A DNA stretch of 64,000 nucleotides from Actinoplanes lutulentus (GTDB lineage: Bacteria; Actinomycetota; Actinomycetes; Mycobacteriales; Micromonosporaceae), in contig NZ_QLMJ01000002.1 in the NCBI RefSeq assembly GCF_003259845.1, forward strand, positions 372,001 through 436,000, in the 5' to 3' direction. A program made the position numbers and the translations under genes. The notes under the pieces are model-generated. The model searched no databases. It saw nothing but the letters and a program-made list of their open reading frames with translations, and was not told the DNA's origin. Positions within the stretch are counted from its first letter, which is position 1. Each line of letters starts with the position of its first letter. Of this stretch, positions 1 to 64,000 are shown one piece after another.

Positions 1-243
1 TACGCGGCGGTGGCGCTCGGCAACGCGCACCTGTACGACAGCACCGTGAACCTGGCGCAGCACATGCAGGCCGCGATGGAGAGCCGGGCCGTGATCGAGC
101 AGGCCAAGGGCATCATCATGGGCGAGCGGCGGTGCAGCGCCGACGAGGCGTTCGCCATCCTCACGAAGGTGTCCCAGGACAGCAATCGCAAGCTACGTGA
201 CGTGGCGGCGGCGCTCGTGGACCGTACCCAGCGGGCCCCTTGA
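1..243 (+). CDS. ANTAR-domain (GAF-ANTAR type) RNA-binding regulator, 3' end only
   Basis: The reading frame is open from the first base, so the gene starts upstream of the window. The opening residues (YAAVALGNAHLYDS) look like the last helix of a GAF sensor domain. They run into an ANTAR domain: a 'SRAVIEQAKGIIMGERRCSADEAFAIL' segment followed by 'SQDSNRKLRDVAAALV', with the family's AKG/IM and A-F-x-x-L positions. ANTAR domains bind paired RNA hairpins and act as antiterminators. GAF-ANTAR proteins are abundant in actinobacteria. The input signal cannot be told from this fragment. It converges on the next gene across 34 bp. Confidence 0.85.
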   Translation, partial: YAAVALGNAHLYDSTVNLAQHMQAAMESRAVIEQAKGIIMGERRCSADEAFAILTKVSQDSNRKLRDVAAALVDRTQRAP

Positions 244-277
244 TCTTGACGTGGGCGCCTGGCGGCAACGGGGGTCG

Positions 278-691
278 TCAGGCGCTCACGTCGAGTCGTC
301 CGCGTCGCGCGCCCTGCTGGTCGAGGTGGCGCAGCGCCGGTTCGAGGTATCCGGCGACGGGATTGCGCCCGCCGTTCCGGTCGTACCGCCGGGAGAGGTC
401 CTTGAGGTAGACATCGGTGACCTCCTGGCCGGCGGCGAGCTTGCCGGTGGCGCGGTCGGCGGCGATGGCGGCGGCGAGTGAGTTGATCCAGCCGGCGTTC
501 ACCTCGCCGGGTTTGATCTGCTGACCGGTGGCCTGCAGGATCAGTTCCCGATCACGATCGGTCAGCGAGGCGGCGTCCTCGCGGGCGTTCTGGTTGCGGT
601 CCCGCGCGGGCCGAACCGGCGTCGCCGGTGGGGCCGGCTGGCTGCGGTTCAACCGGGAAATGGACATGGCGGCCTCGACTCCCGTAAGCAC
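278..691 (-). CDS. Conserved hypothetical protein, 137 aa
   Basis: I do not recognise this family. The GTG at 691 has a very strong ribosome-binding site (AGGAGG, 7 nt away); a later ATG at 667 is possible but less well placed. The protein is soluble. The first 35 residues are Pro/Arg-rich and probably disordered. A compact helical region follows, including 'LTDRDRELILQATGQQIKPGEVNAGWINSL' and 'VTDVYLKDLSRRYDR'. No catalytic motif or membrane segment is visible. It is divergent from the hydrolase at 782, with about 90 bp between the two starts. Confidence 0.7.
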   Translation of the reverse strand: MLTGVEAAMSISRLNRSQPAPPATPVRPARDRNQNAREDAASLTDRDRELILQATGQQIKPGEVNAGWINSLAAAIAADRATGKLAAGQEVTDVYLKDLSRRYDRNGGRNPVAGYLEPALRHLDQQGARRGRLDVSA

Positions 692-781
692 TCTTCCTCC
701 TCCTGATCGGTGCCACGCGACCCCTGCTGAGGCAAACCGAAAAGGCGTATATCAGCAGCTCGGACGGGTAATCCTCGGGTC

Positions 782-1456
782 ATGACCAGTTGGAGAACTG
801 AGGAACGGATCGAGGTCGGCGGCGTACGCCTGCACGGCGACCTGTGTCTGCCGGAGCACCCCGTCGGTCTGATCGTTTTCGCCCATGGCAGCAGCGACTC
901 CCGGCTCAGCCCGCGCAACCAGATCGTCGCGACGGAACTGCACGAGTACGGGTTCGCCACGCTGCTGGCCGATCTGCTGACACCGGAGGAGGAGCTGGTG
1001 GACGCGCGCACCGGCCAGATGCGGACGGATGTCGGTGTACTCGCCGACCGGGTGATCGGGCTTATCGACTGGGCCCGGGACAATCCGCCGACGGCGGCGC
1101 TGACGCTGGGCCTGTTCGGCGCGAGCACCGGCGTGGGCGCGGCACTGGTCGCGGCGGCGGCCCGGCCGGAGGCGGTACGCGCGATCGTCTCCCGCGGCGG
1201 CCGCCCCGACCTGGCCGGCCCGGCCCTGCTGGAGGTACGCGCACCCACGATGTTCCTGGTCGGCGAGAAGGACATCGAGGTGCTCGATCTCAACGAGCAG
1301 GCCCGCAACACCATGCGGATCAGCGCGGAGATGCGGGTGATCGCGGGCGCCTCGCACCTGTTCTCCGAGCCGGGCGCCCTGGACCAGGTGGCGGAGGAGG
1401 CGGCCGGCTTCTTCCAGTCGCACCTGGCAGCGGAAATTCATCACCTGTTGAATTAA
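782..1456 (+). CDS. Alpha/beta hydrolase, dienelactone hydrolase-like
   Basis: A small cytoplasmic alpha/beta-hydrolase fold protein of 224 aa. The nucleophile elbow G-A-S-T-G (Ser115) follows a beta strand ('LTLGLFGAS'). A late acidic strand ('TMFLVGEKDIEVLD', Asp164 or Asp169) and 'GASHLF' (His192) complete the likely Ser-Asp-His triad. 'VFAHGSSDS' near residue 35 fits the oxyanion-hole region. In other genomes this family is often fused or adjacent to a phosphoribosyltransferase domain, which is absent here. The substrate is unknown. The stop codon lies inside the first of two palindromes that precede the ABC exporter operon. Confidence 0.85.
   Translation: MTSWRTEERIEVGGVRLHGDLCLPEHPVGLIVFAHGSSDSRLSPRNQIVATELHEYGFATLLADLLTPEEELVDARTGQMRTDVGVLADRVIGLIDWARDNPPTAALTLGLFGASTGVGAALVAAAARPEAVRAIVSRGGRPDLAGPALLEVRAPTMFLVGEKDIEVLDLNEQARNTMRISAEMRVIAGASHLFSEPGALDQVAEEAAGFFQSHLAAEIHHLLN
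1435..1454. promoter_or_regulatory. Imperfect palindrome, upstream operator candidate for the ABC-TetR operon
   Basis: A 20-bp imperfect dyad (AATTCATCAC then CTGTTGAATT) centred between 1444 and 1445. It shares the core TCATCACCTG-TGA with the perfect palindrome 44 bp downstream. It overlaps the last codons of the hydrolase gene. It is probably a second TetR site. Confidence 0.5.
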
Positions 1457-1476
1457 CCCGGATATCGGCCTACCTT

Positions 1477-1500
1477 GAAACTCATCACCTGATGAGTTTC
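1477..1500. promoter_or_regulatory. Perfect 11-2-11 palindrome, TetR operator candidate
   Basis: The arm GAAACTCATCA is followed, after CC, by its exact reverse complement. The site ends 10 bp before the ATG of the ABC ATPase gene. Its size and position suit a TetR dimer site, and the third gene of the operon encodes a TetR regulator. Autoregulation is therefore inferred. Confidence 0.65.
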
Positions 1501-1510
1501 GGGAGTCGCC

Positions 1511-2236
1511 ATGTCTGACAACGCGATCGAGGTCCGGGACCTCGTGATCAAACGCGGAAAGAGAACCGTCCTCGACGGCTTCACCTGCACCATCCCGCAC
1601 GGCAGCGTCACCGGCCTGCTCGGGCCGAGCGGCAGCGGCAAGACGACGCTGATGCGGGCCATCGTCGGCGTTCAACTGATCAACGAGGGTCGGGTGACCG
1701 TTCTCGGGCATCCGGCCGGTTCGGCGCCGCTGCGCCGCCGGATCGGGTACGTAACACAGGCGCCGAGCGTGTACGCCGACCTGACCGTCCGGGAGAACGC
1801 CCGCTACTTCGCCAGCCTCTACCGGCTGACCGCCAAGGACGCCGACGACGCGATCGAGGCGGTCGGCCTGTCGAGCCACGCCGGCCAGCTCGTCGCCGAG
1901 CTCTCCGGCGGGCAGCGCAGCCGCGCCTCGCTGGTTTGCGCGATCGTCGGCCGGCCCGACGTCCTGGTGCTCGACGAGCCGACAGTGGGCCAGGACCCGG
2001 TGCTGCGCGACGAGCTGTGGGACCAGTTCCGCCGGCTCGCCGCCGACGGCGCCACCGTGCTCGTCTCCAGCCACGTGATGGACGAGGCGAACCGCTGCGA
2101 CCGGCTGCTGCTGATCCGCGAGGGCATGCTGATCGCCGACGACACCCCGGCTGCGGTCAAGCGGTCCGCCGGCACCGACGACCTCGACCAGGCCTTCCTC
2201 CGCCTGATCCGTGACCAGGAGGTGGCGGCGAAATGA
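1511..2236 (+). CDS. ABC transporter ATP-binding protein (ABC-2 type exporter)
   Basis: A single nucleotide-binding domain of 241 aa. The Walker A motif GPSGSGKT is at residues 38-45, the Q-loop at 'VTQAPS', the signature LSGGQ at 131-135 and Walker B VLVLDEP at 151-157, with the switch His in 'LVSSHVMDEA'. Family knowledge: it drives the ABC-2 permease encoded next, probably exporting a drug, lipid or toxic metabolite. Its stop overlaps the permease start by 4 bp (ATGA), so the two are translationally coupled. The operon continues into a TetR gene, and the promoter carries paired palindromes. Confidence 0.95.
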   Translation: MSDNAIEVRDLVIKRGKRTVLDGFTCTIPHGSVTGLLGPSGSGKTTLMRAIVGVQLINEGRVTVLGHPAGSAPLRRRIGYVTQAPSVYADLTVRENARYFASLYRLTAKDADDAIEAVGLSSHAGQLVAELSGGQRSRASLVCAIVGRPDVLVLDEPTVGQDPVLRDELWDQFRRLAADGATVLVSSHVMDEANRCDRLLLIREGMLIADDTPAAVKRSAGTDDLDQAFLRLIRDQEVAAK

Positions 2237-2961
2237 TTCTGGTCAGCACGATCCGACGGATTCTCACCCAGCTGCGGCACGACCCGCGGACCATCGCGAT
2301 GATCATCGTGGTGCCCACGCTGCTGATCACGCTGATCTATTTCATGTACGAGGGGACGCCCGGCGCCTTCGACCGGATCGCCCTGATCATGCTCGGCGTC
2401 TTCCCGTTCATCGTGATGTTCCTGATCACCAGCATCGCGATGCTGCGCGAGCGCACCAACGGCACTCTCGAACGCCTCTTCACCACCCCGGTCGGCAAGC
2501 TCGACCTGCTCTTCGGATACGGCGTCGCGTTCGGTCTCGCGGCGGCCCTCCAGGCGGCGGTCGCGGCCGGTTTCGCCTATGGCGTTCTCGGCATGGACAC
2601 CGCCGGCAGCATCGGCCTGGTCGTCCTGATCGCCGTGGCCAACGCCGTGCTCGGTGTCGCCCTCGGCCTGTTGTGCAGCGCGTTCGCGCGTACCGAATTC
2701 CAGGCGGTGCAGTTCATGCCGGTCGTGGTGGCGCCTCAGCTGTTGCTCTGCGGACTCTTCGTGGCCCGCGACCAGATGGCCGGATGGCTGCAGGCGATCA
2801 GCAACGTGCTGCCGCTGTCGTACTCCGTGGAGGCGCTCACCGAGGTCGGTGCGCACGCCGAGGCGACCGGAACCATGTGGCGTGATCTGATCGTGGTGGT
2901 GGGCGCGATCATCGTCGCACTCGCGCTGGGCGCGGCGACTCTGCGCCGGCGCACTGCTTGA
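2233..2961 (+). CDS. ABC-2 type transporter permease
   Basis: A 242-aa integral membrane protein with about six hydrophobic segments, including 'TIAMIIVVPTLLITLIYFM', 'IALIMLGVFPFIVMFLITSIAML', 'FMPVVVAPQLLLCGLFV' and 'DLIVVVGAIIVALALGAATL'. The motif 'RERTNGTLERLFTTPV' between segments 2 and 3 is the coupling region typical of ABC-2 permeases. It forms the exporter with the ATPase encoded upstream, whose stop codon overlaps this start. The transported compound is not deducible. Confidence 0.93.
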   Translation: MILVSTIRRILTQLRHDPRTIAMIIVVPTLLITLIYFMYEGTPGAFDRIALIMLGVFPFIVMFLITSIAMLRERTNGTLERLFTTPVGKLDLLFGYGVAFGLAAALQAAVAAGFAYGVLGMDTAGSIGLVVLIAVANAVLGVALGLLCSAFARTEFQAVQFMPVVVAPQLLLCGLFVARDQMAGWLQAISNVLPLSYSVEALTEVGAHAEATGTMWRDLIVVVGAIIVALALGAATLRRRTA

Positions 2962-2992
2962 CGCGTACGGAAGAAAGTGGGGTGAAGCGAGA

Positions 2993-3613
2993 GTGCGACG
3001 GACCGGACGCCGTCCCGGGAACCCGGACACCCGCGAAGCGATCCTGGGTGCTGCGCGTAACGCGTTCGCCGAGAAGGGGTACGACGGCGCCTCGATCCGT
3101 GCCATCGCGACCAGCGCCGGAGTCGATCCGGCGCTGGTGCATCACTACTTCGGTTCGAAGGACAAGCTCTTCCTGGCGACGATGAACTCGCCGATGGACC
3201 CGCTCGAACTGATCACCGAGGCGGCCGCGGGGGACCGGTCCGAGCTGGGTGTCCGCTTCGTGCGGCTCTTCCTGCAGATCTGGGACGGCCCGGCGGGTGC
3301 GGCCGGAGTGGCGCTGCTGCGCTCGACGGTCGGCAACGAGTGGGCGACCAAGATGTTCCGCGAGTTCATCATCACCCAGATCCTGCGGCGGGCGGTGCCG
3401 AAGCTCGGCCTCGACGAGGCGGAGGGGCAGCTGCGCGTCACGTTCGCGGCCAGTCAGATGGTCGGGATGGCGATGGCCCGTTACGTGATCAAGGTGGAGC
3501 CGCTGGCGTCCGCGCCCATCGAGGTGGTCGTGGCGGCGATCGGCCCGACCGTGCAGCGTTACCTCACCGAGGACCTGCCGGGGGTGTTCGACGGTACCGG
3601 TGCGGGCGGCTGA
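2993..3613 (+). CDS. TetR/AcrR family repressor of the upstream ABC exporter
   Basis: A 206-aa regulator starting at GTG 2993. The N-terminal helix-turn-helix is clear ('DTREAILGAARNAFAEKGYDGASIRAIATSAGVDPALVHHYFGSKDKLF'). The ligand-binding C-terminal half has the TetR_C-type sequence 'FREFIITQILRRAVPKLGL...AASQMVGMAMARYVIKVEPLAS'. It lies 31 bp after the permease gene, on the same strand, so it is probably the third gene of the operon. The palindromes at 1435-1454 and 1477-1500 are its likely operators. Confidence 0.93.
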   Translation: MRRTGRRPGNPDTREAILGAARNAFAEKGYDGASIRAIATSAGVDPALVHHYFGSKDKLFLATMNSPMDPLELITEAAAGDRSELGVRFVRLFLQIWDGPAGAAGVALLRSTVGNEWATKMFREFIITQILRRAVPKLGLDEAEGQLRVTFAASQMVGMAMARYVIKVEPLASAPIEVVVAAIGPTVQRYLTEDLPGVFDGTGAGG

Positions 3614-3649
3614 TCCTCAGCCGTTTCGGGGTTCCTGCCGATCCTCAGG

Positions 3650-4756
3650 ATGACCGCCCCGCATCAGCACCCGGAGGTTCACCCGTTGTCGCGTTGGAAG
3701 CGCATGCCCCGCTGGGGAAAGGTCCTGACCACGCTTCTCGTCGTGCTCGCGCTGGTCGCCGGGTCGGTCACCGTCACCACCGGCTTCCTCGCGTACCGGT
3801 TCAACGACCTCGTCGGCCGTGACGACGTGCTCGCCGAGGCGGCGGCGCTGCCGCCGATCACCGCGAAGCCGGAGTACAACTCGTGGGTACACACCTCGAA
3901 GAGCTCGAAGGCGCCGGTCCGCCCCGCCGCCGCGGCGGGCTCGGCGCGCAACGTGCTGGTCCTCGGCGTGGACACCCGCAAGGGCTGGTCCGAGGGGCAG
4001 TCCCGCAGCGACACGATCATGCTGGTGCACGTCGACGGCACCGGCTCGGCCGCCTCGGTCGTCTCGATCCCGCGTGACTCGTACGTCTACATCCCGCCGG
4101 TGGCCGGCAAGTGGTCCGGCGGCAAGACCAAGGTCAACGCCGCGTACGCCTGGGGTGGCGCCCCGCTGGTGGTCCAGGTCGTCAGCCACCTCACCGGCCT
4201 GACCATCGACAACGTGGTACGGGTCGACTTCGCCGGCGTCCGCACGATCACCGACGTGGTCGGCGGGATCGACGTGAAGATCGCCAAGACGGTGCGCGAC
4301 AAGCGGACCGGCGTCACCTTCAAGGCGGGCAAGCACCACCTGGACGGCAGAATGGCCGAGGTCTACGTCCGGCAGCGGTACGGCCTGCCGAACGGCGACT
4401 TCGACCGGGTCAAGCGGCAGCAGCAGTACCTGCGGGCGCTCGCCCAGAAGGTGACCTCGCTGGGTATCGCCGCCAACCCGATGAAGCTGGACGCGTTCGT
4501 CTCGGCGATCGCCGGCTCGCTGGTGGTCGACTCGGGGATGAACCTGGCCGCCACGTTCCAGGACCTCTCCGGGCTGCGGCCCGATGACCTGGCGTTCACC
4601 ACGCTGCCGTCGTCCGGGTTCGTGCGGACCGCTGCGGGAACCGCGAACGAGCTGTCGGTGGCGGAGTGCTCGGAGCTGTTCGCGGCGCTGCACACCGACA
4701 CGATGGCGGATTACTTCGTGGCGAACCCGGCGTTCTCAGGGACCGTCGGCGCCTAG
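3650..4756 (+). CDS. LytR-CpsA-Psr (LCP) family cell-wall glycopolymer ligase
   Basis: A 368-aa type II membrane protein. A short basic cytoplasmic tail leads into a single membrane helix at about residues 24-46 ('VLTTLLVVLALVAGSVTVTTGFLAY'). The extracellular LCP domain covers roughly 100-265, with 'VLVLGVDTR', 'SRSDTIMLVHVD', 'SIPRDSYVYIP', 'NAAYAWGG', 'VDFAGVRTITDVVGGIDV' and 'FDRVKRQQQYLRAL'. The conserved Arg and Asp residues that bind the polyprenyl-pyrophosphate lipid are present. Family role: transfer of teichoic-acid-like or arabinogalactan-type polymers to peptidoglycan. The gene overlaps the convergent MCP-PilZ gene by 21 bp. Confidence 0.95.
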   Translation: MTAPHQHPEVHPLSRWKRMPRWGKVLTTLLVVLALVAGSVTVTTGFLAYRFNDLVGRDDVLAEAAALPPITAKPEYNSWVHTSKSSKAPVRPAAAAGSARNVLVLGVDTRKGWSEGQSRSDTIMLVHVDGTGSAASVVSIPRDSYVYIPPVAGKWSGGKTKVNAAYAWGGAPLVVQVVSHLTGLTIDNVVRVDFAGVRTITDVVGGIDVKIAKTVRDKRTGVTFKAGKHHLDGRMAEVYVRQRYGLPNGDFDRVKRQQQYLRALAQKVTSLGIAANPMKLDAFVSAIAGSLVVDSGMNLAATFQDLSGLRPDDLAFTTLPSSGFVRTAAGTANELSVAECSELFAALHTDTMADYFVANPAFSGTVGA

Positions 4757-5821
4757 TTTCGCCACGAAATCCTCGACTCCGGCGGGGATCTCCAGGAACT
4801 CCAGGCCGATCTCCAGGGACCCGTCGTCGCGTTGCAGGCGGCGGGCCACCTTCGCCTCGACGGTGGCACGGAAGCCGTCGACGGTGAGCTCCGCGCGTAC
4901 CCCATCACCGACCGTGAGAGAAACGCCTCGGGCGACCATGCAGCCGAGGCCGTCGGCGCTGAGATCGACGATCTCGGCGTCGACGGTCTGTGCCGGCGTC
5001 GTGATCGACACCCGCCCTCGGACCGGGAGCCTGTCGTGCCGGCGGCGTTCCAGGCGCTCGGCCACGTCGGAGAGGTCGCCGATCTGCGCCATCGTGGCGT
5101 CCACGCTCTGGTGCAGCAGCATCACGATGTCGCTCTGCCGATCGGCGATCCCGCCGAGCTGGCGCATCGCGTCCTCGATCTCGCCGACGTCCCGGATGAT
5201 CGCGCTGAGCGTCTCGCCCATCTGCGCCACGTCCGCCTCCAGGGCGGCGATCGTGCTGGTGATCTGCTCGGTCGAGTCCGCGGTGGTGTTCGCGAGACCC
5301 TTCACCTCGTCGGCGACCACGGCGAACCCGCTGCCTGCCGAACCCGCCCGGACCGCCTCGATGGTGGCGTTCAGCGCGAGCAGCCGGGTCTGCGAGGCGA
5401 TCCGGGAGATCACGCTGGCGATCCCGGCGACCTGGCGCAGGCTCGCGTTCAGCGCGGTGGCCGCCTCGTCGGCGCTGCGCGCCCGCTGCACCAGGGCCTC
5501 GGCCGCGTCGTTCGTGATCGTCACCCGTTCCTGGGTGGCGGCCGCCGCGTCCCGGGCCGCGCCGACCTGCACGACGACGTCCTCCAGCTTGCCGCCGATC
5601 ACGTCGGCGGTGCTGTCGATCGCCTCCTTGGCACGCCGGCGCAGCCGCTGGTTGAGGCGTACCTGCTCGACCTGGGCGATCTGTGCGGCCTCGTCCCGGT
5701 CGGCGCGCAGCCGGTCGAGCTCGGCGTCGCGGTCGGCCAGGGCGGCGGTGAGCTCGTCGATCCGCTGGGCGCTCGTGGTGGCGCCTGATCCGCGGACCCG
5801 GTCCGGCCAGGTGGGGCTCAC
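4736..5821 (-). CDS. Cytosolic methyl-accepting chemotaxis-type protein with C-terminal PilZ domain
   Basis: A 361-aa protein with no membrane segment. Residues 20-70 form a coiled coil. Residues 70-255 are an MCP signalling helix bundle with the hairpin-tip motif '[17 protein letters not shown]' (144-160) and 'FAVVADEVKGLA'. Residues 259-350 are a PilZ domain with the cyclic-di-GMP signature RxxxR (Arg260 to Arg264) and DxSxxG (286-291). The tip is slightly divergent: R and V replace the usual N and A. It probably relays c-di-GMP state to a CheA-CheW array or another partner. The start is a GTG without a strong ribosome-binding site, so it is less certain than the body. Confidence 0.9.
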   Translation of the reverse strand: MSPTWPDRVRGSGATTSAQRIDELTAALADRDAELDRLRADRDEAAQIAQVEQVRLNQRLRRRAKEAIDSTADVIGGKLEDVVVQVGAARDAAAATQERVTITNDAAEALVQRARSADEAATALNASLRQVAGIASVISRIASQTRLLALNATIEAVRAGSAGSGFAVVADEVKGLANTTADSTEQITSTIAALEADVAQMGETLSAIIRDVGEIEDAMRQLGGIADRQSDIVMLLHQSVDATMAQIGDLSDVAERLERRRHDRLPVRGRVSITTPAQTVDAEIVDLSADGLGCMVARGVSLTVGDGVRAELTVDGFRATVEAKVARRLQRDDGSLEIGLEFLEIPAGVEDFVAKLGADGP

Positions 5822-5890
5822 GCCGGATCCGGGGCCGTCGTCGACACGTCTTGGACGCTACCTGGATGAACGGTCCTACGTATGCGGTTC

Positions 5891-5930
5891 GGGTCAGGCC
5901 GTTCCGGGTCAGGCCGTTTCGGGTCAGGCC
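5891..5930. repeat. 15-bp tandem repeat carrying an iterated stop codon
   Basis: A unit GGGTCAGGCCGTT(C/T)C is repeated 2.7 times. The last copy contains the stop codon of the SRPBCC gene. Read on the minus strand, the repeat regenerates an in-frame TGA every five codons after the true stop, three in total. Confidence 0.8.
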
Positions 5931-6406
5931 AGTAGGGCGTCGATCTGGTCCTGGGCCTGGCGCATGCCCTCTTGCATGCCCATCTCGGCCATCCGTTCCA
6001 GCTGCTCGGCGCTGGTGAAGGTGGAGACCGTGGTCATCCGGGTCCGCCCGCCGAGGTCTTCGAGCGTGACGACGCCGCGGGTGCTGTCCTTCGGGTCGAC
6101 CGGCTCGTTGTTCTCGTCGGCGAACCCGTCGTCGAACTCGAGGCGGTGCGGCGCCTCGACCGAGGTGAGCGTCCACCAGCCACGGGCCTTCGTGCCGTCC
6201 GGGCCGGTCATGTAGTACCGCACCTGGCCGCCGGGCTCGAACTCGAACCGCTCGAAGGTGGCCGGCCAGGTCGGCGGGCCCCACCAGCGCTCCAGCTTGC
6301 GCGGGTCGGCCCAGACCTGCCAGACCTTCTCGACGGTCGCCTCGAACTCGGCGACGAACGTCATCGTGAGTGTGTCCACGTCCTTGACAGCGCTGATAAC
6401 CGGCAT
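5924..6406 (-). CDS. SRPBCC / AHSA1-like domain protein
   Basis: A 160-aa START-like ligand-binding fold of the AHSA1 type used by stand-alone SRPBCC proteins: 'FVAEFEATVEKVWQVWADPRKLERWWGPPTWPATF', 'RGWWTLTSVEAPHRLEFDDGF' and a C-terminal helix 'SAEQLERMAEMGMQEGMRQAQDQI'. The ATG at 6406 is chosen because AAAGGAG lies just upstream. Longer upstream reading would overlap the ArsR gene. It is 13 bp downstream of, and co-transcribed with, an ArsR regulator, a common actinobacterial pair. The ligand and function are unknown. Confidence 0.9.
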   Translation of the reverse strand: MPVISAVKDVDTLTMTFVAEFEATVEKVWQVWADPRKLERWWGPPTWPATFERFEFEPGGQVRYYMTGPDGTKARGWWTLTSVEAPHRLEFDDGFADENNEPVDPKDSTRGVVTLEDLGGRTRMTTVSTFTSAEQLERMAEMGMQEGMRQAQDQIDALLA

Positions 6407-6419
6407 GACCGGTCTCCTT

Positions 6420-6767
6420 TCACTGGTTTTCTGCGGAGTCGTTCTCTTCCAGGATGTCGGCGATCCGGTCGGCTCGGTGCCGCCAGACCTCTTCGTACGC
6501 ATCAAGCAGGAGGGCCACCCGGCGCAGGGCCGTGACCTCTCCGTGCACGATCTGCTCGCGTCCGCGCCGGACCTTGCTGACCAGGGCGGCACGCTCCAGC
6601 ACCGCGACGTGTTTCTGCACGGCGGCGAAGCTCATCGGGTATTGCCGGGCCAGCTCCGAGACGGACTGCCCGGAACGGATCACCCTCGTCAGGATGTCGC
6701 GCCGGGTGGCGTCGGCGAGGGCGTGGAACACCCGATCCGCCGCCTCGATCTCCGAACCTACAACCAT
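6420..6767 (-). CDS. ArsR family transcriptional regulator paired with SRPBCC protein
   Basis: A 115-aa winged-helix regulator: 'ADRVFHALADATRRDILTRVIRSGQSVSELARQYPMSFAAVQKHVAVLERAALVSKVRRGREQ'. No metal-binding cysteine cluster is present, so it is not an arsenic or metal sensor of the classical kind. The ATG at 6767 is chosen because it matches the family N-terminus and lies inside an 18-bp palindrome that looks autoregulatory. The upstream extension to 6857 has no family similarity. It forms an operon with the SRPBCC gene. Confidence 0.9.
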   Translation of the reverse strand: MVVGSEIEAADRVFHALADATRRDILTRVIRSGQSVSELARQYPMSFAAVQKHVAVLERAALVSKVRRGREQIVHGEVTALRRVALLLDAYEEVWRHRADRIADILEENDSAENQ

Positions 6768-6776
6768 GTGGTTGTA
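6759..6776. promoter_or_regulatory. Palindromic ArsR operator overlapping the arsR start codon
   Basis: TACAACCA, TG, TGGTTGTA form a perfect 8-2-8 dyad. The initiation codon of the ArsR gene (6765-6767) lies at its centre. Binding here would block both transcription and early translation. The transcript may be leaderless or nearly so, since no ribosome-binding site is visible upstream. Confidence 0.7.
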
Positions 6777-6895
6777 CGTTAGTCGCCGGTTGCGGGCGGT
6801 GGCAAGTCGGGTGCGGAGTCCTTTTCTCCTGGAGTGGGCAGTCCAGCGGCCGATCAAGGGATCACCTAGCCCGGCACGCCGACACAGGAGTCGTC

Positions 6896-7057
6896 ATGAG
6901 CATGAGCATCGGTACCTCTACCCCGCCCACCACCCGCGACACGCACGCCGCGTGGCTGCGCCGCCGCGCCGAGGACCAGAGTTTCAACTGGTCGTCGGTG
7001 GAGCGCGCTTCCTTGATGGAGTCGGAGCGCCGGGAGCTTCAGCCCGCGCTGGTCTGA
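6896..7057 (+). CDS. Small hypothetical protein, 53 aa
   Basis: A short frame starting ATGAGCATGAGC, preceded at a suitable distance by AGGAG. Its third codon positions are almost all G or C, as in the surrounding real genes. The protein is hydrophilic and basic in the middle ('AAWLRRRAEDQSFNWSSVERASLMESERREL') with no membrane segment. Its last 19 bp overlap the 3' end of the convergent MOSC gene. I do not recognise the family. Confidence 0.5.
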   Translation: MSMSIGTSTPPTTRDTHAAWLRRRAEDQSFNWSSVERASLMESERRELQPALV

Positions 7058-7557
7058 CCTTTTTGATCGGGTTCTGCTTTTTGATCGAGCAGGACCGACG
7101 CGGTCACCGGGCCGACCCGGAGCACGCCGTCGTTCAGCGGCACGCAGCGGATCCCGCCCTTGCCGCGAAGCGCCCGGAACGCGCCCGGGCCGATCGTGAC
7201 GTCCATCCAGGCGCAGGGGTTGGCCGGTCGGCGTACCCGCAGCAGCACCGGACCGTCCCCGGAGTCCAGGCTGAGCACCGAGCCGACCAGGTCGTCCACG
7301 GCGATGCCGGCGACCAGGATGTTGCGGCGCACCTCGGTGAGCCCGGCACCCGGCGGCAGCGACTCCCGCGCGATCACGGTGACGCTCGCGTCCTTGTGCG
7401 CCGGGTGATTGAAGTAGCGGTCGCCGACGATGCCGAGCCCGGCCCGGACGTGGATCTCACGGGTCAGTTCGCCGTCCGGGGCGGGTGCGGGTCCGTCGGC
7501 CGGCCGGCCCTCGAAACGATGGCGGGACGAGGCGAGCAGCTCGACGATCTCCGGCAT
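7039..7557 (-). CDS. MOSC domain-containing protein
   Basis: A 172-aa protein consisting of a MOSC (molybdenum cofactor sulfurase C-terminal) beta-barrel domain. Typical segments are 'AGLGIVGDRYFN', 'VTVIARESL', 'RRNILVAGIAVDDLVGSVLSL' and 'RRPANPCAWMD', the last carrying the conserved Cys. Stand-alone MOSC proteins bind molybdenum cofactor or act in sulfur transfer and detoxification. The exact reaction is not deducible. The C-terminus is Lys/Gln-rich and overlaps the small gene on the opposite strand. Confidence 0.9.
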   Translation of the reverse strand: MPEIVELLASSRHRFEGRPADGPAPAPDGELTREIHVRAGLGIVGDRYFNHPAHKDASVTVIARESLPPGAGLTEVRRNILVAGIAVDDLVGSVLSLDSGDGPVLLRVRRPANPCAWMDVTIGPGAFRALRGKGGIRCVPLNDGVLRVGPVTASVLLDQKAEPDQKGQTSAG

Positions 7558-7616
7558 TGCCGGATTCTAATCTCGGCTGGTTGTCCTCAGCTCTCGGCTG
7601 TTTTCTTCAGCTTTCT

Positions 7617-8429
7617 TCAGCGCAGGCCGGCCAAGGCGTCGGCGAGGGCGTCGGTGGCGTCCTGCACGTCGACCTCGCGGGACTGCAGCGGACCACCGGT
7701 CTCGGTGAGCCGGGCCGCTTTCGCCCCGCCGGCGTAGAACGGCGCGAACCCCAGATCACGGATGATCTGGCAGGCGGCGTCCCGGGCGTCACGCTCGTCG
7801 GTGCAGACGAACTCGGCGAGCAGCGGGTCGTGCCCGCGCCGCCGGCTGAGCACGTCGGTGGAGATGGTGTTGAACGCCTTCGCCCAGTGCGCGCCGGGCG
7901 CCCACTCGATCAGGGTCTCCAGGCCGCTCTTGCCGCCGGCGCGGGCCAGCATCCGGTCCGCCGCCTCGCTGGGCGGGCCGTTGACGGCTGCCGCGATCGC
8001 TTCGGCGCTCTTGACGCTGGCCCCGGTGAAGGCACCCGTCGAGGCTCCTGTCGAGGTTCCGGAGAACCCGCCGCCGCCGAAGGCTCCGGTGAACGCCCCC
8101 GCGCTGAATCCGCCGGCACTGAATCCGCCGGCACTGGGCGCGCCGTCCGCCGGGTTCGTGGCGTCGAGGACGACCTTGCCCTCCAGGGCTGATCGGGTCA
8201 GGTCGATGGCGTCTTTCGCACCGGACCAGTTCGGCGCGAAGATCACCATCTCGCCGAACGACGCGGCCTGGGTGACCGACATGACCCGCAGCTTCCCGTT
8301 CATCCTGTCGACCTGCTCGCGCAGCCGCTCGGGGTGACGTGAGGTGACGGCCACTTCGTGCCCGCTTTCGGCGCACCACGTCGCGAGAGTGCCGCCGAGC
8401 TGACCTGCTCCAATGACACCGATACGCAT
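7617..8429 (-). CDS. NADPH-dependent F420 reductase-like protein with low-complexity insertion
   Basis: A 270-aa Rossmann protein. The N-terminal nucleotide motif is 'MRIGVIGAGQLGGTLATWCAESG', with 'TSRHPERL' where NADP specificity is read. 'VVLDATNPADG' and 'HWAKAFNTIS' are the family hallmarks of F420:NADP oxidoreductases. Between those two, residues 97-139 are almost only Gly, Ser, Ala, Thr and Phe ('GGFSAGGFSAGAFTGAF...'), a repetitive insertion absent from usual relatives of about 200-220 aa. F420 biochemistry is common in actinobacteria. Whether the insertion permits catalysis is unknown. Confidence 0.85.
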   Translation of the reverse strand: MRIGVIGAGQLGGTLATWCAESGHEVAVTSRHPERLREQVDRMNGKLRVMSVTQAASFGEMVIFAPNWSGAKDAIDLTRSALEGKVVLDATNPADGAPSAGGFSAGGFSAGAFTGAFGGGGFSGTSTGASTGAFTGASVKSAEAIAAAVNGPPSEAADRMLARAGGKSGLETLIEWAPGAHWAKAFNTISTDVLSRRRGHDPLLAEFVCTDERDARDAACQIIRDLGFAPFYAGGAKAARLTETGGPLQSREVDVQDATDALADALAGLR

Positions 8430-8450
8430 GCCCTCAGGGTGCCCGCTGGA

Positions 8451-9083
8451 TCACTCGTCCGAATGGCGAATCGGCAAATCCCCGTAGAGCATCCGCAACT
8501 CGACGACGACGAGATCGTCAACGAGATCGCCAGGCGAGGGCGCGCCGTTTCTGGCCGTGCCGGCCAGCGTCGCCAGCCTCAGGTCGTCGATCATCCCGGC
8601 CAGGATCGCGGGCGCCGGTCCGTCCGGCGCGAGGCCGGCCGCCCGATCCCGCTCGATCCGTTCGGCGAGGCGTTTCACGTGCGCGTCGCGCAGCGTGGCG
8701 CGCCACTCGGCGATCGGCGGGCAGCCCGGCGCGGCGGCGAGCGCTCCGGCCAGCAGCCGGCCGTGGCTGGTCCACAGCGTGGCGAGGCCGGTCAGCGAGC
8801 TCCGCAGGGCCTCCTCGTCCGGGCCGGTGCCGTCCAGCCACGGGCCGGAGCCGGCGATCAGCTCGCCGGTGAGGCCGTGCAGCAGCGCGACCACGACGGC
8901 CAGCTTGGAGTCGAAGTAGAAGTAGAAGCTCGACCGGGAGATCTCCGCACCGGCCGCGAGCTCGTCGATGGTGATCTCGGCAAGCGGTTTGCGGGCCAGC
9001 AGCTCGCGGGCGGTCTCGAGGATCGCCTGCTCACGCCGGTCGCCCTTGCTGGGGCCACGGCGCCGGCCGGTGGGAGGGGTCAT
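8451..9083 (-). CDS. EthR-like TetR family regulator
   Basis: A 210-aa regulator. The DNA-binding part 'DRREQAILETARELLARKPLAEITIDELAAGAEISRSSFYFYFDSKLAVV' closely follows the EthR pattern, including the FYFYF helix. The C-terminal ligand domain is divergent. It is transcribed away from an NADPH-dependent oxidoreductase gene, with two matching palindromes in the 105-bp gap. It probably represses itself and that gene. The inducer is unknown. Confidence 0.9.
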   Translation of the reverse strand: MTPPTGRRRGPSKGDRREQAILETARELLARKPLAEITIDELAAGAEISRSSFYFYFDSKLAVVVALLHGLTGELIAGSGPWLDGTGPDEEALRSSLTGLATLWTSHGRLLAGALAAAPGCPPIAEWRATLRDAHVKRLAERIERDRAAGLAPDGPAPAILAGMIDDLRLATLAGTARNGAPSPGDLVDDLVVVELRMLYGDLPIRHSDE

Positions 9084-9115
9084 GCGATCACAGTAACGCG
9101 GCTAACAGAGCAGAG

Positions 9116-9130
9116 TCGACACGGTGTCGA
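9116..9130. promoter_or_regulatory. TetR operator candidate, site 1
   Basis: TCGACA-cgg-TGTCGA, a perfect dyad extended by a flanking G and C to 17 bp. It is centred at 9123, exactly 20 bp from the second identical-arm dyad. Confidence 0.6.
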
Positions 9131-9135
9131 CTTTG

Positions 9136-9150
9136 TCGACATACTGTCGA
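9136..9150. promoter_or_regulatory. TetR operator candidate, site 2
   Basis: TCGACA-tac-TGTCGA, with the same arms as site 1, centred at 9143. The two sites lie two helical turns apart, on the same face of the DNA. That fits paired dimers of the EthR-like protein between the divergent promoters. Confidence 0.6.
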
Positions 9151-9188
9151 GAAGCAACGACAGCCCGTCCTCTGTCAGGAGAATTCCC

Positions 9189-10208
9189 GTGCACGAGATC
9201 CGCCTCGCCTCCCGTCCCACCGGCTGGCCCACCGCCGAGAACTTCGACCTCGCCGAGACCGAGGTGCCCGCACCCGGCGACGGTCAGGTGCTGATCCGCA
9301 ACATCTACATGTCGGTCGACCCGTACATGCGCGGCCGGATGAACGACACCAAGTCGTATGTCGCGCCCTTCGAGGTCGGCGCCGCGCTGGACGGCGCCGC
9401 GATCGGTGAGGTAGTCGCCTCCAACGCCGCGTCGGTCCCGGTCGGCGCGGTGGTCGCGCACGGACTCGGCTGGCGGGAGTACGCGGTCGCGGCCGCCGAT
9501 CGGGTACGCGTCGTCGACCCGGCCGCCGCTCCGACGCTGTCCGCGTACCTCGGTCTGCTCGGCATGACGGGCCTCACGGCGTACGTCGGTCTGTTGGACA
9601 TCGCGCAGTTCCGCGAGGGTGACACCGTCTTCGTCTCCGGCGCCGCGGGCGCCGTGGGCAGCGTGGCCGGGCAGATCGCCAAGCTTCGCGGAGCGAAGCG
9701 CGTGATCGGCAGCGCCGGTTCCGCCGAGAAGGCGCGCCACCTGGTGGAGGAGCTCGGGTTCGACGCCGCGTTCAACTACAAGGACGCGCCTGTCCGAGAA
9801 CAACTGCGTGCCGCCGCGCCGGACGGCATCGATGTCTACTTCGACAACGTCGGTGGCGACCACCTCGAGGCCGCGATCGGCTCGGCCAACAAGTACGCCC
9901 GCTTCGCCCTCTGCGGCGCGATCGCTCAGTACAACGACACCGCGCCGCCGGCCGCACCGCGCAACCTCGCGCTCGCCATCGGCAAGGAGCTCAACCTGCG
10001 CGGATTCATCGTCGGCAACCACGGCCACCGGATGCCCGACTTCCTCGCCGAGGCCGGCGCCTGGCTGCGCGCCGGCAAGATCTCCGGCCGCGAAACGGTC
10101 GTCGAGGGCCTCGCGAACGCCCCCGAGGCGTTCCTCGGCGTTCTGCGCGGCGACAACACCGGCAAGATGGTGGTCAAGGTCGGCGACCTGCCCACTGTCC
10201 GTTCCTGA
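9189..10208 (+). CDS. NADP-dependent oxidoreductase, medium-chain dehydrogenase/reductase family (PTGR/CurA-like)
   Basis: A 339-aa enzyme that starts at GTG 9189, 9 bp after AGGAG. The N-terminal catalytic domain has 'RNIYMSVDPYMRGRMND', typical of zinc-independent alkenal/one reductases. The Rossmann motif is 'VFVSGAAGAVGSVAGQIAKLRGAKRVIGSAGS' and 'GIDVYFDNVGGDHLEAAI' follows. Family reaction: NADPH-dependent reduction of the double bond of enals, enones or quinones, usually as detoxification. Its divergent EthR-like neighbour and the twin palindromes suggest induction by an electrophile or metabolite. Confidence 0.93.
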   Translation: MHEIRLASRPTGWPTAENFDLAETEVPAPGDGQVLIRNIYMSVDPYMRGRMNDTKSYVAPFEVGAALDGAAIGEVVASNAASVPVGAVVAHGLGWREYAVAAADRVRVVDPAAAPTLSAYLGLLGMTGLTAYVGLLDIAQFREGDTVFVSGAAGAVGSVAGQIAKLRGAKRVIGSAGSAEKARHLVEELGFDAAFNYKDAPVREQLRAAAPDGIDVYFDNVGGDHLEAAIGSANKYARFALCGAIAQYNDTAPPAAPRNLALAIGKELNLRGFIVGNHGHRMPDFLAEAGAWLRAGKISGRETVVEGLANAPEAFLGVLRGDNTGKMVVKVGDLPTVRS

Positions 10209-10225
10209 TCATTGGGTACGCGGAA

Positions 10226-10252
10226 CCGGGCCCCGTTCGCAGCGGGGCCCGG
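10226..10252 (+). terminator. Stem-loop terminator after the oxidoreductase gene
   Basis: CCGGGCCCCG pairs exactly with CGGGGCCCGG across a 7-nt loop, 17 bp after the stop codon. No U-tract follows, as is common in actinobacteria. Confidence 0.65.
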
Positions 10253-10413
10253 ACCGGTTTCGCGGTGACTCTGTGTAGCGGTTTCCGGTTTGCCGGATCC
10301 TGAACGATGATTTGGTCGCACGGCGCTGTTGATCGCGATACGGAACGTATGGATGATCGGACTCGTCCGTTAGGACGACGTGACTGACGGAAAGCAGACA
10401 CTAGCGTTCCCGT

Positions 10414-12978
10414 GTGGCGAATCGGTTCCAACTTTGGGGACAAGCGGGCTGGGCAAGTGCCGAGGTGGTCGGCGAGACGCACTACGCGAAGGCGATACGT
10501 GCTCTCTTCGGCTCCGACTTCAACCCCCAGGGCACCGACATAACCGTTCCTGTGCAGCTCATACCGGATCGGAACAACCGCCACGACCGTAACGCGGTCG
10601 GCGTCTGGTCCGACACCAGCCTGCTCGGACACCTGCCCCGGCCCGAGGCCGCGCGGTACGTCAAGGTGCTCACCACGCTCACTGGCCGTGGTCTCGTACC
10701 CGAGGTGAACGCCCAGATCCACGGCCGCGAGTGGGGCGAGTACGACGGCCGCCCGCCCGCGTTCGTCGGCACCATCCGGCTGGACCTCGCCGAGCCGCAC
10801 ATGCTGTACCCGGCGAACGACCCGCCGCTGGCCGACCATCGACTGCTGCCCTCCGGCTCGGCCGTCCAGGTCAACGGCCAGCAGCAGCACCTCGACGCGC
10901 TGCGCCCGCTGCTGCGTCCCGAGGGCGAGTGCTGGGCGTACGTGTCCCTGCACGAGATGGCCGACCACCTCGTCGAGGTTCGCATCGGCGACGCCCGGGT
11001 CGGCGACCTGAGCCCGAAGATGAGCGGCGAGCTGCTGCCGTCGCTGCGCCACCTCTCCGAGCAGGGCCTGCTCACCGCGGCCCGGGGCATCGTGAAAGGC
11101 AACGCCGGCGAGACCAGCGTGATGCTCTACATCTCCCGCGTCCAAGATCTGCCGGAAGCCTGGCAGGGGCGCGGGGCGTCGGCGCCGTCCGCTTTCCCGG
11201 CCTCCACGACTCCCGGCCGGGCCACAGCGAGTGTGCCCACGTCCGGCGCGGCCTCCACGGGACCGGTCACGCCAGGCGCGGCACCGGGCCCGGCCGGGGG
11301 AATCACCCCGAACTGGACGACGCCGGCCGAGCCGAGCTGGGCAGCAGCCGGTTCCGGTGCTCCTGGAGCTGGAGCTGGAGCTGGAGCTGGCGTTTCTGGT
11401 TCTGGCGTTTCTGGTTCTGGGGTTTCTGGTTCTGGGGTTCCTGGTTCTGGTGAGCAGGCGCCTAATTGGGGCGCCGGGTCCGGCGAGCCGGCGCCGAGCT
11501 GGGCAGCGTCCGGTGAGGCGGTGCCGAGCTGGGTTCGTAGCGACGAGACGCAGGGCTGGACCCCTGGCGGGCCCGGCGAGACGACGTCCGGCTGGTCAGC
11601 CGGCCAGTCCGGGCTGAGGCTCGGCATCGCGAGCGACGCGGGCCTGGGCCGGGCAACCACCGGGCGTGATGCCGTCTCCGGCCGTGACGCCGACGGCCGT
11701 GATGGCGGATCTGGTCAGGACAACGGTTTCGGCCGGGTGGGTCCGGGCGACGGCCTGCCGGTCCGTTCGGCCGGTGGCGAGCCGGTGCCGAGCTGGGCCA
11801 CGCCGGGCGAGCAGGTGCCGAGCTGGGCGGCGGCCAACGAAAGCATGCCCAGCTGGGGCGCGCAGGGCGAATCGGCGCCGGGCTGGGGTACGCAGGGCGA
11901 CTCGGCGCCGAGCTGGGGTGCGCAGGGCGAATCGGCTCCTACCTGGGCCGCGCAGGGCGATGCGGTGCCGAGCTGGGCCACGCCGAGCACCGGGGTGCCG
12001 GCCTGGGCCGTACCCAGCGCCACCGCCCTGCCCACGCTGCCCTCCACCGGGTCGCTGCCCGGTGGCACCGTCCCGCGCCTGGACCCGCCGGCCGACGCCG
12101 GTTCTGCCCGCGCCGACGCTGGTTCCGCCCGCCCGGCCTCGCCGGCGCCCAACTCGGCGTTGCCGGGCTCTCCGATCTCCGGTTCGCCGAACGCGGGTTC
12201 GTCCGCGGCTACGAACTCCGGCCCGCCCTCCGGCCCGGCAAACTCAGGCCAGGCCTCGGGTCCGTCGTTCGCCGGCTCACCCAACTCCGGTACGTCCTTC
12301 GGCGGCCCGTCCGCTTCGGTGTCAGGGCCGCCGCCGTCCGGTTCGTCGTCGTCGGCGTTCCCGTCGGGTTCGTACTCCTCGGTCTCGTCCCTGACCTCCG
12401 GCGGACAGAACGGGCCGTCCGGCCCCGGATCATCCGGTTCCATCTCGTCCGGTTCCAACTCGTCCAGCTCCGGATTGTCTGACCCGGGCTCCTCCGGCGC
12501 GGTCGCGTCAGGTTCCGGGTTGTCCGGCTCCGGTTCGTCACTCACGGCGACGGCGTTGCCGGCCTCACCACTGTCGGCCATCCCGGCTTCGGGCGCGCCG
12601 TCGTTCGGTGACACCGGCTTGATCGACCCATTCACCAACCCGGTCAGCCCGGCGCCGATCGGCCAGTCCCTGGACAGCGCGAACATCACCGAGACCACGG
12701 TGATCCCAGCACTGGCAGCCGTGGTCAAGAGCAACGCCAACCGCCGCTCCGCCACCAACCCGATCAACCCGGTCTCCCCGGTCGCGCCGGTATCCCCAGC
12801 AGCCGAAGCCAACCCGCACCCGCCCATCCCCGGCGCGCCCACCGGCATCAAGTTCGCGGTCCCCCCGGGCTGGCCGGTCCCGCCGGACGGCTGGTACCCC
12901 CCAGAAGGCTGGCGCCCCGACCCCGGCTGGCCCCTGGCCCCGACCGGCTGGCAGTGGTGGACCCCCATCTGGGACTGA
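10414..12978 (+). CDS. HIRAN-domain protein with long disordered, repeat-rich tail
   Basis: 854 aa from GTG 10414. Residues 15-110 are a HIRAN domain ('AEVVGETHYAKAIRALFG...VPVQLIPDRNNRHDRNAVGVW...LGHLPRPEAARYVKVL'). Residues 145-240 look like a second, diverged copy ('VEVRIGDARVGDLSPKMSGELL'). HIRAN domains bind 3' DNA ends and stalled forks in Rad5/HLTF-type proteins. From about 250 the protein is disordered: G-A and V-S-G-S-G repeats, many 'PSW-A-GE' units, then a Ser/Pro/Gly stretch. The last 40 residues are a Pro/Trp motif ('PPGWPVPPDGWYPPEGWRPD') seen at the ends of other actinobacterial proteins. No catalytic domain is seen. It precedes the giant helicase-nuclease gene on the same strand. 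Confidence 0.8.
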   Translation: MANRFQLWGQAGWASAEVVGETHYAKAIRALFGSDFNPQGTDITVPVQLIPDRNNRHDRNAVGVWSDTSLLGHLPRPEAARYVKVLTTLTGRGLVPEVNAQIHGREWGEYDGRPPAFVGTIRLDLAEPHMLYPANDPPLADHRLLPSGSAVQVNGQQQHLDALRPLLRPEGECWAYVSLHEMADHLVEVRIGDARVGDLSPKMSGELLPSLRHLSEQGLLTAARGIVKGNAGETSVMLYISRVQDLPEAWQGRGASAPSAFPASTTPGRATASVPTSGAASTGPVTPGAAPGPAGGITPNWTTPAEPSWAAAGSGAPGAGAGAGAGVSGSGVSGSGVSGSGVPGSGEQAPNWGAGSGEPAPSWAASGEAVPSWVRSDETQGWTPGGPGETTSGWSAGQSGLRLGIASDAGLGRATTGRDAVSGRDADGRDGGSGQDNGFGRVGPGDGLPVRSAGGEPVPSWATPGEQVPSWAAANESMPSWGAQGESAPGWGTQGDSAPSWGAQGESAPTWAAQGDAVPSWATPSTGVPAWAVPSATALPTLPSTGSLPGGTVPRLDPPADAGSARADAGSARPASPAPNSALPGSPISGSPNAGSSAATNSGPPSGPANSGQASGPSFAGSPNSGTSFGGPSASVSGPPPSGSSSSAFPSGSYSSVSSLTSGGQNGPSGPGSSGSISSGSNSSSSGLSDPGSSGAVASGSGLSGSGSSLTATALPASPLSAIPASGAPSFGDTGLIDPFTNPVSPAPIGQSLDSANITETTVIPALAAVVKSNANRRSATNPINPVSPVAPVSPAAEANPHPPIPGAPTGIKFAVPPGWPVPPDGWYPPEGWRPDPGWPLAPTGWQWWTPIWD

Positions 12979-13042
12979 CCCCACCACCCGAAGCCGCCAA
13001 GATCGCGTGGCGTCGCAGGGCGCGAGTAAATCCGAGCCGCGG

Positions 13043-13081
13043 GCGAGCCGTGAGCGAGCCGTGAGCGAGCCGTGAGCGAGC
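13043..13081. repeat. 11-bp tandem repeat, about 3.5 copies
   Basis: The unit GCGAGCCGTGA is repeated without change three times and then cut short. It lies just after the HIRAN gene. Confidence 0.85.
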
Positions 13082-13470
13082 TTCCGACGGCTGACGCTTG
13101 CCCGCTCCCGCTCCTCGGCGGGGCGGTGAGCGCACACGCAAGCACACAGATGGGCACCGTGTGTCTTCATCACGGTTGTCGGCTTCTTGTGTGCGCCCTC
13201 GTCTCGGCCGGTCGGTACCCGGCCTGCTGGCGCTGACGACGGTCGGCGCCCGTTCGGGGCATCCGGATCGTCAGATCGCTCGCCAAGCCGGCCAAGCCGG
13301 GTGCCAGTCGGGTGCCGGCCGGGTGGCCGTGTCCGGCTGGCGCTCGCAGTCGTCTCAGGGCCCGCGGAACAGCCGTGAGCGCCAGCCGGGCCAGCCGGCG
13401 CTCAACGCTGGGTGTTTCGGCGGCGGAACCCGTGCTCCCTGCGATCGAGGGCTGGCCCCAGACGAGTCAA

Positions 13471-13622
13471 GGGCTCACGGTGAGGGCTTGTCCAGGGTGG
13501 GCGGCGGCTCACGGTGAGTGCTTGTCCGGGGTGGGTAGGGGCTCACCGTGGGGACTTGTGCGGGGTGGGTGGGGGCTCACCGTGGAGGCCTGTCCGGGGT
13601 GGGTAGGGGCTCACCGTGGGCC
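13471..13622. repeat. 34-bp tandem repeat array, about 4.5 copies
   Basis: Units begin at 13471, 13505, 13539, 13573 and 13607. Each reads roughly GGGCTCACSGTGRG followed by KMCTTGTCCGGGGTGGGTRG. The first two units hold the palindrome CTCAC-G-GTGAG; later units have lost it (CTCACCGTGGGG). Copy-number variation between strains would be expected. Confidence 0.85.
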
Positions 13623-13862
13623 GGCGATCAAGGGCGGCGGCCGGGTGGGCGGCTTTCGGGTGTGGGGTGGGTGGGGCGGGTGGGGTACGCCACGCCCGGG
13701 ACGAACGCGGTGTCGATAATGTTCTGTTTGTGGGGTTTTGTGGCGGCAGAGCACGTCTTGGGCCTGGTTCGACAGGCCGAATTCGATTGGTTGAAGTCCG
13801 GAACGTCGGGTTAACCCGGAAAATCGCCACGGTGACCCACCTTGCCTTGTTGGAATGTGGCA

Positions 13863-16800
13863 ATGCGGTGGGATGATGCTGACGGGTTGACCGGACGGCC
13901 GGATGCGCGTGTTCGCGGAGTGCTGGAGTCCTGGCGTGCCGGTCTGCTCGACTTCACCGGTGACAATCCACTGATCGACGTGGATCCAACAGGGCCCGGC
14001 GTCGTGGCGGTGGTGAGCCCGACGCCGCGGACGATCATTGAGGCGTTGCACCAGGGGCGTGAGTGCGGGTTCCTCGGGATCGAGGAACAGGCCGAGGGGC
14101 CACGGCCGCGCGCCGCCAACGTGTTCCAGACCGAGATGATCGACGCGGACATGGACGCGACGCTGCACGCCCTGCGGCGTACGGCGCGGCGTGACCAGTT
14201 CGAGCAGGGGATCTCGGCGCTGTATCTGGCGCTCGGGTCGCTGCATTGGCAGGACGGCGGGCAGCGGTTCACCAGCCCGATCCTGCTGCTGCCGGTCGAG
14301 CTGGTCGTGCCGGATCCGCTCGACTACCCACGGTTGCAGGCCCGGCCGGACGACCCGATCGTCAACCCGGCGCTCGCGGTCCGGCTGCGGGCGTACGGGA
14401 TCGAGCTCCCGGTCGTGGACAGCCTCAACGGCCTGGACCTGACCGTGTTCTGGGCCCGCCTGGACGCCGCGATCAGCGAGCAGCCGGACTGGCACTCGGA
14501 CGAGGCCGTGCTGCTGTCCCGCTTCGACGTGCAGCGCGAGGTGATGTACGCCGACCTGGTCGAGAACGAACGGCAGATCCTCGCTCACCCGGTGGTCCGC
14601 GCCCTCGCCACCGATCCGATCTCGCAGCCGGACGCGCTGCGCTTCGAACCCGTACCCCTGAATCGCATCGACGAGCTGGCCGCGCCGGACGACGTGCCGC
14701 TGGTGCTGGACGCCGACGCCGCGCAGCGGTCGGCGATCGCGGCGGCCGTGGCCGGGCGCACGTTCGTGATGCGCGGCGCGCCCGGCACCGGCAAGACGCA
14801 GACGGTCGCCAACATGATCGCCTGCCTGATCCACGCCGGGAAGCGGGTGCTGCTGGTCTCCGAGAAGGCGGCCGCGCTGGACGGCGTCCGGGAGCGGCTG
14901 GGCGGGGTCGGCCTCGACGAGTACCTGCTCGAACTGCACAGCGACCGGATCGGCCGCTACCAGGTGGCGAGCACGCTCGCCACCGCGCTCGACTTCATCC
15001 CGCTGCCGCCGCCGAGCCTTTCCACCGACGAGCGCGAGGAGCTGCGCCAGCACCGGATCAGGCTCAATGCGTACGCCGAAGCGATGAACGAGGTCCGTGA
15101 ACCCCTCGGTCACCGGCTGCACGACGTGCTCGGCATGTGCGCCCAGATGACCGATCTACCGGCCGGTCCGGTGCCGTCCACGCTGCCCGTACCCCTGACG
15201 ACGCAATCGCTGCAGCGCGTCCGGGACGCCGCGGAGAGTCTCGGCCGCGCGTGGCGGCCGGCGCTGGAGGGCGACGAGTTCCTCTGGCGTGACGTGATCG
15301 ACCGCAACCGCCTGGACGCTCGCCTGCACCAGGCACAGATCGCCCTGCAGCACCTGGCCGAAGCGGTCGCGGGGGACCGGCTCGCGGTGGTCTTCGAGGC
15401 GCAGGCCCTCTCCGACGCGATCACCCTGACGACGCTGGTCGGGCACGCCGCCCGCCGGCCCGCCGAGGCACCCGACGAGTGGCTCACCCTGGAGAGCCTG
15501 GAGCCGGTCGCGGCCGCCGCCGAGAGCCTGGTCGGCCACCTGCGATCGCTGCACCACGCCGAGGAGGTCGTGCGTACGAAAGCGGGTGTGACCTGGTCGG
15601 CGTTGCCGTCCCCGGCGAAGTTGCCGATCGTGCCGAGCCTGGCCCACCTGAACCCGCCGGCCGTGGAGCTGCTGCCGCTGACGGCCGCGCAGGCCCGGGG
15701 ACTGGCCCGCCGGTTCGCCGAGGAGGCCGACCGCCTCGAACAGCATCAGCACAGCCTGGACCGGGTCACCGCCCGGCTTGGCCTGCCGAACGTGGTCGCG
15801 TTCACCGACATCGGCCGGGTCGCCGCGATCGTCGAGCTGCTCAACCGGCCGCACAAGCCGGAGCCCAGCTGGTTCGACACGTCCGGGATGGCGGCCGCCC
15901 GTGCCGCCGCCCGGGTGCTGCAGCGCGCCGTCGACGTGGTGAAGGCCGCCGAGTCCCGGGCTCGCGAGCACTTCAACGAGAACGCCCTGGTCGAGCCGGT
16001 GGACGAGCTCGTCGAGCGGTTCGCCACCGAGCACAAGGGGATGCGCAAGCTGCGGGCGCCGTACCGGCGGGACAAGCGGGTCGCGGCCGGCATCGCGCGT
16101 ACCGACGTGAAGCGCTCGGAAGCGGTCGCCAACCTCGCCGCCGCGGCCGCCTGGAAGCGGGCCATCGGCGAGCTGGAGCAGTCCGAGCAGGAGTACGCCC
16201 GGATTCTCGGCAGCCACTGGCGGCACCTGGACACCGACTTCGAGGCGATCCAGGAGGCGCTGCGTACCGCCGAGGAGGCCCTGCGGGTCACCCCGCCGGA
16301 GGCGCTGCCCGGCGTCATCGAGCGGGTCTGCGCGCCGACCCCGAACAGCGCGATCATCCGGATCGTCACCGAGGCGCGCAAGGAGTTCGACCGGTTCACC
16401 GCGGCGTTGCGTACGCCCCCCGAGCCGGCGCCTCGCCCGCAGCTCGCCTCCGGTCCGGTGCACGACGCGGTCACCTGGCTGCGGGCGCACGTGGAGCCGC
16501 TGACCGCCGCCGGTGACCTGGTCACCGCGTACAGCGTGGCGGCCGGGCGGGACTTCACCCTCGCCGAGTCGGCGTCGATCGGCCTGCTCCGGGAGAGCGC
16601 GTCGGACGCGGCCGGCTCGCTGACGACGAACGCGAACGATTACGCCGAGGTGCTCGGCCCGGTCTACCGGGGCACCCAGACCGACGTGGAGGCGCTCGCC
16701 AAGGCCATGTCCTGGGCGTCCGAGGCCCGCCGGGTACGCGCCGGCGAGGACATCCCGTTCACCCCTGAGCAGGCCGAGGCGCTCGCCCAGGTACGCCCGA

Positions 16801-19800
16801 CCGACGCCCTGCCGTCCCGGGTCGCCGAATGGCAGGCCGCCCGCGACTGGATCCTGCGGGCCTTCGCGCCGCGCCGGCACCCGTCGCTGACCGCCACCCT
16901 GGACGACTACGAACACGCCGGTGAACTGATCACCGCGCTGATGGAGGACAACCAGGGGCAGCAGGAGTGGTTCGACCACCAGGCGGCCCGCGCGGTGCTC
17001 AGCGAGCACGGCCTGGACTCGGTCGTGGACTTCTGCGCCCGGGAGGACCTGTCGGTCGACCAGCTGCTGCCGGTGCTCGGACGAGCGCTGTTCCAGTCCT
17101 GGGCCGACATGATCATCCGCGAGGACGAGCGGCTGCCTCCGCTCGACGCGGCCACCCGCGACCGCCTGATCAGCGAGTTCCGTCTCTGGGACACGATGCT
17201 GGAACGGGCCGCGGTGGCCGACGTGATGAACGCCGTCGACGAGTTGCAGCCGTCCGGCACCGCGGTCGCCGAGGCCGCCATGCTGCGGGCCGCGGCGTCC
17301 CAGCAGGGCCGCCAGCCGGCGGTACGGGAACTGCTCGCCGAGACCCGCAACGCCACCCTCGCGGTGAAGCCGTGTGTGCTGACCATCCCGGCCGACGTGA
17401 GCCGGCTGATCCCGTCCGACCTGTTCTTCGACGTCGTCATCGTCGACGAGGCGTCCCGGGTGCCGGTCGCTGACGCGATCACCTGCGCGTACCGGGCCAG
17501 CTCGATGATCGTGGTGGGTGACGACCGGCAGCTCGGCGCGGCACCGCTGCCCGGCGGCGACGGCCAGTCGATCCTGGGCCTGGCGATCCACTGCGGCGCG
17601 TTCCCGGTCATGGACCTGACCACGCATTACCGCAGCCGGCACGAGTCGCTGATCTCGTTCGCCAACCACAGCTTCTACGCCGGGCGGCTCAATACGTTCC
17701 CGGCAGTCGGGCCCGCCGGGCCGGACGCCGGTGTGCAGCTGTTCGGCGCCGAGGACGACGCGAGCCTGGCCGAGGAGGTGGCGAGCCGGGTGGCGCACCA
17801 CCTGGTCACCCGCCCCGACCGCACGCTCGGCGTGGTCACCTGCACCCCGTCGATGCGGTGGGAGATCGAGGCCGCGGTGGCCGACATGGTCGGGTCACCG
17901 GACTCGGATCGGCTGCGCGGGTTCTTCGTGAAGGACCTCGACTCGGTACAGGGCGACGAGCGGGACGTGATGATCCTGGCGATCGGCACCGAGCTCGGCG
18001 GCCTGGACGGACCGGACGGATGGCGGCGGCTCAACGTCGCGACGACCCGCGCGGCCCGCCGCCTCGAGGTGGTCTCCGCGGTCCGGGGACAGGACCTTTC
18101 CGGGTACGAGCACCTGGGCCACCTGGCCGGATACCTGGAATACGCGGCCGGTGGCGGCACCGCCCTGGACCTCACGGATCCGGCGGCCGAGGCACAGACG
18201 CCGTTCGAGGACTCGGTTCGCGAGGTGATCGCCTCCTGGGGTCATCACGTGCGGACCCGGGTCGGCACCGGAGCCTTCCGGGTCGACCTGGCCGTCCGCC
18301 TCTCGCACCGCGGCGATTCCCCGTTCGTCCTCGGCATCGAGTGCGACGGGACCACGTACGATTCCGCGCCCGCCGCCCGTGACCGGGACCGGCTGCGTGA
18401 GCAGGTTCTTCAGGGGCTGGGCTGGCGCCTGCACCGGATCTGGGGCACCGCCTGGTACCTGGACCGCGAGCACGAGGAGCAGCGGCTCCGGATCGCGATC
18501 GAGCAGGCCCTGGCCCAGTACCCCGCCGAGGCACCGGCGGAGCTGACGGTCGAGGAGAGCCCGGTCGCCGAGAGTCCCGTCATGGCGGACCCTCTCGCCG
18601 AGAGCCCGGTCATGGAGAGCCCGGTCGCCGAGAGCCTTGTCATGGACAGCTCGGACATCCTGGCCGAGGCGTTCGCGGAGGCGGACGCCGCCGAGGGCGC
18701 CTTCGCCGAGGCCTTTGCCGAGGTCTACGGGGAGACGTCGGAGCACGCTTACGGGGAGAACGTCGAGCACACCGTGTACGGCGGGCCCGACGAGGTCACC
18801 GTCGAGATCACCCCGCAGGAGACGGCGGCCGCGACCGGCCCGGTCCTGCAGTACGACGTCCCGGCCGGCCCGGAGCCGTGGTACCTGGCCGCGGACTACC
18901 TGATCGACGAGGCGGGCGCGTACCTCGCCGGTGTCGACGACGTCGGGCGGCAGATCGCCGACGCCGGCATCACCGTGCCGGCCGCCGAGATCCCGCACGA
19001 GTGGACCGCCGCGCCGGCGATGGCCGACGTGCAGCTCGACGCGGACCTGGAGCCGCCGTTCGCGTACGAGAGCCAGCCCGACGTGGTGGTCGGCGATCAG
19101 CACGTCACGCCGGTGGCCTTCGAGCACCTGCACCGGGCCGACATCGACCCGGCCGACATGCACCCGATCCCCGAGCACGCCGCGGAGATCTACGAGGCCG
19201 AGCACTACGAGGCCGAACACTACGAAGCCGAGCACTACGAGGCCGAGGTCGAGGCCGAGGACGTCGAGGAGCACGAGGAACACCCGGTCTCCGAGCACCT
19301 CAGCGAGATCTGGACCGAGCCGTACCACAAGGCGCAGCTGGAGGCGCTGCCCGCCGGCGCCGTACTCACCGACCCGGACATCAAGGTGCGGCTGGTCGAC
19401 GCGGCGCGGCAGCTCGCGCAGGTGGAAGGCCCGGTGCACATCACGATCGCACTGCAGCGGATGCGCGAGGAGTGGGGCATCGCCCGGATCACGAAGCAGG
19501 CCCGCGCCGCGGTCGAACAAGCGATCGCCGACGCCGGCCTGGGCTGGGACGGCACGTTCCTGAGCGACCCCGAACAGTACGAGCCGATGGTCCGCTCGAA
19601 GGCCGATGATGTGGCGCGCAAGGCCGACCAGGTTGCCGACAGCGAACTGCGGGTGGCACTGGAACACCTGGTCCACGACGGCGGCGTACTCACCGTCGAC
19701 CAGTTGCTGGCCGGGACCGCGCGGCTGTACGGCTGGTCGGCGCGCCGCTCCGCCGACATCGACGCCCGGCTCACCGGGTTGATCGCCGACCTGGCCGACG

Positions 19801-19967
19801 AGGGACACCTGATCCACCAGGCGGACGGCCTCGCCATCGGGCACGGGCTTCCGGACGCGACGTCGCTGCCCCGGCACGCGGCCGCGCCGTCCGAACAGGA
19901 CGAGGAAGAGGAGGAGTCGATGACCAAGCCGTCCCGCCGGCGACGGTCATCGGCCAGCCACAAGTGA
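13863..19967 (+). CDS. DUF4011 / SF1 helicase / Vsr-like nuclease / DUF3320 protein (Hhe-type defence candidate)
   Basis: About 2034 aa from ATG 13863 (TTG 13842 and GTG 13857 are alternative starts). The N-terminus is DUF4011-like ('WRAGLLDFTGDNPLIDVDP'). Walker A GAPGTGKT is at about residue 305. An 880-residue, mostly helical insertion separates it from motif II (VDEAS, about 1195), then 'VVGDDRQLGAAPLP', 'THYRSRHESLISFAN', 'DLDSVQGDERDVMILAIG' and motif VI 'NVATTRAARRLEVV'. A Vsr/MTES_1575-type nuclease region follows (about 1447-1540), with 'FRVDLAV', 'GIECDGTTY' and 'RDRLREQVLQGLGWRLHRIW'. An acidic repetitive linker leads to a C-terminal DUF3320 region (about 1820-2000). This domain order matches Hhe antiviral proteins. 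All helicase motifs look intact. Confidence 0.9.
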   Translation: MRWDDADGLTGRPDARVRGVLESWRAGLLDFTGDNPLIDVDPTGPGVVAVVSPTPRTIIEALHQGRECGFLGIEEQAEGPRPRAANVFQTEMIDADMDATLHALRRTARRDQFEQGISALYLALGSLHWQDGGQRFTSPILLLPVELVVPDPLDYPRLQARPDDPIVNPALAVRLRAYGIELPVVDSLNGLDLTVFWARLDAAISEQPDWHSDEAVLLSRFDVQREVMYADLVENERQILAHPVVRALATDPISQPDALRFEPVPLNRIDELAAPDDVPLVLDADAAQRSAIAAAVAGRTFVMRGAPGTGKTQTVANMIACLIHAGKRVLLVSEKAAALDGVRERLGGVGLDEYLLELHSDRIGRYQVASTLATALDFIPLPPPSLSTDEREELRQHRIRLNAYAEAMNEVREPLGHRLHDVLGMCAQMTDLPAGPVPSTLPVPLTTQSLQRVRDAAESLGRAWRPALEGDEFLWRDVIDRNRLDARLHQAQIALQHLAEAVAGDRLAVVFEAQALSDAITLTTLVGHAARRPAEAPDEWLTLESLEPVAAAAESLVGHLRSLHHAEEVVRTKAGVTWSALPSPAKLPIVPSLAHLNPPAVELLPLTAAQARGLARRFAEEADRLEQHQHSLDRVTARLGLPNVVAFTDIGRVAAIVELLNRPHKPEPSWFDTSGMAAARAAARVLQRAVDVVKAAESRAREHFNENALVEPVDELVERFATEHKGMRKLRAPYRRDKRVAAGIARTDVKRSEAVANLAAAAAWKRAIGELEQSEQEYARILGSHWRHLDTDFEAIQEALRTAEEALRVTPPEALPGVIERVCAPTPNSAIIRIVTEARKEFDRFTAALRTPPEPAPRPQLASGPVHDAVTWLRAHVEPLTAAGDLVTAYSVAAGRDFTLAESASIGLLRESASDAAGSLTTNANDYAEVLGPVYRGTQTDVEALAKAMSWASEARRVRAGEDIPFTPEQAEALAQVRPTDALPSRVAEWQAARDWILRAFAPRRHPSLTATLDDYEHAGELITALMEDNQGQQEWFDHQAARAVLSEHGLDSVVDFCAREDLSVDQLLPVLGRALFQSWADMIIREDERLPPLDAATRDRLISEFRLWDTMLERAAVADVMNAVDELQPSGTAVAEAAMLRAAASQQGRQPAVRELLAETRNATLAVKPCVLTIPADVSRLIPSDLFFDVVIVDEASRVPVADAITCAYRASSMIVVGDDRQLGAAPLPGGDGQSILGLAIHCGAFPVMDLTTHYRSRHESLISFANHSFYAGRLNTFPAVGPAGPDAGVQLFGAEDDASLAEEVASRVAHHLVTRPDRTLGVVTCTPSMRWEIEAAVADMVGSPDSDRLRGFFVKDLDSVQGDERDVMILAIGTELGGLDGPDGWRRLNVATTRAARRLEVVSAVRGQDLSGYEHLGHLAGYLEYAAGGGTALDLTDPAAEAQTPFEDSVREVIASWGHHVRTRVGTGAFRVDLAVRLSHRGDSPFVLGIECDGTTYDSAPAARDRDRLREQVLQGLGWRLHRIWGTAWYLDREHEEQRLRIAIEQALAQYPAEAPAELTVEESPVAESPVMADPLAESPVMESPVAESLVMDSSDILAEAFAEADAAEGAFAEAFAEVYGETSEHAYGENVEHTVYGGPDEVTVEITPQETAAATGPVLQYDVPAGPEPWYLAADYLIDEAGAYLAGVDDVGRQIADAGITVPAAEIPHEWTAAPAMADVQLDADLEPPFAYESQPDVVVGDQHVTPVAFEHLHRADIDPADMHPIPEHAAEIYEAEHYEAEHYEAEHYEAEVEAEDVEEHEEHPVSEHLSEIWTEPYHKAQLEALPAGAVLTDPDIKVRLVDAARQLAQVEGPVHITIALQRMREEWGIARITKQARAAVEQAIADAGLGWDGTFLSDPEQYEPMVRSKADDVARKADQVADSELRVALEHLVHDGGVLTVDQLLAGTARLYGWSARRSADIDARLTGLIADLADEGHLIHQADGLAIGHGLPDATSLPRHAAAPSEQDEEEEESMTKPSRRRRSSASHK
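18541..19320 (+). repeat. Acidic repetitive linker inside the helicase-nuclease gene
   Basis: This part encodes reiterated E-S-P-V-A/M units (18556-18650), then A-E-A-F-A-E units, then four copies of YEAEH (19190-19250) and runs of Glu. It joins the nuclease to the DUF3320 region. The segment is strongly acidic and probably disordered. Confidence 0.8.
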
Positions 19968-20025
19968 ATTCGCCGACACCAATACGACGGGCCCGGTTAA
20001 CCCGTGATGCCTACCGTCCGGCATC

Positions 20026-21222
20026 ATGGGAAAGATCGTTACTCGTACCGTTGCCATAGCCGGCGCCGTCGCACTCACCCTGGCCGTCGCCGGGACGGCG
20101 TCGGTGGCCGTAGGCCACCACAACAAGGTCACCAAGCCGACGCTGACCGCCTGGGCATCGCTGCCGGCCGGCACGTTCGTGCCGGGCAGCGAGCCGTCCG
20201 GCAGCCTGGTCACCGGCAACACGAACGGATTCGTGGCGCCGTTCGCTGACCAGCCGATCCAGGGCTTCTCCGGGATCGCCGCCAACGGTGACGGCACGTT
20301 CGACGTGCTGTCCGACAACGGGTACGGCAACCAGGCCAACTCCGGCGACTTCCTGCTCCGCGTCCAGCGGCTGGCGCCGGTCTTCGCGAGCAACCAGGTC
20401 GACGTGGTCGGCGGCCTCAACCTGACCGACCCGAACGGTTTCGTGCCGTGGAAACTGACCCGCGCCGACCGGGTGCTGACCGGCTCCGACTTCGACGTGG
20501 AGTCGATCGTCAAGGCCAAGGACGGCTCGTACTGGATCGGTGACGAGTTCGGCCCGTACCTGCTGCACTTCGACCGCGGCGGACGCCTGCTCGCGGCACC
20601 CGCGCCGCTCGACGGCGTGATCGCGCCGGAGACCGCGGCCCGCACCGGCGTGACCGCGACGCTCGGCGGCAGCAAGGGCTTCGAGGGCATGGCCGCGTCA
20701 CCCGACGGCCGTTACCTGTACCCGCTGCTGGAGGGCACGGTCACCGGTGACACCGCCGGTCAGCTGCGGTTCAACGAGTTCGACCTGCGGACCCGCGCGT
20801 ACACCGGCAAGCGCTGGACCTACCAGCTCGACAGCCCGGCGCACGCGATCGGTGACGCCATCGCCGTCGACAAGGACCGTTTCCTGATCATCGAGCGGGA
20901 CAACGGCCAGGGCGCCACCGCGGTGAACAAGAAGATCTACCTGGCCCAGAAGCGTTCCGACGGCACCCTGAGCAAGAAGCTCGTCGTCGACCTGATGAAC
21001 ATCGCCAACCCGCGCAAGCTGGGTGGCTTCGGCACCACGTTCACCTTCCCGTTCCAGACCATCGAGGACGTGGTCATCCTGGACGAGAAGACGATCGCCG
21101 TGCTGAACGACAACAACTTCCCGTTCTCCAGCGGCCGGACCGCCGGCGTCGCCGACAACAACGAGTGGATCACCATCGCGCTGCCCGAGTCGCTGCGACC
21201 GGACAAGCGCGTTCTGCGCTAG
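20026..21222 (+). CDS. Secreted esterase-like phytase-family protein
   Basis: A 398-aa exported protein with an N-terminal signal peptide ('VTRTVAIAGAVALTLAVAGTASVAVGHH', cleavage near residue 30). The body is a beta-propeller of the phytase-like / esterase-like type: 'QGFSGIAANGDGTFDVLSDNGYGNQANSGDFLLRV', 'DFDVESIVKAKDGSYWIGDEFGPYLLHFDRGGRL' and 'KGFEGMAASPDGRYLYPLLEG', with Asp/Glu-rich loops suited to calcium. The substrate is uncertain and a phosphate ester is a guess from the family name. A strong terminator follows 16 bp after the stop. Confidence 0.88.
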   Translation: MGKIVTRTVAIAGAVALTLAVAGTASVAVGHHNKVTKPTLTAWASLPAGTFVPGSEPSGSLVTGNTNGFVAPFADQPIQGFSGIAANGDGTFDVLSDNGYGNQANSGDFLLRVQRLAPVFASNQVDVVGGLNLTDPNGFVPWKLTRADRVLTGSDFDVESIVKAKDGSYWIGDEFGPYLLHFDRGGRLLAAPAPLDGVIAPETAARTGVTATLGGSKGFEGMAASPDGRYLYPLLEGTVTGDTAGQLRFNEFDLRTRAYTGKRWTYQLDSPAHAIGDAIAVDKDRFLIIERDNGQGATAVNKKIYLAQKRSDGTLSKKLVVDLMNIANPRKLGGFGTTFTFPFQTIEDVVILDEKTIAVLNDNNFPFSSGRTAGVADNNEWITIALPESLRPDKRVLR

Positions 21223-21238
21223 GTGAACTTTCGATGGA

Positions 21239-21268
21239 CGTTCCGATGCGCTTCGGCGCATCGGAACG
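21239..21268 (+). terminator. 13-bp stem with TTCG tetraloop
   Basis: CGTTCCGATGCGC, TTCG, then the exact complement. It ends transcription of the phytase-like gene. It also argues against the earlier possible starts (21234, 21246) of the next gene, since both lie inside the stem. Confidence 0.85.
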
Positions 21269-21323
21269 CTTCACCCCACTTGGGTACGATTTGAGAATTG
21301 GCGTGCGGGCCTACCGTGACGGC

Positions 21324-22589
21324 GTGCCCGCGGTATTGGAAGCGACCAGATCCACCGCTCGAAACCTGGCCCGGCGCGACACACCCGTCCGCCTGAGGCT
21401 GCTGGCCGCGCTGGCCGTGAGCGCGGCGGCCGCCCTGCTGATCGCCACCGGCCTGGTGGCCGCGCGGGTGCAGGACCAGGTGCGGATCATCGGGCACCAG
21501 GCGGCGCCGCAGGCCGCCATCGCGGCCGACCTCTACTTCGCACTGAGCGACCTGGACGCGCAGGCCACCCGCATCCTGCTGGCCGGTGACACCGATGCCC
21601 TGGCCGGCAGCCGGCTCGACGCGCTCGGCGCCTATCGCGAGCGCGGCCGGCAGATCGACACCGGCCTGCGGGACGTGCTCGCCACCGGGGCCGGTGACCT
21701 GGAACGGTCGCTGGTCACCGAGATGCTCGACGGCCTCGCCGTCTATCGGCAGCGGCTGGGCCAGGCCCTCGCCGCCCAGCCGCACTCCGCGGCCGACGCG
21801 CTCGGCTACTACACCCAGGCCACCAACCTGCTGCACGTCCGGCTGCTACCGGCCGCGTACCGGCTGCGGGCCGTCAGCGAGCAGCGGCTGGACAGCGCGT
21901 ACGACGCCAAGAGCGGCACCGAGGCGGCCGGTGGCGCGGTGGCCGTGCTGCTGGGCGGTGCTCTGCTGGTTCTGCTGATCACCCTGCAGGTCTGGCTGGC
22001 CCGGCGGTTCCGCCGCACCTGGAACCCGGCCCTGATCACCGCGACCGCGCTGAGCCTGACGCTGCTGGTGGCCTTCTCCACGGTCCTCGGTGCGCAGGAA
22101 CGCCGGCTCGCCGCGGCCCGCGCCGACGGGCTGCGGCCCTATCTGGAGGTGTCCGAGCTGCGGGCTATCGGCTACGACGCCGCCGCCGACACCAGCCGGT
22201 ACCTGGTCAGCGGCAACCTCGCCTATTACGCCGACGACTTCGCCGGGAAGTCGCAGCTGCTCACCGGCCTGGATCCGGTCGCCGGGCAGCGGTGGGCCGC
22301 CTATCGGAGCACCCACGAGCGGATCGTCGCGCTGGCCGGGGCGGGCAAGACCGGCGAGGCGGTCACCGCGCTCACCGGGATCCGGCGCGGTGACGCGGCG
22401 TTCGACTTCGCGTACTTCGACGCCGCCGTCGCGGCGGTCACCGGGGTACGCAAGGCGGAGTTCGACAGCGGGCTGGCCTCCGCGGAACGCACGCTCACCG
22501 GCGCGGTCGTCGTGCCGGTCGGAGTTCTGGCCCTGGTCATCGTGCTGACGGCGGCCGGGGTGCGCCGGCGATTGGCGGAGTACCGATGA
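21324..22589 (+). CDS. Four-helix membrane protein with two extracellular domains, GlnX-like
   Basis: 421 aa from GTG 21324, chosen because in-frame ATGs further up lie in a terminator. TACCGT (21312-21317) upstream could be a -10 box, making the mRNA nearly leaderless. Four membrane helices are seen: 'LLAALAVSAAAALLIATGLVA', 'AVAVLLGGALLVLLITLQVWL', 'LITATALSLTLLVAFSTVL' and 'VVVPVGVLALVIVLTAAGV'. Helical extracellular domains lie between helices 1-2 and 3-4. This topology, and the coupled binding-protein gene, resemble GlnX, which passes amino-acid signals to PknG in mycobacteria. No kinase gene is next to it. The resemblance is of layout, and I am only moderately sure. Confidence 0.7.
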   Translation: MPAVLEATRSTARNLARRDTPVRLRLLAALAVSAAAALLIATGLVAARVQDQVRIIGHQAAPQAAIAADLYFALSDLDAQATRILLAGDTDALAGSRLDALGAYRERGRQIDTGLRDVLATGAGDLERSLVTEMLDGLAVYRQRLGQALAAQPHSAADALGYYTQATNLLHVRLLPAAYRLRAVSEQRLDSAYDAKSGTEAAGGAVAVLLGGALLVLLITLQVWLARRFRRTWNPALITATALSLTLLVAFSTVLGAQERRLAAARADGLRPYLEVSELRAIGYDAAADTSRYLVSGNLAYYADDFAGKSQLLTGLDPVAGQRWAAYRSTHERIVALAGAGKTGEAVTALTGIRRGDAAFDFAYFDAAVAAVTGVRKAEFDSGLASAERTLTGAVVVPVGVLALVIVLTAAGVRRRLAEYR

Positions 22590-23629
22590 GAGTCCTGCCC
22601 GTCGTACTGGCATTCGTGGCACTCGTCGCGCTTGCCGGCTGCTCCGCGGCGCCGGAGCCGCGACCGAAACCGATCAGCTGCGCCGCCGGCACGGCCGCCG
22701 GGCAGGGCTCGTCGGCGCAGACCAACGCGCTGCAAGCGTGGATCAAGGCCTATCAGATCGCCTGCCCGGACGCGACCGTCGAGTACGCGGGCACCGGCTC
22801 GGGCGCCGGGGTGCGTGCCTTCCTCGGCGGCACCGGTGACTTCGCCGGCACCGACGCGGTGCTCGGCGCGGACGACCTGCGCCGGGCCGAGCAGCGGTGC
22901 GGCGGCCCGGCGGTGCACCTTCCGCTGGTGGCCGGCCCGATCGCGCTCGCGTACAACGTCGCCGGGGTGGACGAACTCCGGCTCACGCCGGCGACCATCG
23001 CCCAGATCTTCAGCGGGAAGGTCACGGTCTGGAACGACCCGGCCATCGCGGCGGACAACCCGGTCGCGGCCCTTCCGGCCATTCCCATTCGTACGATCCA
23101 CCGTGCGGACAGCAGCGGCACCACCGACAATTTCACCCGGTACCTGGCCGGGGCGGCCGGGCCGCAGTGGCCGCACGGGATCGGCGGCGACTGGCGCGCA
23201 CCGGGCGGCACCGGGGAAAAGGGCAGCCACCGGGTGGTCGCCGCGGTGGCCCGCACGGTCGGGTCGATCGGGTACGTGGAGTCGTCGTACGCGACCGTTA
23301 ACGATCTGCCGGTGGCGCACATCGGCGCGGCGGGCGGGCCGTTCACCGCGCCGTCGGACTACGCGGCCGGGCTCGCCATCGAGGGCGCGACGATCACCGA
23401 CGACCTCCGGATCGAGCTGCGATACGACGGGACGGCCGATTACGCGTACCCGATGGTCTTGGTCTCCTATGAAGTGGTCTGCCGGACCGGTACGCCTGCG
23501 GTGACCCGCAGTTTCCTGGCCTACGCCGCAGGCGAGGCCGGGCAGGAGGCGGCGCAGGCGGCTGGTTACGCGGCGTTGCCGGAGGCGCTGCGGATACGCG
23601 TTCGGCAGGCAGTGTTGGCGTTAACGTGA
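22586..23629 (+). CDS. PstS-like substrate-binding lipoprotein, orphan
   Basis: A 347-aa lipoprotein with signal peptide and lipobox LAG-C (Cys20). The PstS pattern is clear: 'GSSAQTNALQAWIKAYQIACPDATVEYAGTGSGAGVRAFLGGTGDFAGTDAVL', 'LTPATIAQIFSGKVTVWNDPAI' and 'IHRADSSGTTDNFTRYLAG'. These are the Ser, Thr and Asp residues that hold phosphate in PstS. No pstC, pstA or pstB gene is near. The start overlaps the stop of the GlnX-like gene (ATGA). I infer a sensing role together with that protein rather than uptake. Confidence 0.88.
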   Translation: MRVLPVVLAFVALVALAGCSAAPEPRPKPISCAAGTAAGQGSSAQTNALQAWIKAYQIACPDATVEYAGTGSGAGVRAFLGGTGDFAGTDAVLGADDLRRAEQRCGGPAVHLPLVAGPIALAYNVAGVDELRLTPATIAQIFSGKVTVWNDPAIAADNPVAALPAIPIRTIHRADSSGTTDNFTRYLAGAAGPQWPHGIGGDWRAPGGTGEKGSHRVVAAVARTVGSIGYVESSYATVNDLPVAHIGAAGGPFTAPSDYAAGLAIEGATITDDLRIELRYDGTADYAYPMVLVSYEVVCRTGTPAVTRSFLAYAAGEAGQEAAQAAGYAALPEALRIRVRQAVLALT

Positions 23630-23641
23630 CGTTTCCGGGGC

Positions 23642-23672
23642 TTGTCAGGGGCTCTTTGGGGTCGGCTAGGGT
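23642..23672 (+). promoter_or_regulatory. Candidate araD promoter
   Basis: TTGTCA and TAGGGT are separated by 19 bp, upstream of the araD start at 23708. The -10 box runs into a palindromic LacI-type site at 23670-23683. The spacer is long, so this is tentative. Confidence 0.35.
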
Positions 23673-23683
23673 GAGCGCTAACA
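23670..23683. promoter_or_regulatory. LacI-type operator candidate before araD
   Basis: GGTGAGCGCTAACA has a symmetric AGCGCT core and the TAACA half seen in the operators of the downstream ABC operon. Only 10 of 14 positions are symmetric. Confidence 0.35.
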
Positions 23684-23707
23684 TCCGTGGGCCGAGGGGA
23701 AGACGAC

Positions 23708-24421
23708 GTGACTTACGGTTCCAAGGCTCTGCGCCGGGCCGTGCTGCGGGCCAACCAGATCATCCCGGAGGCCGGGCTCGCCCAGCTGACCTGGGGCAAC
23801 GTCAGCGGCATCGACCGTGAGGCCGGGATCTATCTGATCAAGCCGTCCGGGGTGGCCTACGACGAGCTGACCGAGGACCACCTCGTCCCGGTCGATCTGG
23901 AGACCGGCAAGGTCCTCGCCGGCGACCTGCGGCCGTCGGTGGACAGCGAGTCGCATCGGGCGTTCTACCTGGCCTGGCCCTCGATCGGCGGGGTGACGCA
24001 CACGCACTCGACCAACGCTGTCGCGTTCGCGCAGGCCGGGCTGGACATCCCGCTGCTCGGCACCACGCACGCCGACACGTTCAACGGGCCGGTGCCGGTG
24101 ACGCGGGGTCTCACCGCGGCCGAGTGCGCGACCGATTATGAGCTGAACACCGGCCGGGTGATCGTCGAGACGATCGGTGACGACGAGGAGGCGGCGGCGA
24201 TGCCGGCCGCACTGGTCGCCAACCACGGGCCGTTCACCTGGGGTGCGGATCCGGTGAAGTCGGTGCAGAACGCCATCATTTGCGAGGCGGTGGCGGAGAT
24301 GGCGCTGAAGACGCTGGCGCTGAATCCGGCGGCGAGCATCCCGCAGCACCTGCAGGAGCGGCACTTCAAGCGCAAGCACGGCCCGGGCGCGTATTACGGC
24401 AACCCGAAGCCCGGCGCCTGA
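23708..24421 (+). CDS. araD: L-ribulose-5-phosphate 4-epimerase (class II aldolase family)
   Basis: 237 aa from GTG 23708, preceded by GAGGGGAAG. Family reaction: epimerisation of L-ribulose 5-phosphate to D-xylulose 5-phosphate, the last step of L-arabinose entry into the pentose phosphate pathway. Metal ligands and substrate loops are visible: 'TWGNVSGID', 'KPSGVAYDEL', 'VTHTHSTNAVAFAQ' (two His), 'GTTHADTF' and 'ANHGPFTWG' (third His). The ending 'KRKHGPGAYYGNPK' is typical of bacterial AraD. It is separated from araA by a regulator and a transporter, and no araB is present. Zinc cofactor is inferred from the family. Confidence 0.95.
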   Translation: MTYGSKALRRAVLRANQIIPEAGLAQLTWGNVSGIDREAGIYLIKPSGVAYDELTEDHLVPVDLETGKVLAGDLRPSVDSESHRAFYLAWPSIGGVTHTHSTNAVAFAQAGLDIPLLGTTHADTFNGPVPVTRGLTAAECATDYELNTGRVIVETIGDDEEAAAMPAALVANHGPFTWGADPVKSVQNAIICEAVAEMALKTLALNPAASIPQHLQERHFKRKHGPGAYYGNPKPGA

Positions 24422-24437
24422 CCGCTGTGTTCAGGTT

Positions 24438-24487
24438 CGATCTTGTGGAGTTGCGTGAACCCGTTTGCGGACAACTCCGCAAGATCG
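24438..24487. terminator. Inverted repeat with 16-bp arms after araD
   Basis: Arms 24438-24453 (CGATCTTGTGGAGTTG) and 24472-24487 match at 15 of 16 positions, loop 18 nt. It lies 16 bp after araD and probably serves as its terminator. Confidence 0.55.
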
Positions 24488-24552
24488 ACGTGAAGAGGGT
24501 GCCTGCCCGCCGCTCGCCTCGCCGGCCGTTGCCGCGGCCCGTTGCTTGGCGG

Positions 24553-24598
24553 ATCTTGAGCGATTGTTGACCCTGTGGGGTCGAAAGTCGCTCAAGAT
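24553..24598. repeat. Inverted repeat with 11-bp arms
   Basis: ATCTTGAGCGA and its exact complement TCGCTCAAGAT, 24 nt apart. The right arm is part of the 31-bp direct repeat. Confidence 0.6.
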
Positions 24599-24609
24599 TC
24601 GGAGGGGCG
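24579..24609. repeat. 31-bp direct repeat, copy 1
   Basis: Reads GGTCGAAAGTCGCTCAAGAT followed by TCGGAGGGGCG. It matches copy 2 at 24817-24847 at 27 of 31 positions. Confidence 0.7.
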
Positions 24610-24670
24610 GCTGGCCTTCGCGTGCTCTGGTGACGGATTGCCACCACAACGGTGGAGAGTTTTGGCTTTG

Positions 24671-24708
24671 TGGAGTCCTGTGGGTGTCAGAGCACCTACA
24701 GGACTCCA
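24671..24708. terminator. Strong hairpin in the convergent spacer
   Basis: 16-bp arms (24671-24686 and 24693-24708), one G-T pair, 6-nt loop. It probably acts as a two-way terminator between araD and the convergent hypothetical gene. Confidence 0.6.
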
Positions 24709-24816
24709 AGATTGCGCCCGGGGCTGCGGCGCTTGCGTGAAGCGCTCACCGTCCGTGACGGCTCGGCGCGACGAGTGGCGCCCGGCGAGCGTCTTGGGCA
24801 CCGCTGGGCCCCGGTA

Positions 24817-24847
24817 GGTCGGAAATCGCTCAAGATCCCGAGGGGCG
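24817..24847. repeat. 31-bp direct repeat, copy 2
   Basis: Second copy of the repeat at 24579-24609. It overlaps the stop codon and last codons of the minus-strand gene at 24830. Confidence 0.7.
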
Positions 24848-25405
24848 ACGCGCATTGGGGCGGGCGCCCGGCTGGGCCGCGCTGCCGGGTGAGCGGTTGC
24901 CGCGAGCGGGCTCAGCGCGCGCCGGCGATTTTTGGGTCGGCGAGGTCTGCGCGGGCGAACTCTGGGCTGGCGGGGTGCGCCCTGGGGCGGTGCGTGAGGG
25001 TTGGGGGCTGGCGTTGGACTTTGGTGGGGCGCCCGCGGTGCGGGGCATGTTCGGCATGGCGTCGCGGGGGCGGGGGATCGGGGTGCCCGGGACCGCCGGC
25101 TGGTTACGCCAGGTGAAGCGGACGCCGCTGAGCACCACCGTGTCGCCGGCCGGGCACAGGCCTGACTCCCGCTTGTCGGCGTTGTCGTCGTGTCCGTAAC
25201 TGATCATCAGGCTGGTGTCCGCCGCGGCGGTCGTGGTGTGCACTGCCCAGACTTCGCCGTACCCGGTCAGGCCGGTGCCGCCCGCGGTGAGGACGGTCGC
25301 CCGGCCGCGCAGGGGCACGGCTAGCTCGCGACCGGTGGCGTCCAGGATGTGCAGGGTGCCCGAGAGGCGCGGGTTCTTACGGCGGCCGAGCCATCTGTTG
25401 GTCAC
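24830..25405 (-). CDS. Hypothetical protein with basic Pro/Ala-rich tail
   Basis: 191 aa from GTG 25405, which has AGGTGG upstream; the frame is open further but the extension lacks character. The first 90 residues could form a small beta domain ('RLSGTLHILDATGRELAVPLRGRATVLTAGGTGLTGYGEVWAVHTT...GDTVVLSGVRFTW'). The rest is disordered, rich in Pro, Ser, Ala and Arg with 'PAQSSPAQTSPTQKSPA' repeats. I do not recognise the family. The last codons sit in a DNA repeat, so the C-terminus may have been altered by repeat insertion. Confidence 0.55.
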   Translation of the reverse strand: MTNRWLGRRKNPRLSGTLHILDATGRELAVPLRGRATVLTAGGTGLTGYGEVWAVHTTTAAADTSLMISYGHDDNADKRESGLCPAGDTVVLSGVRFTWRNQPAVPGTPIPRPRDAMPNMPRTAGAPPKSNASPQPSRTAPGRTPPAQSSPAQTSPTQKSPARAEPARGNRSPGSAAQPGARPNARRPSGS

Positions 25406-25583
25406 CGGCTGCTCACCACCTGAGTCGTGTCGTCGTCGAGCACCTTCCGGACTGTAACGGCCCGCCGGGCCGGGTGCCGGTTCCGTCACCGGTGCGGGTG
25501 AGTGCACCCCCGCCGAAGTGCCTGGTCGGGGGAGTGCTCGGCGCGGACTGCCAGATCTTGGACACCTCCGTGCTCACGATGCG

Positions 25584-26786
25584 TCATGAGGATCGGGTCG
25601 GCGCGGAACCCGGCCCCGGCGGCGCGGAACCCGGCAGTGCGGAACCCGCCCTGGGCGGCGCGGAACTCGCCCGCGGCACCAGCGACGGCGCCACCACCAC
25701 GTCCTCCGGCGGGGCGTCGCCGGGCCGTCCCATGTGGCGCAGCAGCAGGGCCAGCGCGCGCCGGCCGAGCTCGGCGAAGTCCTGGTGCACCGTGGTCAGC
25801 GGGGGCAGGAAGAACCCCGAGTCGGGCATGTCGTCGAACCCGACGACGCTGACGTCCTCGGGTACCCGGCGGCCGGCCTCCTGCAGGGCGCGCAGCACAC
25901 CCAGGGCGATCCGGTCGTTGGAGCAGAACACCGCGGTCACCGAGTGGTCGGCGGCGAGGCGGCGGCCCTGTTCGTACCCGGCGGCCGCGTCCCACCAGCC
26001 GGAGGTGACCGGCGGGACGACCGCGCCGGCCGCGTACAGCGTCTCGCGCCAGCCCTCCACCCGGGCCTGTGACTCCGGCCAGTCCGGTGGGCCGGCGGCG
26101 TGGTGGACCGTGGCATGGCCGAGATCCAGCAGGTGGCGGGTGGCCAGGCGAGCCCCGGCCGCGTTGTCCACGCGTACGGTCGGGAATGGTTCTTCGGGAG
26201 TGCTGCCGCCGTGCGGCGAGGCGATCGGGCCCGCGCCGCCGACCGCGACGCAGGCGAGGCCGCCGGGAGCATGGGTCAGGGCGGTGATCACCGAGGCTTT
26301 CGGCGCGATCGCGATGATGCCGTCGACGTCGTGCTGGGCGAGCCGGTCGACCGCCTCCAGCACCGGGCGATGCTCCAGGTCGCGGACCGTGGCCACGCTG
26401 ACCAGGTAACCGGCGGCGCGGGCGGCGCTCTCGATGCCGTACAGCATGGATTCGGGACCGAAGAGCGTGGTCTCGAATCCGATGATGCCGAGGGTGTGCG
26501 ACTCGCGGGTGGCGAGAGTGCGAGCCGCCAGGTTGCGGCGGTAGTTGAGCGAGCGCATCGCGGCCAGCACGCGTTCGCGGGTCTCGGCGCGCACGTTGGG
26601 ATGTTCGTTGATCACCCGCGAGACCGTCTGGTGGGACACCCCCGCGAGTTTCGCGACGTCCCGCATGACGGTGCCGCGTTCCTTGCCGGAGCGGATCTCC
26701 CGCCGGGCACGCGGGGCTCTCAGCTCGGCTGCGGATCGCTGCTCAGCTGCGGGTTCCGGACCCGGCGCCGGTGGTGGAGTCGCCAT
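25584..26786 (-). CDS. LacI family repressor, probable regulator of the arabinose transporter operon
   Basis: A 400-aa regulator with an unusual Pro/Ala/Arg-rich extension of about 38 residues before the helix-turn-helix ('MRDVAKLAGVSHQTVSRVINEHPNVRAETRERVLAAMRSLNYRRN'). The sugar-binding core is standard: 'TLGIIGFETT', 'DGIIAIAPKAS', 'FCSNDRIALGVLRALQEAGRRVPEDVSVVGFDDM'. The C-terminus is a disordered 'SAPPRAGSALPGSAPPG' tail. It is divergent from the sugar ABC operon, and two sites sharing AACGGTAACA lie between them. L-arabinose or a related pentose as effector is inferred from the neighbouring araA and araD. Confidence 0.92.
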   Translation of the reverse strand: MATPPPAPGPEPAAEQRSAAELRAPRARREIRSGKERGTVMRDVAKLAGVSHQTVSRVINEHPNVRAETRERVLAAMRSLNYRRNLAARTLATRESHTLGIIGFETTLFGPESMLYGIESAARAAGYLVSVATVRDLEHRPVLEAVDRLAQHDVDGIIAIAPKASVITALTHAPGGLACVAVGGAGPIASPHGGSTPEEPFPTVRVDNAAGARLATRHLLDLGHATVHHAAGPPDWPESQARVEGWRETLYAAGAVVPPVTSGWWDAAAGYEQGRRLAADHSVTAVFCSNDRIALGVLRALQEAGRRVPEDVSVVGFDDMPDSGFFLPPLTTVHQDFAELGRRALALLLRHMGRPGDAPPEDVVVAPSLVPRASSAPPRAGSALPGSAPPGPGSAPTRSS

Positions 26787-26872
26787 TGGACGATATCTAG
26801 CAGGTGACCGGGTGATGACCCTGGGCGATACAGCCGTTCTTGCAATCTAGCTGAAACAAAGATCGGGATCTC

Positions 26873-26900
26873 TTGACGAGCACGTTGAGAACGGTAACAC
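26873..26900 (+). promoter_or_regulatory. Candidate promoter of the arabinose ABC-araA operon
   Basis: TTGACG at 26873-26878 and TAACAC at 26895-26900, 16 bp apart. The -10 region is covered by the first LacI-type operator. Confidence 0.5.
26886..26899. promoter_or_regulatory. LacI operator candidate O1
   Basis: TGAGAACGGTAACA. The right half is identical to O2 and the left half is degenerate. It overlaps the candidate -10 box. Confidence 0.55.
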
Positions 26901-26984
26901 TCACGAAACGCAAGCTGTGACGCCCGTCGCAGCTAACTGAACATCCTCGCGGTCAAGGCACGTGATGCCGACCGTTGATCGTTT

Positions 26985-26998
26985 TGTTAACGGTAACA
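26985..26998. promoter_or_regulatory. LacI operator candidate O2
   Basis: TGTTAACGGTAACA, symmetric at all but two positions, 14 bp before the binding-protein start. Its centre is 99 bp from that of O1, so DNA looping by a LacI tetramer or dimer pair is possible. Confidence 0.65.
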
Positions 26999-27014
26999 GT
27001 TTCAGGAGGTTATG

Positions 27015-28001
27015 GTGCGCAGGAACTGGTCCGCGGCTGCTCTGACAGGCGTCCTGGCGGTCTCCGTGCTCGCCGGTTGTGGCGGCGGCGGCGACGACGC
27101 CGGCTCGGACAGCGGCAGCGACGGCAAGATCACTCTTGGTTTCTCTCAGGTCGGCGCCGAAAGCGGATGGCGTACCGCGAACACCAAGTCCATCCAGGAG
27201 TCGGCCGCCTCGGCCGGCATCGACCTGAAGTTCTCCGACGCCCAGGGCAAGCAGGAGAACCAGATCTCGGCGATCCGCAACTTCATCACGCAGAAGGTCG
27301 ACGTCATCGCCTTCTCGCCGGTGGTCACCTCCGGCTGGGACGCGGTGCTCAAGGAGGCCAAGGACGCCGGCATCCCGGTGATCCTGACCGACCGCGCGGT
27401 CGACTCGCAGGACACCTCGCTCTACAAGACCTTCATCGGCTCGGACTTCATCGTCGAGGGCGAGAAGGCCGGCGACTGGCTGGTCAAGGAGTACGAGGGC
27501 AAGACCGAGCCGGTCAACATCGTGGAGCTGCAGGGCACCACGGGCTCCGCTCCGGCGCTCGACCGCCAGAAGGGCTTCGCCGAGAAGATCGCGGCGAACC
27601 CGAACTTCAAGATCGTGAAGTCGCAGACCGGTGACTTCAAGCGTGCCGACGGCAAGACTGTGATGGAGACCTTCCTCCAGTCCACCCCCGACATCGACGT
27701 GCTCTACGCGCACAACGACGACATGGGTCTCGGCGCCATCGAGGCGATCGAAGCGGCCGGCAAGAAGCCCGGCACCGACATCAAGATCATCACGGTGGAC
27801 GCGGTCAAGGACGGCATGACGGCGCTGTCCGAAGGCAAGATCAACTTCATCGTGGAGTGCAGCCCGCTCCTCGGCCCGCAGCTGATGGACCTGGTCAAGA
27901 AGGTCGACGCCGGTGAGGAGATCCCGACCCGGGTGCTCACCGAGGAGACCACCTTCACCCAGGCGCAGGCCAAGGAAGCCCTGCCCACCCGCCAGTACTG
28001 A
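27015..28001 (+). CDS. Sugar ABC transporter substrate-binding lipoprotein (YtfQ-like)
   Basis: About 328 aa. GTG 27015 is preferred over ATG 27012 because AGGAGG sits 5 nt upstream, while it is only 2 nt from the ATG. The signal peptide ends in lipobox LAG-C. The mature part is a periplasmic-binding type I fold: 'LGFSQVGAESGWRTANTKSI', 'FITQKVDVIAFSPVVTSGWDAVLKEAKDAGIPVILTDRAV', 'LQGTTGSAPALDRQKGF' and 'HNDDMGLGAIEAIEAAGKKPG'. This matches the YtfQ (galactofuranose) group, but synteny with araA points to L-arabinose as substrate. A GC-rich hairpin directly follows the stop. Confidence 0.93.
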   Translation: MRRNWSAAALTGVLAVSVLAGCGGGGDDAGSDSGSDGKITLGFSQVGAESGWRTANTKSIQESAASAGIDLKFSDAQGKQENQISAIRNFITQKVDVIAFSPVVTSGWDAVLKEAKDAGIPVILTDRAVDSQDTSLYKTFIGSDFIVEGEKAGDWLVKEYEGKTEPVNIVELQGTTGSAPALDRQKGFAEKIAANPNFKIVKSQTGDFKRADGKTVMETFLQSTPDIDVLYAHNDDMGLGAIEAIEAAGKKPGTDIKIITVDAVKDGMTALSEGKINFIVECSPLLGPQLMDLVKKVDAGEEIPTRVLTEETTFTQAQAKEALPTRQY

Positions 28002-28018
28002 TCGATCGATCCGTCAGC

Positions 28019-28041
28019 GCCCCGGCCGGCCCGGCCGGGGC
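28019..28041 (+). terminator. Intercistronic GC-rich hairpin after the binding-protein gene
   Basis: GCCCCGGCC pairs with GGCCGGGGC around a 5-nt loop (up to 11 bp if extended). It lies between the binding-protein and ATPase genes. It is probably a partial terminator or 3'-end stabiliser that raises binding-protein mRNA over the rest of the operon. Confidence 0.6.
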
Positions 28042-28068
28042 ACTGCGGAGCTTCGAAACGGAGCACGA

Positions 28069-29595
28069 ATGGGCGAGCAGTCCCTGGTCCTCGAGATGAC
28101 CGGGATCCGAAAGGTCTTCCCCGGCGTCGTCGCACTCGACGGCGTCGATTTCCGGCTGTTCCCGGGCGAGGTCCATGCCCTCATGGGCGAGAACGGCGCC
28201 GGGAAATCCACCCTGATCAAGGTGCTGACCGGGGTCTACACGATCGACGGCGGCGAGGTACGGCTGGGCGGCGAGGTCGTGCACATCAACGGCCCGCTCC
28301 AGGCTCAGCAGGCCGGCATCAGCACCGTTTACCAGGAGGTCAACCTCTGCACCAACCTCTCGGTCGCGGAGAACATCTTCATCGGGCGTGAGCCGCGCAA
28401 GTTCGGCCGGATCCAGTGGGGCCTGATGCGGCGGCGCGCGAGCGAGCTGCTCGCCCGGCTCGACCTGGACATCGACGTGTCGGCCCCGCTGAACACGTAC
28501 TCCCTCGCGATCCAGCAGATGGTCGCGATCGCGCGCGCGGTCGACATCTCCGCGCGCGTGCTGATCCTCGACGAGCCGACGTCCAGCCTGGACACCTCCG
28601 AGGTGGCGCAGCTCTTCGCCGTCATCCGCCGGCTCAAGGCGGACGGCGTGGCGATCCTCTTCGTCTCGCACTTCCTCGACCAGATCTACGAGGTCTCCGA
28701 CCGGCTCACCGTTCTGCGTAACGGTCAGCTGATCGGCGAGTTCAAGACCGAAGAGCTTCCCCAGGTACGCCTTGTCGAGAAGATGATCGGCAAGGAGCTC
28801 GCAGCCCTGGAGTCCCTGGAGGACAAGGCCCAGCGCACCCGCGAGAAGGTGGCCGAGGCCGAGCCGATCCTGCAGGCCAAGGAGCTCGGCCGGACCGGTG
28901 CGATCGCCCCGTTCAACCTGACGATCCACGCCGGCGAGGTTGTCGGGCTGGCCGGGTTGCTCGGGTCCGGGCGTACCGAATTGGCTCGGTTGTTGTTCGG
29001 CGCCGACAAGCCGGACAGCGGTGAGCTGCTGCTGGAGGGCAAGCAGGTCAATCTGCGTGACCCGCAGGTGGCGATGAAGCGCGGCATCGCGTTCTCCTCG
29101 GAGAACCGCCGCACCGAGGGCATCATCGGCGAGCTCAGCGTCCGGGAGAACATCATCCTGGCGATGCAGGCCTCCCGGGGCTGGACCCGCCCGATCCCGC
29201 GCCGCAAGCAGGACGAGATCGTCGAGAAGTACATCAAGGCGCTGCAGATCCGGCCGGCCGATCCGGAACGCCCGGTGCGCAACCTGTCCGGCGGCAACCA
29301 GCAGAAAGTGCTGCTGGCCCGCTGGCTGATCACCGAGCCCCGGCTGCTGATCATCGACGAGCCGACCCGTGGCATCGACGTCGGCGCCAAGGCGGAGATC
29401 CAGAAGCTGGTCGCCGAGCTCTCCGACGGCGGCATGGCGGTGCTCTTCGTCAGCGCCGAGCTCGAAGAGGTCCTCCGGCTCAGCCACAAGATCGAGGTGC
29501 TCCGGGACCGCAGGCTGGTCGAGGAGCTGGAGAACACGTCGGACGTCGACGCCGACCGCATCATGCAAACCATCGCCAGCGGAGCGACTTCATGA
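28069..29595 (+). CDS. Sugar ABC transporter ATP-binding protein, two nucleotide-binding domains (YtfR/RbsA-like)
   Basis: 508 aa with two fused ATPase domains. The first has Walker A GENGAGKST, a degenerate signature region 'LAIQQMVAIARAV' and Walker B 'LILDEPTSSLD'. The second has a degenerate P-loop 'GLLGSGRTEL', signature LSGGNQQKV and 'LLIIDEPTRGIDVGAKAEI'. One functional and one degenerate site is the rule for this sugar-transport family. It starts 67 bp after the binding-protein gene with a GAAACGGAG ribosome-binding site, and its stop overlaps the next start (ATGA). Confidence 0.95.
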   Translation: MGEQSLVLEMTGIRKVFPGVVALDGVDFRLFPGEVHALMGENGAGKSTLIKVLTGVYTIDGGEVRLGGEVVHINGPLQAQQAGISTVYQEVNLCTNLSVAENIFIGREPRKFGRIQWGLMRRRASELLARLDLDIDVSAPLNTYSLAIQQMVAIARAVDISARVLILDEPTSSLDTSEVAQLFAVIRRLKADGVAILFVSHFLDQIYEVSDRLTVLRNGQLIGEFKTEELPQVRLVEKMIGKELAALESLEDKAQRTREKVAEAEPILQAKELGRTGAIAPFNLTIHAGEVVGLAGLLGSGRTELARLLFGADKPDSGELLLEGKQVNLRDPQVAMKRGIAFSSENRRTEGIIGELSVRENIILAMQASRGWTRPIPRRKQDEIVEKYIKALQIRPADPERPVRNLSGGNQQKVLLARWLITEPRLLIIDEPTRGIDVGAKAEIQKLVAELSDGGMAVLFVSAELEEVLRLSHKIEVLRDRRLVEELENTSDVDADRIMQTIASGATS

Positions 29596-30602
29596 CCATC
29601 CTCAAGAACAGGTTGTTCTGGCCGGCGGCGATCCTGGTGGCGCTGCTGATCGTCAACGCGTTCACGTCCAACCAGTTCGTCACGGTCCGCGACGGGCACC
29701 TCTTCGGCAGCCTGATCGACATCCTGCGGGGCAGTGCGCCGCTGGTGCTGGTCGCGCTCGGCATGACCCTGGTGATCGCCACCGGCGGCATCGACCTCTC
29801 GGTCGGCTCGGTCATGGCGATCTCCGGCGCTGTCGCGTGTCTGCTGATCAGCGACCTCGGCAACCAGAACAGCGTCGGCTCGGTGCTGCTGATCATCGTG
29901 ATCGCGATCGCGGTGTCGCTGCTGGCCGGCCTCTGGAACGGCGCGCTGGTCGCTCTGGTCGGCATCCAGCCGATCATCGCGACGCTGATCCTGATGGTGG
30001 CCGGCCGGGGCATCGCCCAGCTGATCACCGACGGTCAGATCATCAACGTGCAGTCCGGGCCGTACGCGACGATCGCGACCGGCTTCTTCCTCGCGTTGCC
30101 GGTGGCCTTCCTGATCGCGGTCGCCGCGGTCGTCCTGATCACGTTGCTGACCCGGCGTACCGCGCTGGGCCTGCTGCTGGAGTCGGTGGGCGGCAGCCCG
30201 ACGGCGAGCCGGCTGGCCGGCATCCGGTCCCGGCGGATCACCACGATGGTGTACGTGGTCTCCGGCGGGTTCGCCGGGCTCGCGGGCCTCATCTACAGCG
30301 CGAACATCAAGAGTGCCGACAGCATCTCGGCCGGCAACCTGATCGAGCTGGACGCCATCCTCGCCGTGGTGATCGGTGGCACCGCGCTGATCGGTGGCCG
30401 GTTCTCGATCGCGGGGACCGTGCTCGGCGCCGTCCTGATCCAGGCGCTCGGCGTCACGGTGGTCGCGGTGGGTGTGCCGCCCGAGGCCACGCTGCTGTTC
30501 AAGGCCGTCGTCGTGGTCGCGCTCTGCCTCTCTCAGTCCGCGGCTTTCCGGGAGAAGGTCTTCGGGCGCTTCACGTCGACGCGAACGGAGGCGATCGCAT
30601 GA
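29592..30602 (+). CDS. Sugar ABC transporter permease 1 (YtfT-like)
   Basis: A 336-aa polytopic protein of the AraH/RbsC permease family with eight or more hydrophobic segments. The family motif 'LVLVALGMTLVIATGGIDLSVGSVMAISG' and the loop 'ALGLLLESVGGSPTASRLAGIRSRRITTMVYVVSGGFAGLAGLI' are present. It forms a heteromeric channel with the permease encoded next. Start and stop overlap both neighbours by 4 bp. Confidence 0.94.
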   Translation: MTILKNRLFWPAAILVALLIVNAFTSNQFVTVRDGHLFGSLIDILRGSAPLVLVALGMTLVIATGGIDLSVGSVMAISGAVACLLISDLGNQNSVGSVLLIIVIAIAVSLLAGLWNGALVALVGIQPIIATLILMVAGRGIAQLITDGQIINVQSGPYATIATGFFLALPVAFLIAVAAVVLITLLTRRTALGLLLESVGGSPTASRLAGIRSRRITTMVYVVSGGFAGLAGLIYSANIKSADSISAGNLIELDAILAVVIGGTALIGGRFSIAGTVLGAVLIQALGVTVVAVGVPPEATLLFKAVVVVALCLSQSAAFREKVFGRFTSTRTEAIA

Positions 30603-31624
30603 CGACCATCGACGCGACGCCGGACACCGGCAACAAGAAGGACTCGCCCGCCAACCCGCGCCGGCGGGTCTACCGGCCGAACGCGAAGTACATCCCGATC
30701 CTCTCGACCCTCGCCCTGCTGGTGATCATGTACAGCGGCGCGGTGGCGAACTTCGAGAACTTCGGGCAGCCCAGCGTCGTGGTCAACCTGTTCCGCGACA
30801 ACGCGGTGCTGCTGGTGGTCGCGGTCGGGATGACCTTCGTGATCATCACGGGCGGCATCGACCTGTCGGTCGGCGCGGTCATCTCGCTGACCACCACGCT
30901 GACCGCGACCCTGCTGCAGGGCGGCTGGCCGCCGCTCGTGGTCCTGGTCCTGGTGCTGCTGCTCGGCTCGCTGATCGGCGCCGGACAGGGTGCGGTGATC
31001 CACTACTTCAAGGTGGAGCCGTTCATCGCCACCCTCGCCGGGCTGTTCCTGGCCCGGGGACTGGCGCTGTTCATCAACCAGCAGTCGATCCCGATCCGCG
31101 ACGAGACCTGGAAAGCCATCTCGGAGTACCGGATCCCGCTCGCCGAGGGCGTCGTCACCAAGCCGATCGCCATCGTGGCGCTTGCCGCGGTGCTGATCGC
31201 CGCGGCGGTGCTGGCCTGGACCCGGTTCGGTCGCAACGTCTACGCGATCGGTGGCAGTGCCGACTCCGCGCTGCTCATGGGCCTGCCGGTCGCCCGTACG
31301 CGGATCGCCGTCTACACCCTGAGCGGCTTCTGCGCGGCCCTCGGCGGTGTGCTGTTCAGCATCAACTCGACCTCCGGCTGGGCCCTGCAGGGCAACGGCC
31401 TGGAACTCGACGCGATCGCGGCCTGCGTCATCGGTGGCGTGCTGCTCACCGGCGGATCCGGTTACGTGTTCGGTGCGCTGCTCGGCGTACTGGTCACCGG
31501 CCTGATCCAGACGATCATCATTTTCCAGGGTGACCTGAACGCGGCCTGGACCCGGATCATCGTCGGGGTCCTGCTCTTCGCCTTCATCGTCCTGCAGCGA
31601 CTCGTGACGAGAAAGGTCAAGTAG
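30599..31624 (+). CDS. Sugar ABC transporter permease 2 (YjfF-like)
   Basis: 341 aa, paralogous to permease 1. A basic N-terminal tail of about 40 residues precedes the membrane part. Motifs are 'LLVVAVGMTFVIITGGIDLSVGAVISL', 'FIATLAGLFLARGLALFINQQSIPI' and 'GRNVYAIGGSADSALLMGLPVARTRIAVYTLSGFCAALGG'. Two different permeases with one fused ATPase is the YtfQRT-YjfF layout. The araA gene starts directly after its stop codon, so transporter and isomerase are one transcript. Confidence 0.94.
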   Translation: MTTIDATPDTGNKKDSPANPRRRVYRPNAKYIPILSTLALLVIMYSGAVANFENFGQPSVVVNLFRDNAVLLVVAVGMTFVIITGGIDLSVGAVISLTTTLTATLLQGGWPPLVVLVLVLLLGSLIGAGQGAVIHYFKVEPFIATLAGLFLARGLALFINQQSIPIRDETWKAISEYRIPLAEGVVTKPIAIVALAAVLIAAAVLAWTRFGRNVYAIGGSADSALLMGLPVARTRIAVYTLSGFCAALGGVLFSINSTSGWALQGNGLELDAIAACVIGGVLLTGGSGYVFGALLGVLVTGLIQTIIIFQGDLNAAWTRIIVGVLLFAFIVLQRLVTRKVK

Positions 31625-33106
31625 ATGAGCAACGGGGAAGTCTGGTTCCTGACCGGCAGCCAGGGCCTCTACGGTCCGGAGACCCTCGACCAGGTCGCGT
31701 CGCAGTCCCGGGAGATCGCCGCCCAGCTGGACGCGAGCCTGGACGCCGACGTGGTCTGGCAGCCGGTGCTCACCACGGCCGAGCAGATCCTCGACATCTG
31801 CCGCCGGGCCTCGTCGACGCCCGGCGTGCTCGGCGTGATCACCTGGATGCACACGTTCTCGCCGGCCAAGATGTGGATCGCCGGTCTGGACGCGCTGCGG
31901 GCGCCGCTGCTGCACCTGCACACCCAGCACAACGTGGCACTGCCCTGGGCCGAGATCGACATGGACTTCATGAATCTCAACCAGGCCGCGCACGGTGACC
32001 GGGAGTTCGGGTTCATCGAGACCCGGCTCGGTGTGCCGCGCAAGACGGTGGCCGGGCACGTCAGCAACCCGGCGGTGGTGAAGCGGATCGACACGTGGGT
32101 GCGGGCGGCCCGTGGTTACTCGGCCATGCGCAACCTCAAGCTCGCCCGGTTCGGCGACAACATGCGCGACGTGGCGGTGACCGAGGGGGACAAGGTCGAG
32201 GCGCAGTTGCGCTTCGGGGTCTCGGTCAACACGTACGGGGTCAACGACCTGGTCGCCGTGGTCGACCAGATCGCTGACGAGGATATCGACAAGCTGGTCC
32301 GTGAATATCAGGATATTTACGAGGTTGCCCCCGAGCTGCTCAATGAGCGGCGCGAGTCCCTCCGTTACGGGGCGAGGATTGAACTCGGGCTACGGCAGTT
32401 CCTCACCGAGGGCGGCTTCAAGGCGTTCACCAGCAATTTCGAGGACCTGGGCGGCCTGCGCCAGCTCCCCGGCCTCGCGGTCCAGCGCCTGATGGCCGAT
32501 GGGTACGGGTTCGGTGGCGAGGGCGACTGGAAGACCTCGGTGCTCGTGCACACCCTCAAGGCGATGGCACCCGGCGGCGCGACGTCCTTCATGGAGGACT
32601 ACACGTACGACCTCACGCCGGGCAACGAGGTCATCCTCGGCGCCCACATGCTGGAGGTCTGCCCGTCGATCGCGTCCGGCACGCCGAAGCTGGAGATCCA
32701 CCCGCTCGGCATCGGCGGCCGGGAGGACCCGGTCCGGCTCGTCTTCGACGCCGCGCCCGGCCCGGCGATCGTGCTCGGCCTGGCCGACCTGGGTGAGCGG
32801 TTCCGCCTGGTCGCCAACGAGATCGAGGTGGTTCCGCCGACCGCGCCGCTGCCGAAGCTGCCGGTCGCCCGGGCCGTCTGGAAGCCGGCGCCGTCACTGG
32901 AGACCTCAGCCGAGTGCTGGCTGACCGCGGGCGGCCCGCACCACACGGTGCTGTCGTCGTCGGTCGGCGCCGAGGAGCTGGCGGACCTGGCCGAGATGGC
33001 CGGCACCGAGCTGCTGGTGATCGACTCGGCCACGACATCGCGGTCGTTCACCAAGGAGGTGCGCTGGAACCAGGCGTACCACCGGCTGGCGCGAGGCTTC
33101 CGCTAA
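31625..33106 (+). CDS. araA: L-arabinose isomerase
   Basis: 493 aa, close to the usual 500. It converts L-arabinose to L-ribulose in the cytoplasm. Signature parts are '[21 protein letters not shown]', '[12 protein letters not shown]', '[30 protein letters not shown]' and the manganese ligands in '[10 protein letters not shown]' (Glu), '[10 protein letters not shown]' (Glu), '[11 protein letters not shown]' (His) and '[11 protein letters not shown]' (His). It is the last gene of the ABC operon and starts immediately after the permease stop. Its product should be phosphorylated by AraB, which is not encoded in the window, before AraD acts. Confidence 0.98.
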
Positions 33107-33128
33107 CCGCTTTTTCACGAGGAACGAC

Positions 33129-33160
33129 GGCCATGCGCTCACCACTCCGGGCGCATGGCC
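33129..33160. terminator. Inverted repeat between araA and the LamG gene
   Basis: GGCCATGCGC and its exact complement, 12 nt apart. It overlaps the last codons of the minus-strand LamG gene and could terminate araA transcription. Confidence 0.55.
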
Positions 33161-33861
33161 TCGATCGTGATGTAGTCCAGATCCCCCGCGTAGTAGTCGC
33201 AACCCACGTCGATCTGGTCGCACTCGTACTTGCCGCCGATCGTCACCGGCCACGAGTTGGCGATCGGCCCGGTCCAGCCGTCCCGCGCCGCGACCTGCTG
33301 CCCGTCGATGAACAGGACCACCCCGGCCTGGACGCGGACACACCGCACGACGTGCCAGTACCCGTCGTTGATCGAGTACGGCGCGATCACCTCCAGGAAC
33401 GCCTTCGGGCCGCGGAACGTGCACTCCACCCGTCCGCTCGGGATCTGCAGCTTGAAGTTGCCGCCGGAGACCGTGGCCTGGCCTTTCTGGATGATGTTGC
33501 CGAACTTGTTGGTGGTCCGGAGCCGGACCGTGACGGCGTAGTCGTTCGTCCCGGGATCGAGCGCCGAGTCGTCCGGAACGACGACCAGATGGCCGGGTCT
33601 GGCAGGCGGAGTGTCCGGTTCGAGTCGTTCGAAGTGGTACCCGATGTCGTCGCCGAGCATCAATCCGGTGCCGACCTCGCCGCCGATTCTGCCGTCCAGG
33701 CCGTTGCCGCTGCCGTCGATCATGCGGCTCGCGCCGGGCTCCTCATCCATGCTCCAGGATGCCACCGGATAGCCGTCGGCTCGCGCCGGGCTTCCGACCA
33801 GCGCGGAAGCGGCCGTCAGCGTGGTTGTCAGGGCGGCGACCAGCGCGCGGCGGCATTCCAT
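33139..33861 (-). CDS. Secreted LamG-like (concanavalin-fold) protein
   Basis: A 240-aa exported protein with signal peptide 'RRALVAALTTTLTAASALVGSPARA'. The remainder is a single LamG/laminin-G-3 jelly-roll domain: 'ASWSMDEEPGASRMIDGSGNGLDGRIGG', 'DYAVTVRLRTTNKFGNIIQKGQ', 'DGYWHVVRCVRVQAGVVLFIDGQQVA', 'VTIGGKYECDQIDVGCDYYAGDLDYITIEA'. The four late Cys residues may form disulfides. No catalytic domain is attached, so it is probably a carbohydrate- or protein-binding surface factor. Its neighbours do not fix its role. Confidence 0.88.
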   Translation of the reverse strand: MECRRALVAALTTTLTAASALVGSPARADGYPVASWSMDEEPGASRMIDGSGNGLDGRIGGEVGTGLMLGDDIGYHFERLEPDTPPARPGHLVVVPDDSALDPGTNDYAVTVRLRTTNKFGNIIQKGQATVSGGNFKLQIPSGRVECTFRGPKAFLEVIAPYSINDGYWHVVRCVRVQAGVVLFIDGQQVAARDGWTGPIANSWPVTIGGKYECDQIDVGCDYYAGDLDYITIEAMRPEW

Positions 33862-33947
33862 GGCTCATCCTTGAGGGGCGGCGGAGCAGAGTTTAATGAT
33901 CTTATGGGGCAAATGTTCTTTTTACGTAGCGTTCCGGGATTCGGCTG

Positions 33948-33973
33948 CTCAGTGTCATCGCCTGATCACTGAG
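33948..33973. repeat. Inverted repeat in the divergent promoter region
   Basis: CTCAGTG and CACTGAG, 12 nt apart, between the LamG gene and the coiled-coil gene. It could be an operator; no matching regulator is adjacent. Confidence 0.35.
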
Positions 33974-34094
33974 GATCTCTCGCAAACGACCTGCTCAGCT
34001 TGGTAGCATCCGCCGATCATGGTCGCTCTCCGACGGGAACCCGGGGCAGCGCCTGACCCCCCGCGCTGACGAATCAGATAAGGAACGTGTCGAA

Positions 34095-34838
34095 GTGCTG
34101 CTCAATGGGACGGACAGTGAGACCTCGGAGCACGCGATGATCCCCCCGAACCCCGGTCTGCCGAACCAGGCGCTCCAGGTGCTGGCCCTCGCCCAGCGCA
34201 CCGCCGAGGAGCACGTGGCGAGTGCCCAGCACCACGCGGACAAGATCCGTACGGACGCGCTGGCCGCCGCCGAGCAGATCGCCCGCGAAGCACAGGCCCA
34301 CGCGAACAACGTGCGCCGCGAGGCCGACCGGGTGCTGGCCGAGGCCCGCGCCGGAGCCGAGCAGATGGCTCGTGACGCTCAGGCCCGCGCCGAGGACGCC
34401 CGGCGTACCGGAGAGAAGATCGTCGCGGACTCCCGCGCCCGGGCCGAGACGATCGGCGCCGACGCGATGGCCGGCGCCGAGCAGCTGCGCCACCAGGCGC
34501 AGCAGCGGTACGACGACGTGGTCGGCAGCCTCGGCACCAAGCGGGAAGCGCTCCAGCAGCAGATCGAGGCGCTGGAGGACTTCGACCGCGATTACCGGGG
34601 CCGGCTCACCGCGTTCATGCAGAGCCAGTTGCGCGCCCTCTGGATGGACGCGCCGCAGCTCACCGCCGAGGTGATCGACGAGGAGCCGGTGGCGGAGGAG
34701 CTGGAGGCGGCGCAGGCCCATGCCCAGGCCCAGGCCCGGCACGGCGCGCCTTCGCACGGAGCCCCTTCGCACGGTGCTCCGGATGCGGACGACGAGGACT
34801 TCGACGACGAGGACGAGCAGCCCGCCGAGAAGCAGTAA
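34095..34838 (+). CDS. DivIVA/Wag31-like coiled-coil protein without the N-terminal lipid-binding domain
   Basis: 247 aa from GTG 34095 with AAGGA upstream; ATG 34137 is a plausible later start. Residues 25-180 form one long coiled coil beginning 'ALQVLALAQRTAEEHVASAQHHADKI', the pattern that follows the membrane-binding head in actinobacterial DivIVA proteins. That head (normally about 60 residues) is missing. The tail has 'RHGAPSHGAPSHGAP' repeats and ends very acidic ('DADDEDFDDEDEQ'). The role is probably cytoskeletal or polar-growth related, like FilP or Scy relatives, but this is inferred from composition. A textbook terminator follows. Confidence 0.7.
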   Translation: MLLNGTDSETSEHAMIPPNPGLPNQALQVLALAQRTAEEHVASAQHHADKIRTDALAAAEQIAREAQAHANNVRREADRVLAEARAGAEQMARDAQARAEDARRTGEKIVADSRARAETIGADAMAGAEQLRHQAQQRYDDVVGSLGTKREALQQQIEALEDFDRDYRGRLTAFMQSQLRALWMDAPQLTAEVIDEEPVAEELEAAQAHAQAQARHGAPSHGAPSHGAPDADDEDFDDEDEQPAEKQ

Positions 34839-34850
34839 GCAGTAATAGGG

Positions 34851-34878
34851 AAGGCCCGGGGGAAACCCCGGGCCTTTT
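34851..34878. terminator. Rho-independent terminator shared by convergent genes
   Basis: AAGGCCCGGGG, GAAA loop, CCCCGGGCCTT, then TT. It is an 11-bp stem with a tetraloop and U-tract. It lies between the coiled-coil gene and the end of the amidohydrolase gene. Confidence 0.95.
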
Positions 34879-34879
34879 C

Positions 34880-36517
34880 TCATGAGGCCGCGGTGTAGAC
34901 CCGCTCCCCGCCGACGTAGGTGATCGCCACCGACGCGTCGCCGATCTCCTGCGGCGCGCCGGCGAACGGATCCCGGTCCAGCACCACCAGGTCGGCCCGG
35001 TTGCCGGCCCGGATCACCCCGCTGTCGTCCAGGTGGTTCACGAACGCCGACCCCGCCGTGTACGCCGTCAGCGCCGCCGCCAGATCCAGCTCCTGACCCG
35101 GCAGGAACGGCGGGTAGTCGCTGCCGTGATGCACCCGGTTCACCGCCACGTGGATCGCTTCGAGCGGATCCGGCGTGGTGACCGGCCAGTCGCTGCCGGC
35201 GGCCAGGTGCGCGCCGGCCCGCCGCAGGTCGCCGAACGGATATTGCCGGCCCACCGCGTCCGGGTCCAGGAACGGGATCGTCAGATCATCCATCTGCGGC
35301 TCGTGCGACGCCCAGTACGCCTGCAGGTTCGCGCTGGCGCCCAGCTCGCGGAACCGGGGAATGTCGTCCGGGTGCACCACCTGCAGATGGGCGAGGTGCG
35401 GCCGGGTGTCCTTCCAGCCGTTCGCCGATCGGGCCGCCGCGACCGCGTCCAGCGCGTCGCGTACCGCCCGGTCGCCGAGCGCGTGGAAGTGCGCCTGGAA
35501 ACCGAGGGCGTCCAGCTCGGTGACGTACCCAGGAAGTGCTTTGGGGGCGATGAAGGACAGGCCCTGGTTCGTGGTGGCGCAGCCGCAGCCGTCCCGGTAA
35601 GGCGAGGTCATCGCGGCCGTGAAGTTCTCCGCGACGCCGTCGAGCATCAGCTTCACGCTGTCGCAGCGCAGCCGGCCCACGGTGAACTTCTCCCGTTTCG
35701 CGACCAGCTCCGGGATCTGCGAGGCGTCCCGGTCCCGGTCCCACCAGAGCGCGCCGACCACTGTGGCGCGCAGCGAGCCGTCCCGGGCCGCCGCCAGGTA
35801 CGCGTCGGAGACGTCCGGATATCCGTTGGTGGCGCACACCATGGCGTCCTGCCAGGACGTGACGCCGAGCGAGAAGAGCAGGTCCTGGCCCCGGTACAGC
35901 CCGGCCAGCCGGTCCGCGGCGGTCAGCTCCGGCAGCAGGTCGGTGACCATCTGCATGGCGCCCTCCTGCAGCCCGCCCGACGGTGAGCCGTCCGGCGCCC
36001 GGTCGATCCGGCCGTCCGCCGGGTCCGGGGTGTCCGCGGTGATCCCGGCCAGCTCCAGGGCGCGGCTGTTCACCCAGGCGCCGTGGTGGTCGCGGTTGGA
36101 GAGGAACACCGGCCGGTCCGGCACCACGCTGTCGAGCAGCTCGCGCCCGGGAACCCCGCCGGGGAAGCTCTCCATCGCCCAGCCACCGCCGGAGATCCAC
36201 GCGAGGTCCGGGTGCTCGTCGGCGTACGCCCGGACCCGCCGGAGGTATTCGTCGACGACGACGGTGCCGCTCAGATCGCACTGGTTCAGCTCGACGCCGC
36301 CCATCACCGCGTGCACGTGCGCGTCCTGGAACCCGGGCAGCAGCAGCCCGCCGTTCAGGTCGACGATCTCGGTGCCCGGGCCGGCGAGGTCGCGGACCTC
36401 ATCGGTGCCGACGGCCTGGATCCGTCCGTCCCGCACGGCGACGGTGGTGGCGTATCCGCGGGCGGCATCGGCGGTGAAGATCCGTCCGCCGACGAAAAGC
36501 AGGTCAGCTGCGGGCAT
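34880..36517 (-). CDS. Amidohydrolase family 3 protein (YtcJ-like)
   Basis: A 545-aa metal-dependent hydrolase. The N-terminal beta sandwich 'DLLFVGGRIFTADAARGYATTVAVRDGRIQAVG' leads to the metal motif 'LLLPGFQDAHVHAVMGG'. Later sites are 'GFQAHFHALGDRAVRDALDAV' and 'LAHLQVVHPDDIPRF', and the final Asp is in 'LAAGSDWPVTTPDPLEAIHVAVNR'. The C-terminus closes the sandwich ('NRADLVVLDRDPFAGAPQEIGDASVAITYVGGERVYTA'). Substrates of this family vary (N-acyl or exo-enzyme amides) and are unknown here. It converges on the coiled-coil gene. Confidence 0.92.
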   Translation of the reverse strand: MPAADLLFVGGRIFTADAARGYATTVAVRDGRIQAVGTDEVRDLAGPGTEIVDLNGGLLLPGFQDAHVHAVMGGVELNQCDLSGTVVVDEYLRRVRAYADEHPDLAWISGGGWAMESFPGGVPGRELLDSVVPDRPVFLSNRDHHGAWVNSRALELAGITADTPDPADGRIDRAPDGSPSGGLQEGAMQMVTDLLPELTAADRLAGLYRGQDLLFSLGVTSWQDAMVCATNGYPDVSDAYLAAARDGSLRATVVGALWWDRDRDASQIPELVAKREKFTVGRLRCDSVKLMLDGVAENFTAAMTSPYRDGCGCATTNQGLSFIAPKALPGYVTELDALGFQAHFHALGDRAVRDALDAVAAARSANGWKDTRPHLAHLQVVHPDDIPRFRELGASANLQAYWASHEPQMDDLTIPFLDPDAVGRQYPFGDLRRAGAHLAAGSDWPVTTPDPLEAIHVAVNRVHHGSDYPPFLPGQELDLAAALTAYTAGSAFVNHLDDSGVIRAGNRADLVVLDRDPFAGAPQEIGDASVAITYVGGERVYTAAS

Positions 36518-36557
36518 GACGTCCAGATCCGATCTGTCGGGAGTATTGATCGAATCA

Positions 36558-37619
36558 CTAGCCGTGAGCGCCCGTCAACGTCACCATCAGGACAGCGAGG
36601 CAGACCGTCGCGCCTGCCAGCGGCCGGCCGAGCGAGGCGGCGAGCAGCGCGAGATAACCGAGCAGCGCCCCGGGCCACCACCGCCGATCCGGCATCAGCG
36701 CGAGCACCATCACGGTCGTCACCGCGACCGGCCCCCAGTAATACCGCAGCTCCACCGAGTCGGTGGCCACCCGCAGCAGCACCGCGGCGGCCGGCGCACC
36801 CGCGATCACGATCGTCTTTTCCCGGAAGCGCCACGCCACCAGCCCGCAACCCCCCGCCACGACGACCGCCTGCACGAGCCGCACCGCCCAGGTCACCTGA
36901 TCCAGCCCGGCGAACGCCGCGAGAGTCCCCTCGGCAACCGGCCAGACATGCCCGAACATTCCGAAATGCCCACCGGCCACAAACGGCAGATAAGCCGCCA
37001 CCCCCACGATCCCGCCAAGCCCCGCCACCCGCACGACCAGCCGCAACGGCCCGGCGGCGAGCAGACACGGAAAACCCAGCACCGCCCACGGCGCGATCGC
37101 GACGGCCACCCCCAGCACGGTCCCGGCCGCGACCCGCCGCCGGCTCTTTCCCAAGACCATGGCGTACGCCCAGAGCACCGGCACCACCAGTTCCGCAGGA
37201 TGCCCGTCCCCGACGACCGGCAGGGCGATCCATAGCAGCGCGAGCAACCCGGTGATCGCCTCCCGCCGAGGGTTCCCGCCACAGAGCCGGAGCGCGGCGA
37301 TCATGAGCCCCGCGTTGACCACGAAGAACGTGGCAGCCGAGGGCTTCCCGTCCGCACCACCGATCATGAGGAGCCGGCTCACGAGCAGCTGAAGTGGGCC
37401 CGCCTGGTTCCAGCCGCTCTCGTAGATCCCGTCCAGATGCCCGCCGAGCAGCCGCTGCCCGGCCCCCGCGAAGTCCGCCAGATCCGGAGGCGCCATCCGG
37501 GTGACCACCCCGACAATCCCGGCAACGACAGCGGCCCCGGCGGTCCGAGCGGCCCCGGCGGCCCGAGTGGCTCCCTTGGCCCCGACGAGCTGCCGACCGG
37601 CCCGCGAACATCCCGCCAT
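36558..37619 (-). CDS. Polytopic membrane protein, probable GT87-like glycosyltransferase
   Basis: About 353 aa from ATG 37619. The frame runs open to 37718, but that stretch overlaps a DNA repeat and lacks membrane character. Eight or more hydrophobic segments are present. The short acidic loop 'MAPPDLADFAGAGQRLLGGHLDGIYES' after the first helix carries the Asp expected for GT-C enzymes that use polyprenyl-phosphate sugars. It shares size, topology and orientation with the clearer GT87 gene upstream, so the two may act on the same cell-envelope glycan. Family assignment is moderate, and no ribosome-binding site is obvious. Confidence 0.65.
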   Translation of the reverse strand: MAGCSRAGRQLVGAKGATRAAGAARTAGAAVVAGIVGVVTRMAPPDLADFAGAGQRLLGGHLDGIYESGWNQAGPLQLLVSRLLMIGGADGKPSAATFFVVNAGLMIAALRLCGGNPRREAITGLLALLWIALPVVGDGHPAELVVPVLWAYAMVLGKSRRRVAAGTVLGVAVAIAPWAVLGFPCLLAAGPLRLVVRVAGLGGIVGVAAYLPFVAGGHFGMFGHVWPVAEGTLAAFAGLDQVTWAVRLVQAVVVAGGCGLVAWRFREKTIVIAGAPAAAVLLRVATDSVELRYYWGPVAVTTVMVLALMPDRRWWPGALLGYLALLAASLGRPLAGATVCLAVLMVTLTGAHG

Positions 37620-37647
37620 CACTCGCGAGCCACCGGCCGGACGCTCA

Positions 37648-37760
37648 CTCACCGTGTGCCCCAGCCCGGTGAACAGCGGCCCACAGTGCGCCCCCACCCC
37701 GGCGTGACCGAAGCCCACCGTGTGCTCGCGCCCCGCCTGGACGCGCGCTCACCGTGTGCC
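37648..37760. repeat. Repeated CTCACCGTGTGCC motif between the two membrane-protein genes
   Basis: Exact copies lie at 37648-37660 and 37748-37760, 100 bp apart, with a variant (CCCACCGTGTGCT) between them near 37714. The second copy overlaps the stop codon of the upstream GT87 gene. Confidence 0.6.
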
Positions 37761-38981
37761 TTGGGCTCGGTGGGGCGACACCGTCGGGGAGGCCGGCTCC
37801 GGCTCGGAATCGCCCGGCCGCCCGGCACCACCTGGGCGGCGCACCCCACGACCCGAGCGGTGCATGGTGAGCAGGGCCGTGAACAGCAGCAGCTCGGCCA
37901 GGACGAACCATGTCTGGCCGCTTGATCGCTGGCCCAGCAGCATCGGGACGTAGGGCCCGGGGATCGCCAGCAGCGTGATGCCGGGTGTGAACATGATCCA
38001 GGCCCGTGACCCCGCCGGCTGCAGGGCCAGCAGCAACAGGATCGCGGCGAGCACCACCAGCAGGTAGTGCACTTCGGATATGCCGCCGGCCAGTAGGGTG
38101 CCGACGAGGACCAGGGTGCCCAGCCAGACGGGAGACGGGCGTTTTTCGGAGGTCAGGGACGCCATTACGCGTACCCCGAGAATCAGCGATGTTGCCGCGG
38201 CCGCGGCAATGCCGGTGAGGTGCGGCCAGGCGTGCGCTTCCGCCCAGCCACGCAGGGAGAGGTTGTTGATCGCGTTTGCGCCGTGCAGGTTGGTGCCGGA
38301 TACGACATAGCGCAGGATTTCGGGATAGTGCGAACCGCCCGGGATCAGCGCCATCGCGGCCAGCAGGAGCGCGCCGGCCGGGATCATGGTGCGGGCCAGG
38401 GCGGACCATCGGCGGTGCAGCAGCGGTACCAGGATCAGCGGCGCCAGCATCGGCTTGACCAGCAGTGTCGCGGCCAGGATCGCGCAACCCAGCGTCCAGC
38501 GGCCCCGGTGGAACGCCAGGAGGATCGCGATCACGGCGGGCACCAGGAAGACGGTGAGGTTGCCCAGTGAGAGTGACCGGGACGCGGCGAAACCGCCGAG
38601 CAGGCTGAGCAACGCGACCGCGGTGATGATCGCGCGCCGGCCGGGCGCGGCCAGCGAGCGGGAGTCGGGCTCGGCCTGGCGGCCGGCCAGCCACGCCGCG
38701 CAGGCCAGTGCGGCGCCGCCGGCGAGCGTCCACAGGGCGAAGGCGGTGTACGGGTCACCCAGCGCCGTCGGCAGCAGGAGCGGTACCGCTGTCGGGGGAT
38801 AGACGAAGTACGGGTCGGTGAAGACGGATTCGCCGTGCAGCAGGGATGTGGCGGCGTTGCGGAGCGGCTCGAAGTCGATCCCCATGGCCAGCACCTGGAG
38901 CACCTGGATCAGGCCGCTCAGCGCGATGAACGCGGCCAGCGCCACGAGCGCGGTTCCGGGCACACGGCGGATGCGGTCCAC
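37749..38981 (-). CDS. GT87 (DUF2029) family glycosyltransferase, integral membrane
   Basis: 410 aa with about ten membrane helices. The first extracellular loop has 'DFEPLRNAATSLLHGESVFTDPYFVYPPTAVPLLLP', the D-x-x-x-L and YPP signature of GT87 enzymes. 'TLLVKPMLAPLILVPLLHRRW' is the second family hallmark. These GT-C enzymes move mannose or arabinofuranose from lipid carriers onto envelope glycans. The C-terminus is a disordered basic tail. It is divergent from the two-gene pseudo-helicase operon across 134 bp. Confidence 0.85.
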   Translation of the reverse strand: MDRIRRVPGTALVALAAFIALSGLIQVLQVLAMGIDFEPLRNAATSLLHGESVFTDPYFVYPPTAVPLLLPTALGDPYTAFALWTLAGGAALACAAWLAGRQAEPDSRSLAAPGRRAIITAVALLSLLGGFAASRSLSLGNLTVFLVPAVIAILLAFHRGRWTLGCAILAATLLVKPMLAPLILVPLLHRRWSALARTMIPAGALLLAAMALIPGGSHYPEILRYVVSGTNLHGANAINNLSLRGWAEAHAWPHLTGIAAAAATSLILGVRVMASLTSEKRPSPVWLGTLVLVGTLLAGGISEVHYLLVVLAAILLLLALQPAGSRAWIMFTPGITLLAIPGPYVPMLLGQRSSGQTWFVLAELLLFTALLTMHRSGRGVRRPGGAGRPGDSEPEPASPTVSPHRAQGTR

Positions 38982-39115
38982 GACTGACCTATCGGCATGT
39001 CACCCGCCGGAGTGAACCGGCCAGAGGTACCCGAGCGCACATGGGAGCGATTCCATAGCCGGAAAGCGCACAAAGCGTGTTGGGTGGCCCGCAGGGGCCC
39101 AACTATGGTGGGCGA

Positions 39116-40792
39116 ATGGCGTCGACCTCTGTCGATTTGGATCGTGATGACCGCGAACGCCACACCTCCGGTGGCGGCGGTCTCGGCGTCGATGCCTTCT
39201 ATCCGGGACGCTACAAGAACGACCGGTTCTGCGCCGCCCTCGAGCTCGCTGTGGTGGCCGCCCACGAGCTCGACGCGGTGCCCGACCGGATCCCGGGGCC
39301 GCGGGCGCCGGCCGAGGAGCCGGTCGAGTTCGGTCTGGGCCAGCGGATCCAGCGGGACGCCATCGTCCGGCTGCGAGCGGGTGCGACCGCCAACGCGGGG
39401 CTGCTCGCGCTGCTGGCCGAGGGCCGGTTCGCGCCACCGGGCCCGTTCTGGCAGGACAACAACACCAAGCACACCACCCCGGAAACACGGGCGCCCGCCC
39501 CGGACCGCGCCGAGGCTGTCCGGCGGGCTCTTGCCGTACCCGATCTGCTCTGTCTGATCGCGCCGCGAGGCGCCGCACGGACCTTGACCGTCGTGGAGAT
39601 CGTGCGAGCCGCCGCGGAGCGCGGTGAGCGCGTGCTGATCACCGCACCCGACTCGGCGACCGTCGACGCCGTGGTGGACAGGTTGCCGCCCGGGCCGACA
39701 GTGGTCCGCGCCGATCAGCCCGGGGGAGGTCCCGGCAGCCTCGCCGCGGCTGCGTCCGAGACCCAGCGGCGGATTCTGGCGCGCTCGCAGGCCGCCGCCG
39801 TCGCGCTCGAACCGTGGCTCGGTGAGCCGTCGCCGGCGATGGGCTGGCTGCGCCGGCTCACCACCGCGCTGGCCGAGGCCGAGCAGGAACGCCGGCGCGC
39901 CGACCAGGCCGGCGACGAGCGGGACGCGATCGCCGCGGCCGCCCGGGAACGGCTCGGTGCCTCGCTGCGTGACCACGGACGGGTCGTCGAGGTCGCCGAA
40001 CGAGCTTTCACCCTCGCCGAGGACGCGATGCGCCGGCTCGGTGTTGCGCTGAGCCGGGCGGAGAATTCCCGGTTCGGGCGGTGGCGGGCCGGGCGTCTGC
40101 GCACCCGGCTCGCTGTCGCCGCGCCCGCCGCGCTGACCGCGCGGGAAACCCTGGCGAGGGTACGCGAGGAGCACGCCGACCATCGTGACCGGCTGGACAA
40201 GGACGTCGAGCAGGATGCCGCCGTCCGGGCCGCCGCGGATCGGGCCGCCTTCGCCGACGTGGCGGCCCATCGTGCCCTCGAGTCCGCCGAACGCTCCGCG
40301 CACCGGCTGACCCGCCTGATGTCCGGCGTCGCGCCGGAGCCGGCGTGGACCGCCGACGCGGCCGGCCTCACCGATTTCGCCGGCCACTGCTCCGGGCTCG
40401 AACCGGTGCTGCGCGGCCGGGCCGGCCTGCTGCGCGAGTGGCGTCAGCGGGCCGCGCGGCCGAGCCGCCAACTGCACGCCGAGCTGCTGCGGTACGCCGA
40501 TGTGGTCGCCACCACCTGCCTCGGTGTAGGCCGCCCGGAGCACGGCGACCTGGAGTTCGACCTGGTGGTGATCGTGGACGCGGGCCGGACCGGGCTGCCG
40601 GTCGCGCTGGTGCCGCTGGTCCGGGCCCGCCGGGCGGTGCTCGCCGGCTCGGTGGGCCGGATGCCGCTCTTCGATCTCGGGGCGGCGCCGGTGCCGGACG
40701 AGGTGACCGGGCTGCTCCATCGCAGTGTGCTGGAGCGGCTTCTGGAGAAGGCGCCGGCCGCGAATCGCGTACGCCTGAGGTCCGGATCGTGA
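39116..40792 (+). CDS. Degenerate, half-length SF1 helicase-like protein
   Basis: 558 aa from ATG 39116. The layout follows domain 1A of UPF1/DNA2-type helicases. 'LCLIAPRGAARTLTVVEIVRAAAERGERVLITAPDSATVDAVVDRL' occupies the Walker A region, but the P-loop reads APRGAART, without the Lys. After an Ala/Arg/Glu-rich coiled coil (about 235-425) comes 'YADVVATTCLGVG...EFDLVVIVDAGRTGLPVALVPLVRARRAVLAGSVGRMPLF', where motif II reads DAG in place of DEA. Domain 2A (motifs IV-VI) is absent. ATP hydrolysis is therefore unlikely. The frame is clean, so this looks like a maintained protein rather than decay. The stop overlaps the next start. Confidence 0.75.
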   Translation: MASTSVDLDRDDRERHTSGGGGLGVDAFYPGRYKNDRFCAALELAVVAAHELDAVPDRIPGPRAPAEEPVEFGLGQRIQRDAIVRLRAGATANAGLLALLAEGRFAPPGPFWQDNNTKHTTPETRAPAPDRAEAVRRALAVPDLLCLIAPRGAARTLTVVEIVRAAAERGERVLITAPDSATVDAVVDRLPPGPTVVRADQPGGGPGSLAAAASETQRRILARSQAAAVALEPWLGEPSPAMGWLRRLTTALAEAEQERRRADQAGDERDAIAAAARERLGASLRDHGRVVEVAERAFTLAEDAMRRLGVALSRAENSRFGRWRAGRLRTRLAVAAPAALTARETLARVREEHADHRDRLDKDVEQDAAVRAAADRAAFADVAAHRALESAERSAHRLTRLMSGVAPEPAWTADAAGLTDFAGHCSGLEPVLRGRAGLLREWRQRAARPSRQLHAELLRYADVVATTCLGVGRPEHGDLEFDLVVIVDAGRTGLPVALVPLVRARRAVLAGSVGRMPLFDLGAAPVPDEVTGLLHRSVLERLLEKAPAANRVRLRSGS

Positions 40793-41523
40793 GCGAGCCG
40801 GCGCACCTGCCGTTGCGGGAGATCGAGCGCCGGGTGGCCGCCCTGCCCGGTGTCGAACCGCAGCGGATCGTGCCGCTGCTGCTCCCGATGTGGGCCGTCG
40901 AGGTGACCGCGACCGTCCGCGACTCGCAGCCGTACGACGTGCTGGACCGCTATCTGTCCCGGGCCGTCGCCGAGGGCGGCCTCGACCGGACCGACGAGCT
41001 CGCCGGGTTTCTCGGTGTCGAGCCGCCGCTGGTGGCCCGGGCGGTGCGTCACCTCGCCGGGATCGGCCATCTGGTACGCGACGGCGACAAGCTGAACATG
41101 ACCGAGCTGGGCCGTCGTTCCGTGGCGGACGGCCGGCGGTACCACCTGGCGGCGGGGCGGCGCCTGTCGTTCCGGTTCGACGGTTTCCAGGGTGAGCCGG
41201 TGCCGTACGCGACGGTGGTGCACTCGACGTGGCTGCCATCGCCGGAGCTGACGCTGAGTGATGGGACGGTGTTCTCGGCGGTCTCCGGGGTGCCGTTGCC
41301 GTCGGATGCGGTGTCGTTGCTGCTCGCCCGGCCGGATGCGGGGGACTTCACGGGGGCGGTGGTGCCGGTGACGGCGTCGGTTGATCGGGTCGTCGGACGA
41401 TATCTGCCGATTTATCTGGTCATCTGCGCGGAAGACCATCTGGTCTTCGGCACGGCGCTGGACGGACCGGATCCCTACCTCGCCGGGTTTATCCCTTTCC
41501 TCGGCGGGAACCTCGAAACCTGA
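40789..41523 (+). CDS. Hypothetical partner protein with possible winged-helix domain
   Basis: 244 aa from GTG 40789, overlapping the previous stop by 4 bp (GTGA), hence coupled. I do not recognise the family. Residues 1-60 are helical ('LREIERRVAALPGVEPQRIVPLLLPMWAVEVTATV'). Residues 65-115 resemble a winged helix ('GGLDRTDELAGFLGVEPPLVARAVRHLAGIGHLVRDGDKLNMTELGRRSV'). The second half is beta-rich ('GRRLSFRFDGFQGEPVPYATVVHSTWL', 'YLPIYLVICAEDHLVFGTAL'). The coupling suggests it works with the helicase-like protein, perhaps as its DNA-binding partner. Confidence 0.7.
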   Translation: MSEPAHLPLREIERRVAALPGVEPQRIVPLLLPMWAVEVTATVRDSQPYDVLDRYLSRAVAEGGLDRTDELAGFLGVEPPLVARAVRHLAGIGHLVRDGDKLNMTELGRRSVADGRRYHLAAGRRLSFRFDGFQGEPVPYATVVHSTWLPSPELTLSDGTVFSAVSGVPLPSDAVSLLLARPDAGDFTGAVVPVTASVDRVVGRYLPIYLVICAEDHLVFGTALDGPDPYLAGFIPFLGGNLET

Positions 41524-41538
41524 CATGAATCAGTGTGG

Positions 41539-41573
41539 GGACCAACACGGTCCTTGACGGACCGTCCTGGTCC
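41539..41573. promoter_or_regulatory. 35-bp dyad upstream of the TetR-MMPL pair
   Basis: Arms 41539-41553 (GGACCAACACGGTCC) and 41559-41573 are complementary at 13 of 15 positions around a TTGAC centre that resembles a -35 box. The inner part ACGGTCC / GGACCGT is exact. It is the likely autoregulatory operator of the TetR gene 22 bp downstream. Confidence 0.65.
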
Positions 41574-41594
41574 ATTCCGGTCTACGGTGGTCCT

Positions 41595-42158
41595 ATGCCC
41601 CGTCCCACCCGACAGCAGATCGACGACGAGATCCTCGACGCCGCGGCCAGCCTCTTCGCCCGCCACGGATTCAGGGAGACGTCGATCCAGCGCATCGCCG
41701 ACACGGTGGGCTACTCGAAGACCGGCCTGCTGCACCGCTTCCCCAACAAGGAAGCCCTGCAGCACGCGGTCATCGAGCGCTGCGTCAACCAGGTCCGTGA
41801 CATCGCCACCGGTGTGTCGGACCTGCCGGTGGGGCCGGAGCGGGACCGCGCCGTGATCACGGCCGTGGCCCAGCTCGCGCTCGCCCAGCCGGGTGTCGTC
41901 GCTCTGCTCCTCTCCTCCCTGGTCAGCGAACCGGAGAGCGAGATGGGGCAGGCGTTGAGGGAGATCGGCGAGGCCATCACCGCGGCCTTCGGCGAGGAGT
42001 TCCTCTGCGACCCGCCCCGGGCTCTGCGCAAGGTCGGCGCGCTCGGCGCGATCGCGGTGGCCAGTGTGGCCCTGCGTGACGTGCTCAGCCCCGACGCGAT
42101 GGCCGGCCTCGTCGAGGTCGGCTGTAACGCTCTCGGCCACCCCTCCGTCACACACTGA
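41595..42158 (+). CDS. TetR family regulator of the MMPL transporter
   Basis: 187 aa. The N-terminal helix-turn-helix is 'DDEILDAAASLFARHGFRETSIQRIADTVGYSKTGLLHRFPNKEALQHAVI', followed by a short all-helical ligand domain. It precedes the MMPL gene by 18 bp on the same strand and is preceded by a 35-bp dyad. It therefore most likely represses its own operon. Confidence 0.92.
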   Translation: MPRPTRQQIDDEILDAAASLFARHGFRETSIQRIADTVGYSKTGLLHRFPNKEALQHAVIERCVNQVRDIATGVSDLPVGPERDRAVITAVAQLALAQPGVVALLLSSLVSEPESEMGQALREIGEAITAAFGEEFLCDPPRALRKVGALGAIAVASVALRDVLSPDAMAGLVEVGCNALGHPSVTH

Positions 42159-42176
42159 GAAATTAGGGATCCCCTC

Positions 42177-44402
42177 ATGGCAACGTTGTTGCATCGCCTC
42201 GGGTTGGCGTCGGTACGCCACAGGATCATCGTCACGTTGGTGTGGCTGCTGGCCCTGGTGGCCGTCGGGGTCGGAGCGGCCACTCTCTCCGGGACCACGG
42301 CCAACACCTTCAGCATCCCCGGCCAGGAGTCGACAAAGGCCCTGGACCTGATGACCGAGAAGTACGGCGCGGCGTCGGCCGGCGCCACCGTGCAGGTGGT
42401 GTTCGAAGCCCCCGCCGGCGAGACCGTGACCGCGCCGGAGAACGCCGCGCAGATCGCCAAGGCGGTCACCGACCTCGGCACGGTGCCCGGCGTCGTCGGG
42501 GTGAGCAATCCCCTCGACAAGGCCAACCCGGCGGTGTCCCGGGACCAGACCGCGGCGTACGCCTCGATCACGTTCGGCGTGCAGCCGTCCGAGGTCACCG
42601 ATGAGCAGCGCGAATCCATCATCGCCAAGGTCGAGCAGGCCCGGTCGCTCGGCCTGACCGTCGAGGCCGACGGTGAGGCGCTGAGCAACCCGGCCGACAT
42701 CGGTGGCGCCTCGGAGATCCTCGGTGTCGTCGTCGCCCTGCTCGTGCTGGCCCTGACGTACGGCTCGCTGGTCGCCGCCGGCATGAACCTGCTGACCGCG
42801 ATCGTCGGCGTCGGCATCGGCGCGGCCGGCATCGTCACCCTGACCGGCTTCGTCGACCTCCAGTCGACCACCCCGATCCTGGCGGTGATGCTGGGCCTGG
42901 CCGTCGGCATCGACTACGCCCTGTTCATCATCACCCGGTTCCGGCACGAGTTGCGCCGCGGCCTGGCGGTCGAACCCGCCGCCGCGATGGCCGTCGGCTC
43001 CGCGGGCTCGGCGGTCGTCACGGCCGGCCTCACCGTCGTGATCGCGCTGGCCGGGCTGTCGATCGTCGGCATCCCGTTCCTCACCGAAATGGGCCTGGCC
43101 GCCGCCGCGACGATCGTGATCGCGGTGCTCGTGGCGATCACGCTGGTGCCGGCGATCCTCGGGTTCGTCGGGGTTCGTGCGCTGCCGCGCAAGCAGCGCG
43201 AGATTGCCGGCGGCTCTGCGGGGGACGAGATTCCGGTCGGGCGTGGCTTCATCGCCGGTTGGGCGCGGCTCGTCACCACGAAGCGCACCCTCAGCCTGGT
43301 CCTGGCCGTCGCGGTCCTCGCCATCATCGCGATCCCGTTCTTCTCGATGCAGACCACGCTGAACCAGCGCGCCGCCGAGGGCAGCACCCAGGCCAAGGCT
43401 CAGGCGATCATGGACAGCCGCTTCGGCCCCGGCGTGAGCAGCCCGCTGCTGGTTCTGGTCGACGGACCCAACGCGGTCGGTTACGCGGCCACCGTGCAGA
43501 AGCAGGTCGCCGCTCTGCCGGACGTCGCTCTCGCCACCCCGGCCCAGCCCAGCCAGGACCAGTCGGCCGCCCTCATCACGATCATCCCGGGCTCCGGCCC
43601 CGAGGATCAGAAGACGATCGACCTGGTCAACGCCATCCGTGACACGGTCCCGGACGCCGACGGCGCCGAGGTCTACGTCACCGGCAACACCGCGGTCAGC
43701 ATCGACGTCTCGCAGAAGCTGAACGACGCGCTCCCGGTGTACCTCGCGCTCGTCGTCGGCCTCGCGTTCGTCCTGCTGGTGCTGGTCTTCCGGTCGATTC
43801 TGGTGCCGGTCGTCGGCGTACTCGGCTTCCTGCTCACCATCGGCGCCGCGTTCGGCGCCACGGTCGCGGTCTTCCAGTGGGGCTGGGCCGCTTCTCTGGT
43901 GAACGCGGGCTCCACCGGTCCGATCCTGAGCCTCGCGCCGATCATCATCGTCGGCATCCTGTTCGGCCTCGCGATGGACTACCAGGTCTTCCTGGTCGCC
44001 CGCATGCACGAGGCGCACGCCCACGGCGCCTCACCCCGCGACGCCATCGTCACCGGCTTCCGCCAGGCCGCCCCGGTCGTGGTAGCCGCCGCCACCATCA
44101 TGTTCGCGGTCTTCGCCGCCTTCGTCCCCGAGGGCAACGACACGATCAAGCCGATCGCGTTCGCGCTGGCGGTGGGCATCGCGTTCGACGCGTTCATCGT
44201 GCGGATGGTCCTGGTCCCGGCGGCGCTCGCGCTGCTCGGCCGTTCCGCGTGGTGGCTGCCGGCGTGGCTGCGCTGGCTGCCGGAACTCGACGTGGAGGGC
44301 GCCGCTCTGGAGCGCAAGGCCCCAGCCCCGGCTGCTTCCCCGGCATCGACTCCGGCCTCGGCCTCGGCTCCGGCCCCGATCGACGAACCCAGCTCCGTCT
44401 GA
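42177..44402 (+). CDS. MMPL/RND family transporter
   Basis: 741 aa with the 12-helix RND layout: helix 1, a large extracytoplasmic domain, helices 2-6, then the repeat. The family motif 'PILAVMLGLAVGIDYALFIITRFRHELRRGL' marks helix 4 and 'LAPIIIVGILFGLAMDYQVFLVARMHEAHAHGASPRDAIV' its counterpart in the second half. The Asp-Tyr pairs there carry the proton relay. The C-terminus is an Ala/Pro/Ser tail. Family substrates are lipids, siderophores or drugs. A strong terminator follows. Confidence 0.95.
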   Translation: MATLLHRLGLASVRHRIIVTLVWLLALVAVGVGAATLSGTTANTFSIPGQESTKALDLMTEKYGAASAGATVQVVFEAPAGETVTAPENAAQIAKAVTDLGTVPGVVGVSNPLDKANPAVSRDQTAAYASITFGVQPSEVTDEQRESIIAKVEQARSLGLTVEADGEALSNPADIGGASEILGVVVALLVLALTYGSLVAAGMNLLTAIVGVGIGAAGIVTLTGFVDLQSTTPILAVMLGLAVGIDYALFIITRFRHELRRGLAVEPAAAMAVGSAGSAVVTAGLTVVIALAGLSIVGIPFLTEMGLAAAATIVIAVLVAITLVPAILGFVGVRALPRKQREIAGGSAGDEIPVGRGFIAGWARLVTTKRTLSLVLAVAVLAIIAIPFFSMQTTLNQRAAEGSTQAKAQAIMDSRFGPGVSSPLLVLVDGPNAVGYAATVQKQVAALPDVALATPAQPSQDQSAALITIIPGSGPEDQKTIDLVNAIRDTVPDADGAEVYVTGNTAVSIDVSQKLNDALPVYLALVVGLAFVLLVLVFRSILVPVVGVLGFLLTIGAAFGATVAVFQWGWAASLVNAGSTGPILSLAPIIIVGILFGLAMDYQVFLVARMHEAHAHGASPRDAIVTGFRQAAPVVVAAATIMFAVFAAFVPEGNDTIKPIAFALAVGIAFDAFIVRMVLVPAALALLGRSAWWLPAWLRWLPELDVEGAALERKAPAPAASPASTPASASAPAPIDEPSSV

Positions 44403-44431
44403 CGCGCCTGGTTCGTCTGACTCACCCTTGA

Positions 44432-44466
44432 GAGAGGCCGTCACCCTTCCCGGGTGGCGGCCTCTC
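44432..44466 (+). terminator. Terminator after the MMPL gene
   Basis: 15-bp stem (GAGAGGCCGTCACCC with its complement, one G-T pair) and a 5-nt loop, 30 bp after the stop. Confidence 0.85.
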
Positions 44467-44500
44467 CCGCATGGGTACGCGTCTCGCTATCGTTGCGCCG

Positions 44501-44785
44501 GTGAGCGACCCGATCAAGTACCGCCTGCTCCGCGCCGAGTCGGAGTCCGCCTCGGTGCGGAAGGACCTGAAGGTGGCGGTGGTCCTGTGGTGTTTGACAG
44601 GGTTGCTGGGCGGCCACAGGTTCTACCTGGGCGACACGGGCCGCTCGGTGGCGATGCTCTTCACCCTGGGTGGCCTGGGCGTGTGGACACTGGCCGACGT
44701 GTTGTTCCTGCCCCGCCGCGTCCGCGTGGTGAACGCCCGCCGCCGGGCAGAGGTGATGGCCCGACACGGCCTGCTGGAGGGGTAA
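44501..44785 (+). CDS. TM2 domain-containing membrane protein
   Basis: About 94 aa from GTG 44501. ATG 44471 gives a longer form, but TATCGT at 44488-44493 looks like a -10 box, so a leaderless mRNA from the GTG seems likelier. The TM2 domain is clear: 'KVAVVLWCLTGLLGGHRFYLGDTGRSVAMLFTLGGLGVWTLADVLFL', two helices around the GGHRFYLG turn. The function of this family is poorly known. The upstream terminator separates it from the MMPL operon. Confidence 0.85.
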   Translation: MSDPIKYRLLRAESESASVRKDLKVAVVLWCLTGLLGGHRFYLGDTGRSVAMLFTLGGLGVWTLADVLFLPRRVRVVNARRRAEVMARHGLLEG

Positions 44786-44788
44786 CTC

Positions 44789-44817
44789 AGCCCTGCGCGT
44801 TCGGCGGGGTCAGGGCT
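44789..44817. terminator. Weak inverted repeat between convergent genes
   Basis: AGCCCTG and CAGGGCT, 15 nt apart, after the TM2 gene and across the stop of the convergent membrane-protein gene. Confidence 0.35.
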
Positions 44818-45625
44818 TGCGGGGGCGGGTGGCTCGGCTCGGGAGCCTGGTGCCGGCCAGCGTCAGCATCGCTGCCTGACTCCGCAGCCGCCGCCGGGCA
44901 GCCGCCGGGGAGTGGAAACGGCCCGCGGTCAGGGCATCGCTGTGCGGCGTGAACCGGGCCGGCGCAAGCTCGGAGGCCGCCGGGGCGTCCGGGGCCGGGA
45001 CTCCGGGGGCCAGATCCTCGTAAGCCGACGAGCTCTCCCCGGGAGCCGGCGAGCGCTCTTCGACGGTGGCGTTCTCGTCGAGGTCGGCGACAGCGTCCTT
45101 GTCCAAATCGACGGCGGCTTCCTCGTCGAAGTCGAAGGCCGGGACGTGGTCAGGGAACTCGGCGAGCGTGGATGCGGCTGCGGGCTGGGCATAAGCGGCT
45201 CGGAACAGGATCCAGGCCGCCGCCACGTTGACCAGGGCGAACGGGGCCGCCAGCATGGCCACGCCGGGGGTTGCCGTCAGCAGGATCGCTGCGGCTGCCG
45301 CTGTCGCCAGGGCTGCCACGCCGTCCGCGATGCGAGGCGGATCAGACGGGCGGCGGGCGAACCGTACCGTCGCCACCGCGTTGAGCGCGCCCAGCGCGAG
45401 GGCGCCGGTGAGCGAGGCCACCAGGGGCCAGAGGCGCTGCCAGGTCTCGGTCTCGTCGGCGAAGAAGAAGAGCATGAACGGTACGCCGACCACCGCGATC
45501 GCCAGCAGGATGATGGCATTCGCGGTGAGCACGATCGCGGACGCCGTGATCGTGTCCAGTCGCCGCCGGCCCTGGCCCGCGGGTCGCCAGTCCTGGCCGG
45601 TGTCTGTCGTATCGATGCTGACCAT
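44810..45625 (-). CDS. Hypothetical membrane protein with acidic cytoplasmic region
   Basis: 271 aa from ATG 45625. Four hydrophobic segments: 'ASAIVLTANAIILLAIAVVGVPFMLFFF', 'LWPLVASLTGALALGALNAVATV', 'GVAALATAAAAAILLTATPGVAML' and 'AAPFALVNVAAAWILFRAAYA'. A strongly acidic stretch follows ('DEEAAVDLDKDAVADLDENATVEE'), then a basic C-terminal tail ('SRATRPRKP'). I do not recognise the family. No operon partner is evident. Confidence 0.75.
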   Translation of the reverse strand: MVSIDTTDTGQDWRPAGQGRRRLDTITASAIVLTANAIILLAIAVVGVPFMLFFFADETETWQRLWPLVASLTGALALGALNAVATVRFARRPSDPPRIADGVAALATAAAAAILLTATPGVAMLAAPFALVNVAAAWILFRAAYAQPAAASTLAEFPDHVPAFDFDEEAAVDLDKDAVADLDENATVEERSPAPGESSSAYEDLAPGVPAPDAPAASELAPARFTPHSDALTAGRFHSPAAARRRLRSQAAMLTLAGTRLPSRATRPRKP

Positions 45626-45694
45626 GACTCGGCACCGTAACGTATCGCGCCCACTTCGTGGATGTGCGGCTCTTTGCGCGTACCCCAGCAAGGA

Positions 45695-45723
45695 GCCCGG
45701 TCCGGCGGGGAGCCGGACCGGGC
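45695..45723 (-). terminator. Terminator of the GH53 operon
   Basis: GCCCGGTCCGGC, 5-nt loop, and exact complement: a 12-bp stem 14 bp after the stop of the second endo-galactanase gene. Confidence 0.8.
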
Positions 45724-45737
45724 GTCATGGGAGTGAG

Positions 45738-46826
45738 TTACGGGGTCCAGGTGAGGTTGGGGTTGACGTTGCCGGTCCAGTCGAAGGTGGCCATGTTGTC
45801 CCAGCCGTCGCCGGTGCCGTTGATGTTGGCGGGATCCCAGCCGTTGCCCTTGATGGCATACCAGGTGGGTTCCCAGTAGAAGACGCCGATGGCGCCGGCG
45901 TTGCGAGCGGTGTTCTGCACCCAGCTGAACTGCTGGGCCTGGCCCGCGAAGGTGGACGGGATGCTGTCGCAGAGCACGGTGCCCGGGATCGAGTTCTTCT
46001 CACTGTCGGCGTCGGCCGAGGTGAATTGGTACGCGGTCTCGGCGACCACGACCGGCTTGGCATAGCGGGTACGCAGATCGGTGATCACGTTGTAGAGGTT
46101 CGCCAGCGTCCCGTGCCACATGCAGTAGTAGGAGAGCGCGGTGATGTCCCACGTGACGCCGGCCGCCTTGATGCCGTCGTAGAACCAGCGGGCGTTCGTG
46201 AGGCTGTCCGAGTTCGCCGTGTGGATCATGACCTGGGTGGAGCTGTTGCAGGCCTTGGTGGCGTTGTAACCCTGCTTCAGCAGCGACGCGAGCGGCGTGA
46301 AGTTGCTGCTCACGATCTGTCCGCGCGGCCAGAGCATGCCGACGTTGATCTCGTTGCCGATCTGCACGCTGTCCGGCGTGGTGCCCTGCGCCTTGAGCGA
46401 GGTGCAGACGTCGTAGGTGTAGTTGTAGACGTCGGTCTGCAGCTGGGTGAGCGAGTGCGAGGCCCAGGCCACCGGCGGGTACTGCTTGCCCGGGTCGGCC
46501 CAGGTGTCCGAGTAGTGGAAGTCGATCAGCAGCTTCAGGCCCTTGGCCTTGATCGCTTTCGCCTGCTGGAGGACCTTGGCCTTGTTGTTGTAACCGCTGG
46601 CCGGGTTGTTCCACACGCGCAGCCGCATGTAGTTGGCGCCGGCACCCTTGAGGATGTCGTACGGGTCGGTGGCGGTGCCGTTCTTGTAGTACTTCGCGCC
46701 GAGGTCGAGGCTGCGCTGCAGCGAGGAGACGTCAGCGCCGAGCATCGTCATGGAGGCCGCCTGGGCGGGACTGGGAGTGAAGGCGATCAGGACCGCCGCG
46801 ATGAGGATCGCTCGAAGGGCGCGCAT
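45738..46826 (-). CDS. Secreted arabinogalactan endo-beta-1,4-galactanase (GH53), copy 2
   Basis: 362 aa from ATG 46826; a longer frame exists but reads through the neighbouring gene out of phase. Signal peptide 'RALRAILIAAVLIAFTPSPAQA'. The GH53 barrel has 'GADVSSLQRSLDLGAKYY', 'NYMRLRVWNNPASGYNNKAKVLQQAKAIKAKGLKLLIDFHYSDTWADPGKQ', the acid/base Glu in 'VQIGNEINVGMLWP' and the nucleophile Glu in 'KPVVVAETAYQF'. It cuts beta-1,4-galactan side chains outside the cell. The start overlaps the stop of copy 1 by one base, and the two proteins align over their full length. Confidence 0.95.
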   Translation of the reverse strand: MRALRAILIAAVLIAFTPSPAQAASMTMLGADVSSLQRSLDLGAKYYKNGTATDPYDILKGAGANYMRLRVWNNPASGYNNKAKVLQQAKAIKAKGLKLLIDFHYSDTWADPGKQYPPVAWASHSLTQLQTDVYNYTYDVCTSLKAQGTTPDSVQIGNEINVGMLWPRGQIVSSNFTPLASLLKQGYNATKACNSSTQVMIHTANSDSLTNARWFYDGIKAAGVTWDITALSYYCMWHGTLANLYNVITDLRTRYAKPVVVAETAYQFTSADADSEKNSIPGTVLCDSIPSTFAGQAQQFSWVQNTARNAGAIGVFYWEPTWYAIKGNGWDPANINGTGDGWDNMATFDWTGNVNPNLTWTP

Positions 46827-47932
46827 CACTTCTCCCAGCGGATGTAGGGGTTGATGCGGCCGTTGTCGTCGAAGGTCGCCATGTTCTCCCAGGCGTTGCC
46901 CGAGTTCTCGATGTCCTCGGTGTCCCAGCCGTTGCCGTCGATCGCGGTCCAGGTGGGTTCCCAGTAGAAGACGCCGAGCGCCCCGGCGGCACGGGCCGTG
47001 TCCTGCACCGCGGAGAACTCCTGTGCCTGGCCCTTCTGGGTGGCCGGGATGTCGTCGCACGGTGCCGGCGACAGGATGATGTTCTCCAGGTGGTCGTAGT
47101 TCTCGGTGGTGTACGGATACGCCGTCTCGGCGATGACGACCGGCTTGCTGTACCGGGTCTTCACGTCGGTGATCACGGTCGCCAGGTTGTCCAGGCTGCC
47201 GTGCCACATGCAGTAGTAGGAGAGCGCGGTGATGTCCCACTTCGCGCCGGCCGCGGTGATGCCGTCGTAGAACCAGTGGGCGGCGCCGATGTTGCCGGCG
47301 TTGGCGGTGTGCACCAGGACCTGGGTCTTCCGGTTGCAGGCCTTGGTGGCGTCGTAACCGGCGTTGAGCAGGCTCGCCACCGGGGCGAAGTCGCTGTTGG
47401 CGACGTATCCGACCGGCCACAGCATGCCGACGTTGATCTCGTTGCCCACCTGCACGCTGTCCGGCGTCGTGCCCTGCCGCTTGAGCGAGGTGCAGACGTC
47501 GTAGGTGTAGTCGTAGACGTCCTTCTGGAGCTGCGGGAGGTCGTGGCCCTCCCAGGCGCCCGGGATGAACTGCTTGCCCGGGTCGGCCCAGGTGTCCGAG
47601 TAGTGGAAGTCGATCAGCAGCTTCAGGCCCTTGGCCTTGATCGCCCTCGCCTGCTTGAGCACCTGCTCCTTGTTGCTGTACCCGCTGGTCGGGTCGTTCC
47701 AGATGCGCAGCCGGGCGTAGTTCACGCCGGCCTGCTTCAGGATGTCGTACACGTTGTCGCGCCGGCCGCGGAAGTCGTAGAACTTCGCGCCGAGCTCCAG
47801 GGAGCGGGGAAGGGTCGAGACGTCGGCGCCGCGCATGGTGAGTTCCGGGCCTTTGCCCGAGGTATGCGCTGACGCGGGTGCGGGGGTGAGGATCGCCGCG
47901 AGGACGGCGACGATCGCGAGGACGGATCTCAT
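46826..47932 (-). CDS. Secreted arabinogalactan endo-beta-1,4-galactanase (GH53), copy 1
   Basis: 368 aa with signal peptide 'RSVLAIVAVLAAILTPAPASA'. The start is supported by AAAGGAG upstream. Same GH53 core as copy 2: 'GADVSTLPRSLELGAKFYDF', 'NYARLRIWNDPTSGYSNKEQVLKQARAIKAKGLKLLIDFHYSDTWADPGKQF', 'VQVGNEINVGMLWP' and 'KPVVIAETAYPY' with both catalytic Glu residues. It differs from copy 2 mainly in the loops after the first strand and near the C-terminus, so the two may prefer different chain lengths. It lies 121 bp after the LacI gene on the same strand. Confidence 0.95.
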   Translation of the reverse strand: MRSVLAIVAVLAAILTPAPASAHTSGKGPELTMRGADVSTLPRSLELGAKFYDFRGRRDNVYDILKQAGVNYARLRIWNDPTSGYSNKEQVLKQARAIKAKGLKLLIDFHYSDTWADPGKQFIPGAWEGHDLPQLQKDVYDYTYDVCTSLKRQGTTPDSVQVGNEINVGMLWPVGYVANSDFAPVASLLNAGYDATKACNRKTQVLVHTANAGNIGAAHWFYDGITAAGAKWDITALSYYCMWHGSLDNLATVITDVKTRYSKPVVIAETAYPYTTENYDHLENIILSPAPCDDIPATQKGQAQEFSAVQDTARAAGALGVFYWEPTWTAIDGNGWDTEDIENSGNAWENMATFDDNGRINPYIRWEK

Positions 47933-48053
47933 GACACTCCTTTGTGGACAAAAGGGGCGAAATGGGGGTGCGTGTTTCCAGTGGAGCGCGGGGCCGGTCG
48001 CGGTACATGGGGGAAAACCGAGGCCGGCCCCGCCGGGGAGCCCGAGTAAGAAC

Positions 48054-49085
48054 TCAGGCAGGTGAGGAGGAGCGGATCACCAGGCTGGTCGGCACGGTGA
48101 TCGAGAGCGGGGTACGGCCGGCGATCACATCGGTGAGCAGCCGGACCATCTCCTCGCTGATCCGTTCCAGCGGATGCCGGACGGTCGTGAGCGGCGGCTC
48201 GGTGGTGGCCGCCAGCCCGGAGTCGTCGAAGCCGACGATCCGGACGTCGCCGGGAACGTCCCGGCCGTGCTCGCGCAGCACCGGCAGGGTCGCCGACGCC
48301 ATCGCGTCGGACGCGGCGAACACCGCGTCCACGTCCGGGAGACGATCGAGCAGGGTACGCATACCAGCCGCACCGCTCTCCCGGCTCCAGTCCCCGTGCA
48401 CGATCAGGGCGGGGTCGACCTCGATACCCGCCGCGGTCAGCGCGTCCTTGTAACCGCGCAGCCGGAACACCCCGCCGAACGTGTCCTGCGGCCCGGTGAT
48501 CGTGGCGATCCGGCGGCACCCGGCGGCGAGCAGGTGCTCGACCGCGCTGCGGGCGCCACCCCAGTCGTCCGCCGAGACCGAGCTGATCGTGTCCTCGAAG
48601 CCGAGCACCTGCCCGCACGCCACGATCGGCACCTCGGCCTGCACCAGCTGCTTGAGCAGCGGGTCACCGGAGTGCGGGGAGACCAGCAGCACCCCGTCGA
48701 CGTGGCCGCCGGAGAGGAACGTGATGGTCCGGTTCCGCTCCTCGGGCGTCGACGCGATCATCAGGATCAGCGTCAGTTCCCGGTCGGAGAGGGCCTGCGC
48801 CACCCCACGCAGCAGCACCGAGAAGTTCGGGTCCTCGAAGAGCAGGTGCTGCGGCTCGGTGAGCAGGAACGCGATCGACCCGGATCGCCCGGTGGCCAGC
48901 GAGCGGGCGTGCTGGTTCGTTGTGTAACCGGTCCTGGTGATGGCGTCGTTGACCGCGCGGACCGCTTCCGGGCTGACCCAGTCGCGCCCGTTGAGCACCC
49001 GGGACACCGTCGCGTAGGACACCCCGGCCTCGCGAGCGACGTCGCGGATGGTGGGGCGTTTACGCGACTGCACGTTCGGGATCAT
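48054..49085 (-). CDS. LacI family repressor of the galactan locus
   Basis: 343 aa. The N-terminal helix-turn-helix 'TIRDVAREAGVSYATVSRVLNGRDWVSPEAVRAVNDAITRTGYTTNQHARSLATGRSG' is complete, with the hinge helix. The binding core includes 'VDGVLLVSPHSGDPLL', 'ISSVSADDWGGARSAVEHLLAAG' and 'FAASDAMASATLPVLREHGRDVPGDVRIVGFDDSG'. It starts 2 bp after the permease stop, so it belongs to the transporter operon. The two identical CTGTGACCGGTTACAG sites near 52.4 kb are its likely operators. A galacto-oligosaccharide or galactose effector is inferred from neighbours. Confidence 0.94.
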   Translation of the reverse strand: MIPNVQSRKRPTIRDVAREAGVSYATVSRVLNGRDWVSPEAVRAVNDAITRTGYTTNQHARSLATGRSGSIAFLLTEPQHLLFEDPNFSVLLRGVAQALSDRELTLILMIASTPEERNRTITFLSGGHVDGVLLVSPHSGDPLLKQLVQAEVPIVACGQVLGFEDTISSVSADDWGGARSAVEHLLAAGCRRIATITGPQDTFGGVFRLRGYKDALTAAGIEVDPALIVHGDWSRESGAAGMRTLLDRLPDVDAVFAASDAMASATLPVLREHGRDVPGDVRIVGFDDSGLAATTEPPLTTVRHPLERISEEMVRLLTDVIAGRTPLSITVPTSLVIRSSSPA

Positions 49086-49087
49086 AG

Positions 49088-49939
49088 CTACGCCTTGACC
49101 CCGCCGGCGGCCAGGTCGACCTGCCAGTAGCGCTGCAGCGCCAGGAACAGCGCGATCAGCGGGATGATCGAGAGCAGCGCGCCAGTGACCACCGAGGTGT
49201 ACATGGCCGGCTGGTTGGCGCCCTGGTTGAGCAGCCCGTTGAGGCCGACCGTGATCGGGTACAGCTTGTCGTCGCCGAGCATGATGTACGGCAGCATGAA
49301 GTTGTTCCAGACCGCCACGAACTGGAACAGGAAGACGGTCACCAGGCCGGTACGCATCATCGGCAGCACGACCCGGGCGAACGTACGCCAGTCGCCGGCC
49401 CCGTCGATGCGGGACGCCTCCAGGATCTCGGTCGGCACCGCCGCGGCCGCGAAGATCCGGGCCAGGTAGATGCCGTACGGGCTGATGAAGCTGGGCAGCA
49501 GCACCGCCCAGTACGTGTTGGTCATGCCGACCTTCGCCAGCAGCAGGTACTGCGGGATGGCCAGGATGACGCCGGGCACCAGGACGCCGGCGAGGATCAC
49601 GTTGAAGACGAAGCTCTTGCCGCGGAACTCGAACTTGGCGAGCGCGAACCCGGCCATCGCCGAGATCAGCGTCGAGACGGCGGCGCCGACACCGGCGTAC
49701 AAAGCGGTGTTCGCCATCCAGCGCCAGTACAGGCCGTCGCGGTAGTTGTTCAGGTCGACGATGTTGTCCCACAGGTGGGTGCTGGGGGCGAGGGTGAACG
49801 TCGAGAACAGCTCGCCGGCGCTCTTGCTGGAGGCGATCAGCACCCAGAGAACGGGGAGCAGGCAGTACGCGGCACCGAGAATCAGCAGCGTGGTGGCAAG
49901 CGTGCTGCGATTCTGCTTCTTGGCGGTCATCGTTGTCAT
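49088..49939 (-). CDS. Sugar ABC transporter permease (MalG/GanQ-like)
   Basis: 283 aa from ATG 49939. Six membrane helices of the MalG type, with the EAA loop 'EILEASRIDGAGDWRTFARVVLPMMRTGLVTVFLFQFV' that contacts the ATPase. 'AIPQYLLLAKVGMTNTYWAVLLPSFISPYGIYLARIF' is also typical. It starts 2 bp after the stop of the partner permease and pairs with it. Confidence 0.94.
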   Translation of the reverse strand: MTTMTAKKQNRSTLATTLLILGAAYCLLPVLWVLIASSKSAGELFSTFTLAPSTHLWDNIVDLNNYRDGLYWRWMANTALYAGVGAAVSTLISAMAGFALAKFEFRGKSFVFNVILAGVLVPGVILAIPQYLLLAKVGMTNTYWAVLLPSFISPYGIYLARIFAAAAVPTEILEASRIDGAGDWRTFARVVLPMMRTGLVTVFLFQFVAVWNNFMLPYIMLGDDKLYPITVGLNGLLNQGANQPAMYTSVVTGALLSIIPLIALFLALQRYWQVDLAAGGVKA

Positions 49940-49941
49940 CG

Positions 49942-50913
49942 TCAGTCTTCCTGGTTGAACGCGCGCCGGCCGACGAGCTTCAGGAAGCCGAAGGACACGA
50001 TGAACGTGGCGAGCGCGATGATCACCGAGGTGGCGGCGGCCGCATAGATGTCGTTGCGGGTGAAGGCGTCCCGGTACACCTTCATGAGCGGCGTCCACGT
50101 CGTGGAGATCGTGTTAGCGAGCGGCCGCAGGGTCATCGGCTCGGCGAAGACCTGAAGTGTGGCGATCAGCGAGAACACGAACGTCATGACCAGCGAGGGC
50201 ATCACGATCGGGATCTTGATGCGCCACGCGATGGTGAAGTCCGACGCGCCGTCGATCCGGGCTGACTCGTACAGGCTGGTCGGGACCGCCCGTAACGCGG
50301 TGTAGATGACGATCATGTTGAAGCCGGTGCCGCCCCAGATCGCGATGTTCGCCACCGCCCAGAGCGTCAGGTCGCTGGAGAGCAGGTTCGGCGCGGTGAT
50401 GCCGACGGCCTCGAACAGATCGGTGATCGGGCTGACCCGGGGCAGGTAGAGGAAGCCCCAGAGCAGCGAGGCGACGACGGCCGGCACCGCGTACGGAAGG
50501 AAGATCGAAATGCGGGCGAACTTGCTGATCGACTCCCGGGTGCGGGCGGCGTCCAGCAGCAGCGCCATGAGCAGTGCCAGGCCGAGCATCGTGGGCACGA
50601 CGATCAGTCCGTACGCCCCGACGCGCAGCACACTCGGCAGGAAGTCCGGGTCGGTGAGCGAGCGGGCGTAGTTGCTCAGCCCGGCCCACACCTCGGTCCG
50701 TGACTTCGCGCCCAGCCCCAGCCCGCTGACCTGCACCTTGCGCAGGCTCAGGTAACCGGCGTAGAAGATCGGCGCGGCGAGGAAAAGGGTGAAGAGGATC
50801 ATCGCCGGGGCGAGGAAGGCGTAGGGGGTGCCGGAGCGCTTGGCCGGGCGCTTGGCGGCCTTCGCCGGGACCTGGCGCGCCGGGGCGGCAGGCTTATCAA
50901 TGATCAGCGACAT
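49942..50913 (-). CDS. Sugar ABC transporter permease (MalF/GanP-like)
   Basis: 323 aa from ATG 50913, which follows GAGAAAGG. A Lys/Ala/Pro-rich cytoplasmic tail precedes the first helix 'TPYAFLAPAMILFTLFLAAPIFYAGYLSL'. The EAA loop 'SLYESARIDGASDFTIAWRIKIPIVMPSLVMTFVFSLI' is present. With the MalG-like partner it forms the channel for galactan breakdown products, by analogy with the Bacillus GanP-GanQ pair. No ATPase gene lies in the operon. Confidence 0.94.
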   Translation of the reverse strand: MSLIIDKPAAPARQVPAKAAKRPAKRSGTPYAFLAPAMILFTLFLAAPIFYAGYLSLRKVQVSGLGLGAKSRTEVWAGLSNYARSLTDPDFLPSVLRVGAYGLIVVPTMLGLALLMALLLDAARTRESISKFARISIFLPYAVPAVVASLLWGFLYLPRVSPITDLFEAVGITAPNLLSSDLTLWAVANIAIWGGTGFNMIVIYTALRAVPTSLYESARIDGASDFTIAWRIKIPIVMPSLVMTFVFSLIATLQVFAEPMTLRPLANTISTTWTPLMKVYRDAFTRNDIYAAAATSVIIALATFIVSFGFLKLVGRRAFNQED

Positions 50914-50935
50914 CGCCGAACCTTTCTCCATGAGG

Positions 50936-50973
50936 CCCGGGCGGGCCTTCTAAACTCCGGAGACCCGCCCGGG
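50936..50973 (-). terminator. Intercistronic hairpin after the binding-protein gene
   Basis: CCCGGGCGGG and its exact complement, 18 nt apart, in the 65-bp gap between the binding-protein and first permease genes. It is placed like the hairpin of the arabinose operon and probably tunes relative expression. Confidence 0.6.
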
Positions 50974-50978
50974 AGGAC

Positions 50979-52286
50979 TCATCCAGCGACGTTGAAGCCG
51001 GTGTTCTTCAGGTCGTCGACGGTGGTCTGCTGGATGGTCGCGAGCGACTCGGTGAAGGCGGCGGCCTTCTTCGACTCGGCGGCCTTGCCGAAGGCGTCGT
51101 TGAACGCGCTGTACGCGACGTTGACGTTCGGGCCGTAGGTGAACGGCTTCGTCGCCTTCGCGGCCTCGGCGGCGATCGTGTAGTAGTCCGCCTGGTCCGA
51201 GAAGAACGCCGGCGGCGTGGTCAGGACGCTGGTGGCGTCGTTCGCGGCCGGGTAGATGTTGGCGTCGGTGGCCAGCAGCTTCAACGCGGCGGGGTCGCTG
51301 TTGAGCCACGCGATGAACTTCGCGGCCTGCGCCTTGTGCTTGGTCTGGGTCGTCACGCTCGTGGCGGAACCACCCCAGTTGCCGGTCGCCGGGCTGGCGG
51401 CGTCCCACTGCGGCATCGGCGCCGCTTTCCACTTGCCCTTGGTGTCCTTGGCGCTGCCCTCAAGCACGCCCGGCGCCCACACGGCGCTGACCCAGCCGAC
51501 CTGGGTGCCGTCGTTCAGAGCGGCGTTCCACTCCGGGGTGTACATCGGCTTGTTGTCGACGACACCCTTCTCGACCAGGCCACCCCAGTACGAGGCGACC
51601 TTCTGGGTGGCGGCGTCGTTGATGTTGACGCTCCAGGCGTCGCCGTTCACACCCCACCAGGAGGCGCCGGCCTGCTGGGCGAGGCCGGTGAACAGGCCCG
51701 CGTCAGTGGCGGAGAAGGTGCCGATGTACTGCTTCGCGTCCGCCTTGTGGATCTTCTCGGCGGCTGCCGCGTAGTCGTCCCAGGTCTTGGGAGCCGCGAG
51801 GCCGTTCTTCTCGAAGACGTCCGAGCGGTAGAAGAACATCAGCGGGCCGGAGTCCTGCGGGACGCCGTAGACGGCCTCCGAGCCGAGCGTGACACCGTTC
51901 CAGGAACCCTCCGGGAACTTGTCCTTCAGCGAGCCGACTTCGCCGGCGATGTCGGCGATCGCGTCCGAGGAGACCAGGGTGGGGATCTTCTGGTACTCGG
52001 CCTGCATGATGTCCGGCGCGCCGCTGCCGGCCTTGATCGCGGTCAGCAGCTTGGTGACGGCCGGGTCGCCGCCGTCCTGCTTGTTGACCGTGATCTGGAT
52101 GTTGGGGTTCGCGGAGTTCCAGGCCGCGACCACCTTGTCCATGTTCGGGGTCCAGGTCCAGTAGGTCAGCGCGACCTTCTCGTCGGGGTTGACCTCCTCC
52201 GCGGAGTCGGAGCTGCTGCATGCGGTGCCGGTGAACAAAGCCGCTGCGGTCAGAGCCGCCATGAGCGGGGCGTATTTAGTCTTCAT
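50979..52286 (-). CDS. Sugar ABC transporter substrate-binding lipoprotein (MalE/GanS-like)
   Basis: 435 aa with signal peptide and lipobox GTA-C. A type II extracellular sugar-binding fold: 'KVALTYWTWTPNMDKVVAAWNSANPNIQITVNKQDGGDPAVTKLLTAIKAG', 'PDIMQAEYQKIPTLVSSDAIADI', 'YGVPQDSGPLMFFYRSDVFEKNGLAAPKTWDDYAAAAEKI' and 'WGGSATSVTTQTKHKAQAAKFIAWL'. It is the first gene of the minus-strand operon. Galacto-oligosaccharides released by the GH53 enzymes are the probable ligand. Confidence 0.94.
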   Translation of the reverse strand: MKTKYAPLMAALTAAALFTGTACSSSDSAEEVNPDEKVALTYWTWTPNMDKVVAAWNSANPNIQITVNKQDGGDPAVTKLLTAIKAGSGAPDIMQAEYQKIPTLVSSDAIADIAGEVGSLKDKFPEGSWNGVTLGSEAVYGVPQDSGPLMFFYRSDVFEKNGLAAPKTWDDYAAAAEKIHKADAKQYIGTFSATDAGLFTGLAQQAGASWWGVNGDAWSVNINDAATQKVASYWGGLVEKGVVDNKPMYTPEWNAALNDGTQVGWVSAVWAPGVLEGSAKDTKGKWKAAPMPQWDAASPATGNWGGSATSVTTQTKHKAQAAKFIAWLNSDPAALKLLATDANIYPAANDATSVLTTPPAFFSDQADYYTIAAEAAKATKPFTYGPNVNVAYSAFNDAFGKAAESKKAAAFTESLATIQQTTVDDLKNTGFNVAG

Positions 52287-52366
52287 CGATCCTCCTTGAT
52301 CGGCTTGGCCGGTAACGGGAAGCCGTTGACGGGTCCGTCCGAGTGGTGAGCGTCTCGGTAAGGAGC

Positions 52367-52382
52367 CTGTGACCGGTTACAG
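52367..52382. promoter_or_regulatory. LacI operator, copy 1, at the transporter promoter
   Basis: CTGTGACCGGTTACAG, a near-perfect dyad around ACCGGT. It covers the candidate -10 region of the minus-strand promoter. Confidence 0.8.
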
Positions 52383-52407
52383 TGCTGGTGTTACGGCCAT
52401 GTGTCAA
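52379..52407 (-). promoter_or_regulatory. Candidate promoter of the galactan transporter operon
   Basis: On the minus strand, TTGACA (52407-52402), a 17-bp spacer, then CACTGT (52384-52379). The -35 box is a perfect consensus; the -10 box is poor and lies in the operator. Confidence 0.5.
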
Positions 52408-52456
52408 GCCCTTGCTTTTAGGCTGTCGAGGCTGTGTATCGTTCGGGCTCGCCGGG

Positions 52457-52472
52457 CTGTGACCGGTTACAG
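52457..52472. promoter_or_regulatory. LacI operator, copy 2, before the GH35 gene
   Basis: Identical 16-mer CTGTGACCGGTTACAG, centred 90 bp from copy 1 and 24 bp before the GTG of the beta-galactosidase gene. One repressor could thus control both divergent units. Confidence 0.8.
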
Positions 52473-52495
52473 TCAAATTTCGAGGAGGGGTTCTC

Positions 52496-54784
52496 GTGAC
52501 CACTGAATCAACGAGGTGGCCAGAGCCGCTCTCCGTCCGCCACCAGGGTTGGACGACGCCGCTGAGCCGGCCGCGGATGGCCAACGACGAGGACGTACGA
52601 CCCGGTCTCGCACTGACGAATCGCTATCTGTCCCGCGACGGCGTGCCGCTGATCCCGGTCTCCGGCGAGGTGCACTACAGCCGGATTCCCCGGCACCGCT
52701 GGGCCGAGCGCCTGCGTCAGATGAAGGCCGGCGGCGTGACCGTGGTGGCCAGCTACATCTTCTGGCTGCACCACGCCGAGCACCGTGACCAGGTGAGCTT
52801 CGAAGGCGACCTGGACGTGGCCGCATTCGTCGACCTGGCGATCGAGACCGGCCTCGAGGTGGTGCTGCGGATCGGCCCGTGGGTGCACGGCGAGAGCCGC
52901 AACGGCGGCTTCCCGGACTGGGTGCAGCAGGCGCCGGTCCGGCATCGCACCGACGACCCGGCGTACCTCGAACTTGTCCGTGAATGGTTCGGTCAGATCG
53001 GTGCCGCTCTCGACGGAAAGATGCACACCGTTCTCGGCATCCAGCTGGAGAACGAGCTCTACGACCAGCCACAACACCTCGTCACGCTCAAGCGGATGGC
53101 CCGTGAGGCCGGGATGAGCGCGCCGATCTGGACGGCCACCGCGTGGGGCGGCGCCGACCTGCCGGAGACCGAGGTGCTGCCGCTGTACGGCGGTTACGGC
53201 GACGGCTTCTGGGTCGACGCCGACGCGCCCTGGGATCCCACGTTCCGGGACCACTACTTCTTCTCGCACGTCTGGGACGACGCGGGCATCGGCGCGGACG
53301 TCCGGCGGGCACAGGCGATCGAGGCGGCGTCCGGCGGTCCGCGTACCCCGTCGGAGCTCTTCCCGGCCGCGACCTGCGAGCTCGCCGGTGGGATGGCGAC
53401 CGCGTACCACCGCCGCCCGCGCCCGGAGGCGCTCGACGTCGCCGCCATCGCGCACTGCAAGATCGGTAACGGGTCGGCCTGGCAGGGCTACTACATGTAC
53501 ACCGGCGGCACCAACCCGCCCGGCGAGCACGGCATGCAGGAATCACACGCGACCGGGTACCCCAACGACATCCCGCGCCTCGGATACGACTTCCACGCGC
53601 CGATCGGCGAGGCCGGTGTGCTGGCCGGCAGCCACGCCGAGCTGCGCCGCCAGCACGCGTTCCTCGCCGCGTTCGGCGACCGGCTCGCCGAGATGCCGTC
53701 CAGCCTGCCCGCGATCCGCCCCACCGGCGTCGAGGACGGCGAGACCCTGCGCTGGGCGCTGCGCAGCGACGGCCGGTCCGGCTTCCTCTTCGTCGCCTGG
53801 CATCAGCCGCACTTCCCGCTGTCCGTTCATGAACAGGCCCGTTTCCGGGTCGAGCTGGACGGCGGCGAGGTTCTCGAATTCCCGTCGACGCCCATCGACA
53901 TCCCGTCCGGCACCCTCGCCCGCTGGCCGGTCAACCTGGCCGTCGGCGACACCACGATCGCCTGGGCCACCGCGACCGCGCTCACCCTGCTGCCCGGATC
54001 CGTCCCGACACTGGTGCTGATCGCCGAAGCGGGCATCCCGGCGGAGGTCGCGCTCGCCGGCTCGGCGCCCGTCATCGTCGAGCCGGGCTTCACCCCTGTC
54101 CGTTTCGGATCTCTCGACGTCCTCGTCCTCCCGGCCGGGACGGCCGGATCGGCCTGGGTGGTCGAGCAGCCGGCTCGCCGCCTGCTCCTCTCCGCCGACG
54201 AGCTCCAGTGGGACGCTTCCGGCAAGGTGCGGGTCAAGGCCGCGGAGACCCCGTGGGTACGCGTATACGACCCGGCCACCCACGCGTTCCGTGACCGGGA
54301 CATGCTCCCGTCCGTGACGGTGTCCGGCCCGGTCTCACCGGTGGTGACCGCCGAGCTGGTGCGCCCGGCGGCCACGGCGGTCCCGAACAGTTACGGCAAG
54401 CACGACGGCCGCCCGTCCGCGCCCGCTCCGGATGTCTTCGACGAGCTGGCCGCGGTGTACCGCCTGACCCTGCCGGCCTGGGCCGCCGAACCCTCCGCCG
54501 ACGCGCTGCTGCGCATCGACTGGGCCGGCGACATCGGCGAGCTGCGCATCGACGGCCGCACCGTGACCGACCGCTTCTGGGACGGCTCCCGCTGGCTGGT
54601 CAACCTCACCGACGTGGGTTACCACCCCAGCGCCGAGGTCACCCTCCACCTGCTGCCCCTGGCGGCGGGCTCCCCGGTGCACGTCCCGGCCGACTCCCGT
54701 ACCCGCCTCACCACCGTCGACAACCAGCTCCTGGAGATCGACGCCGTTGACGTCCAGCCCCGCTACACCGCCACCGAGCACTGA
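52496..54784 (+). CDS. Beta-galactosidase, GH35 family
   Basis: 762 aa from GTG 52496, after GAGGAGGGG. No signal peptide, so it acts in the cytoplasm on imported galacto-oligosaccharides. The GH35 barrel shows 'PVSGEVHYSRIPRHRWAERLRQMKAGGVTVVASYIFWLHHAEHRDQVSFEGDLDVAAFVDLAIETGLEVVLRIGPWVHGE' and 'VLGIQLENELYDQ' (acid/base Glu). A later 'ELFPAATCELAGGMATAYH' gives the nucleophile region. C-terminal beta domains include 'LLRIDWAGDIGELRIDGRTVTDRFWDGSRW'. It is divergent from the transporter operon, with twin LacI operators between. Confidence 0.92.
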   Translation: MTTESTRWPEPLSVRHQGWTTPLSRPRMANDEDVRPGLALTNRYLSRDGVPLIPVSGEVHYSRIPRHRWAERLRQMKAGGVTVVASYIFWLHHAEHRDQVSFEGDLDVAAFVDLAIETGLEVVLRIGPWVHGESRNGGFPDWVQQAPVRHRTDDPAYLELVREWFGQIGAALDGKMHTVLGIQLENELYDQPQHLVTLKRMAREAGMSAPIWTATAWGGADLPETEVLPLYGGYGDGFWVDADAPWDPTFRDHYFFSHVWDDAGIGADVRRAQAIEAASGGPRTPSELFPAATCELAGGMATAYHRRPRPEALDVAAIAHCKIGNGSAWQGYYMYTGGTNPPGEHGMQESHATGYPNDIPRLGYDFHAPIGEAGVLAGSHAELRRQHAFLAAFGDRLAEMPSSLPAIRPTGVEDGETLRWALRSDGRSGFLFVAWHQPHFPLSVHEQARFRVELDGGEVLEFPSTPIDIPSGTLARWPVNLAVGDTTIAWATATALTLLPGSVPTLVLIAEAGIPAEVALAGSAPVIVEPGFTPVRFGSLDVLVLPAGTAGSAWVVEQPARRLLLSADELQWDASGKVRVKAAETPWVRVYDPATHAFRDRDMLPSVTVSGPVSPVVTAELVRPAATAVPNSYGKHDGRPSAPAPDVFDELAAVYRLTLPAWAAEPSADALLRIDWAGDIGELRIDGRTVTDRFWDGSRWLVNLTDVGYHPSAEVTLHLLPLAAGSPVHVPADSRTRLTTVDNQLLEIDAVDVQPRYTATEH

Positions 54785-54790
54785 CCGCCC

Positions 54791-54819
54791 GGCCGGCGGC
54801 AGCCCACCTGCCGCCGGCC
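54791..54819. terminator. Terminator after the GH35 gene
   Basis: GGCCGGCGGCAG, CCCAC loop, exact complement: a 12-bp stem 6 bp after the stop. It may also serve the convergent antitoxin gene. Confidence 0.8.
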
Positions 54820-54842
54820 CGGGGTGAAGCGCACGCTCAGCC

Positions 54843-55142
54843 TCACGCCACGGCCTTCGTCTCGCCGTTCGTCTTGTCGAGCATGGTGTCGGGGTCGGTC
54901 AGGTCGTGTTCATGGGTGAGGCCGGCGTCGGCCTGGGCGATGCTCTCCAACAGGCGGCGGGCCTGGCCCGGAGTGCCGAGCAACCGCAGCGTTTCCTTCA
55001 TGGCGTTCCACTCATCCAGCGAAACGATGACGACTGCTCGCCCTCCGCCGCGGGGGATGACGGTCTCCTCGGCATCGTCGATGACCGCATCGACCACGGC
55101 GGCGAGACTACGCCGGACCTCACTGATCGTCATGACTTTCAT
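54843..55142 (-). CDS. Phd/YefM-type antitoxin, without adjacent toxin
   Basis: 99 aa from ATG 55142 with GGGAGGT 6 nt upstream. The N-terminal half is a Phd/YefM fold: '[71 protein letters not shown]'. Such proteins bind their own promoter and neutralise a RelE/YoeB-type toxin, normally encoded just downstream. Here only a terminator and the convergent GH35 gene follow, so no partner is present. The C-terminal tail '[12 protein letters not shown]' is where toxin binding would occur. A 7-bp inverted repeat brackets the ribosome-binding site. Confidence 0.88.
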
Positions 55143-55176
55143 CTTGTACCTCCCGAAGTACCTTCCAGCGTACAAG
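55143..55176. promoter_or_regulatory. Inverted repeat at the antitoxin promoter
   Basis: CTTGTAC and GTACAAG, 20 bp apart, overlap the ribosome-binding site of the antitoxin gene. A further GTAC lies between them. It is probably the autoregulatory site. Confidence 0.5.
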
Positions 55177-55276
55177 TCGTCCGATGGAAAAGCTGTCACC
55201 TCAGGGGCTCAGTGAGGTCCGGCCGGTGCCGAACCAGGGGGTGGGGAGGAGTGGCTGCCAGGAAAGGGACCGGAAC

Positions 55277-56872
55277 ATGTCTCGCTCGCCGTGGCAGCGT
55301 CTTGCCGACCTGCCTATGGCGGTCAAAGTGCTCACTTCGGTCGTGGCCGTCGCGATCGCCTGCGCCGCGGTCATCGGTATCGCCGTGGGTGGGTTGCGGA
55401 CCGTCGAGACCAAGTCCAAGGTCGTGTACGAGCACGGGGTGACACCGATCCAGCTGCTCGCCAGCCTGCATCAGGACGTGCTGCGGACCCGGATGTTCAC
55501 GCTGAACTACTTCATGTCCGGCGCCGCGTACCGGGAGAAGATCACCGCGCAGGTGGCCGACCTGGACGCGGAGGTCGCGGCGACCTGGGACGACTACACG
55601 CCGCTGGCCGCCGACGCGGAGCTGAACACCGAGCTGCGGGCCAACTACGAGAAGTTCATCCAGCTCCGCGACGACGTGATGCTGCCGGCCGCGTCCACGA
55701 GCAACCTGCCCGGGTTCTGGACCGGATGGAACGAGGGGACGACGGTCTTCACCGACGTCGACGAGCAGTTCGCCACGCTGGAGACCGAGCACGCCGAGCA
55801 GGCGGCCGCCGCCATCCAGGAGGTCTCCGACGCGAAGGGCTCGGTGACCACCCAGGTTCTCGTGATCGGTGTGCTGGGCCTGCTGATCGGTCTCGGTGTG
55901 GCACTGCTCGCGGTGCGGGCGCTGGTCGGACCCGTACGCAGGGTGACCGAAGTCCTCAAAGCTGTCGCCGCCGGTGACCTCACCCGGGACGCCGACGTGC
56001 ACAGCCGCGACGAGGTGGGGCAGATGGCGGTGGCGCTGCGGCAGGCGACCACGAGCATGCGGGACGCCGTCACGGTGATCAACGGGAGCGCCGCGACCGT
56101 CCTCGACTCGTCCCGGAACCTGAACGCCGTAAACGACAACCTGGCCGGCGGGGCGGCGACGGCGTCGGACCGGGCGGCCGCCGCGCAGCAGGCCGCCGAG
56201 GACGTGGCGCGGCACGTGAACACGCTGAGCGCGGCCGCCGAGGAGATGGGCGTGTCGATCCGGGAGATCGCCACGAACGCCTCGGACGCGGCCGGCGTCG
56301 CCAGCGAGGCCGTCACGGTGGCGCAGGAGACCAGCGGCATCGTGGCGAAACTGGGTGAGTCGTCGAACGAGATCGGCAACATCGTCAAGGTGATCAACCA
56401 GATCGCCGAGCAGACCAACCTGCTCGCGCTGAACGCGACGATCGAGGCCGCTCGCGCCGGTGAGCTGGGCAAGGGCTTCGCCGTGGTGGCCGGTGAGGTC
56501 AAGGAGCTGGCGCAGGAGACCGCGAAGGCGACCGAGACGATCAGCCAGCGGGTCCAGGAGATCCAGGGCGACACGTCGAGCGCGGTTGCCGCGATCGAAC
56601 GGATCTCCGAGGTGATCGTGCGGATCAGCGATTACCAGACCACGATCGCGTCCGCTGTCGAAGAGCAGACCGCGACGGCCGGCGAGATCAGCCGCAGCGT
56701 CACCGAGGCGGCCGGCGGCGCCGAGGAGATCGCCCGCAACATCAGCGAGGTGGCCGACGCCGCGCAGGCGACCACCTCCGGGCTGCGGGGTTCCCGGGCG
56801 GCGGCACACGAGCTCGCGGGCATGGCCGACGAACTGACCGGCGCGGTGCGGAGGTTCGAGATCAGTCGTTAG
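55277..56872 (+). CDS. Membrane methyl-accepting chemotaxis protein
   Basis: 531 aa from ATG 55277. Helix 1 '[23 protein letters not shown]' leads to an extracellular four-helix-bundle sensor of about 150 residues. Helix 2 is '[26 protein letters not shown]'. A HAMP domain follows ('[40 protein letters not shown]') and then the signalling bundle with tip '[47 protein letters not shown]', fully canonical. No che gene is near. The ligand is unknown. Confidence 0.95.
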
Positions 56873-56913
56873 CGGTCGTTACAGATCGGAACGGACATAG
56901 TACTCTCCGTTTC

Positions 56914-58932
56914 ATGGGCGTTGATCGATCTATTGAAGTTCATTACGACGAGGAGGAACGGCCCGCCCGTGCGCTGACCGGCCGGATCGGCGCCTTCGTC
57001 TCGATCGTCGCCTTCGGTGTCGCCCTGCTCGTGCTCGCCCAGGTGTTCCGCCCGCTCGCCCAGGGGAGCCAGTTCTACCTGATCATTTTTCTGGCCGGCA
57101 CGCTGCCGCTCGTCTTCCTCGCGTACTCATCAGGTTTTGAAAAAAGAGGAAGTGGCCCCACCTGGATCGACCTGGTCCTGGCTGGGCTGACTTTGATCGT
57201 CTGCCTTTATCCGGTGAATCCGTTCACCGGCGGGTACAACGCCTTCCTCGACCGGCAGGGTCTGCTCGAACCCGTCGACGTCGCCTTCGGCGCCGTTCTC
57301 CTCCTTCTCGTCGTCGAGGCCTGCCGCAGGACCACCGGGTGGGCACTCCCCGTCGTCTGCGCGATCTTCCTTGGGTACGCGTATTACGGCGGCCTGCTAC
57401 CCCAGCACTGGCCCGTCGCGCATGCCGGACTCGACTTCGCGCAGATCGTGGACGCGCTCTACAACTCGGGCAGTGGCTTCTACGGCACGCCGCTGGACGT
57501 GGCGGCGACCTACATCGTGCTGTTCACGATCTACGGCGCGGTGCTCGACCTCTCCGGTGCGAGCCGCTTCTTCGTCGATCTGTCGGTCGCCGCTTTCCGC
57601 AGGTCACGCAGCGCGGCGGGGCGCACCGCGGTAGCCGCCGGCTTCCTGCTCGGCACGGTCTCCGGATCGGGTACGGCCACCGCGGTCAGCGTCGGAGCGG
57701 TCACCTGGCCGATGCTCCGCAAGGCCGGGTACCCCCGTGAGCAGGCCGGCGGGATGCTGGCCGCCGCCGGGGTCGGCGCGATCCTGTCACCGCCGACGCT
57801 CGGGGCGGCCGCGTTCATCGTGGCCGAATATCTGAACGTCTCGTACCTGACCGTCCTCGGCTGGGCGATGATCCCGACGGTCCTGTACTACCTGGGCATT
57901 CTGCTCGCTGTCGAGATCGACGTGCGGCGGTTCGGGGTGCGGCCTCTTTCCTATTCGGGGGCGAGCGCCTGGCGGCTGCTCGGTCGCTTCGGTTACCACT
58001 TCTCGTCGCTCGTGCTGATCGTGGTGCTGCTCGCGCTCGGCGAGTCGGCGACCCGCTCGGTGGTCTACGCGACCCTCCTCGCCGGGGCGCTGTCGTTCCT
58101 GGACCGGCAGACCTGGCTCACCCCGCGCCGGGCGTTCGAGGCACTCGCCGCCGGGGTGCGCAGTGTGCTGCCGGTCGTCGCGGTCTGCGCCGCCGCCGGC
58201 ATCATCACGGCGACCACCACGAAGACCGGCCTCGGCGCCCAGCTGGCGTCGCTGCTGGTCAACGCGGCACAGGCGGTCAGCGACAACCCGACAGTGGTGC
58301 TCGGGCTGACCGTGGTGCTGGCGGCGTTCGCCCTGGCGCTGCTAGGCCTCGCCGTGCCGGTCACCGCCAGCTTCATCATCGGCTGGGTGATCATCGGGCC
58401 GGCGCTGCTGACGCTGGGTGTGCCGGCGCCGGCCGCCGCGATGTTCGTCTTCTACTACTCGGTGCTCTCCGAGGTCACCCCGCCGACGGCTCTGGCGGCG
58501 GTGGGCGCCAGCGCGATCACCGGCGGCCGCGCGATCCCGACGATGTGGCAGGCGCTGAAGTACGCGCTGCCGGCGTTCCTCGCGCCGATCGCGTTCGTGC
58601 TGACCGACAACGGGGAGCATCTGCTGGCCCGCGGGTCGGTGGTGGGGGTGCTGTGGACCACGGCGGTGGCGGCGCTCGCGGTTTTCGGCCTGGCCGTCGC
58701 CACCGGGGGATGGGTGCTCGGGGTGGGGCCGGCCGGGGTGGTATCCCGGGTGCTGGCCGCTGTGGCGGGGTTGTTGCTGCTCTATCTGGAGCCGGTCGCG
58801 GTGGGCATCGGCGTGGGCGTGCTGGCGCTGGCCGTCGTGCTGGCAGCGCTCGGGCGCCGCGATCCGGTCATTGCGGAGGCTGCTCCCGGCATTTCCGATT
58901 TATCCGACCCGATTCCTCGGAGGAGTTCATGA
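56914..58932 (+). CDS. TRAP transporter permease, fused small and large subunits (DctQM type)
   Basis: 672 aa with some 16-18 hydrophobic segments. An N-terminal DctQ-like four-helix part is fused to the large DctM-type subunit, seen as 'IYGAVLDLSGASRFFVDLSVAAF', 'AAGFLLGTVSGSGTATAVSVGAVTWPMLRKAGYPREQAGGMLAAAGVGAILSPPTLGAAAFIVAEYLNVSYLTV' and 'FYYSVLSEVTPPTALAAVGASAITGGRAIPTMWQALKYALPAFLAPIAFVL'. Fused permeases of this kind pair with TAXI binding proteins, and one is encoded next with an ATGA overlap. They are sodium- or proton-driven importers of organic acids or glutamate-like ligands. Confidence 0.95.
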   Translation: MGVDRSIEVHYDEEERPARALTGRIGAFVSIVAFGVALLVLAQVFRPLAQGSQFYLIIFLAGTLPLVFLAYSSGFEKRGSGPTWIDLVLAGLTLIVCLYPVNPFTGGYNAFLDRQGLLEPVDVAFGAVLLLLVVEACRRTTGWALPVVCAIFLGYAYYGGLLPQHWPVAHAGLDFAQIVDALYNSGSGFYGTPLDVAATYIVLFTIYGAVLDLSGASRFFVDLSVAAFRRSRSAAGRTAVAAGFLLGTVSGSGTATAVSVGAVTWPMLRKAGYPREQAGGMLAAAGVGAILSPPTLGAAAFIVAEYLNVSYLTVLGWAMIPTVLYYLGILLAVEIDVRRFGVRPLSYSGASAWRLLGRFGYHFSSLVLIVVLLALGESATRSVVYATLLAGALSFLDRQTWLTPRRAFEALAAGVRSVLPVVAVCAAAGIITATTTKTGLGAQLASLLVNAAQAVSDNPTVVLGLTVVLAAFALALLGLAVPVTASFIIGWVIIGPALLTLGVPAPAAAMFVFYYSVLSEVTPPTALAAVGASAITGGRAIPTMWQALKYALPAFLAPIAFVLTDNGEHLLARGSVVGVLWTTAVAALAVFGLAVATGGWVLGVGPAGVVSRVLAAVAGLLLLYLEPVAVGIGVGVLALAVVLAALGRRDPVIAEAAPGISDLSDPIPRRSS

Positions 58933-59930
58933 GAAGGATTGTGGGCATCACCGCGGTCGCCGCCCTGGTGGCAGCTGCTGCGGCCTGTGGCGGTAAACAG
59001 GACAGCGCCGCCACCGACACCGGTGGTGACGTCACCTGTGAGGTCGGCCAGTCCACCCGGATCGGCATCGCGACCGGCAATGCCACGGGTGTCTACTTCG
59101 CGCTCGGTAACGCGTACGCCGAGCAGATCAACGCCGCGGGCGGCAACGTGCAGGCGACCGCCTCGGAGACCGGCGCCTCGGTGCAGAACATCCAGCAGCT
59201 GGTCGCCGGCACCTACGACGTGGCGTTCTCCCTGGCCGACACGGCCGCGAACGCGGTGAACGGCACCGGCAGCTTCACCAGCAAGCAGCCGGTCGCCGCA
59301 CTGGCCCGGATCCACACCAACTACACGCAGGTGATCGTCCGCAAGGGCGCCGGCATCACCGACGTCGCCGGGATGAAGGGCAAGCGAGTCTCCACCGGCT
59401 CGCCGAAGTCCGGCACCGAGGTGATCGCGAACCGGATCCTGACCGCCGCCGGGCTCACGCCGGAGTCCGACGTGAGCGCCCAGAAGCTGGACCTCACGAA
59501 AACCGTCGACGGGATGAAGGACGGCACGATCGACGCGCTGTTCTGGTCCGGCGGCCTGCCCACGCCGGGCATCACCGACCTGCTCACCACGTCGGCGGAC
59601 AAGGTCGAGTTCCTCGACATCACCCCGCTGCTGCCGGAGATGCAGAAGATCAACGAGGTGTACCAGGAGGGCTCGATCCCGGCCGCCACCTACAAGACAC
59701 CGGCCGACGTGAAGACGATCGTGGTGCCGAACGTCCTGCTGGTCCGCGAGGACTTCGACCCGGACGTCGCCTGCGTCCTGACCAAGACCCTCTTCGACCG
59801 CAAGACCCAGCTCGAACAGGCCAACGCCGCCGCCAAGGAACTCAGCCTGACCACCGCCCGCGCCACCGACCCGGTGCCGGTCCACCGAGGAGCCACCAAG
59901 GCCCTGGACGATCTGGGCGCACCTCAATAG
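58929..59930 (+). CDS. TAXI family TRAP transporter solute-binding lipoprotein
   Basis: 333 aa with signal peptide and a lipobox-like AAA-C (Cys20). TAXI-family features: 'IGIATGNATGVYFALGNAYAEQIN' (the T-x-x-x-G-x-Y-x-P/A-like region), 'ETGASVQNIQQLVAGTYDVAFSLAD', 'LARIHTNYTQVIVRKGAGITDVAGMKGKRVSTGSPKSGTEVIANRIL' and 'MKDGTIDALFWSGGLPTPGITDL'. It delivers its ligand to the fused TRAP permease, whose stop overlaps this start. Substrate unknown. Confidence 0.94.
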   Translation: MRRIVGITAVAALVAAAAACGGKQDSAATDTGGDVTCEVGQSTRIGIATGNATGVYFALGNAYAEQINAAGGNVQATASETGASVQNIQQLVAGTYDVAFSLADTAANAVNGTGSFTSKQPVAALARIHTNYTQVIVRKGAGITDVAGMKGKRVSTGSPKSGTEVIANRILTAAGLTPESDVSAQKLDLTKTVDGMKDGTIDALFWSGGLPTPGITDLLTTSADKVEFLDITPLLPEMQKINEVYQEGSIPAATYKTPADVKTIVVPNVLLVREDFDPDVACVLTKTLFDRKTQLEQANAAAKELSLTTARATDPVPVHRGATKALDDLGAPQ

Positions 59931-59939
59931 ACAACCGAT

Positions 59940-59970
59940 GCAACCTCGGGGTGCGGTCGGCTCGTGCTTA
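59940..59970 (+). promoter_or_regulatory. ECF-type promoter candidate before the SigE-family gene
   Basis: GCAACCT (59940-59946), a 16-bp spacer, then CGTGCTTA. This resembles the AAC / CGT promoter pattern of ECF sigma factors. Autoregulation is inferred. Confidence 0.4.
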
Positions 59971-59997
59971 GCCCGAACTGACGAGATGGGGGACGGG

Positions 59998-60492
59998 ATG
60001 AGCGACCGCGACGAGGCGTTCGCCGAGTACTTCGCGGCCAGGTCGGCGGCCATGCGGTCGACGGCCTATCTGCTCTGCGGCGACTGGCATCGCGCTGAGG
60101 ACCTGGTGCAGACCGCCTTCACGAAGCTCTACCTGCGATGGAACCGGGTGCAGCGGCATGACGCGCTGGACCCGTACGTCCGGAAGGTTTTGATCCGGGC
60201 CTTCATCGACGAGGGCAGGTGGGGATGGTGGCGGCGGGAACGTCCGCACGAGACGCAACCGGACGTGGCGACGGCTGCCGTGCCGTCCGACGACCGGGTG
60301 ATGCTGCTGGCCGCGCTGGCCCGGGTGCCGGACCGGCAGCGTGCCGTGCTGGTGCTGCGGTACTGGCAGGACCTGAGCGTCGAGGAGACCGCGGAAGCGC
60401 TGGGCTGTTCGGCCGGGACGGTCAAGAGTCAGGCCTCCCGGGGGCTCGTGACGTTGCGTGCCCTGGTCACCCCACCCGTCGCCGCTGAGTGA
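59998..60492 (+). CDS. SigE-family ECF RNA polymerase sigma factor
   Basis: 164 aa from ATG 59998. Region 2 is 'FAEYFAARSAAMRSTAYLLCGDWHRAEDLVQTAFTKLYLRWNRV', the SigE-family signature. Region 4 is 'LAALARVPDRQRAVLVLRYWQDLSVEETAEALGCSAGTVKSQASRGLVTL'. It directs RNA polymerase to stress- or envelope-type promoters. A membrane protein gene follows 13 bp later, consistent with sigma and anti-sigma or partner pairing. An ECF-like promoter lies upstream. Confidence 0.93.
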   Translation: MSDRDEAFAEYFAARSAAMRSTAYLLCGDWHRAEDLVQTAFTKLYLRWNRVQRHDALDPYVRKVLIRAFIDEGRWGWWRRERPHETQPDVATAAVPSDDRVMLLAALARVPDRQRAVLVLRYWQDLSVEETAEALGCSAGTVKSQASRGLVTLRALVTPPVAAE

Positions 60493-60505
60493 GAGGAGGA
60501 TTCTT

Positions 60506-61330
60506 GTGGACGAGAACGACTTGCGCGCCGCCATGCGAACCACGATGACGGTGAGCCAGGAACCACCGGCGATGGAGTCGGCGACCGCGCTCGCCGCCGG
60601 TCGCCGCGCCGCCCGACGGCGTAACACCCTGTCCGGTGCGGGCGCCGCCGTCGCGCTGGCCGCGGTGGCTCTGGCGATCGTGCCGCTGCGGGGCACGCTG
60701 GGTGAACCGGCCGGGTTGCAGGCCGCGGCTCCGGTGCCGTCGCCCGGTGCCGGAGGGCTTCCGGTGCCCGGCGAGGACGAGACCAAACCGGCCTGGCCGG
60801 CGGAAGCCAGCGGGGACGCGACCTACGACAGCGGAACCCATTTCACGAAAGGGGAGAAGCTGCTCGACGAGATCCTCGCCGTGGTGCCGAAGGGTTACAC
60901 GAAGCCGGAGGTCACCACCGCGGACGGCATCGAGTCGCGGTATCACCAGGCCACCTTCGAGGACGACGGTGCGGCCTATCTGGCGCACGCGTGGATCGCC
61001 AAGGGCGGCGGGACCGGGCGGCTGCTCGCCGAGGTGCGCGGTTCGGGTGCGTCGATGCCCGCCGATGTGTGCGACCTGGCGAAATCGTTCTGGGGAATGG
61101 GCGGCACGTGTACGCCGGCCACGGTCGGCGGCGAGCAGGTCGGTGTTGTCGCCGATTCGCCGGATCCGCGGCTGAGCCAGTGGGCGGCTTATCGGCACGC
61201 GGACGGAACCGTGGTATTCGTGGCTCAGGGATTGAAGGCGGACGATTCGGTTCCGGGTTTGGCGGAGCTGCCGTTCAGCGTACAAAAGCTCGCGGAGCTG
61301 GCCACCGATGAGCGTTTCCGGTTGCAGTGA
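60506..61330 (+). CDS. Single-helix membrane protein, probable partner or anti-sigma factor
   Basis: 274 aa from GTG 60506, after an excellent GAGAGGAGGA. A cytoplasmic N-terminal segment of about 45 residues ('DENDLRAAMRTTMTVSQEPPAMESATALAAGRRAARRRN') precedes one membrane helix ('LSGAGAAVALAAVALAIVPL'). The extracellular part of about 200 residues contains two Cys ('VCDLAKSFWGMGGTC'). Position and topology fit proteins encoded after SigE-family sigma genes. No zinc anti-sigma motif (HxxxCxxC) is present, so the anti-sigma role is inferred only. Confidence 0.78.
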   Translation: MDENDLRAAMRTTMTVSQEPPAMESATALAAGRRAARRRNTLSGAGAAVALAAVALAIVPLRGTLGEPAGLQAAAPVPSPGAGGLPVPGEDETKPAWPAEASGDATYDSGTHFTKGEKLLDEILAVVPKGYTKPEVTTADGIESRYHQATFEDDGAAYLAHAWIAKGGGTGRLLAEVRGSGASMPADVCDLAKSFWGMGGTCTPATVGGEQVGVVADSPDPRLSQWAAYRHADGTVVFVAQGLKADDSVPGLAELPFSVQKLAELATDERFRLQ

Positions 61331-61361
61331 GATCTCGAGTTCTGTCGCGGAGCGGCGAAAG

Positions 61362-61375
61362 CCGCCGAACCGGAG
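61362..61375 (+). terminator. Small GAAA-loop hairpin
   Basis: GCGGC, GAAA, GCCGC, 31 bp after the membrane-protein gene. A weak terminator at best. Confidence 0.3.
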
Positions 61376-61428
61376 AGTGATGGGCGCGGTACACCCTGTA
61401 GGCAGGAAGTCCAGCAGGGGAGACCGGG

Positions 61429-61803
61429 ATGATCATCGGCCGTCGCTCTGCCCCGGTCGCCCGCGCGGCGCTCTGGGCCTTCCTCATCTTCTGGCTCGCG
61501 GTGCTGCACCCGGTTTTCGTCATCCTGGGGTTCGCGAGATATGACCAGGTGTCGTTCCCGCGGACCGCCCTGTCGCTGTCCCGGCAGCTCCCGGTGCTGC
61601 TCGGCGTCATCGCGGTCGCGCTGATCGTGCTGGTGGTCGCGCTCTCCGTGCGGGCCGCGCGCCGGCGTCTCTCCTATGAGGCCTGGCACGCGGTCCACCT
61701 GCTGCTCTACGCGGCGCTGACCCGGACGGTGGTGGCTGGTTTGCGGGCGCTGAAGGTGCCCGGCCGCCAGGTGCACGCGGAGCTGTTCCGCCTGGCCTCC
61801 TGA
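61429..61803 (+). CDS. Truncated ferric-reductase-like membrane protein
   Basis: 124 aa. Three hydrophobic segments: 'ALWAFLIFWLAVLHPVFVILGFA', 'LPVLLGVIAVALIVLVVALSV' and 'AWHAVHLLLYAAL'. The piece 'RRRLSYEAWHAVHLLLYAAL' matches the helix with heme-ligand His residues in ferric-reductase-like transmembrane domains, where a long C-terminal region and FAD/NAD domains normally follow. Here the protein ends about 30 residues later, and the first helices look shortened. It could be a remnant or a small derived protein. The ATG has AGGGGAGA upstream, so it is probably translated. Confidence 0.6.
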   Translation: MIIGRRSAPVARAALWAFLIFWLAVLHPVFVILGFARYDQVSFPRTALSLSRQLPVLLGVIAVALIVLVVALSVRAARRRLSYEAWHAVHLLLYAALTRTVVAGLRALKVPGRQVHAELFRLAS

Positions 61804-61828
61804 CGCCGCGCTCGCCGGCGGGCGGCGT
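61803..61828. terminator. Hairpin between convergent genes
   Basis: ACGCCGC and GCGGCGT, 12 nt apart, right after the ferric-reductase-like gene and before the end of the sulfonate permease gene. Confidence 0.5.
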
Positions 61829-61870
61829 GGGGGATCTCGGTTCCACCAGCGCATCCACATCGAGGCACTA

Positions 61871-62701
61871 TCACCTGCGGTGGGCCAGGAGGCGGTTCTC
61901 GGCCTGGCCCAGGATCGTGTCGCTCAGCTTGCCGAGCAGGGCCAGCAGGATTATCGCCAGGAGCATGATGTCGGTTCGGCCGGTGTTCTGGCTGTCGATC
62001 AGGAGGAAGCCCAGGCCCATCGACGAGGCGATCAGTTCGGCGGCCACCAGGAAGAGCCAGCCCTGTGCCAGGCCCAGCCGTAATCCGGACAGGATCGCCG
62101 GGGTTGCCGCCGGGAAGAGGATCGTGGAGAGCAGGGGTAGGCCGGAGCGGCCGTACGCGCGGCCCACCTCGATCAGGTGCGGGTCGATGTGCGCAAGGGC
62201 GGCCGAGACCGTCGTGTAGACCGGGAAGAACGCGCCGATCGCCACCAGCACGATCTTCGGGGTTTCGCCGATGCCCAGCCAGAGCAGCAGCAGCGGTACC
62301 CAGGCCAGCGACGGCACCGCGCGGATCGCCTGGATCGTCGGGGAGAGGGCGGCGCTCGCCGTGCGGGAGAGGCCGACCAGGCCGCCCAGGGCGAGGCCGA
62401 GGACCGAGCCGGCGGTGAAACCGATCAGGACCCGCTGGGTGCTGATCGCCAGGTGGTGCCAGAGTTCGCCGCGCCGGATCAGCTCGGTCAGGGCCGACAG
62501 GACCTCGCTCGGCGGCGGCAGCTGCGCCGTGGAGTAGATCCCGGCCGACGCCGCCAGCTGCCAGCCCGCGAGCAGCAGCAGCGGAAGCAGCAGGCCGAGG
62601 AGCGACCGGCCGGACAGCGCCGGCAGGGAAGACAGGGCCGAGCGGCCGGCGCGCGGAGAGCGCTGGCCGGCCGCATCGGTTTTCGGGTGGAGCAGGGTCA
62701 C
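61871..62701 (-). CDS. Aliphatic sulfonate-type ABC transporter permease (SsuC-like)
   Basis: 276 aa from GTG 62701, which overlaps the stop of the binding-protein gene (GTGA). Six hydrophobic segments and the family sequences 'QLPPPSEVLSALTELIRRGELWHHLAISTQRVLIGFTAGSVLGLALGGLVGLS', 'PTIQAIRAVPSLAWVPLLLLWLGIGETPKIVLVAIGAFFPVYTTV' and the EAA loop 'EVGRAYGRSGLPLLSTILFPAATPAILSGLRLGLAQGWLFLVAAEL'. Imports sulfonate, taurine or a similar anion as a sulfur source. Confidence 0.93.
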   Translation of the reverse strand: MTLLHPKTDAAGQRSPRAGRSALSSLPALSGRSLLGLLLPLLLLAGWQLAASAGIYSTAQLPPPSEVLSALTELIRRGELWHHLAISTQRVLIGFTAGSVLGLALGGLVGLSRTASAALSPTIQAIRAVPSLAWVPLLLLWLGIGETPKIVLVAIGAFFPVYTTVSAALAHIDPHLIEVGRAYGRSGLPLLSTILFPAATPAILSGLRLGLAQGWLFLVAAELIASSMGLGFLLIDSQNTGRTDIMLLAIILLALLGKLSDTILGQAENRLLAHRR

Positions 62702-63699
62702 GAAACGCTCCGGGCGGTGGCGTACTTGGGCTCGAAGAGGGTGTCGATCGCGGTCTTGGCCGACTCCTCGGTCTTCACGTTGGCGTCCGCGACCAGGACC
62801 GGCAGGATCTTCTCGAAGACGGCGCGCTGCGCGGCGCCGGGGACCGGGTCGATGTCGAGGCCGGTACGTGTGGTGAGCACCGTCTTCGCGACCTGCTCCG
62901 AGATCTTGGCTTCCCGGGCGTACAGTGCCGTGGCCTCGTCCGGGTTGTCCTTGATCCACTGACGGGCCTTCTCGTACGCGTTCACCACGGACTGCGCGAG
63001 CTCCGGGTTCTCGGTGAGGAAGGCCTCCCGGGCGTTGAGGACGCCGTACGAGTTGAAGGCGACGTTGCGGTAGATCAGCTTCGAGCCGGCGTCCAGTTCG
63101 GACGTGGCCATCAGCGGGTCGAGCCCGGCCCACGCGTCCACGTCGCCGCGTTCCAGAGCGGCCTTGCCGTCCGCGTGCTGCAGGTTCGTGACGACCACGT
63201 CGCTGGGCTTGAGCCCGGCCTCGTCGAGGGCCTGCAGCAGGAAGAAGTACGGGTCGGTGCCCTTGGTGGCCGCCACCTTCTTGCCCTTGAGCCCGGCGAC
63301 GTTCGTGATCGCCGAGGTCTTGGGTACGACGATCGCGGCCCACTCCGGCTGGCTGAACACGCTGATCGTCTTGATCGGCGAACCGTTCGCGCGGGCCACG
63401 AGGGCCGCCGCGCCGGCCGTGGAGCCGATGTCGACGGCGTCCGCGCGCAGCGCCTCGTTCGCCTTGTTGCTGCCGGCCGAGAGCTGCCAGCTGACCGTGA
63501 CGTTCTTGGCGGCGAGCTCGGTCTCCAGCCACTTCTGCTCGCGCAGCACCAGGCTGGCCGGGTTGTAGTAGGCGTAGTCGAGCCGCAGCGTGGTGGCGTC
63601 GCCGGCGCTGCCGGCGACGGGTGTGTCCTCACCCTGGACACAGCCGGCCAGCAGGGCGGTGGCTACCGCCGCGGCGGCAAGAACGCGGTAGATCCTCAT
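62698..63699 (-). CDS. Aliphatic sulfonate-type ABC transporter substrate-binding lipoprotein (SsuA-like)
   Basis: 333 aa with lipobox LAG-C. The type II binding fold has 'LRLDYAYYNPASLVLREQKWLETELAAKNVTVSWQLSAGSNKANEALRADAVDIGSTAGAAALVARANGSPIKTISVFSQPEWAAIVVPK', a hallmark of the sulfonate-binding group, and 'VAATKGTDPYFFLLQALDEAGL'. It is coupled to the genes on both sides (4-bp overlaps). The exact ligand is unknown. Confidence 0.93.
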   Translation of the reverse strand: MRIYRVLAAAAVATALLAGCVQGEDTPVAGSAGDATTLRLDYAYYNPASLVLREQKWLETELAAKNVTVSWQLSAGSNKANEALRADAVDIGSTAGAAALVARANGSPIKTISVFSQPEWAAIVVPKTSAITNVAGLKGKKVAATKGTDPYFFLLQALDEAGLKPSDVVVTNLQHADGKAALERGDVDAWAGLDPLMATSELDAGSKLIYRNVAFNSYGVLNAREAFLTENPELAQSVVNAYEKARQWIKDNPDEATALYAREAKISEQVAKTVLTTRTGLDIDPVPGAAQRAVFEKILPVLVADANVKTEESAKTAIDTLFEPKYATARSVS

Positions 63700-64000
63700 A
63701 TCAGGGATTCCTTTTTCACGGGGGAAACGGGGGTTTGCACGCCGAGTTCGGCAAGGAGCGTCACGCGCAGGGCGGCGAGCTCGGCGTCGCCGCGGTCGCG
63801 GGGGCGGTCGCCGGGCACGGGCTGGATCAGGCGTACCGAAGCGGGCTTGCCGGGAGCGGAAGCTCCCAGAAGGACCACACGGTCGGCCAGGTGCAGGGCC
63901 TCGTCCACGTCGTGGGTGACCAGCAGCACGGTGGTGCCGGCCTCGCGCTGGACCTCGGCGAGCAGGTCCTGCATGCGCAGCCGGGTCAGGGCGTCGAGCG
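63696..64000 (-). CDS. ABC transporter ATP-binding protein (SsuB-like), C-terminal part
   Basis: The frame is open to the window end, so the N-terminal half with Walker A and the signature motif lies outside. The visible part runs 'LDALTRLRMQDLLAEVQREAGTTVLLVTHDVDEALHLADRVVLLGASAPGKPASV': the D-loop, the strand and the switch His (VTHDVDEA). The C-terminal 50 residues are typical of SsuB/TauB ATPases. It is the first visible gene of the sulfonate-type operon, and its stop overlaps the binding-protein start. Confidence 0.92.
   Translation of the reverse strand, partial: LDALTRLRMQDLLAEVQREAGTTVLLVTHDVDEALHLADRVVLLGASAPGKPASVRLIQPVPGDRPRDRGDAELAALRVTLLAELGVQTPVSPVKKESLI

Follow-up and report, generated by a model that had tools for sequence, protein, structure and literature searches.

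Defence systems are called in bulk from domain order, and the locus analysed here raises the question of how such a call fares for a gene whose product is closely related to named anti-phage proteins but which behaves genomically as a core gene. The gene concerned encodes a helicase-nuclease and lies in a 64,000-nucleotide stretch of the Actinoplanes lutulentus genome (contig NZ_QLMJ01000002.1), the whole of which we call the window. Its paralogues lose nuclease residues yet keep the motor, and the family offers a concrete system for testing the passage between defence enzymes and DNA-maintenance enzymes; we also propose a partnership in trans between the helicase and a HIRAN protein encoded next to it. 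The label A denotes the window helicase-nuclease and its orthologues, and B, C, D and E denote related family groups. The features of the locus are as follows.

10334 to 10413, + strand: conserved block ahead of the HIRAN start, almost invariant between -30 and -10 and likely to be regulatory
10414 to 12978, + strand: HIRAN-domain gene (PF08797), with a low-complexity middle and a Trp/Pro-rich C-terminus
13801 to 13862, + strand: conserved block before the helicase ATG (GGAACGTCGGATTAACCCGGAAAA...), likely its own promoter or operator
13863 to 19967, + strand: helicase-nuclease gene, 2034 aa (open reading frame, Pfam domains, orthologue alignment)
13944 to 14387, + strand: DUF4011 domain, residues 28-175 (PF13195, E 6.5e-23)
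14775 to 14798, + strand: helicase motif I (Walker A), GAPGTGKT, residues 305-312
15003 to 17312, + strand: stretch separating motifs Ia and II (residues ~381-1150), shared across the family
17445 to 17456, + strand: helicase motif II, DEAS, residues 1195-1198
17763 to 18077, + strand: second RecA-like half, AAA_12, residues 1301-1405 (PF13087, E 4.9e-8)
18204 to 18500, + strand: MTES_1575/Vsr-like nuclease, residues 1448-1546 (PF18741, E 8.7e-30)
18573 to 19277, + strand: acidic repeat-rich linker, residues 1571-1805 (composition, tandem repeats, dN/dS 0.75-1.25)
19278 to 19907, + strand: conserved tail, probably a tandem winged HTH, with its DUF3320 core at residues 1843-1879

The reading frame is intact in the window from the ATG at 13863 to the stop at 19967, and we prefer this ATG over an upstream TTG at 13842 because the start MRWDDADG is common to the orthologues in our alignment. 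The encoded domains follow in the order DUF4011, SF1 helicase, MTES_1575/Vsr-like nuclease, acidic linker and DUF3320/winged-HTH tail. The two helicase halves lie near residues 285-367 and 1301-1405, matched by the Pfam models AAA_11 and AAA_12, and motifs III-VI were all found besides the Walker A and DEAS motifs. Pfam and alignment thus agree with an earlier note, written from the letters of the DNA, which had described one gene with a DUF4011-like start, an SF1 helicase with intact motifs and a Vsr/MTES_1575-like nuclease, and the acidic, repetitive linker that it placed before DUF3320 is borne out by composition (24% D/E, 1% K/R, net charge -55) and by tandem repeats. The length of the tail after the nuclease motif varies from 432 to 1068 aa across orthologues, and the linker has the look of an unconstrained spacer. 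The DUF3320 region of that note scores 23.3 bits (E 6e-5) in Pfam, just under the cut-off of 25.0, but can be aligned to the DUF3320 tails that relatives carry. Two AlphaFold predictions were made, one for the C-terminal part and one for the helicase part. The C-terminal model (mean pLDDT 51.6) is confident only in the tail, where it contains two HTH-like helical units; on this model the tail is probably a tandem winged HTH, consistent with the two winged HTHs reported to overlap DUF3320 in MTES_1575 (PMC3710099). The helicase model was unusable (mean pLDDT 39.9).

One claim of the earlier note fell, namely that an insertion of about 880 residues between motifs I and II sets the protein apart. 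Wherever the DEAS pattern was found in an A orthologue, the two motifs stand 890 residues apart; the figure is 877 for paralogue B, 881-896 for C and for D and 940 for the Hhe protein of a Klebsiella plasmid, and this similarity rules out the insertion as a distinguishing feature; sequence comparison marks it as a feature of the family and no novelty of the window protein. Shorter spacings are found in ProA-type proteins (~630) and in more distant Micromonosporaceae forms (525-545). The Ia-II region is helical in the low-confidence predicted model.

The nuclease domain scores 103.1 bits on PF18741, well above the cut-off of 38.2. The corresponding motif in most relatives reads ID..V...(I/V)ECDGxxYH...ARDRDRLR in the alignment, and all sampled A orthologues retain D1475, E1493 and D1495. 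At the site of the conserved His (...ECDGxxYH...), however, all of them carry Asp (D1500), so that A lacks the full active-site set of D, ExD and His, a change that, judged from the motif, may weaken the predicted cutting. The earlier note had not mentioned this substitution. The predicted model shows the alpha-beta order of a PD-(D/E)XK/Vsr fold in part and at low pLDDT, the nuclease part being likewise too uncertain for use, and a PDB fold search gave no match at E <= 0.001.

The earlier note had further called the gene a candidate antiviral system of the Hhe type, which is right about the superfamily, shared with named anti-phage proteins, and wrong about Hhe. The window protein does have the Hhe architecture (DUF4011, SF1 helicase, MTES_1575 nuclease) and a comparable motif spacing, but its 509.9 bits on the NCBIfam Hhe model NF042953 miss the cut-off of 2000 fourfold, whereas the Klebsiella Hhe (WP_064145664, L195) scores 2732 bits and gives no DUF3320 match, which together rule out Hhe identity. 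The Klebsiella protein also differs in keeping the nuclease His (YHS) and in being plasmid-borne, next to transposases. Profile scores instead identify ProA/PDC-S37 as the closest branch: the best PADLOC match is PDC-S37 (PDLC05009) with 849 bits, against 323 bits for Hhe, and DUF4011, SF1 helicase and MTES_1575 nuclease stand in identical order, followed by the tail, whose DUF3320 match is below threshold in the window protein and present in an Azospirillum ProA-type protein. The ProA model itself (NF058533) gives 774.4 bits, short of its cut-off of 1500, and the window protein departs from ProA in motif spacing and from ProA/PDC-S37 in its nuclease His-to-Asp change, its long acidic linker, its HIRAN neighbour and its lack of mobility. 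Domain content and alignment nevertheless place it as a genuine member of the DUF4011/SF1 helicase/MTES_1575 nuclease/DUF3320 superfamily. The family tree pairs A and C as sister groups (support 1.0), unites this pair with B (0.92) and groups D with E (0.998). The MTES_1575-type giant proteins described by Anantharaman et al. 2013 (PMC3710099) share the SF1 helicase, the Vsr-like REase and the two winged HTHs overlapping DUF3320 but add HEPN and transglutaminase-like domains, for neither of which did a Pfam scan of the window protein give a match. The only relative from a phage collection (MT836269.1:6039-9845) lies in an unannotated 11.4-kb faecal 'Bacteriophage sp.' record.

Orthologues of the helicase and of its HIRAN neighbour occur in exactly the same genomes, 24 of 61 in the genus and 26 of 251 in the family, and all orthologues among named records are from Actinoplanes. 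The 24 carriers of A form one clade (support 0.974) in an rpoB tree built from 59 genomes, and 19 carriers of paralogue B form another (support 0.997); 16 outgroup species have neither. A is thus present in 24/24 sampled genomes of its rpoB clade and in 0/16 outgroup species, and the sister clades have no A orthologue. Its position is fixed, a statement that covers the 24 clade genomes sampled, with gene order checked in 18 loci plus the window: an ADH gene, the HIRAN gene and the helicase keep a constant order and strand, followed 3' of the helicase in the 18 loci by a phytase-like gene or the next conserved gene. Neighbours of the window gene are mainly metabolic, and a PADLOC scan of those tested gave no match. 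A mobile defence gene would be expected to be patchily distributed, to vary in position and to lie among other defence genes, a pattern that the locus does not show, and clade-wide presence, fixed position and the rpoB tree rule out recent mobile acquisition. We conclude that the window gene is a vertically inherited core gene of one Actinoplanes clade. Presence in every related genome at a fixed position, which the earlier note had named as counting against defence, is what we find within the clade, though not genus-wide. An empty A site, expected in sister-clade genomes upstream of their locus B, was not found, the region being rearranged there. In one sister-clade genome (G003, L230:156-5257), ORFs near the phytase locus resemble, by eye only, a BREX-like ATPase, a helicase of the DEAD type and a nuclease-like protein.

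The upstream neighbour, to which the earlier note did not refer, matches the HIRAN model PF08797 in residues 1-249 with 26.1 bits against a cut-off of 24.7, and 13/13 relatives (the window gene and 12 others) lie above that cut-off. It is the constant neighbour of the A helicase. The gap between the two genes is 81-1030 bp where measured and, at 884 bp, longer in the window than in most relatives. In the sister clade the HIRAN homologue and the phytase gene are ~12 kb apart, and no helicase accompanies them; the link between HIRAN and helicase is confined to the A clade. The HIRAN domains of HLTF and Rad5 recognise exposed 3' ends or forks.

The analysis thus establishes the anatomy of the protein, the state of its motifs, its linkage to HIRAN, vertical inheritance and purifying selection; from these features together we infer a DNA substrate, cutting, HIRAN cooperation and a biological role as follows. 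An ATP-driven SF1 motor of the UPF1/SMUBP2/Dna2 kind, with its large insertion, would move along or unwind DNA; the Vsr-like nuclease would cut or nick it; the tail, which is probably a pair of winged HTHs tethered by a flexible acidic linker, would grip duplex DNA; and the HIRAN protein, by analogy with HLTF/Rad5, would sense exposed 3' ends or forks and bring the enzyme there. The gene would then be a lineage-fixed chromosomal helicase-nuclease, closest to the ProA/PDC-S37 branch, that as a resident of one clade's core genome surveys and processes DNA ends which are aberrant or foreign, an explanation that we hold tentatively, as one with not quite an even chance of being right. It is favoured by the domains and motifs, the closest profiles (PDC-S37 and ProA), the constant gene order and strand, the co-occurrence with HIRAN, the rpoB clades, the dN/dS values given below, the lack of PADLOC matches among neighbours and the conserved upstream blocks. 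Against it stand the anti-phage annotation of Hhe and ProA, the 407 plasmid records on which family relatives were found, the restriction of the HIRAN link to the A clade, the separate upstream blocks of the two genes and the His-to-Asp change.

A DNA surveillance or repair role is as plausible as antiviral defence, and fixation in a core genome is compatible with the latter; by relatedness, antiviral activity is a possibility. In Pseudomonas aeruginosa, every isolate carries the DUF4011 gene PA14_RS11765 at one constant site, where it borders a defence hotspot (PMC10250203). This core gene resembles the window gene in domain and fixed position and differs in its surroundings, and it counts against our preferred explanation. 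The window gene may instead be a true single-gene anti-phage system of the ProA/Hhe type fixed in the clade core: its motor would track invading DNA for the nuclease to degrade, and HIRAN would serve as a sensor that is optional. We regard this as a real possibility, albeit one we would not expect to prevail: the architecture is common to the named anti-phage relatives, the best PADLOC match is a defence candidate, and helicase/Vsr/winged-HTH proteins have been proposed to recognise invading DNA directly through the winged HTH (PMC3710099), but both equivalog cut-offs, ProA and Hhe, are missed, inheritance is vertical, with the position fixed among all carriers sampled, the neighbours tested lack PADLOC matches, and the conserved nuclease His is replaced by Asp.

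The paralogues bear on whether cutting matters at all. Each of the 26/26 carriers in the family sample has at least three family copies. Paralogue B occupies a different locus, between TetR/MMPL genes and, in most genomes examined, gene w37, and has Gln at the nuclease His site in most copies; C and D have conserved loci of their own in the genomes examined. Neither the catalytic Asp nor the catalytic Glu survives in the sampled C copies, and in the sampled D-group copies the Glu is replaced by Arg or Gln, the helicase motifs being retained in both. One genome holds such a pair, L034 (D) and L035 (C). This pattern, with the multiple copies and the His-to-Asp change in A, would fit a protein that is mainly motor or structural, its nuclease attenuated, with A, C and D as partners or diversified translocases and cutting secondary or lost. 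We consider that unlikely: all sampled A orthologues keep D1475, E1493 and D1495, purifying selection acts on the nuclease domain (dN/dS 0.29-0.52), and the partnership among A, C and D is hypothetical. With three vertically fixed paralogues, two of them with a degenerate nuclease, and the most intact of the three coupled to an end- or fork-targeting HIRAN protein, one might also imagine a defence-type family turned core machinery, an idea towards which we remain rather sceptical.

Selection on the remaining regions, computed as dN/dS against five orthologues, is strongest in the N-terminal region (residues 1-280), with 0.09-0.25, followed by 0.16-0.29 in the Ia-II insertion and 0.33-0.57 in the conserved tail. 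The structured regions overall span 0.09-0.57, and the linker lies at about 1; the helicase-nuclease is thus maintained by purifying selection, linker excepted. That it is a decaying relic without function is highly improbable, since the frame is open in every carrier, purifying selection is strong and the upstream DNA is conserved, even though the conserved His is substituted and motif II reads EEAS instead of DEAS in two A orthologues, L040 and L047 (G046, G004).

Conservation upstream extends over 10334-10473, that is, ~80 bp before the HIRAN gene and its first ~60 coding bases, with the core at -30 to -10 conserved at 99-100% across the clade, and the block before the HIRAN gene is single-copy in the genome. 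Because conserved DNA precedes both the HIRAN gene and the helicase, each may have its own promoter. No SOS box was found before either gene, a scan for damage-type promoters before both gave only matches with 2-4 mismatches in the 9-base core, and Rfam gave no match. The gap between the genes contains 34-bp tandem repeats (13471-13620). The block before the HIRAN gene contains an inverted repeat around CCGTACGG, and TAGCGT stands directly before the HIRAN GTG, a sequence that suggests a leaderless promoter.

Follow-up and report, generated by a model that had tools for sequence, protein, structure and literature searches.

A predicted dead half-helicase and its putative winged-helix partner, related to Mokosh defence genes, are kept together at a fixed chromosomal site in Actinoplanes

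RESULTS

Two overlapping genes encode a truncated helicase and a putative winged-helix protein

The window analysed here, a stretch of 64,000 nucleotides from Actinoplanes lutulentus (contig NZ_QLMJ01000002.1, positions 372,001 to 436,000), contains a pair of genes, hereafter gene 1 and gene 2, that are read in the same direction and overlap by 4 bp (Table 1). The original prediction, made from the sequence letters, described an SF1 helicase outline with a ruined ATPase centre followed by a possible winged-helix protein, and the coordinates, the clean frame and the overlap that it gave proved right.

Table 1. Features of the locus and of related operons. Positions are those of the window, except in the last row, where they are given within the named loci.
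Feature	Position	Strand	Basis or remark
Amidohydrolase-like gene, left marker of the site	34880..36517	-	Family name by inspection only
Possible -35 element TTGGGT, 18 bp before the -10 element	39080..39085	+	Sequence; putative promoter assignment
Possible -10 element TATGGT, ending 7 nt before the ATG	39104..39109	+	Conservation; putative promoter role
Gene 1, truncated MkoA-like SF1 pseudohelicase, 558 aa	39116..40792	+	ORF, Pfam, PADLOC, alignment
Helix, residues 33-52 of gene 1	39212..39271	+	Followed by the beta-barrel in full-length relatives, which is gone here
Degenerate P-loop APRGAART, residues 149-156	39560..39583	+	Walker Lys replaced by Arg; alignment
Helical stalk / coiled-coil insertion, residues 240-424	39833..40387	+	Model pLDDT about 90-96
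Second half of domain 1A, residues 425-512	40388..40651	+	Highest conservation among large segments in the dead copies
Degenerate motif II VDAG, residues 487-490	40574..40585	+	DEAG in active relatives
Gene 2, shortened MkoB-like protein, 244 aa, GTG start	40789..41523	+	4-bp overlap (GTGA) with gene 1
Winged-helix domain of gene 2, residues 46-120	40924..41148	+	Predicted model, structure match
TetR-type regulator, right marker of the site	41595..42158	+	Family name by inspection only
MMPL-type transporter beside the TetR gene, same site	42177..44402	+	Family name by inspection only
Three-gene Mokosh-like operons, Micromonosporaceae	L029:5869-11542, L030:846-6372, L031:4477-10171, L083, L084, L088, L092-L094		

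The RecA-like domain 1A of Upf1-like SF1 helicases, whose outline had been proposed from the letters, is recognisable in gene 1 in several ways. Pfam AAA_11 matches residues 132-511 (E=7e-17), the nearest solved structures by sequence are SMUBP-2/IGHMBP2 (1e-8), DNA2 (2e-7) and UPF1 (2e-6), and VIA-align places the modelled domain closest to Dna2 (Z 11.1 over 149 residues at 3.4 A), with Upf1 and IGHMBP2 also matched. In the predicted model only the stalk (residues 240-424) reaches high confidence, parts of domain 1A being of moderate confidence, and Foldseek returned chiefly coiled-coil matches because the stalk alone is well predicted. Both ATPase motifs are altered. In the alignment the Walker A lysine corresponds to an arginine, as the reading of the P-loop had suggested, and motif II reads VVIVDAGR (residues 484-491) as against VIDEAGQ in active relatives; the aligned D is replaced by V and the E by D, which makes the earlier description of DAG in place of DEA right in substance. 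Domain 2A, which carries motifs IV-VI, is missing, again as claimed: AAA_12 has no Pfam match in gene 1, and 45 residues follow motif III, compared with 248-278 in active relatives. The beta-barrel is gone as well, the spacing between its landmarks being 39 residues in gene 1 as opposed to 109 in 17 of 18 active proteins and 103 in one. To judge from these motifs, gene 1 is a catalytically dead half-helicase. No local paralogue of gene 1 or gene 2 was found in their own genome.

No Pfam family matches gene 2 above threshold, and the suggestion that it might hold a winged helix is supported by its AlphaFold model. In this model, which was built with 4 sequences and is of moderate quality (mean pLDDT 65), residues 46-120 adopt a winged helix-turn-helix fold resembling those of MarR/CggR/DtxR type (Z about 11), set between long beta hairpins; the winged helix was all that Foldseek and VIA-align recognised, with no match for the hairpins.

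The losses are fixed among relatives with open frames

Among 60 sampled Actinoplanes genomes, 23 match gene 1 and 16 of these, the window's included, carry the dead pair; together with 2 from a sample of the family they make up the dead set of 18. Alignment of the dead copies with 18 active relatives showed that the loss of both catalytic residues is fixed. The Walker lysine, present in 18/18 active proteins, is replaced in every dead copy (R in 17, H in 1), and so is the motif II glutamate (D in 15, G in 2, H in 1; E in 18/18 active relatives). Motif III, retained in active relatives, is also lost. No dead copy has domain 2A, with 6-66 residues remaining after motif III, or the beta-barrel, with 15-71 residues between the two conserved helices that flank it in the active proteins. 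Gene 2 lies directly downstream of gene 1 in every dead locus and is shorter by about 140 C-terminal residues, at 237-258 aa in dead pairs versus about 382-392 in those full-length pairs that were looked at first. Gene 1 measures 495-639 aa in all full-size dead copies, and around motif II (residues 425-512) it shows 81% mean identity across the dead clade, the stalk being poorly conserved (58-62%). Two genomes have a mini gene 1 of 239 and 245 aa (the open frame measures 248 aa in L034 and 242 aa in L044) from which the stalk is also missing and which gene 2 still follows; this mini version marks the minimal retained core.

The frame of gene 1 is unbroken in 18/18 copies and that of gene 2 in 17/18, the remaining one (L044) being interrupted by an assembly gap. 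Since 18 Actinoplanes genomes share the losses, the intact frames, the site and a promoter-like box, a recent truncation or pseudogene is ruled out; the close homologues are equally dead and truncated and gene 2 always accompanies gene 1, so that neither of the two circumstances named as refuting the original prediction applies, and the observation is confirmed and is more general than first noted. Gene 2 was matched in 37 of 300 Micromonosporaceae genomes, from 11 of 44 genera, and in a survey of the phylum in 3 of 396 genomes, the window's own among them.

Both genes are under purifying selection

The claim that the pair looks selected rather than decaying held up when codon changes were compared among relatives, with third-position changes 2-3 times as frequent as those at position 1 or 2 in most orthologue pairs. 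NG86 values, used for comparing the pair with its neighbours, put dN/dS at 0.24-0.45 in gene 1, with 0.65 between two very close orthologues, and at 0.22-0.49 in gene 2; the adjoining amidohydrolase and MMPL genes lie at about 0.07-0.27. Both genes are therefore constrained by purifying selection, more weakly than the neighbours, and an artefact of frame assignment is rejected because selection is seen on the frame in relatives. In a rough null, random substitution was set at half of what separates gene 1 of the window from its nearest relative; about 2 in-frame stops per lineage would then be expected, with a probability of 0.14 for none, as against the open frames described above. Upstream of gene 1, a box of the form TA[T/A/G]GGT stands 7 nt 5' of the ATG and is conserved in 18/18 relatives, which is consistent with a leaderless promoter and mRNA as its natural reading.

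The pair occupies one chromosomal site

A survey of synteny placed all the dead pairs at the same site, with an amidohydrolase-like gene, divergently oriented, to the left and a TetR-MMPL gene pair to the right. TetR-MMPL adjoins 18/18 dead loci and the amidohydrolase 17/18; in the exception (L044), where the pair is close to the end of its contig, the amidohydrolase was located on a different one, probably through an assembly break. Neither neighbour was found at the active, full-length loci. GGACC/GGTCC palindromic repeats that resemble a TetR-type operator are present in the stretch from gene 2 to the TetR gene (41524-41594).

In six genomes that do not carry the pair, the amidohydrolase and TetR-MMPL lie near each other, with the amidohydrolase inverted in one and another neighbour gene in between in some. 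In a tree of three neighbour genes, one clade keeps the pair in 15/15 genomes and its sister clade in 2/9; a third carrier, L044, has no place in this tree. Because several syntenic sites in the sister clade are empty and two genomes carry the mini version, the pair is dispensable there. The dead copies form one clade with 100% support in the trees of both gene 1 and gene 2, next to full-length pairs from the same genus and family, and the order of branching inside it mostly agrees with that of the neighbour-gene tree. These patterns are explained most simply by a single inactivation that became fixed at one site, after which one clade kept the pair and the other shortened or lost it.

Full-length relatives are three-gene Mokosh-like operons

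Searches with PADLOC models matched gene 1 to MkoA (2e-18) and gene 2 to the N-terminal part of MkoB (3e-11, profile positions 6-126 of 610). For full-length relatives the corresponding values are about 1e-105 to 1e-109 with MkoA and about 1e-11 to 1e-12 with MkoB. These matches, and the full-length operons found in Micromonosporaceae (Table 1), speak against the remark in the original prediction, which knew of no described system containing such a pair. In the full-length Micromonosporaceae relatives examined, an upstream gene ends at or just before the helicase gene. It encodes a kinase-like domain, for which the kinase part of MkoA is a further match, fused to varying N-termini. These are Cap4-nuclease-like in L029, L032 and L088, DUF4145/type I REase-like in L030 and L031, LmuA/Avs2/Mrr-like in L083 and, by eye, apparently membrane-spanning in L092-L094. 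The full-length operon thus looks like a modular three-gene Mokosh-like defence system with exchangeable effectors; no PLD nuclease is recognisable in these operons, and they may represent an undescribed relative of Mokosh. Measured against them, the lineage of the window has lost the effector gene, the N-terminal region of the helicase, the beta-barrel, domain 2A, catalysis and the C-terminus of gene 2.

Actinoplanes also has other MkoA-like proteins, in which a kinase domain (L046:3734-7123) or a degenerate kinase-like N-terminus (L045:4008-6437) is fused directly to the helicase; no member of the gene 2 family was found in the 12 kb around either.

Another genus of the family provided a different kind of relative (L091:4889-7561, - strand), a full-length MkoA-like helicase with an 891-aa frame, an INTERMEDIATE. 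Its P-loop is damaged (GKI), its motif II is VDAGR, as in the dead clade, its motifs III, V and VI are degenerate and its beta-barrel is missing; its gene 2 has 311 aa, and the gene upstream of the helicase is unrelated, with no effector. The tree sets L091 apart from the dead clade, with an AU p of 0.29 for a common origin. It cannot be called an independent inactivation because a single origin with the dead clade is not rejected, and it is either an intermediate or a second inactivation.

DISCUSSION

The comparisons above demonstrate the ancestry of the pair, its losses, the co-conservation of its two genes, its fixed locus and the purifying selection acting on it. The retention of so stripped a pair, intact and at a single fixed site, suggests that a defence machine has been turned into a non-enzymatic scaffold or regulator. 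We give a probability of about 0.5 to a reading in which a three-gene Mokosh-like operon was domesticated into an effector-less pseudohelicase scaffold that holds a nucleic-acid-binding partner. In an ancestor of one Actinoplanes clade the effector gene disappeared, the helicase was deprived of its ATPase centre, beta-barrel and domain 2A, and gene 2 of its C-terminus, with the remaining two genes translationally coupled. The dead domain 1A and its stalk would then form a scaffold that needs no ATP and to which the gene 2 protein binds. The complex would be seated on nucleic acid by way of the winged helix, perhaps with domain 1A in contact too, again without ATP. Such a complex would act as a regulator or an architectural factor, not as a cutting defence. 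More tentatively, we suggest that the defence system was exapted outright, its effector-less, ATP-independent complex of pseudohelicase and winged-helix protein having taken up a housekeeping regulatory or architectural role for which barrel, domain 2A and effector are dispensable and the mini version is the minimal core. This would be akin to the history of nuclease-dead TnpB proteins, which became regulators.

Slow decay would account for the same locus as a dying defence operon that is being lost piecewise, the residual constraint coming from, say, the need to keep misfolded protein from being toxic or from a slight remaining activity. We regard this as rather unlikely, though it stays a live rival because of the several losses and the mini version of about 240 residues in the sister clade. 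The weaker constraint on the pair than on its neighbours, the empty sites alongside a version without stalk, and the existence in another genus of the full-length but motif-dead L091 without an effector all agree with decay, but the genomes of the other clade, 15 of 15, keep both genes open and coupled behind the promoter-like box, substitutions are concentrated at third positions, and the lengths of gene 2 and of gene 1 are stable in all full-size dead copies.

It is improbable that the pair still serves defence, whether by sensing phage nucleic acid on behalf of an effector supplied in trans or by blocking phage through binding only. Its relatives match a defence system and strain G021 has a dead and an active copy together, but most dead-pair genomes in the sample are without an active family copy, the site is fixed in the chromosome and not mobile, and a search of the window's genome for homologues of one effector type found kinase-region matches only and no effector-type homologue. 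Least probable of all is a local role in which gene 2 controls transcription of the adjacent amidohydrolase or TetR-MMPL genes as a winged-helix factor and gene 1 supplies its ligand or partner domain. This would fit the MarR/DtxR type of the winged helix and the strict synteny in 18/18 but sits badly with neighbours that are unchanged at empty sites and with active ancestors that stand in unrelated surroundings.

If the pair is functional, the core formed by a Mokosh-like helicase and its winged-helix partner would be useful without ATP, an effector or a second motor domain, recognition would be separated from action in this defence family, and a small complex would be available for finding what the MkoA-MkoB core binds. 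The active three-gene operon, L091, the half-helicase, the mini version and the empty site form a graded series that amounts to a natural deletion series with which this core could be mapped. The Mokosh family is listed in a recent review among largely uncharacterised defence systems (PMC12926258).

Mokosh type I consists of a helicase, a serine/threonine kinase (STK) and a PLD nuclease (PMC11672841). Like it, the window pair has a gene for an Upf1-like SF1 helicase and, after it, one that matches MkoB in the N-terminal winged-helix region; this MkoB-type partner adjoins the helicase gene, which it overlaps. Gene 1 is homologous to the MkoA-type COG1112/Upf1-like helicase but does not have its intact motifs: the ATPase is predicted to be dead and domain 2A is absent. 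Unlike Mokosh type I, neither window protein has a serine/threonine kinase domain by Pfam, and no gene 2 of the set shows signs of a PLD-family nuclease, whether as a Pfam match or as an HxKxxxxD motif; moreover, gene 2 is shortened and the chromosomal site is fixed. Because these defining features are absent, membership of canonical Mokosh is ruled out. A literature search, made mostly outside subscription papers, found no paper describing a dead Mokosh variant. The full-length Micromonosporaceae relatives (L029-L032, L079-L094) are the direct relatives of the pair by both trees and have the same two gene families in the same order, mostly overlapping or adjacent; they differ from the window in keeping Walker A, motif II, motif III and domain 2A, in a gene 2 of about 385 aa and in the upstream gene that joins an effector to the kinase-like domain.

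Outside this family, inactive helicase folds have been put to other uses. In RecC, an inactive SF1 helicase fold is used for recognition and regulation. The helicase-like domain of AddB is likewise an SF1-type fold that serves recognition and regulation and not ATP hydrolysis (PMC4824097). RecC and AddB keep the whole fold and work in complexes with active helicases (RecBCD and AddAB), whereas the window pair retains domain 1A and the stalk only and has no active partner encoded at its locus. PriA of Deinococcus radiodurans is a pseudohelicase without ATPase or unwinding activity that has kept DNA binding and a protein partner (PMC4504706); in contrast to gene 1, it is an SF2 protein of replication restart that is neither halved nor derived from a defence system.
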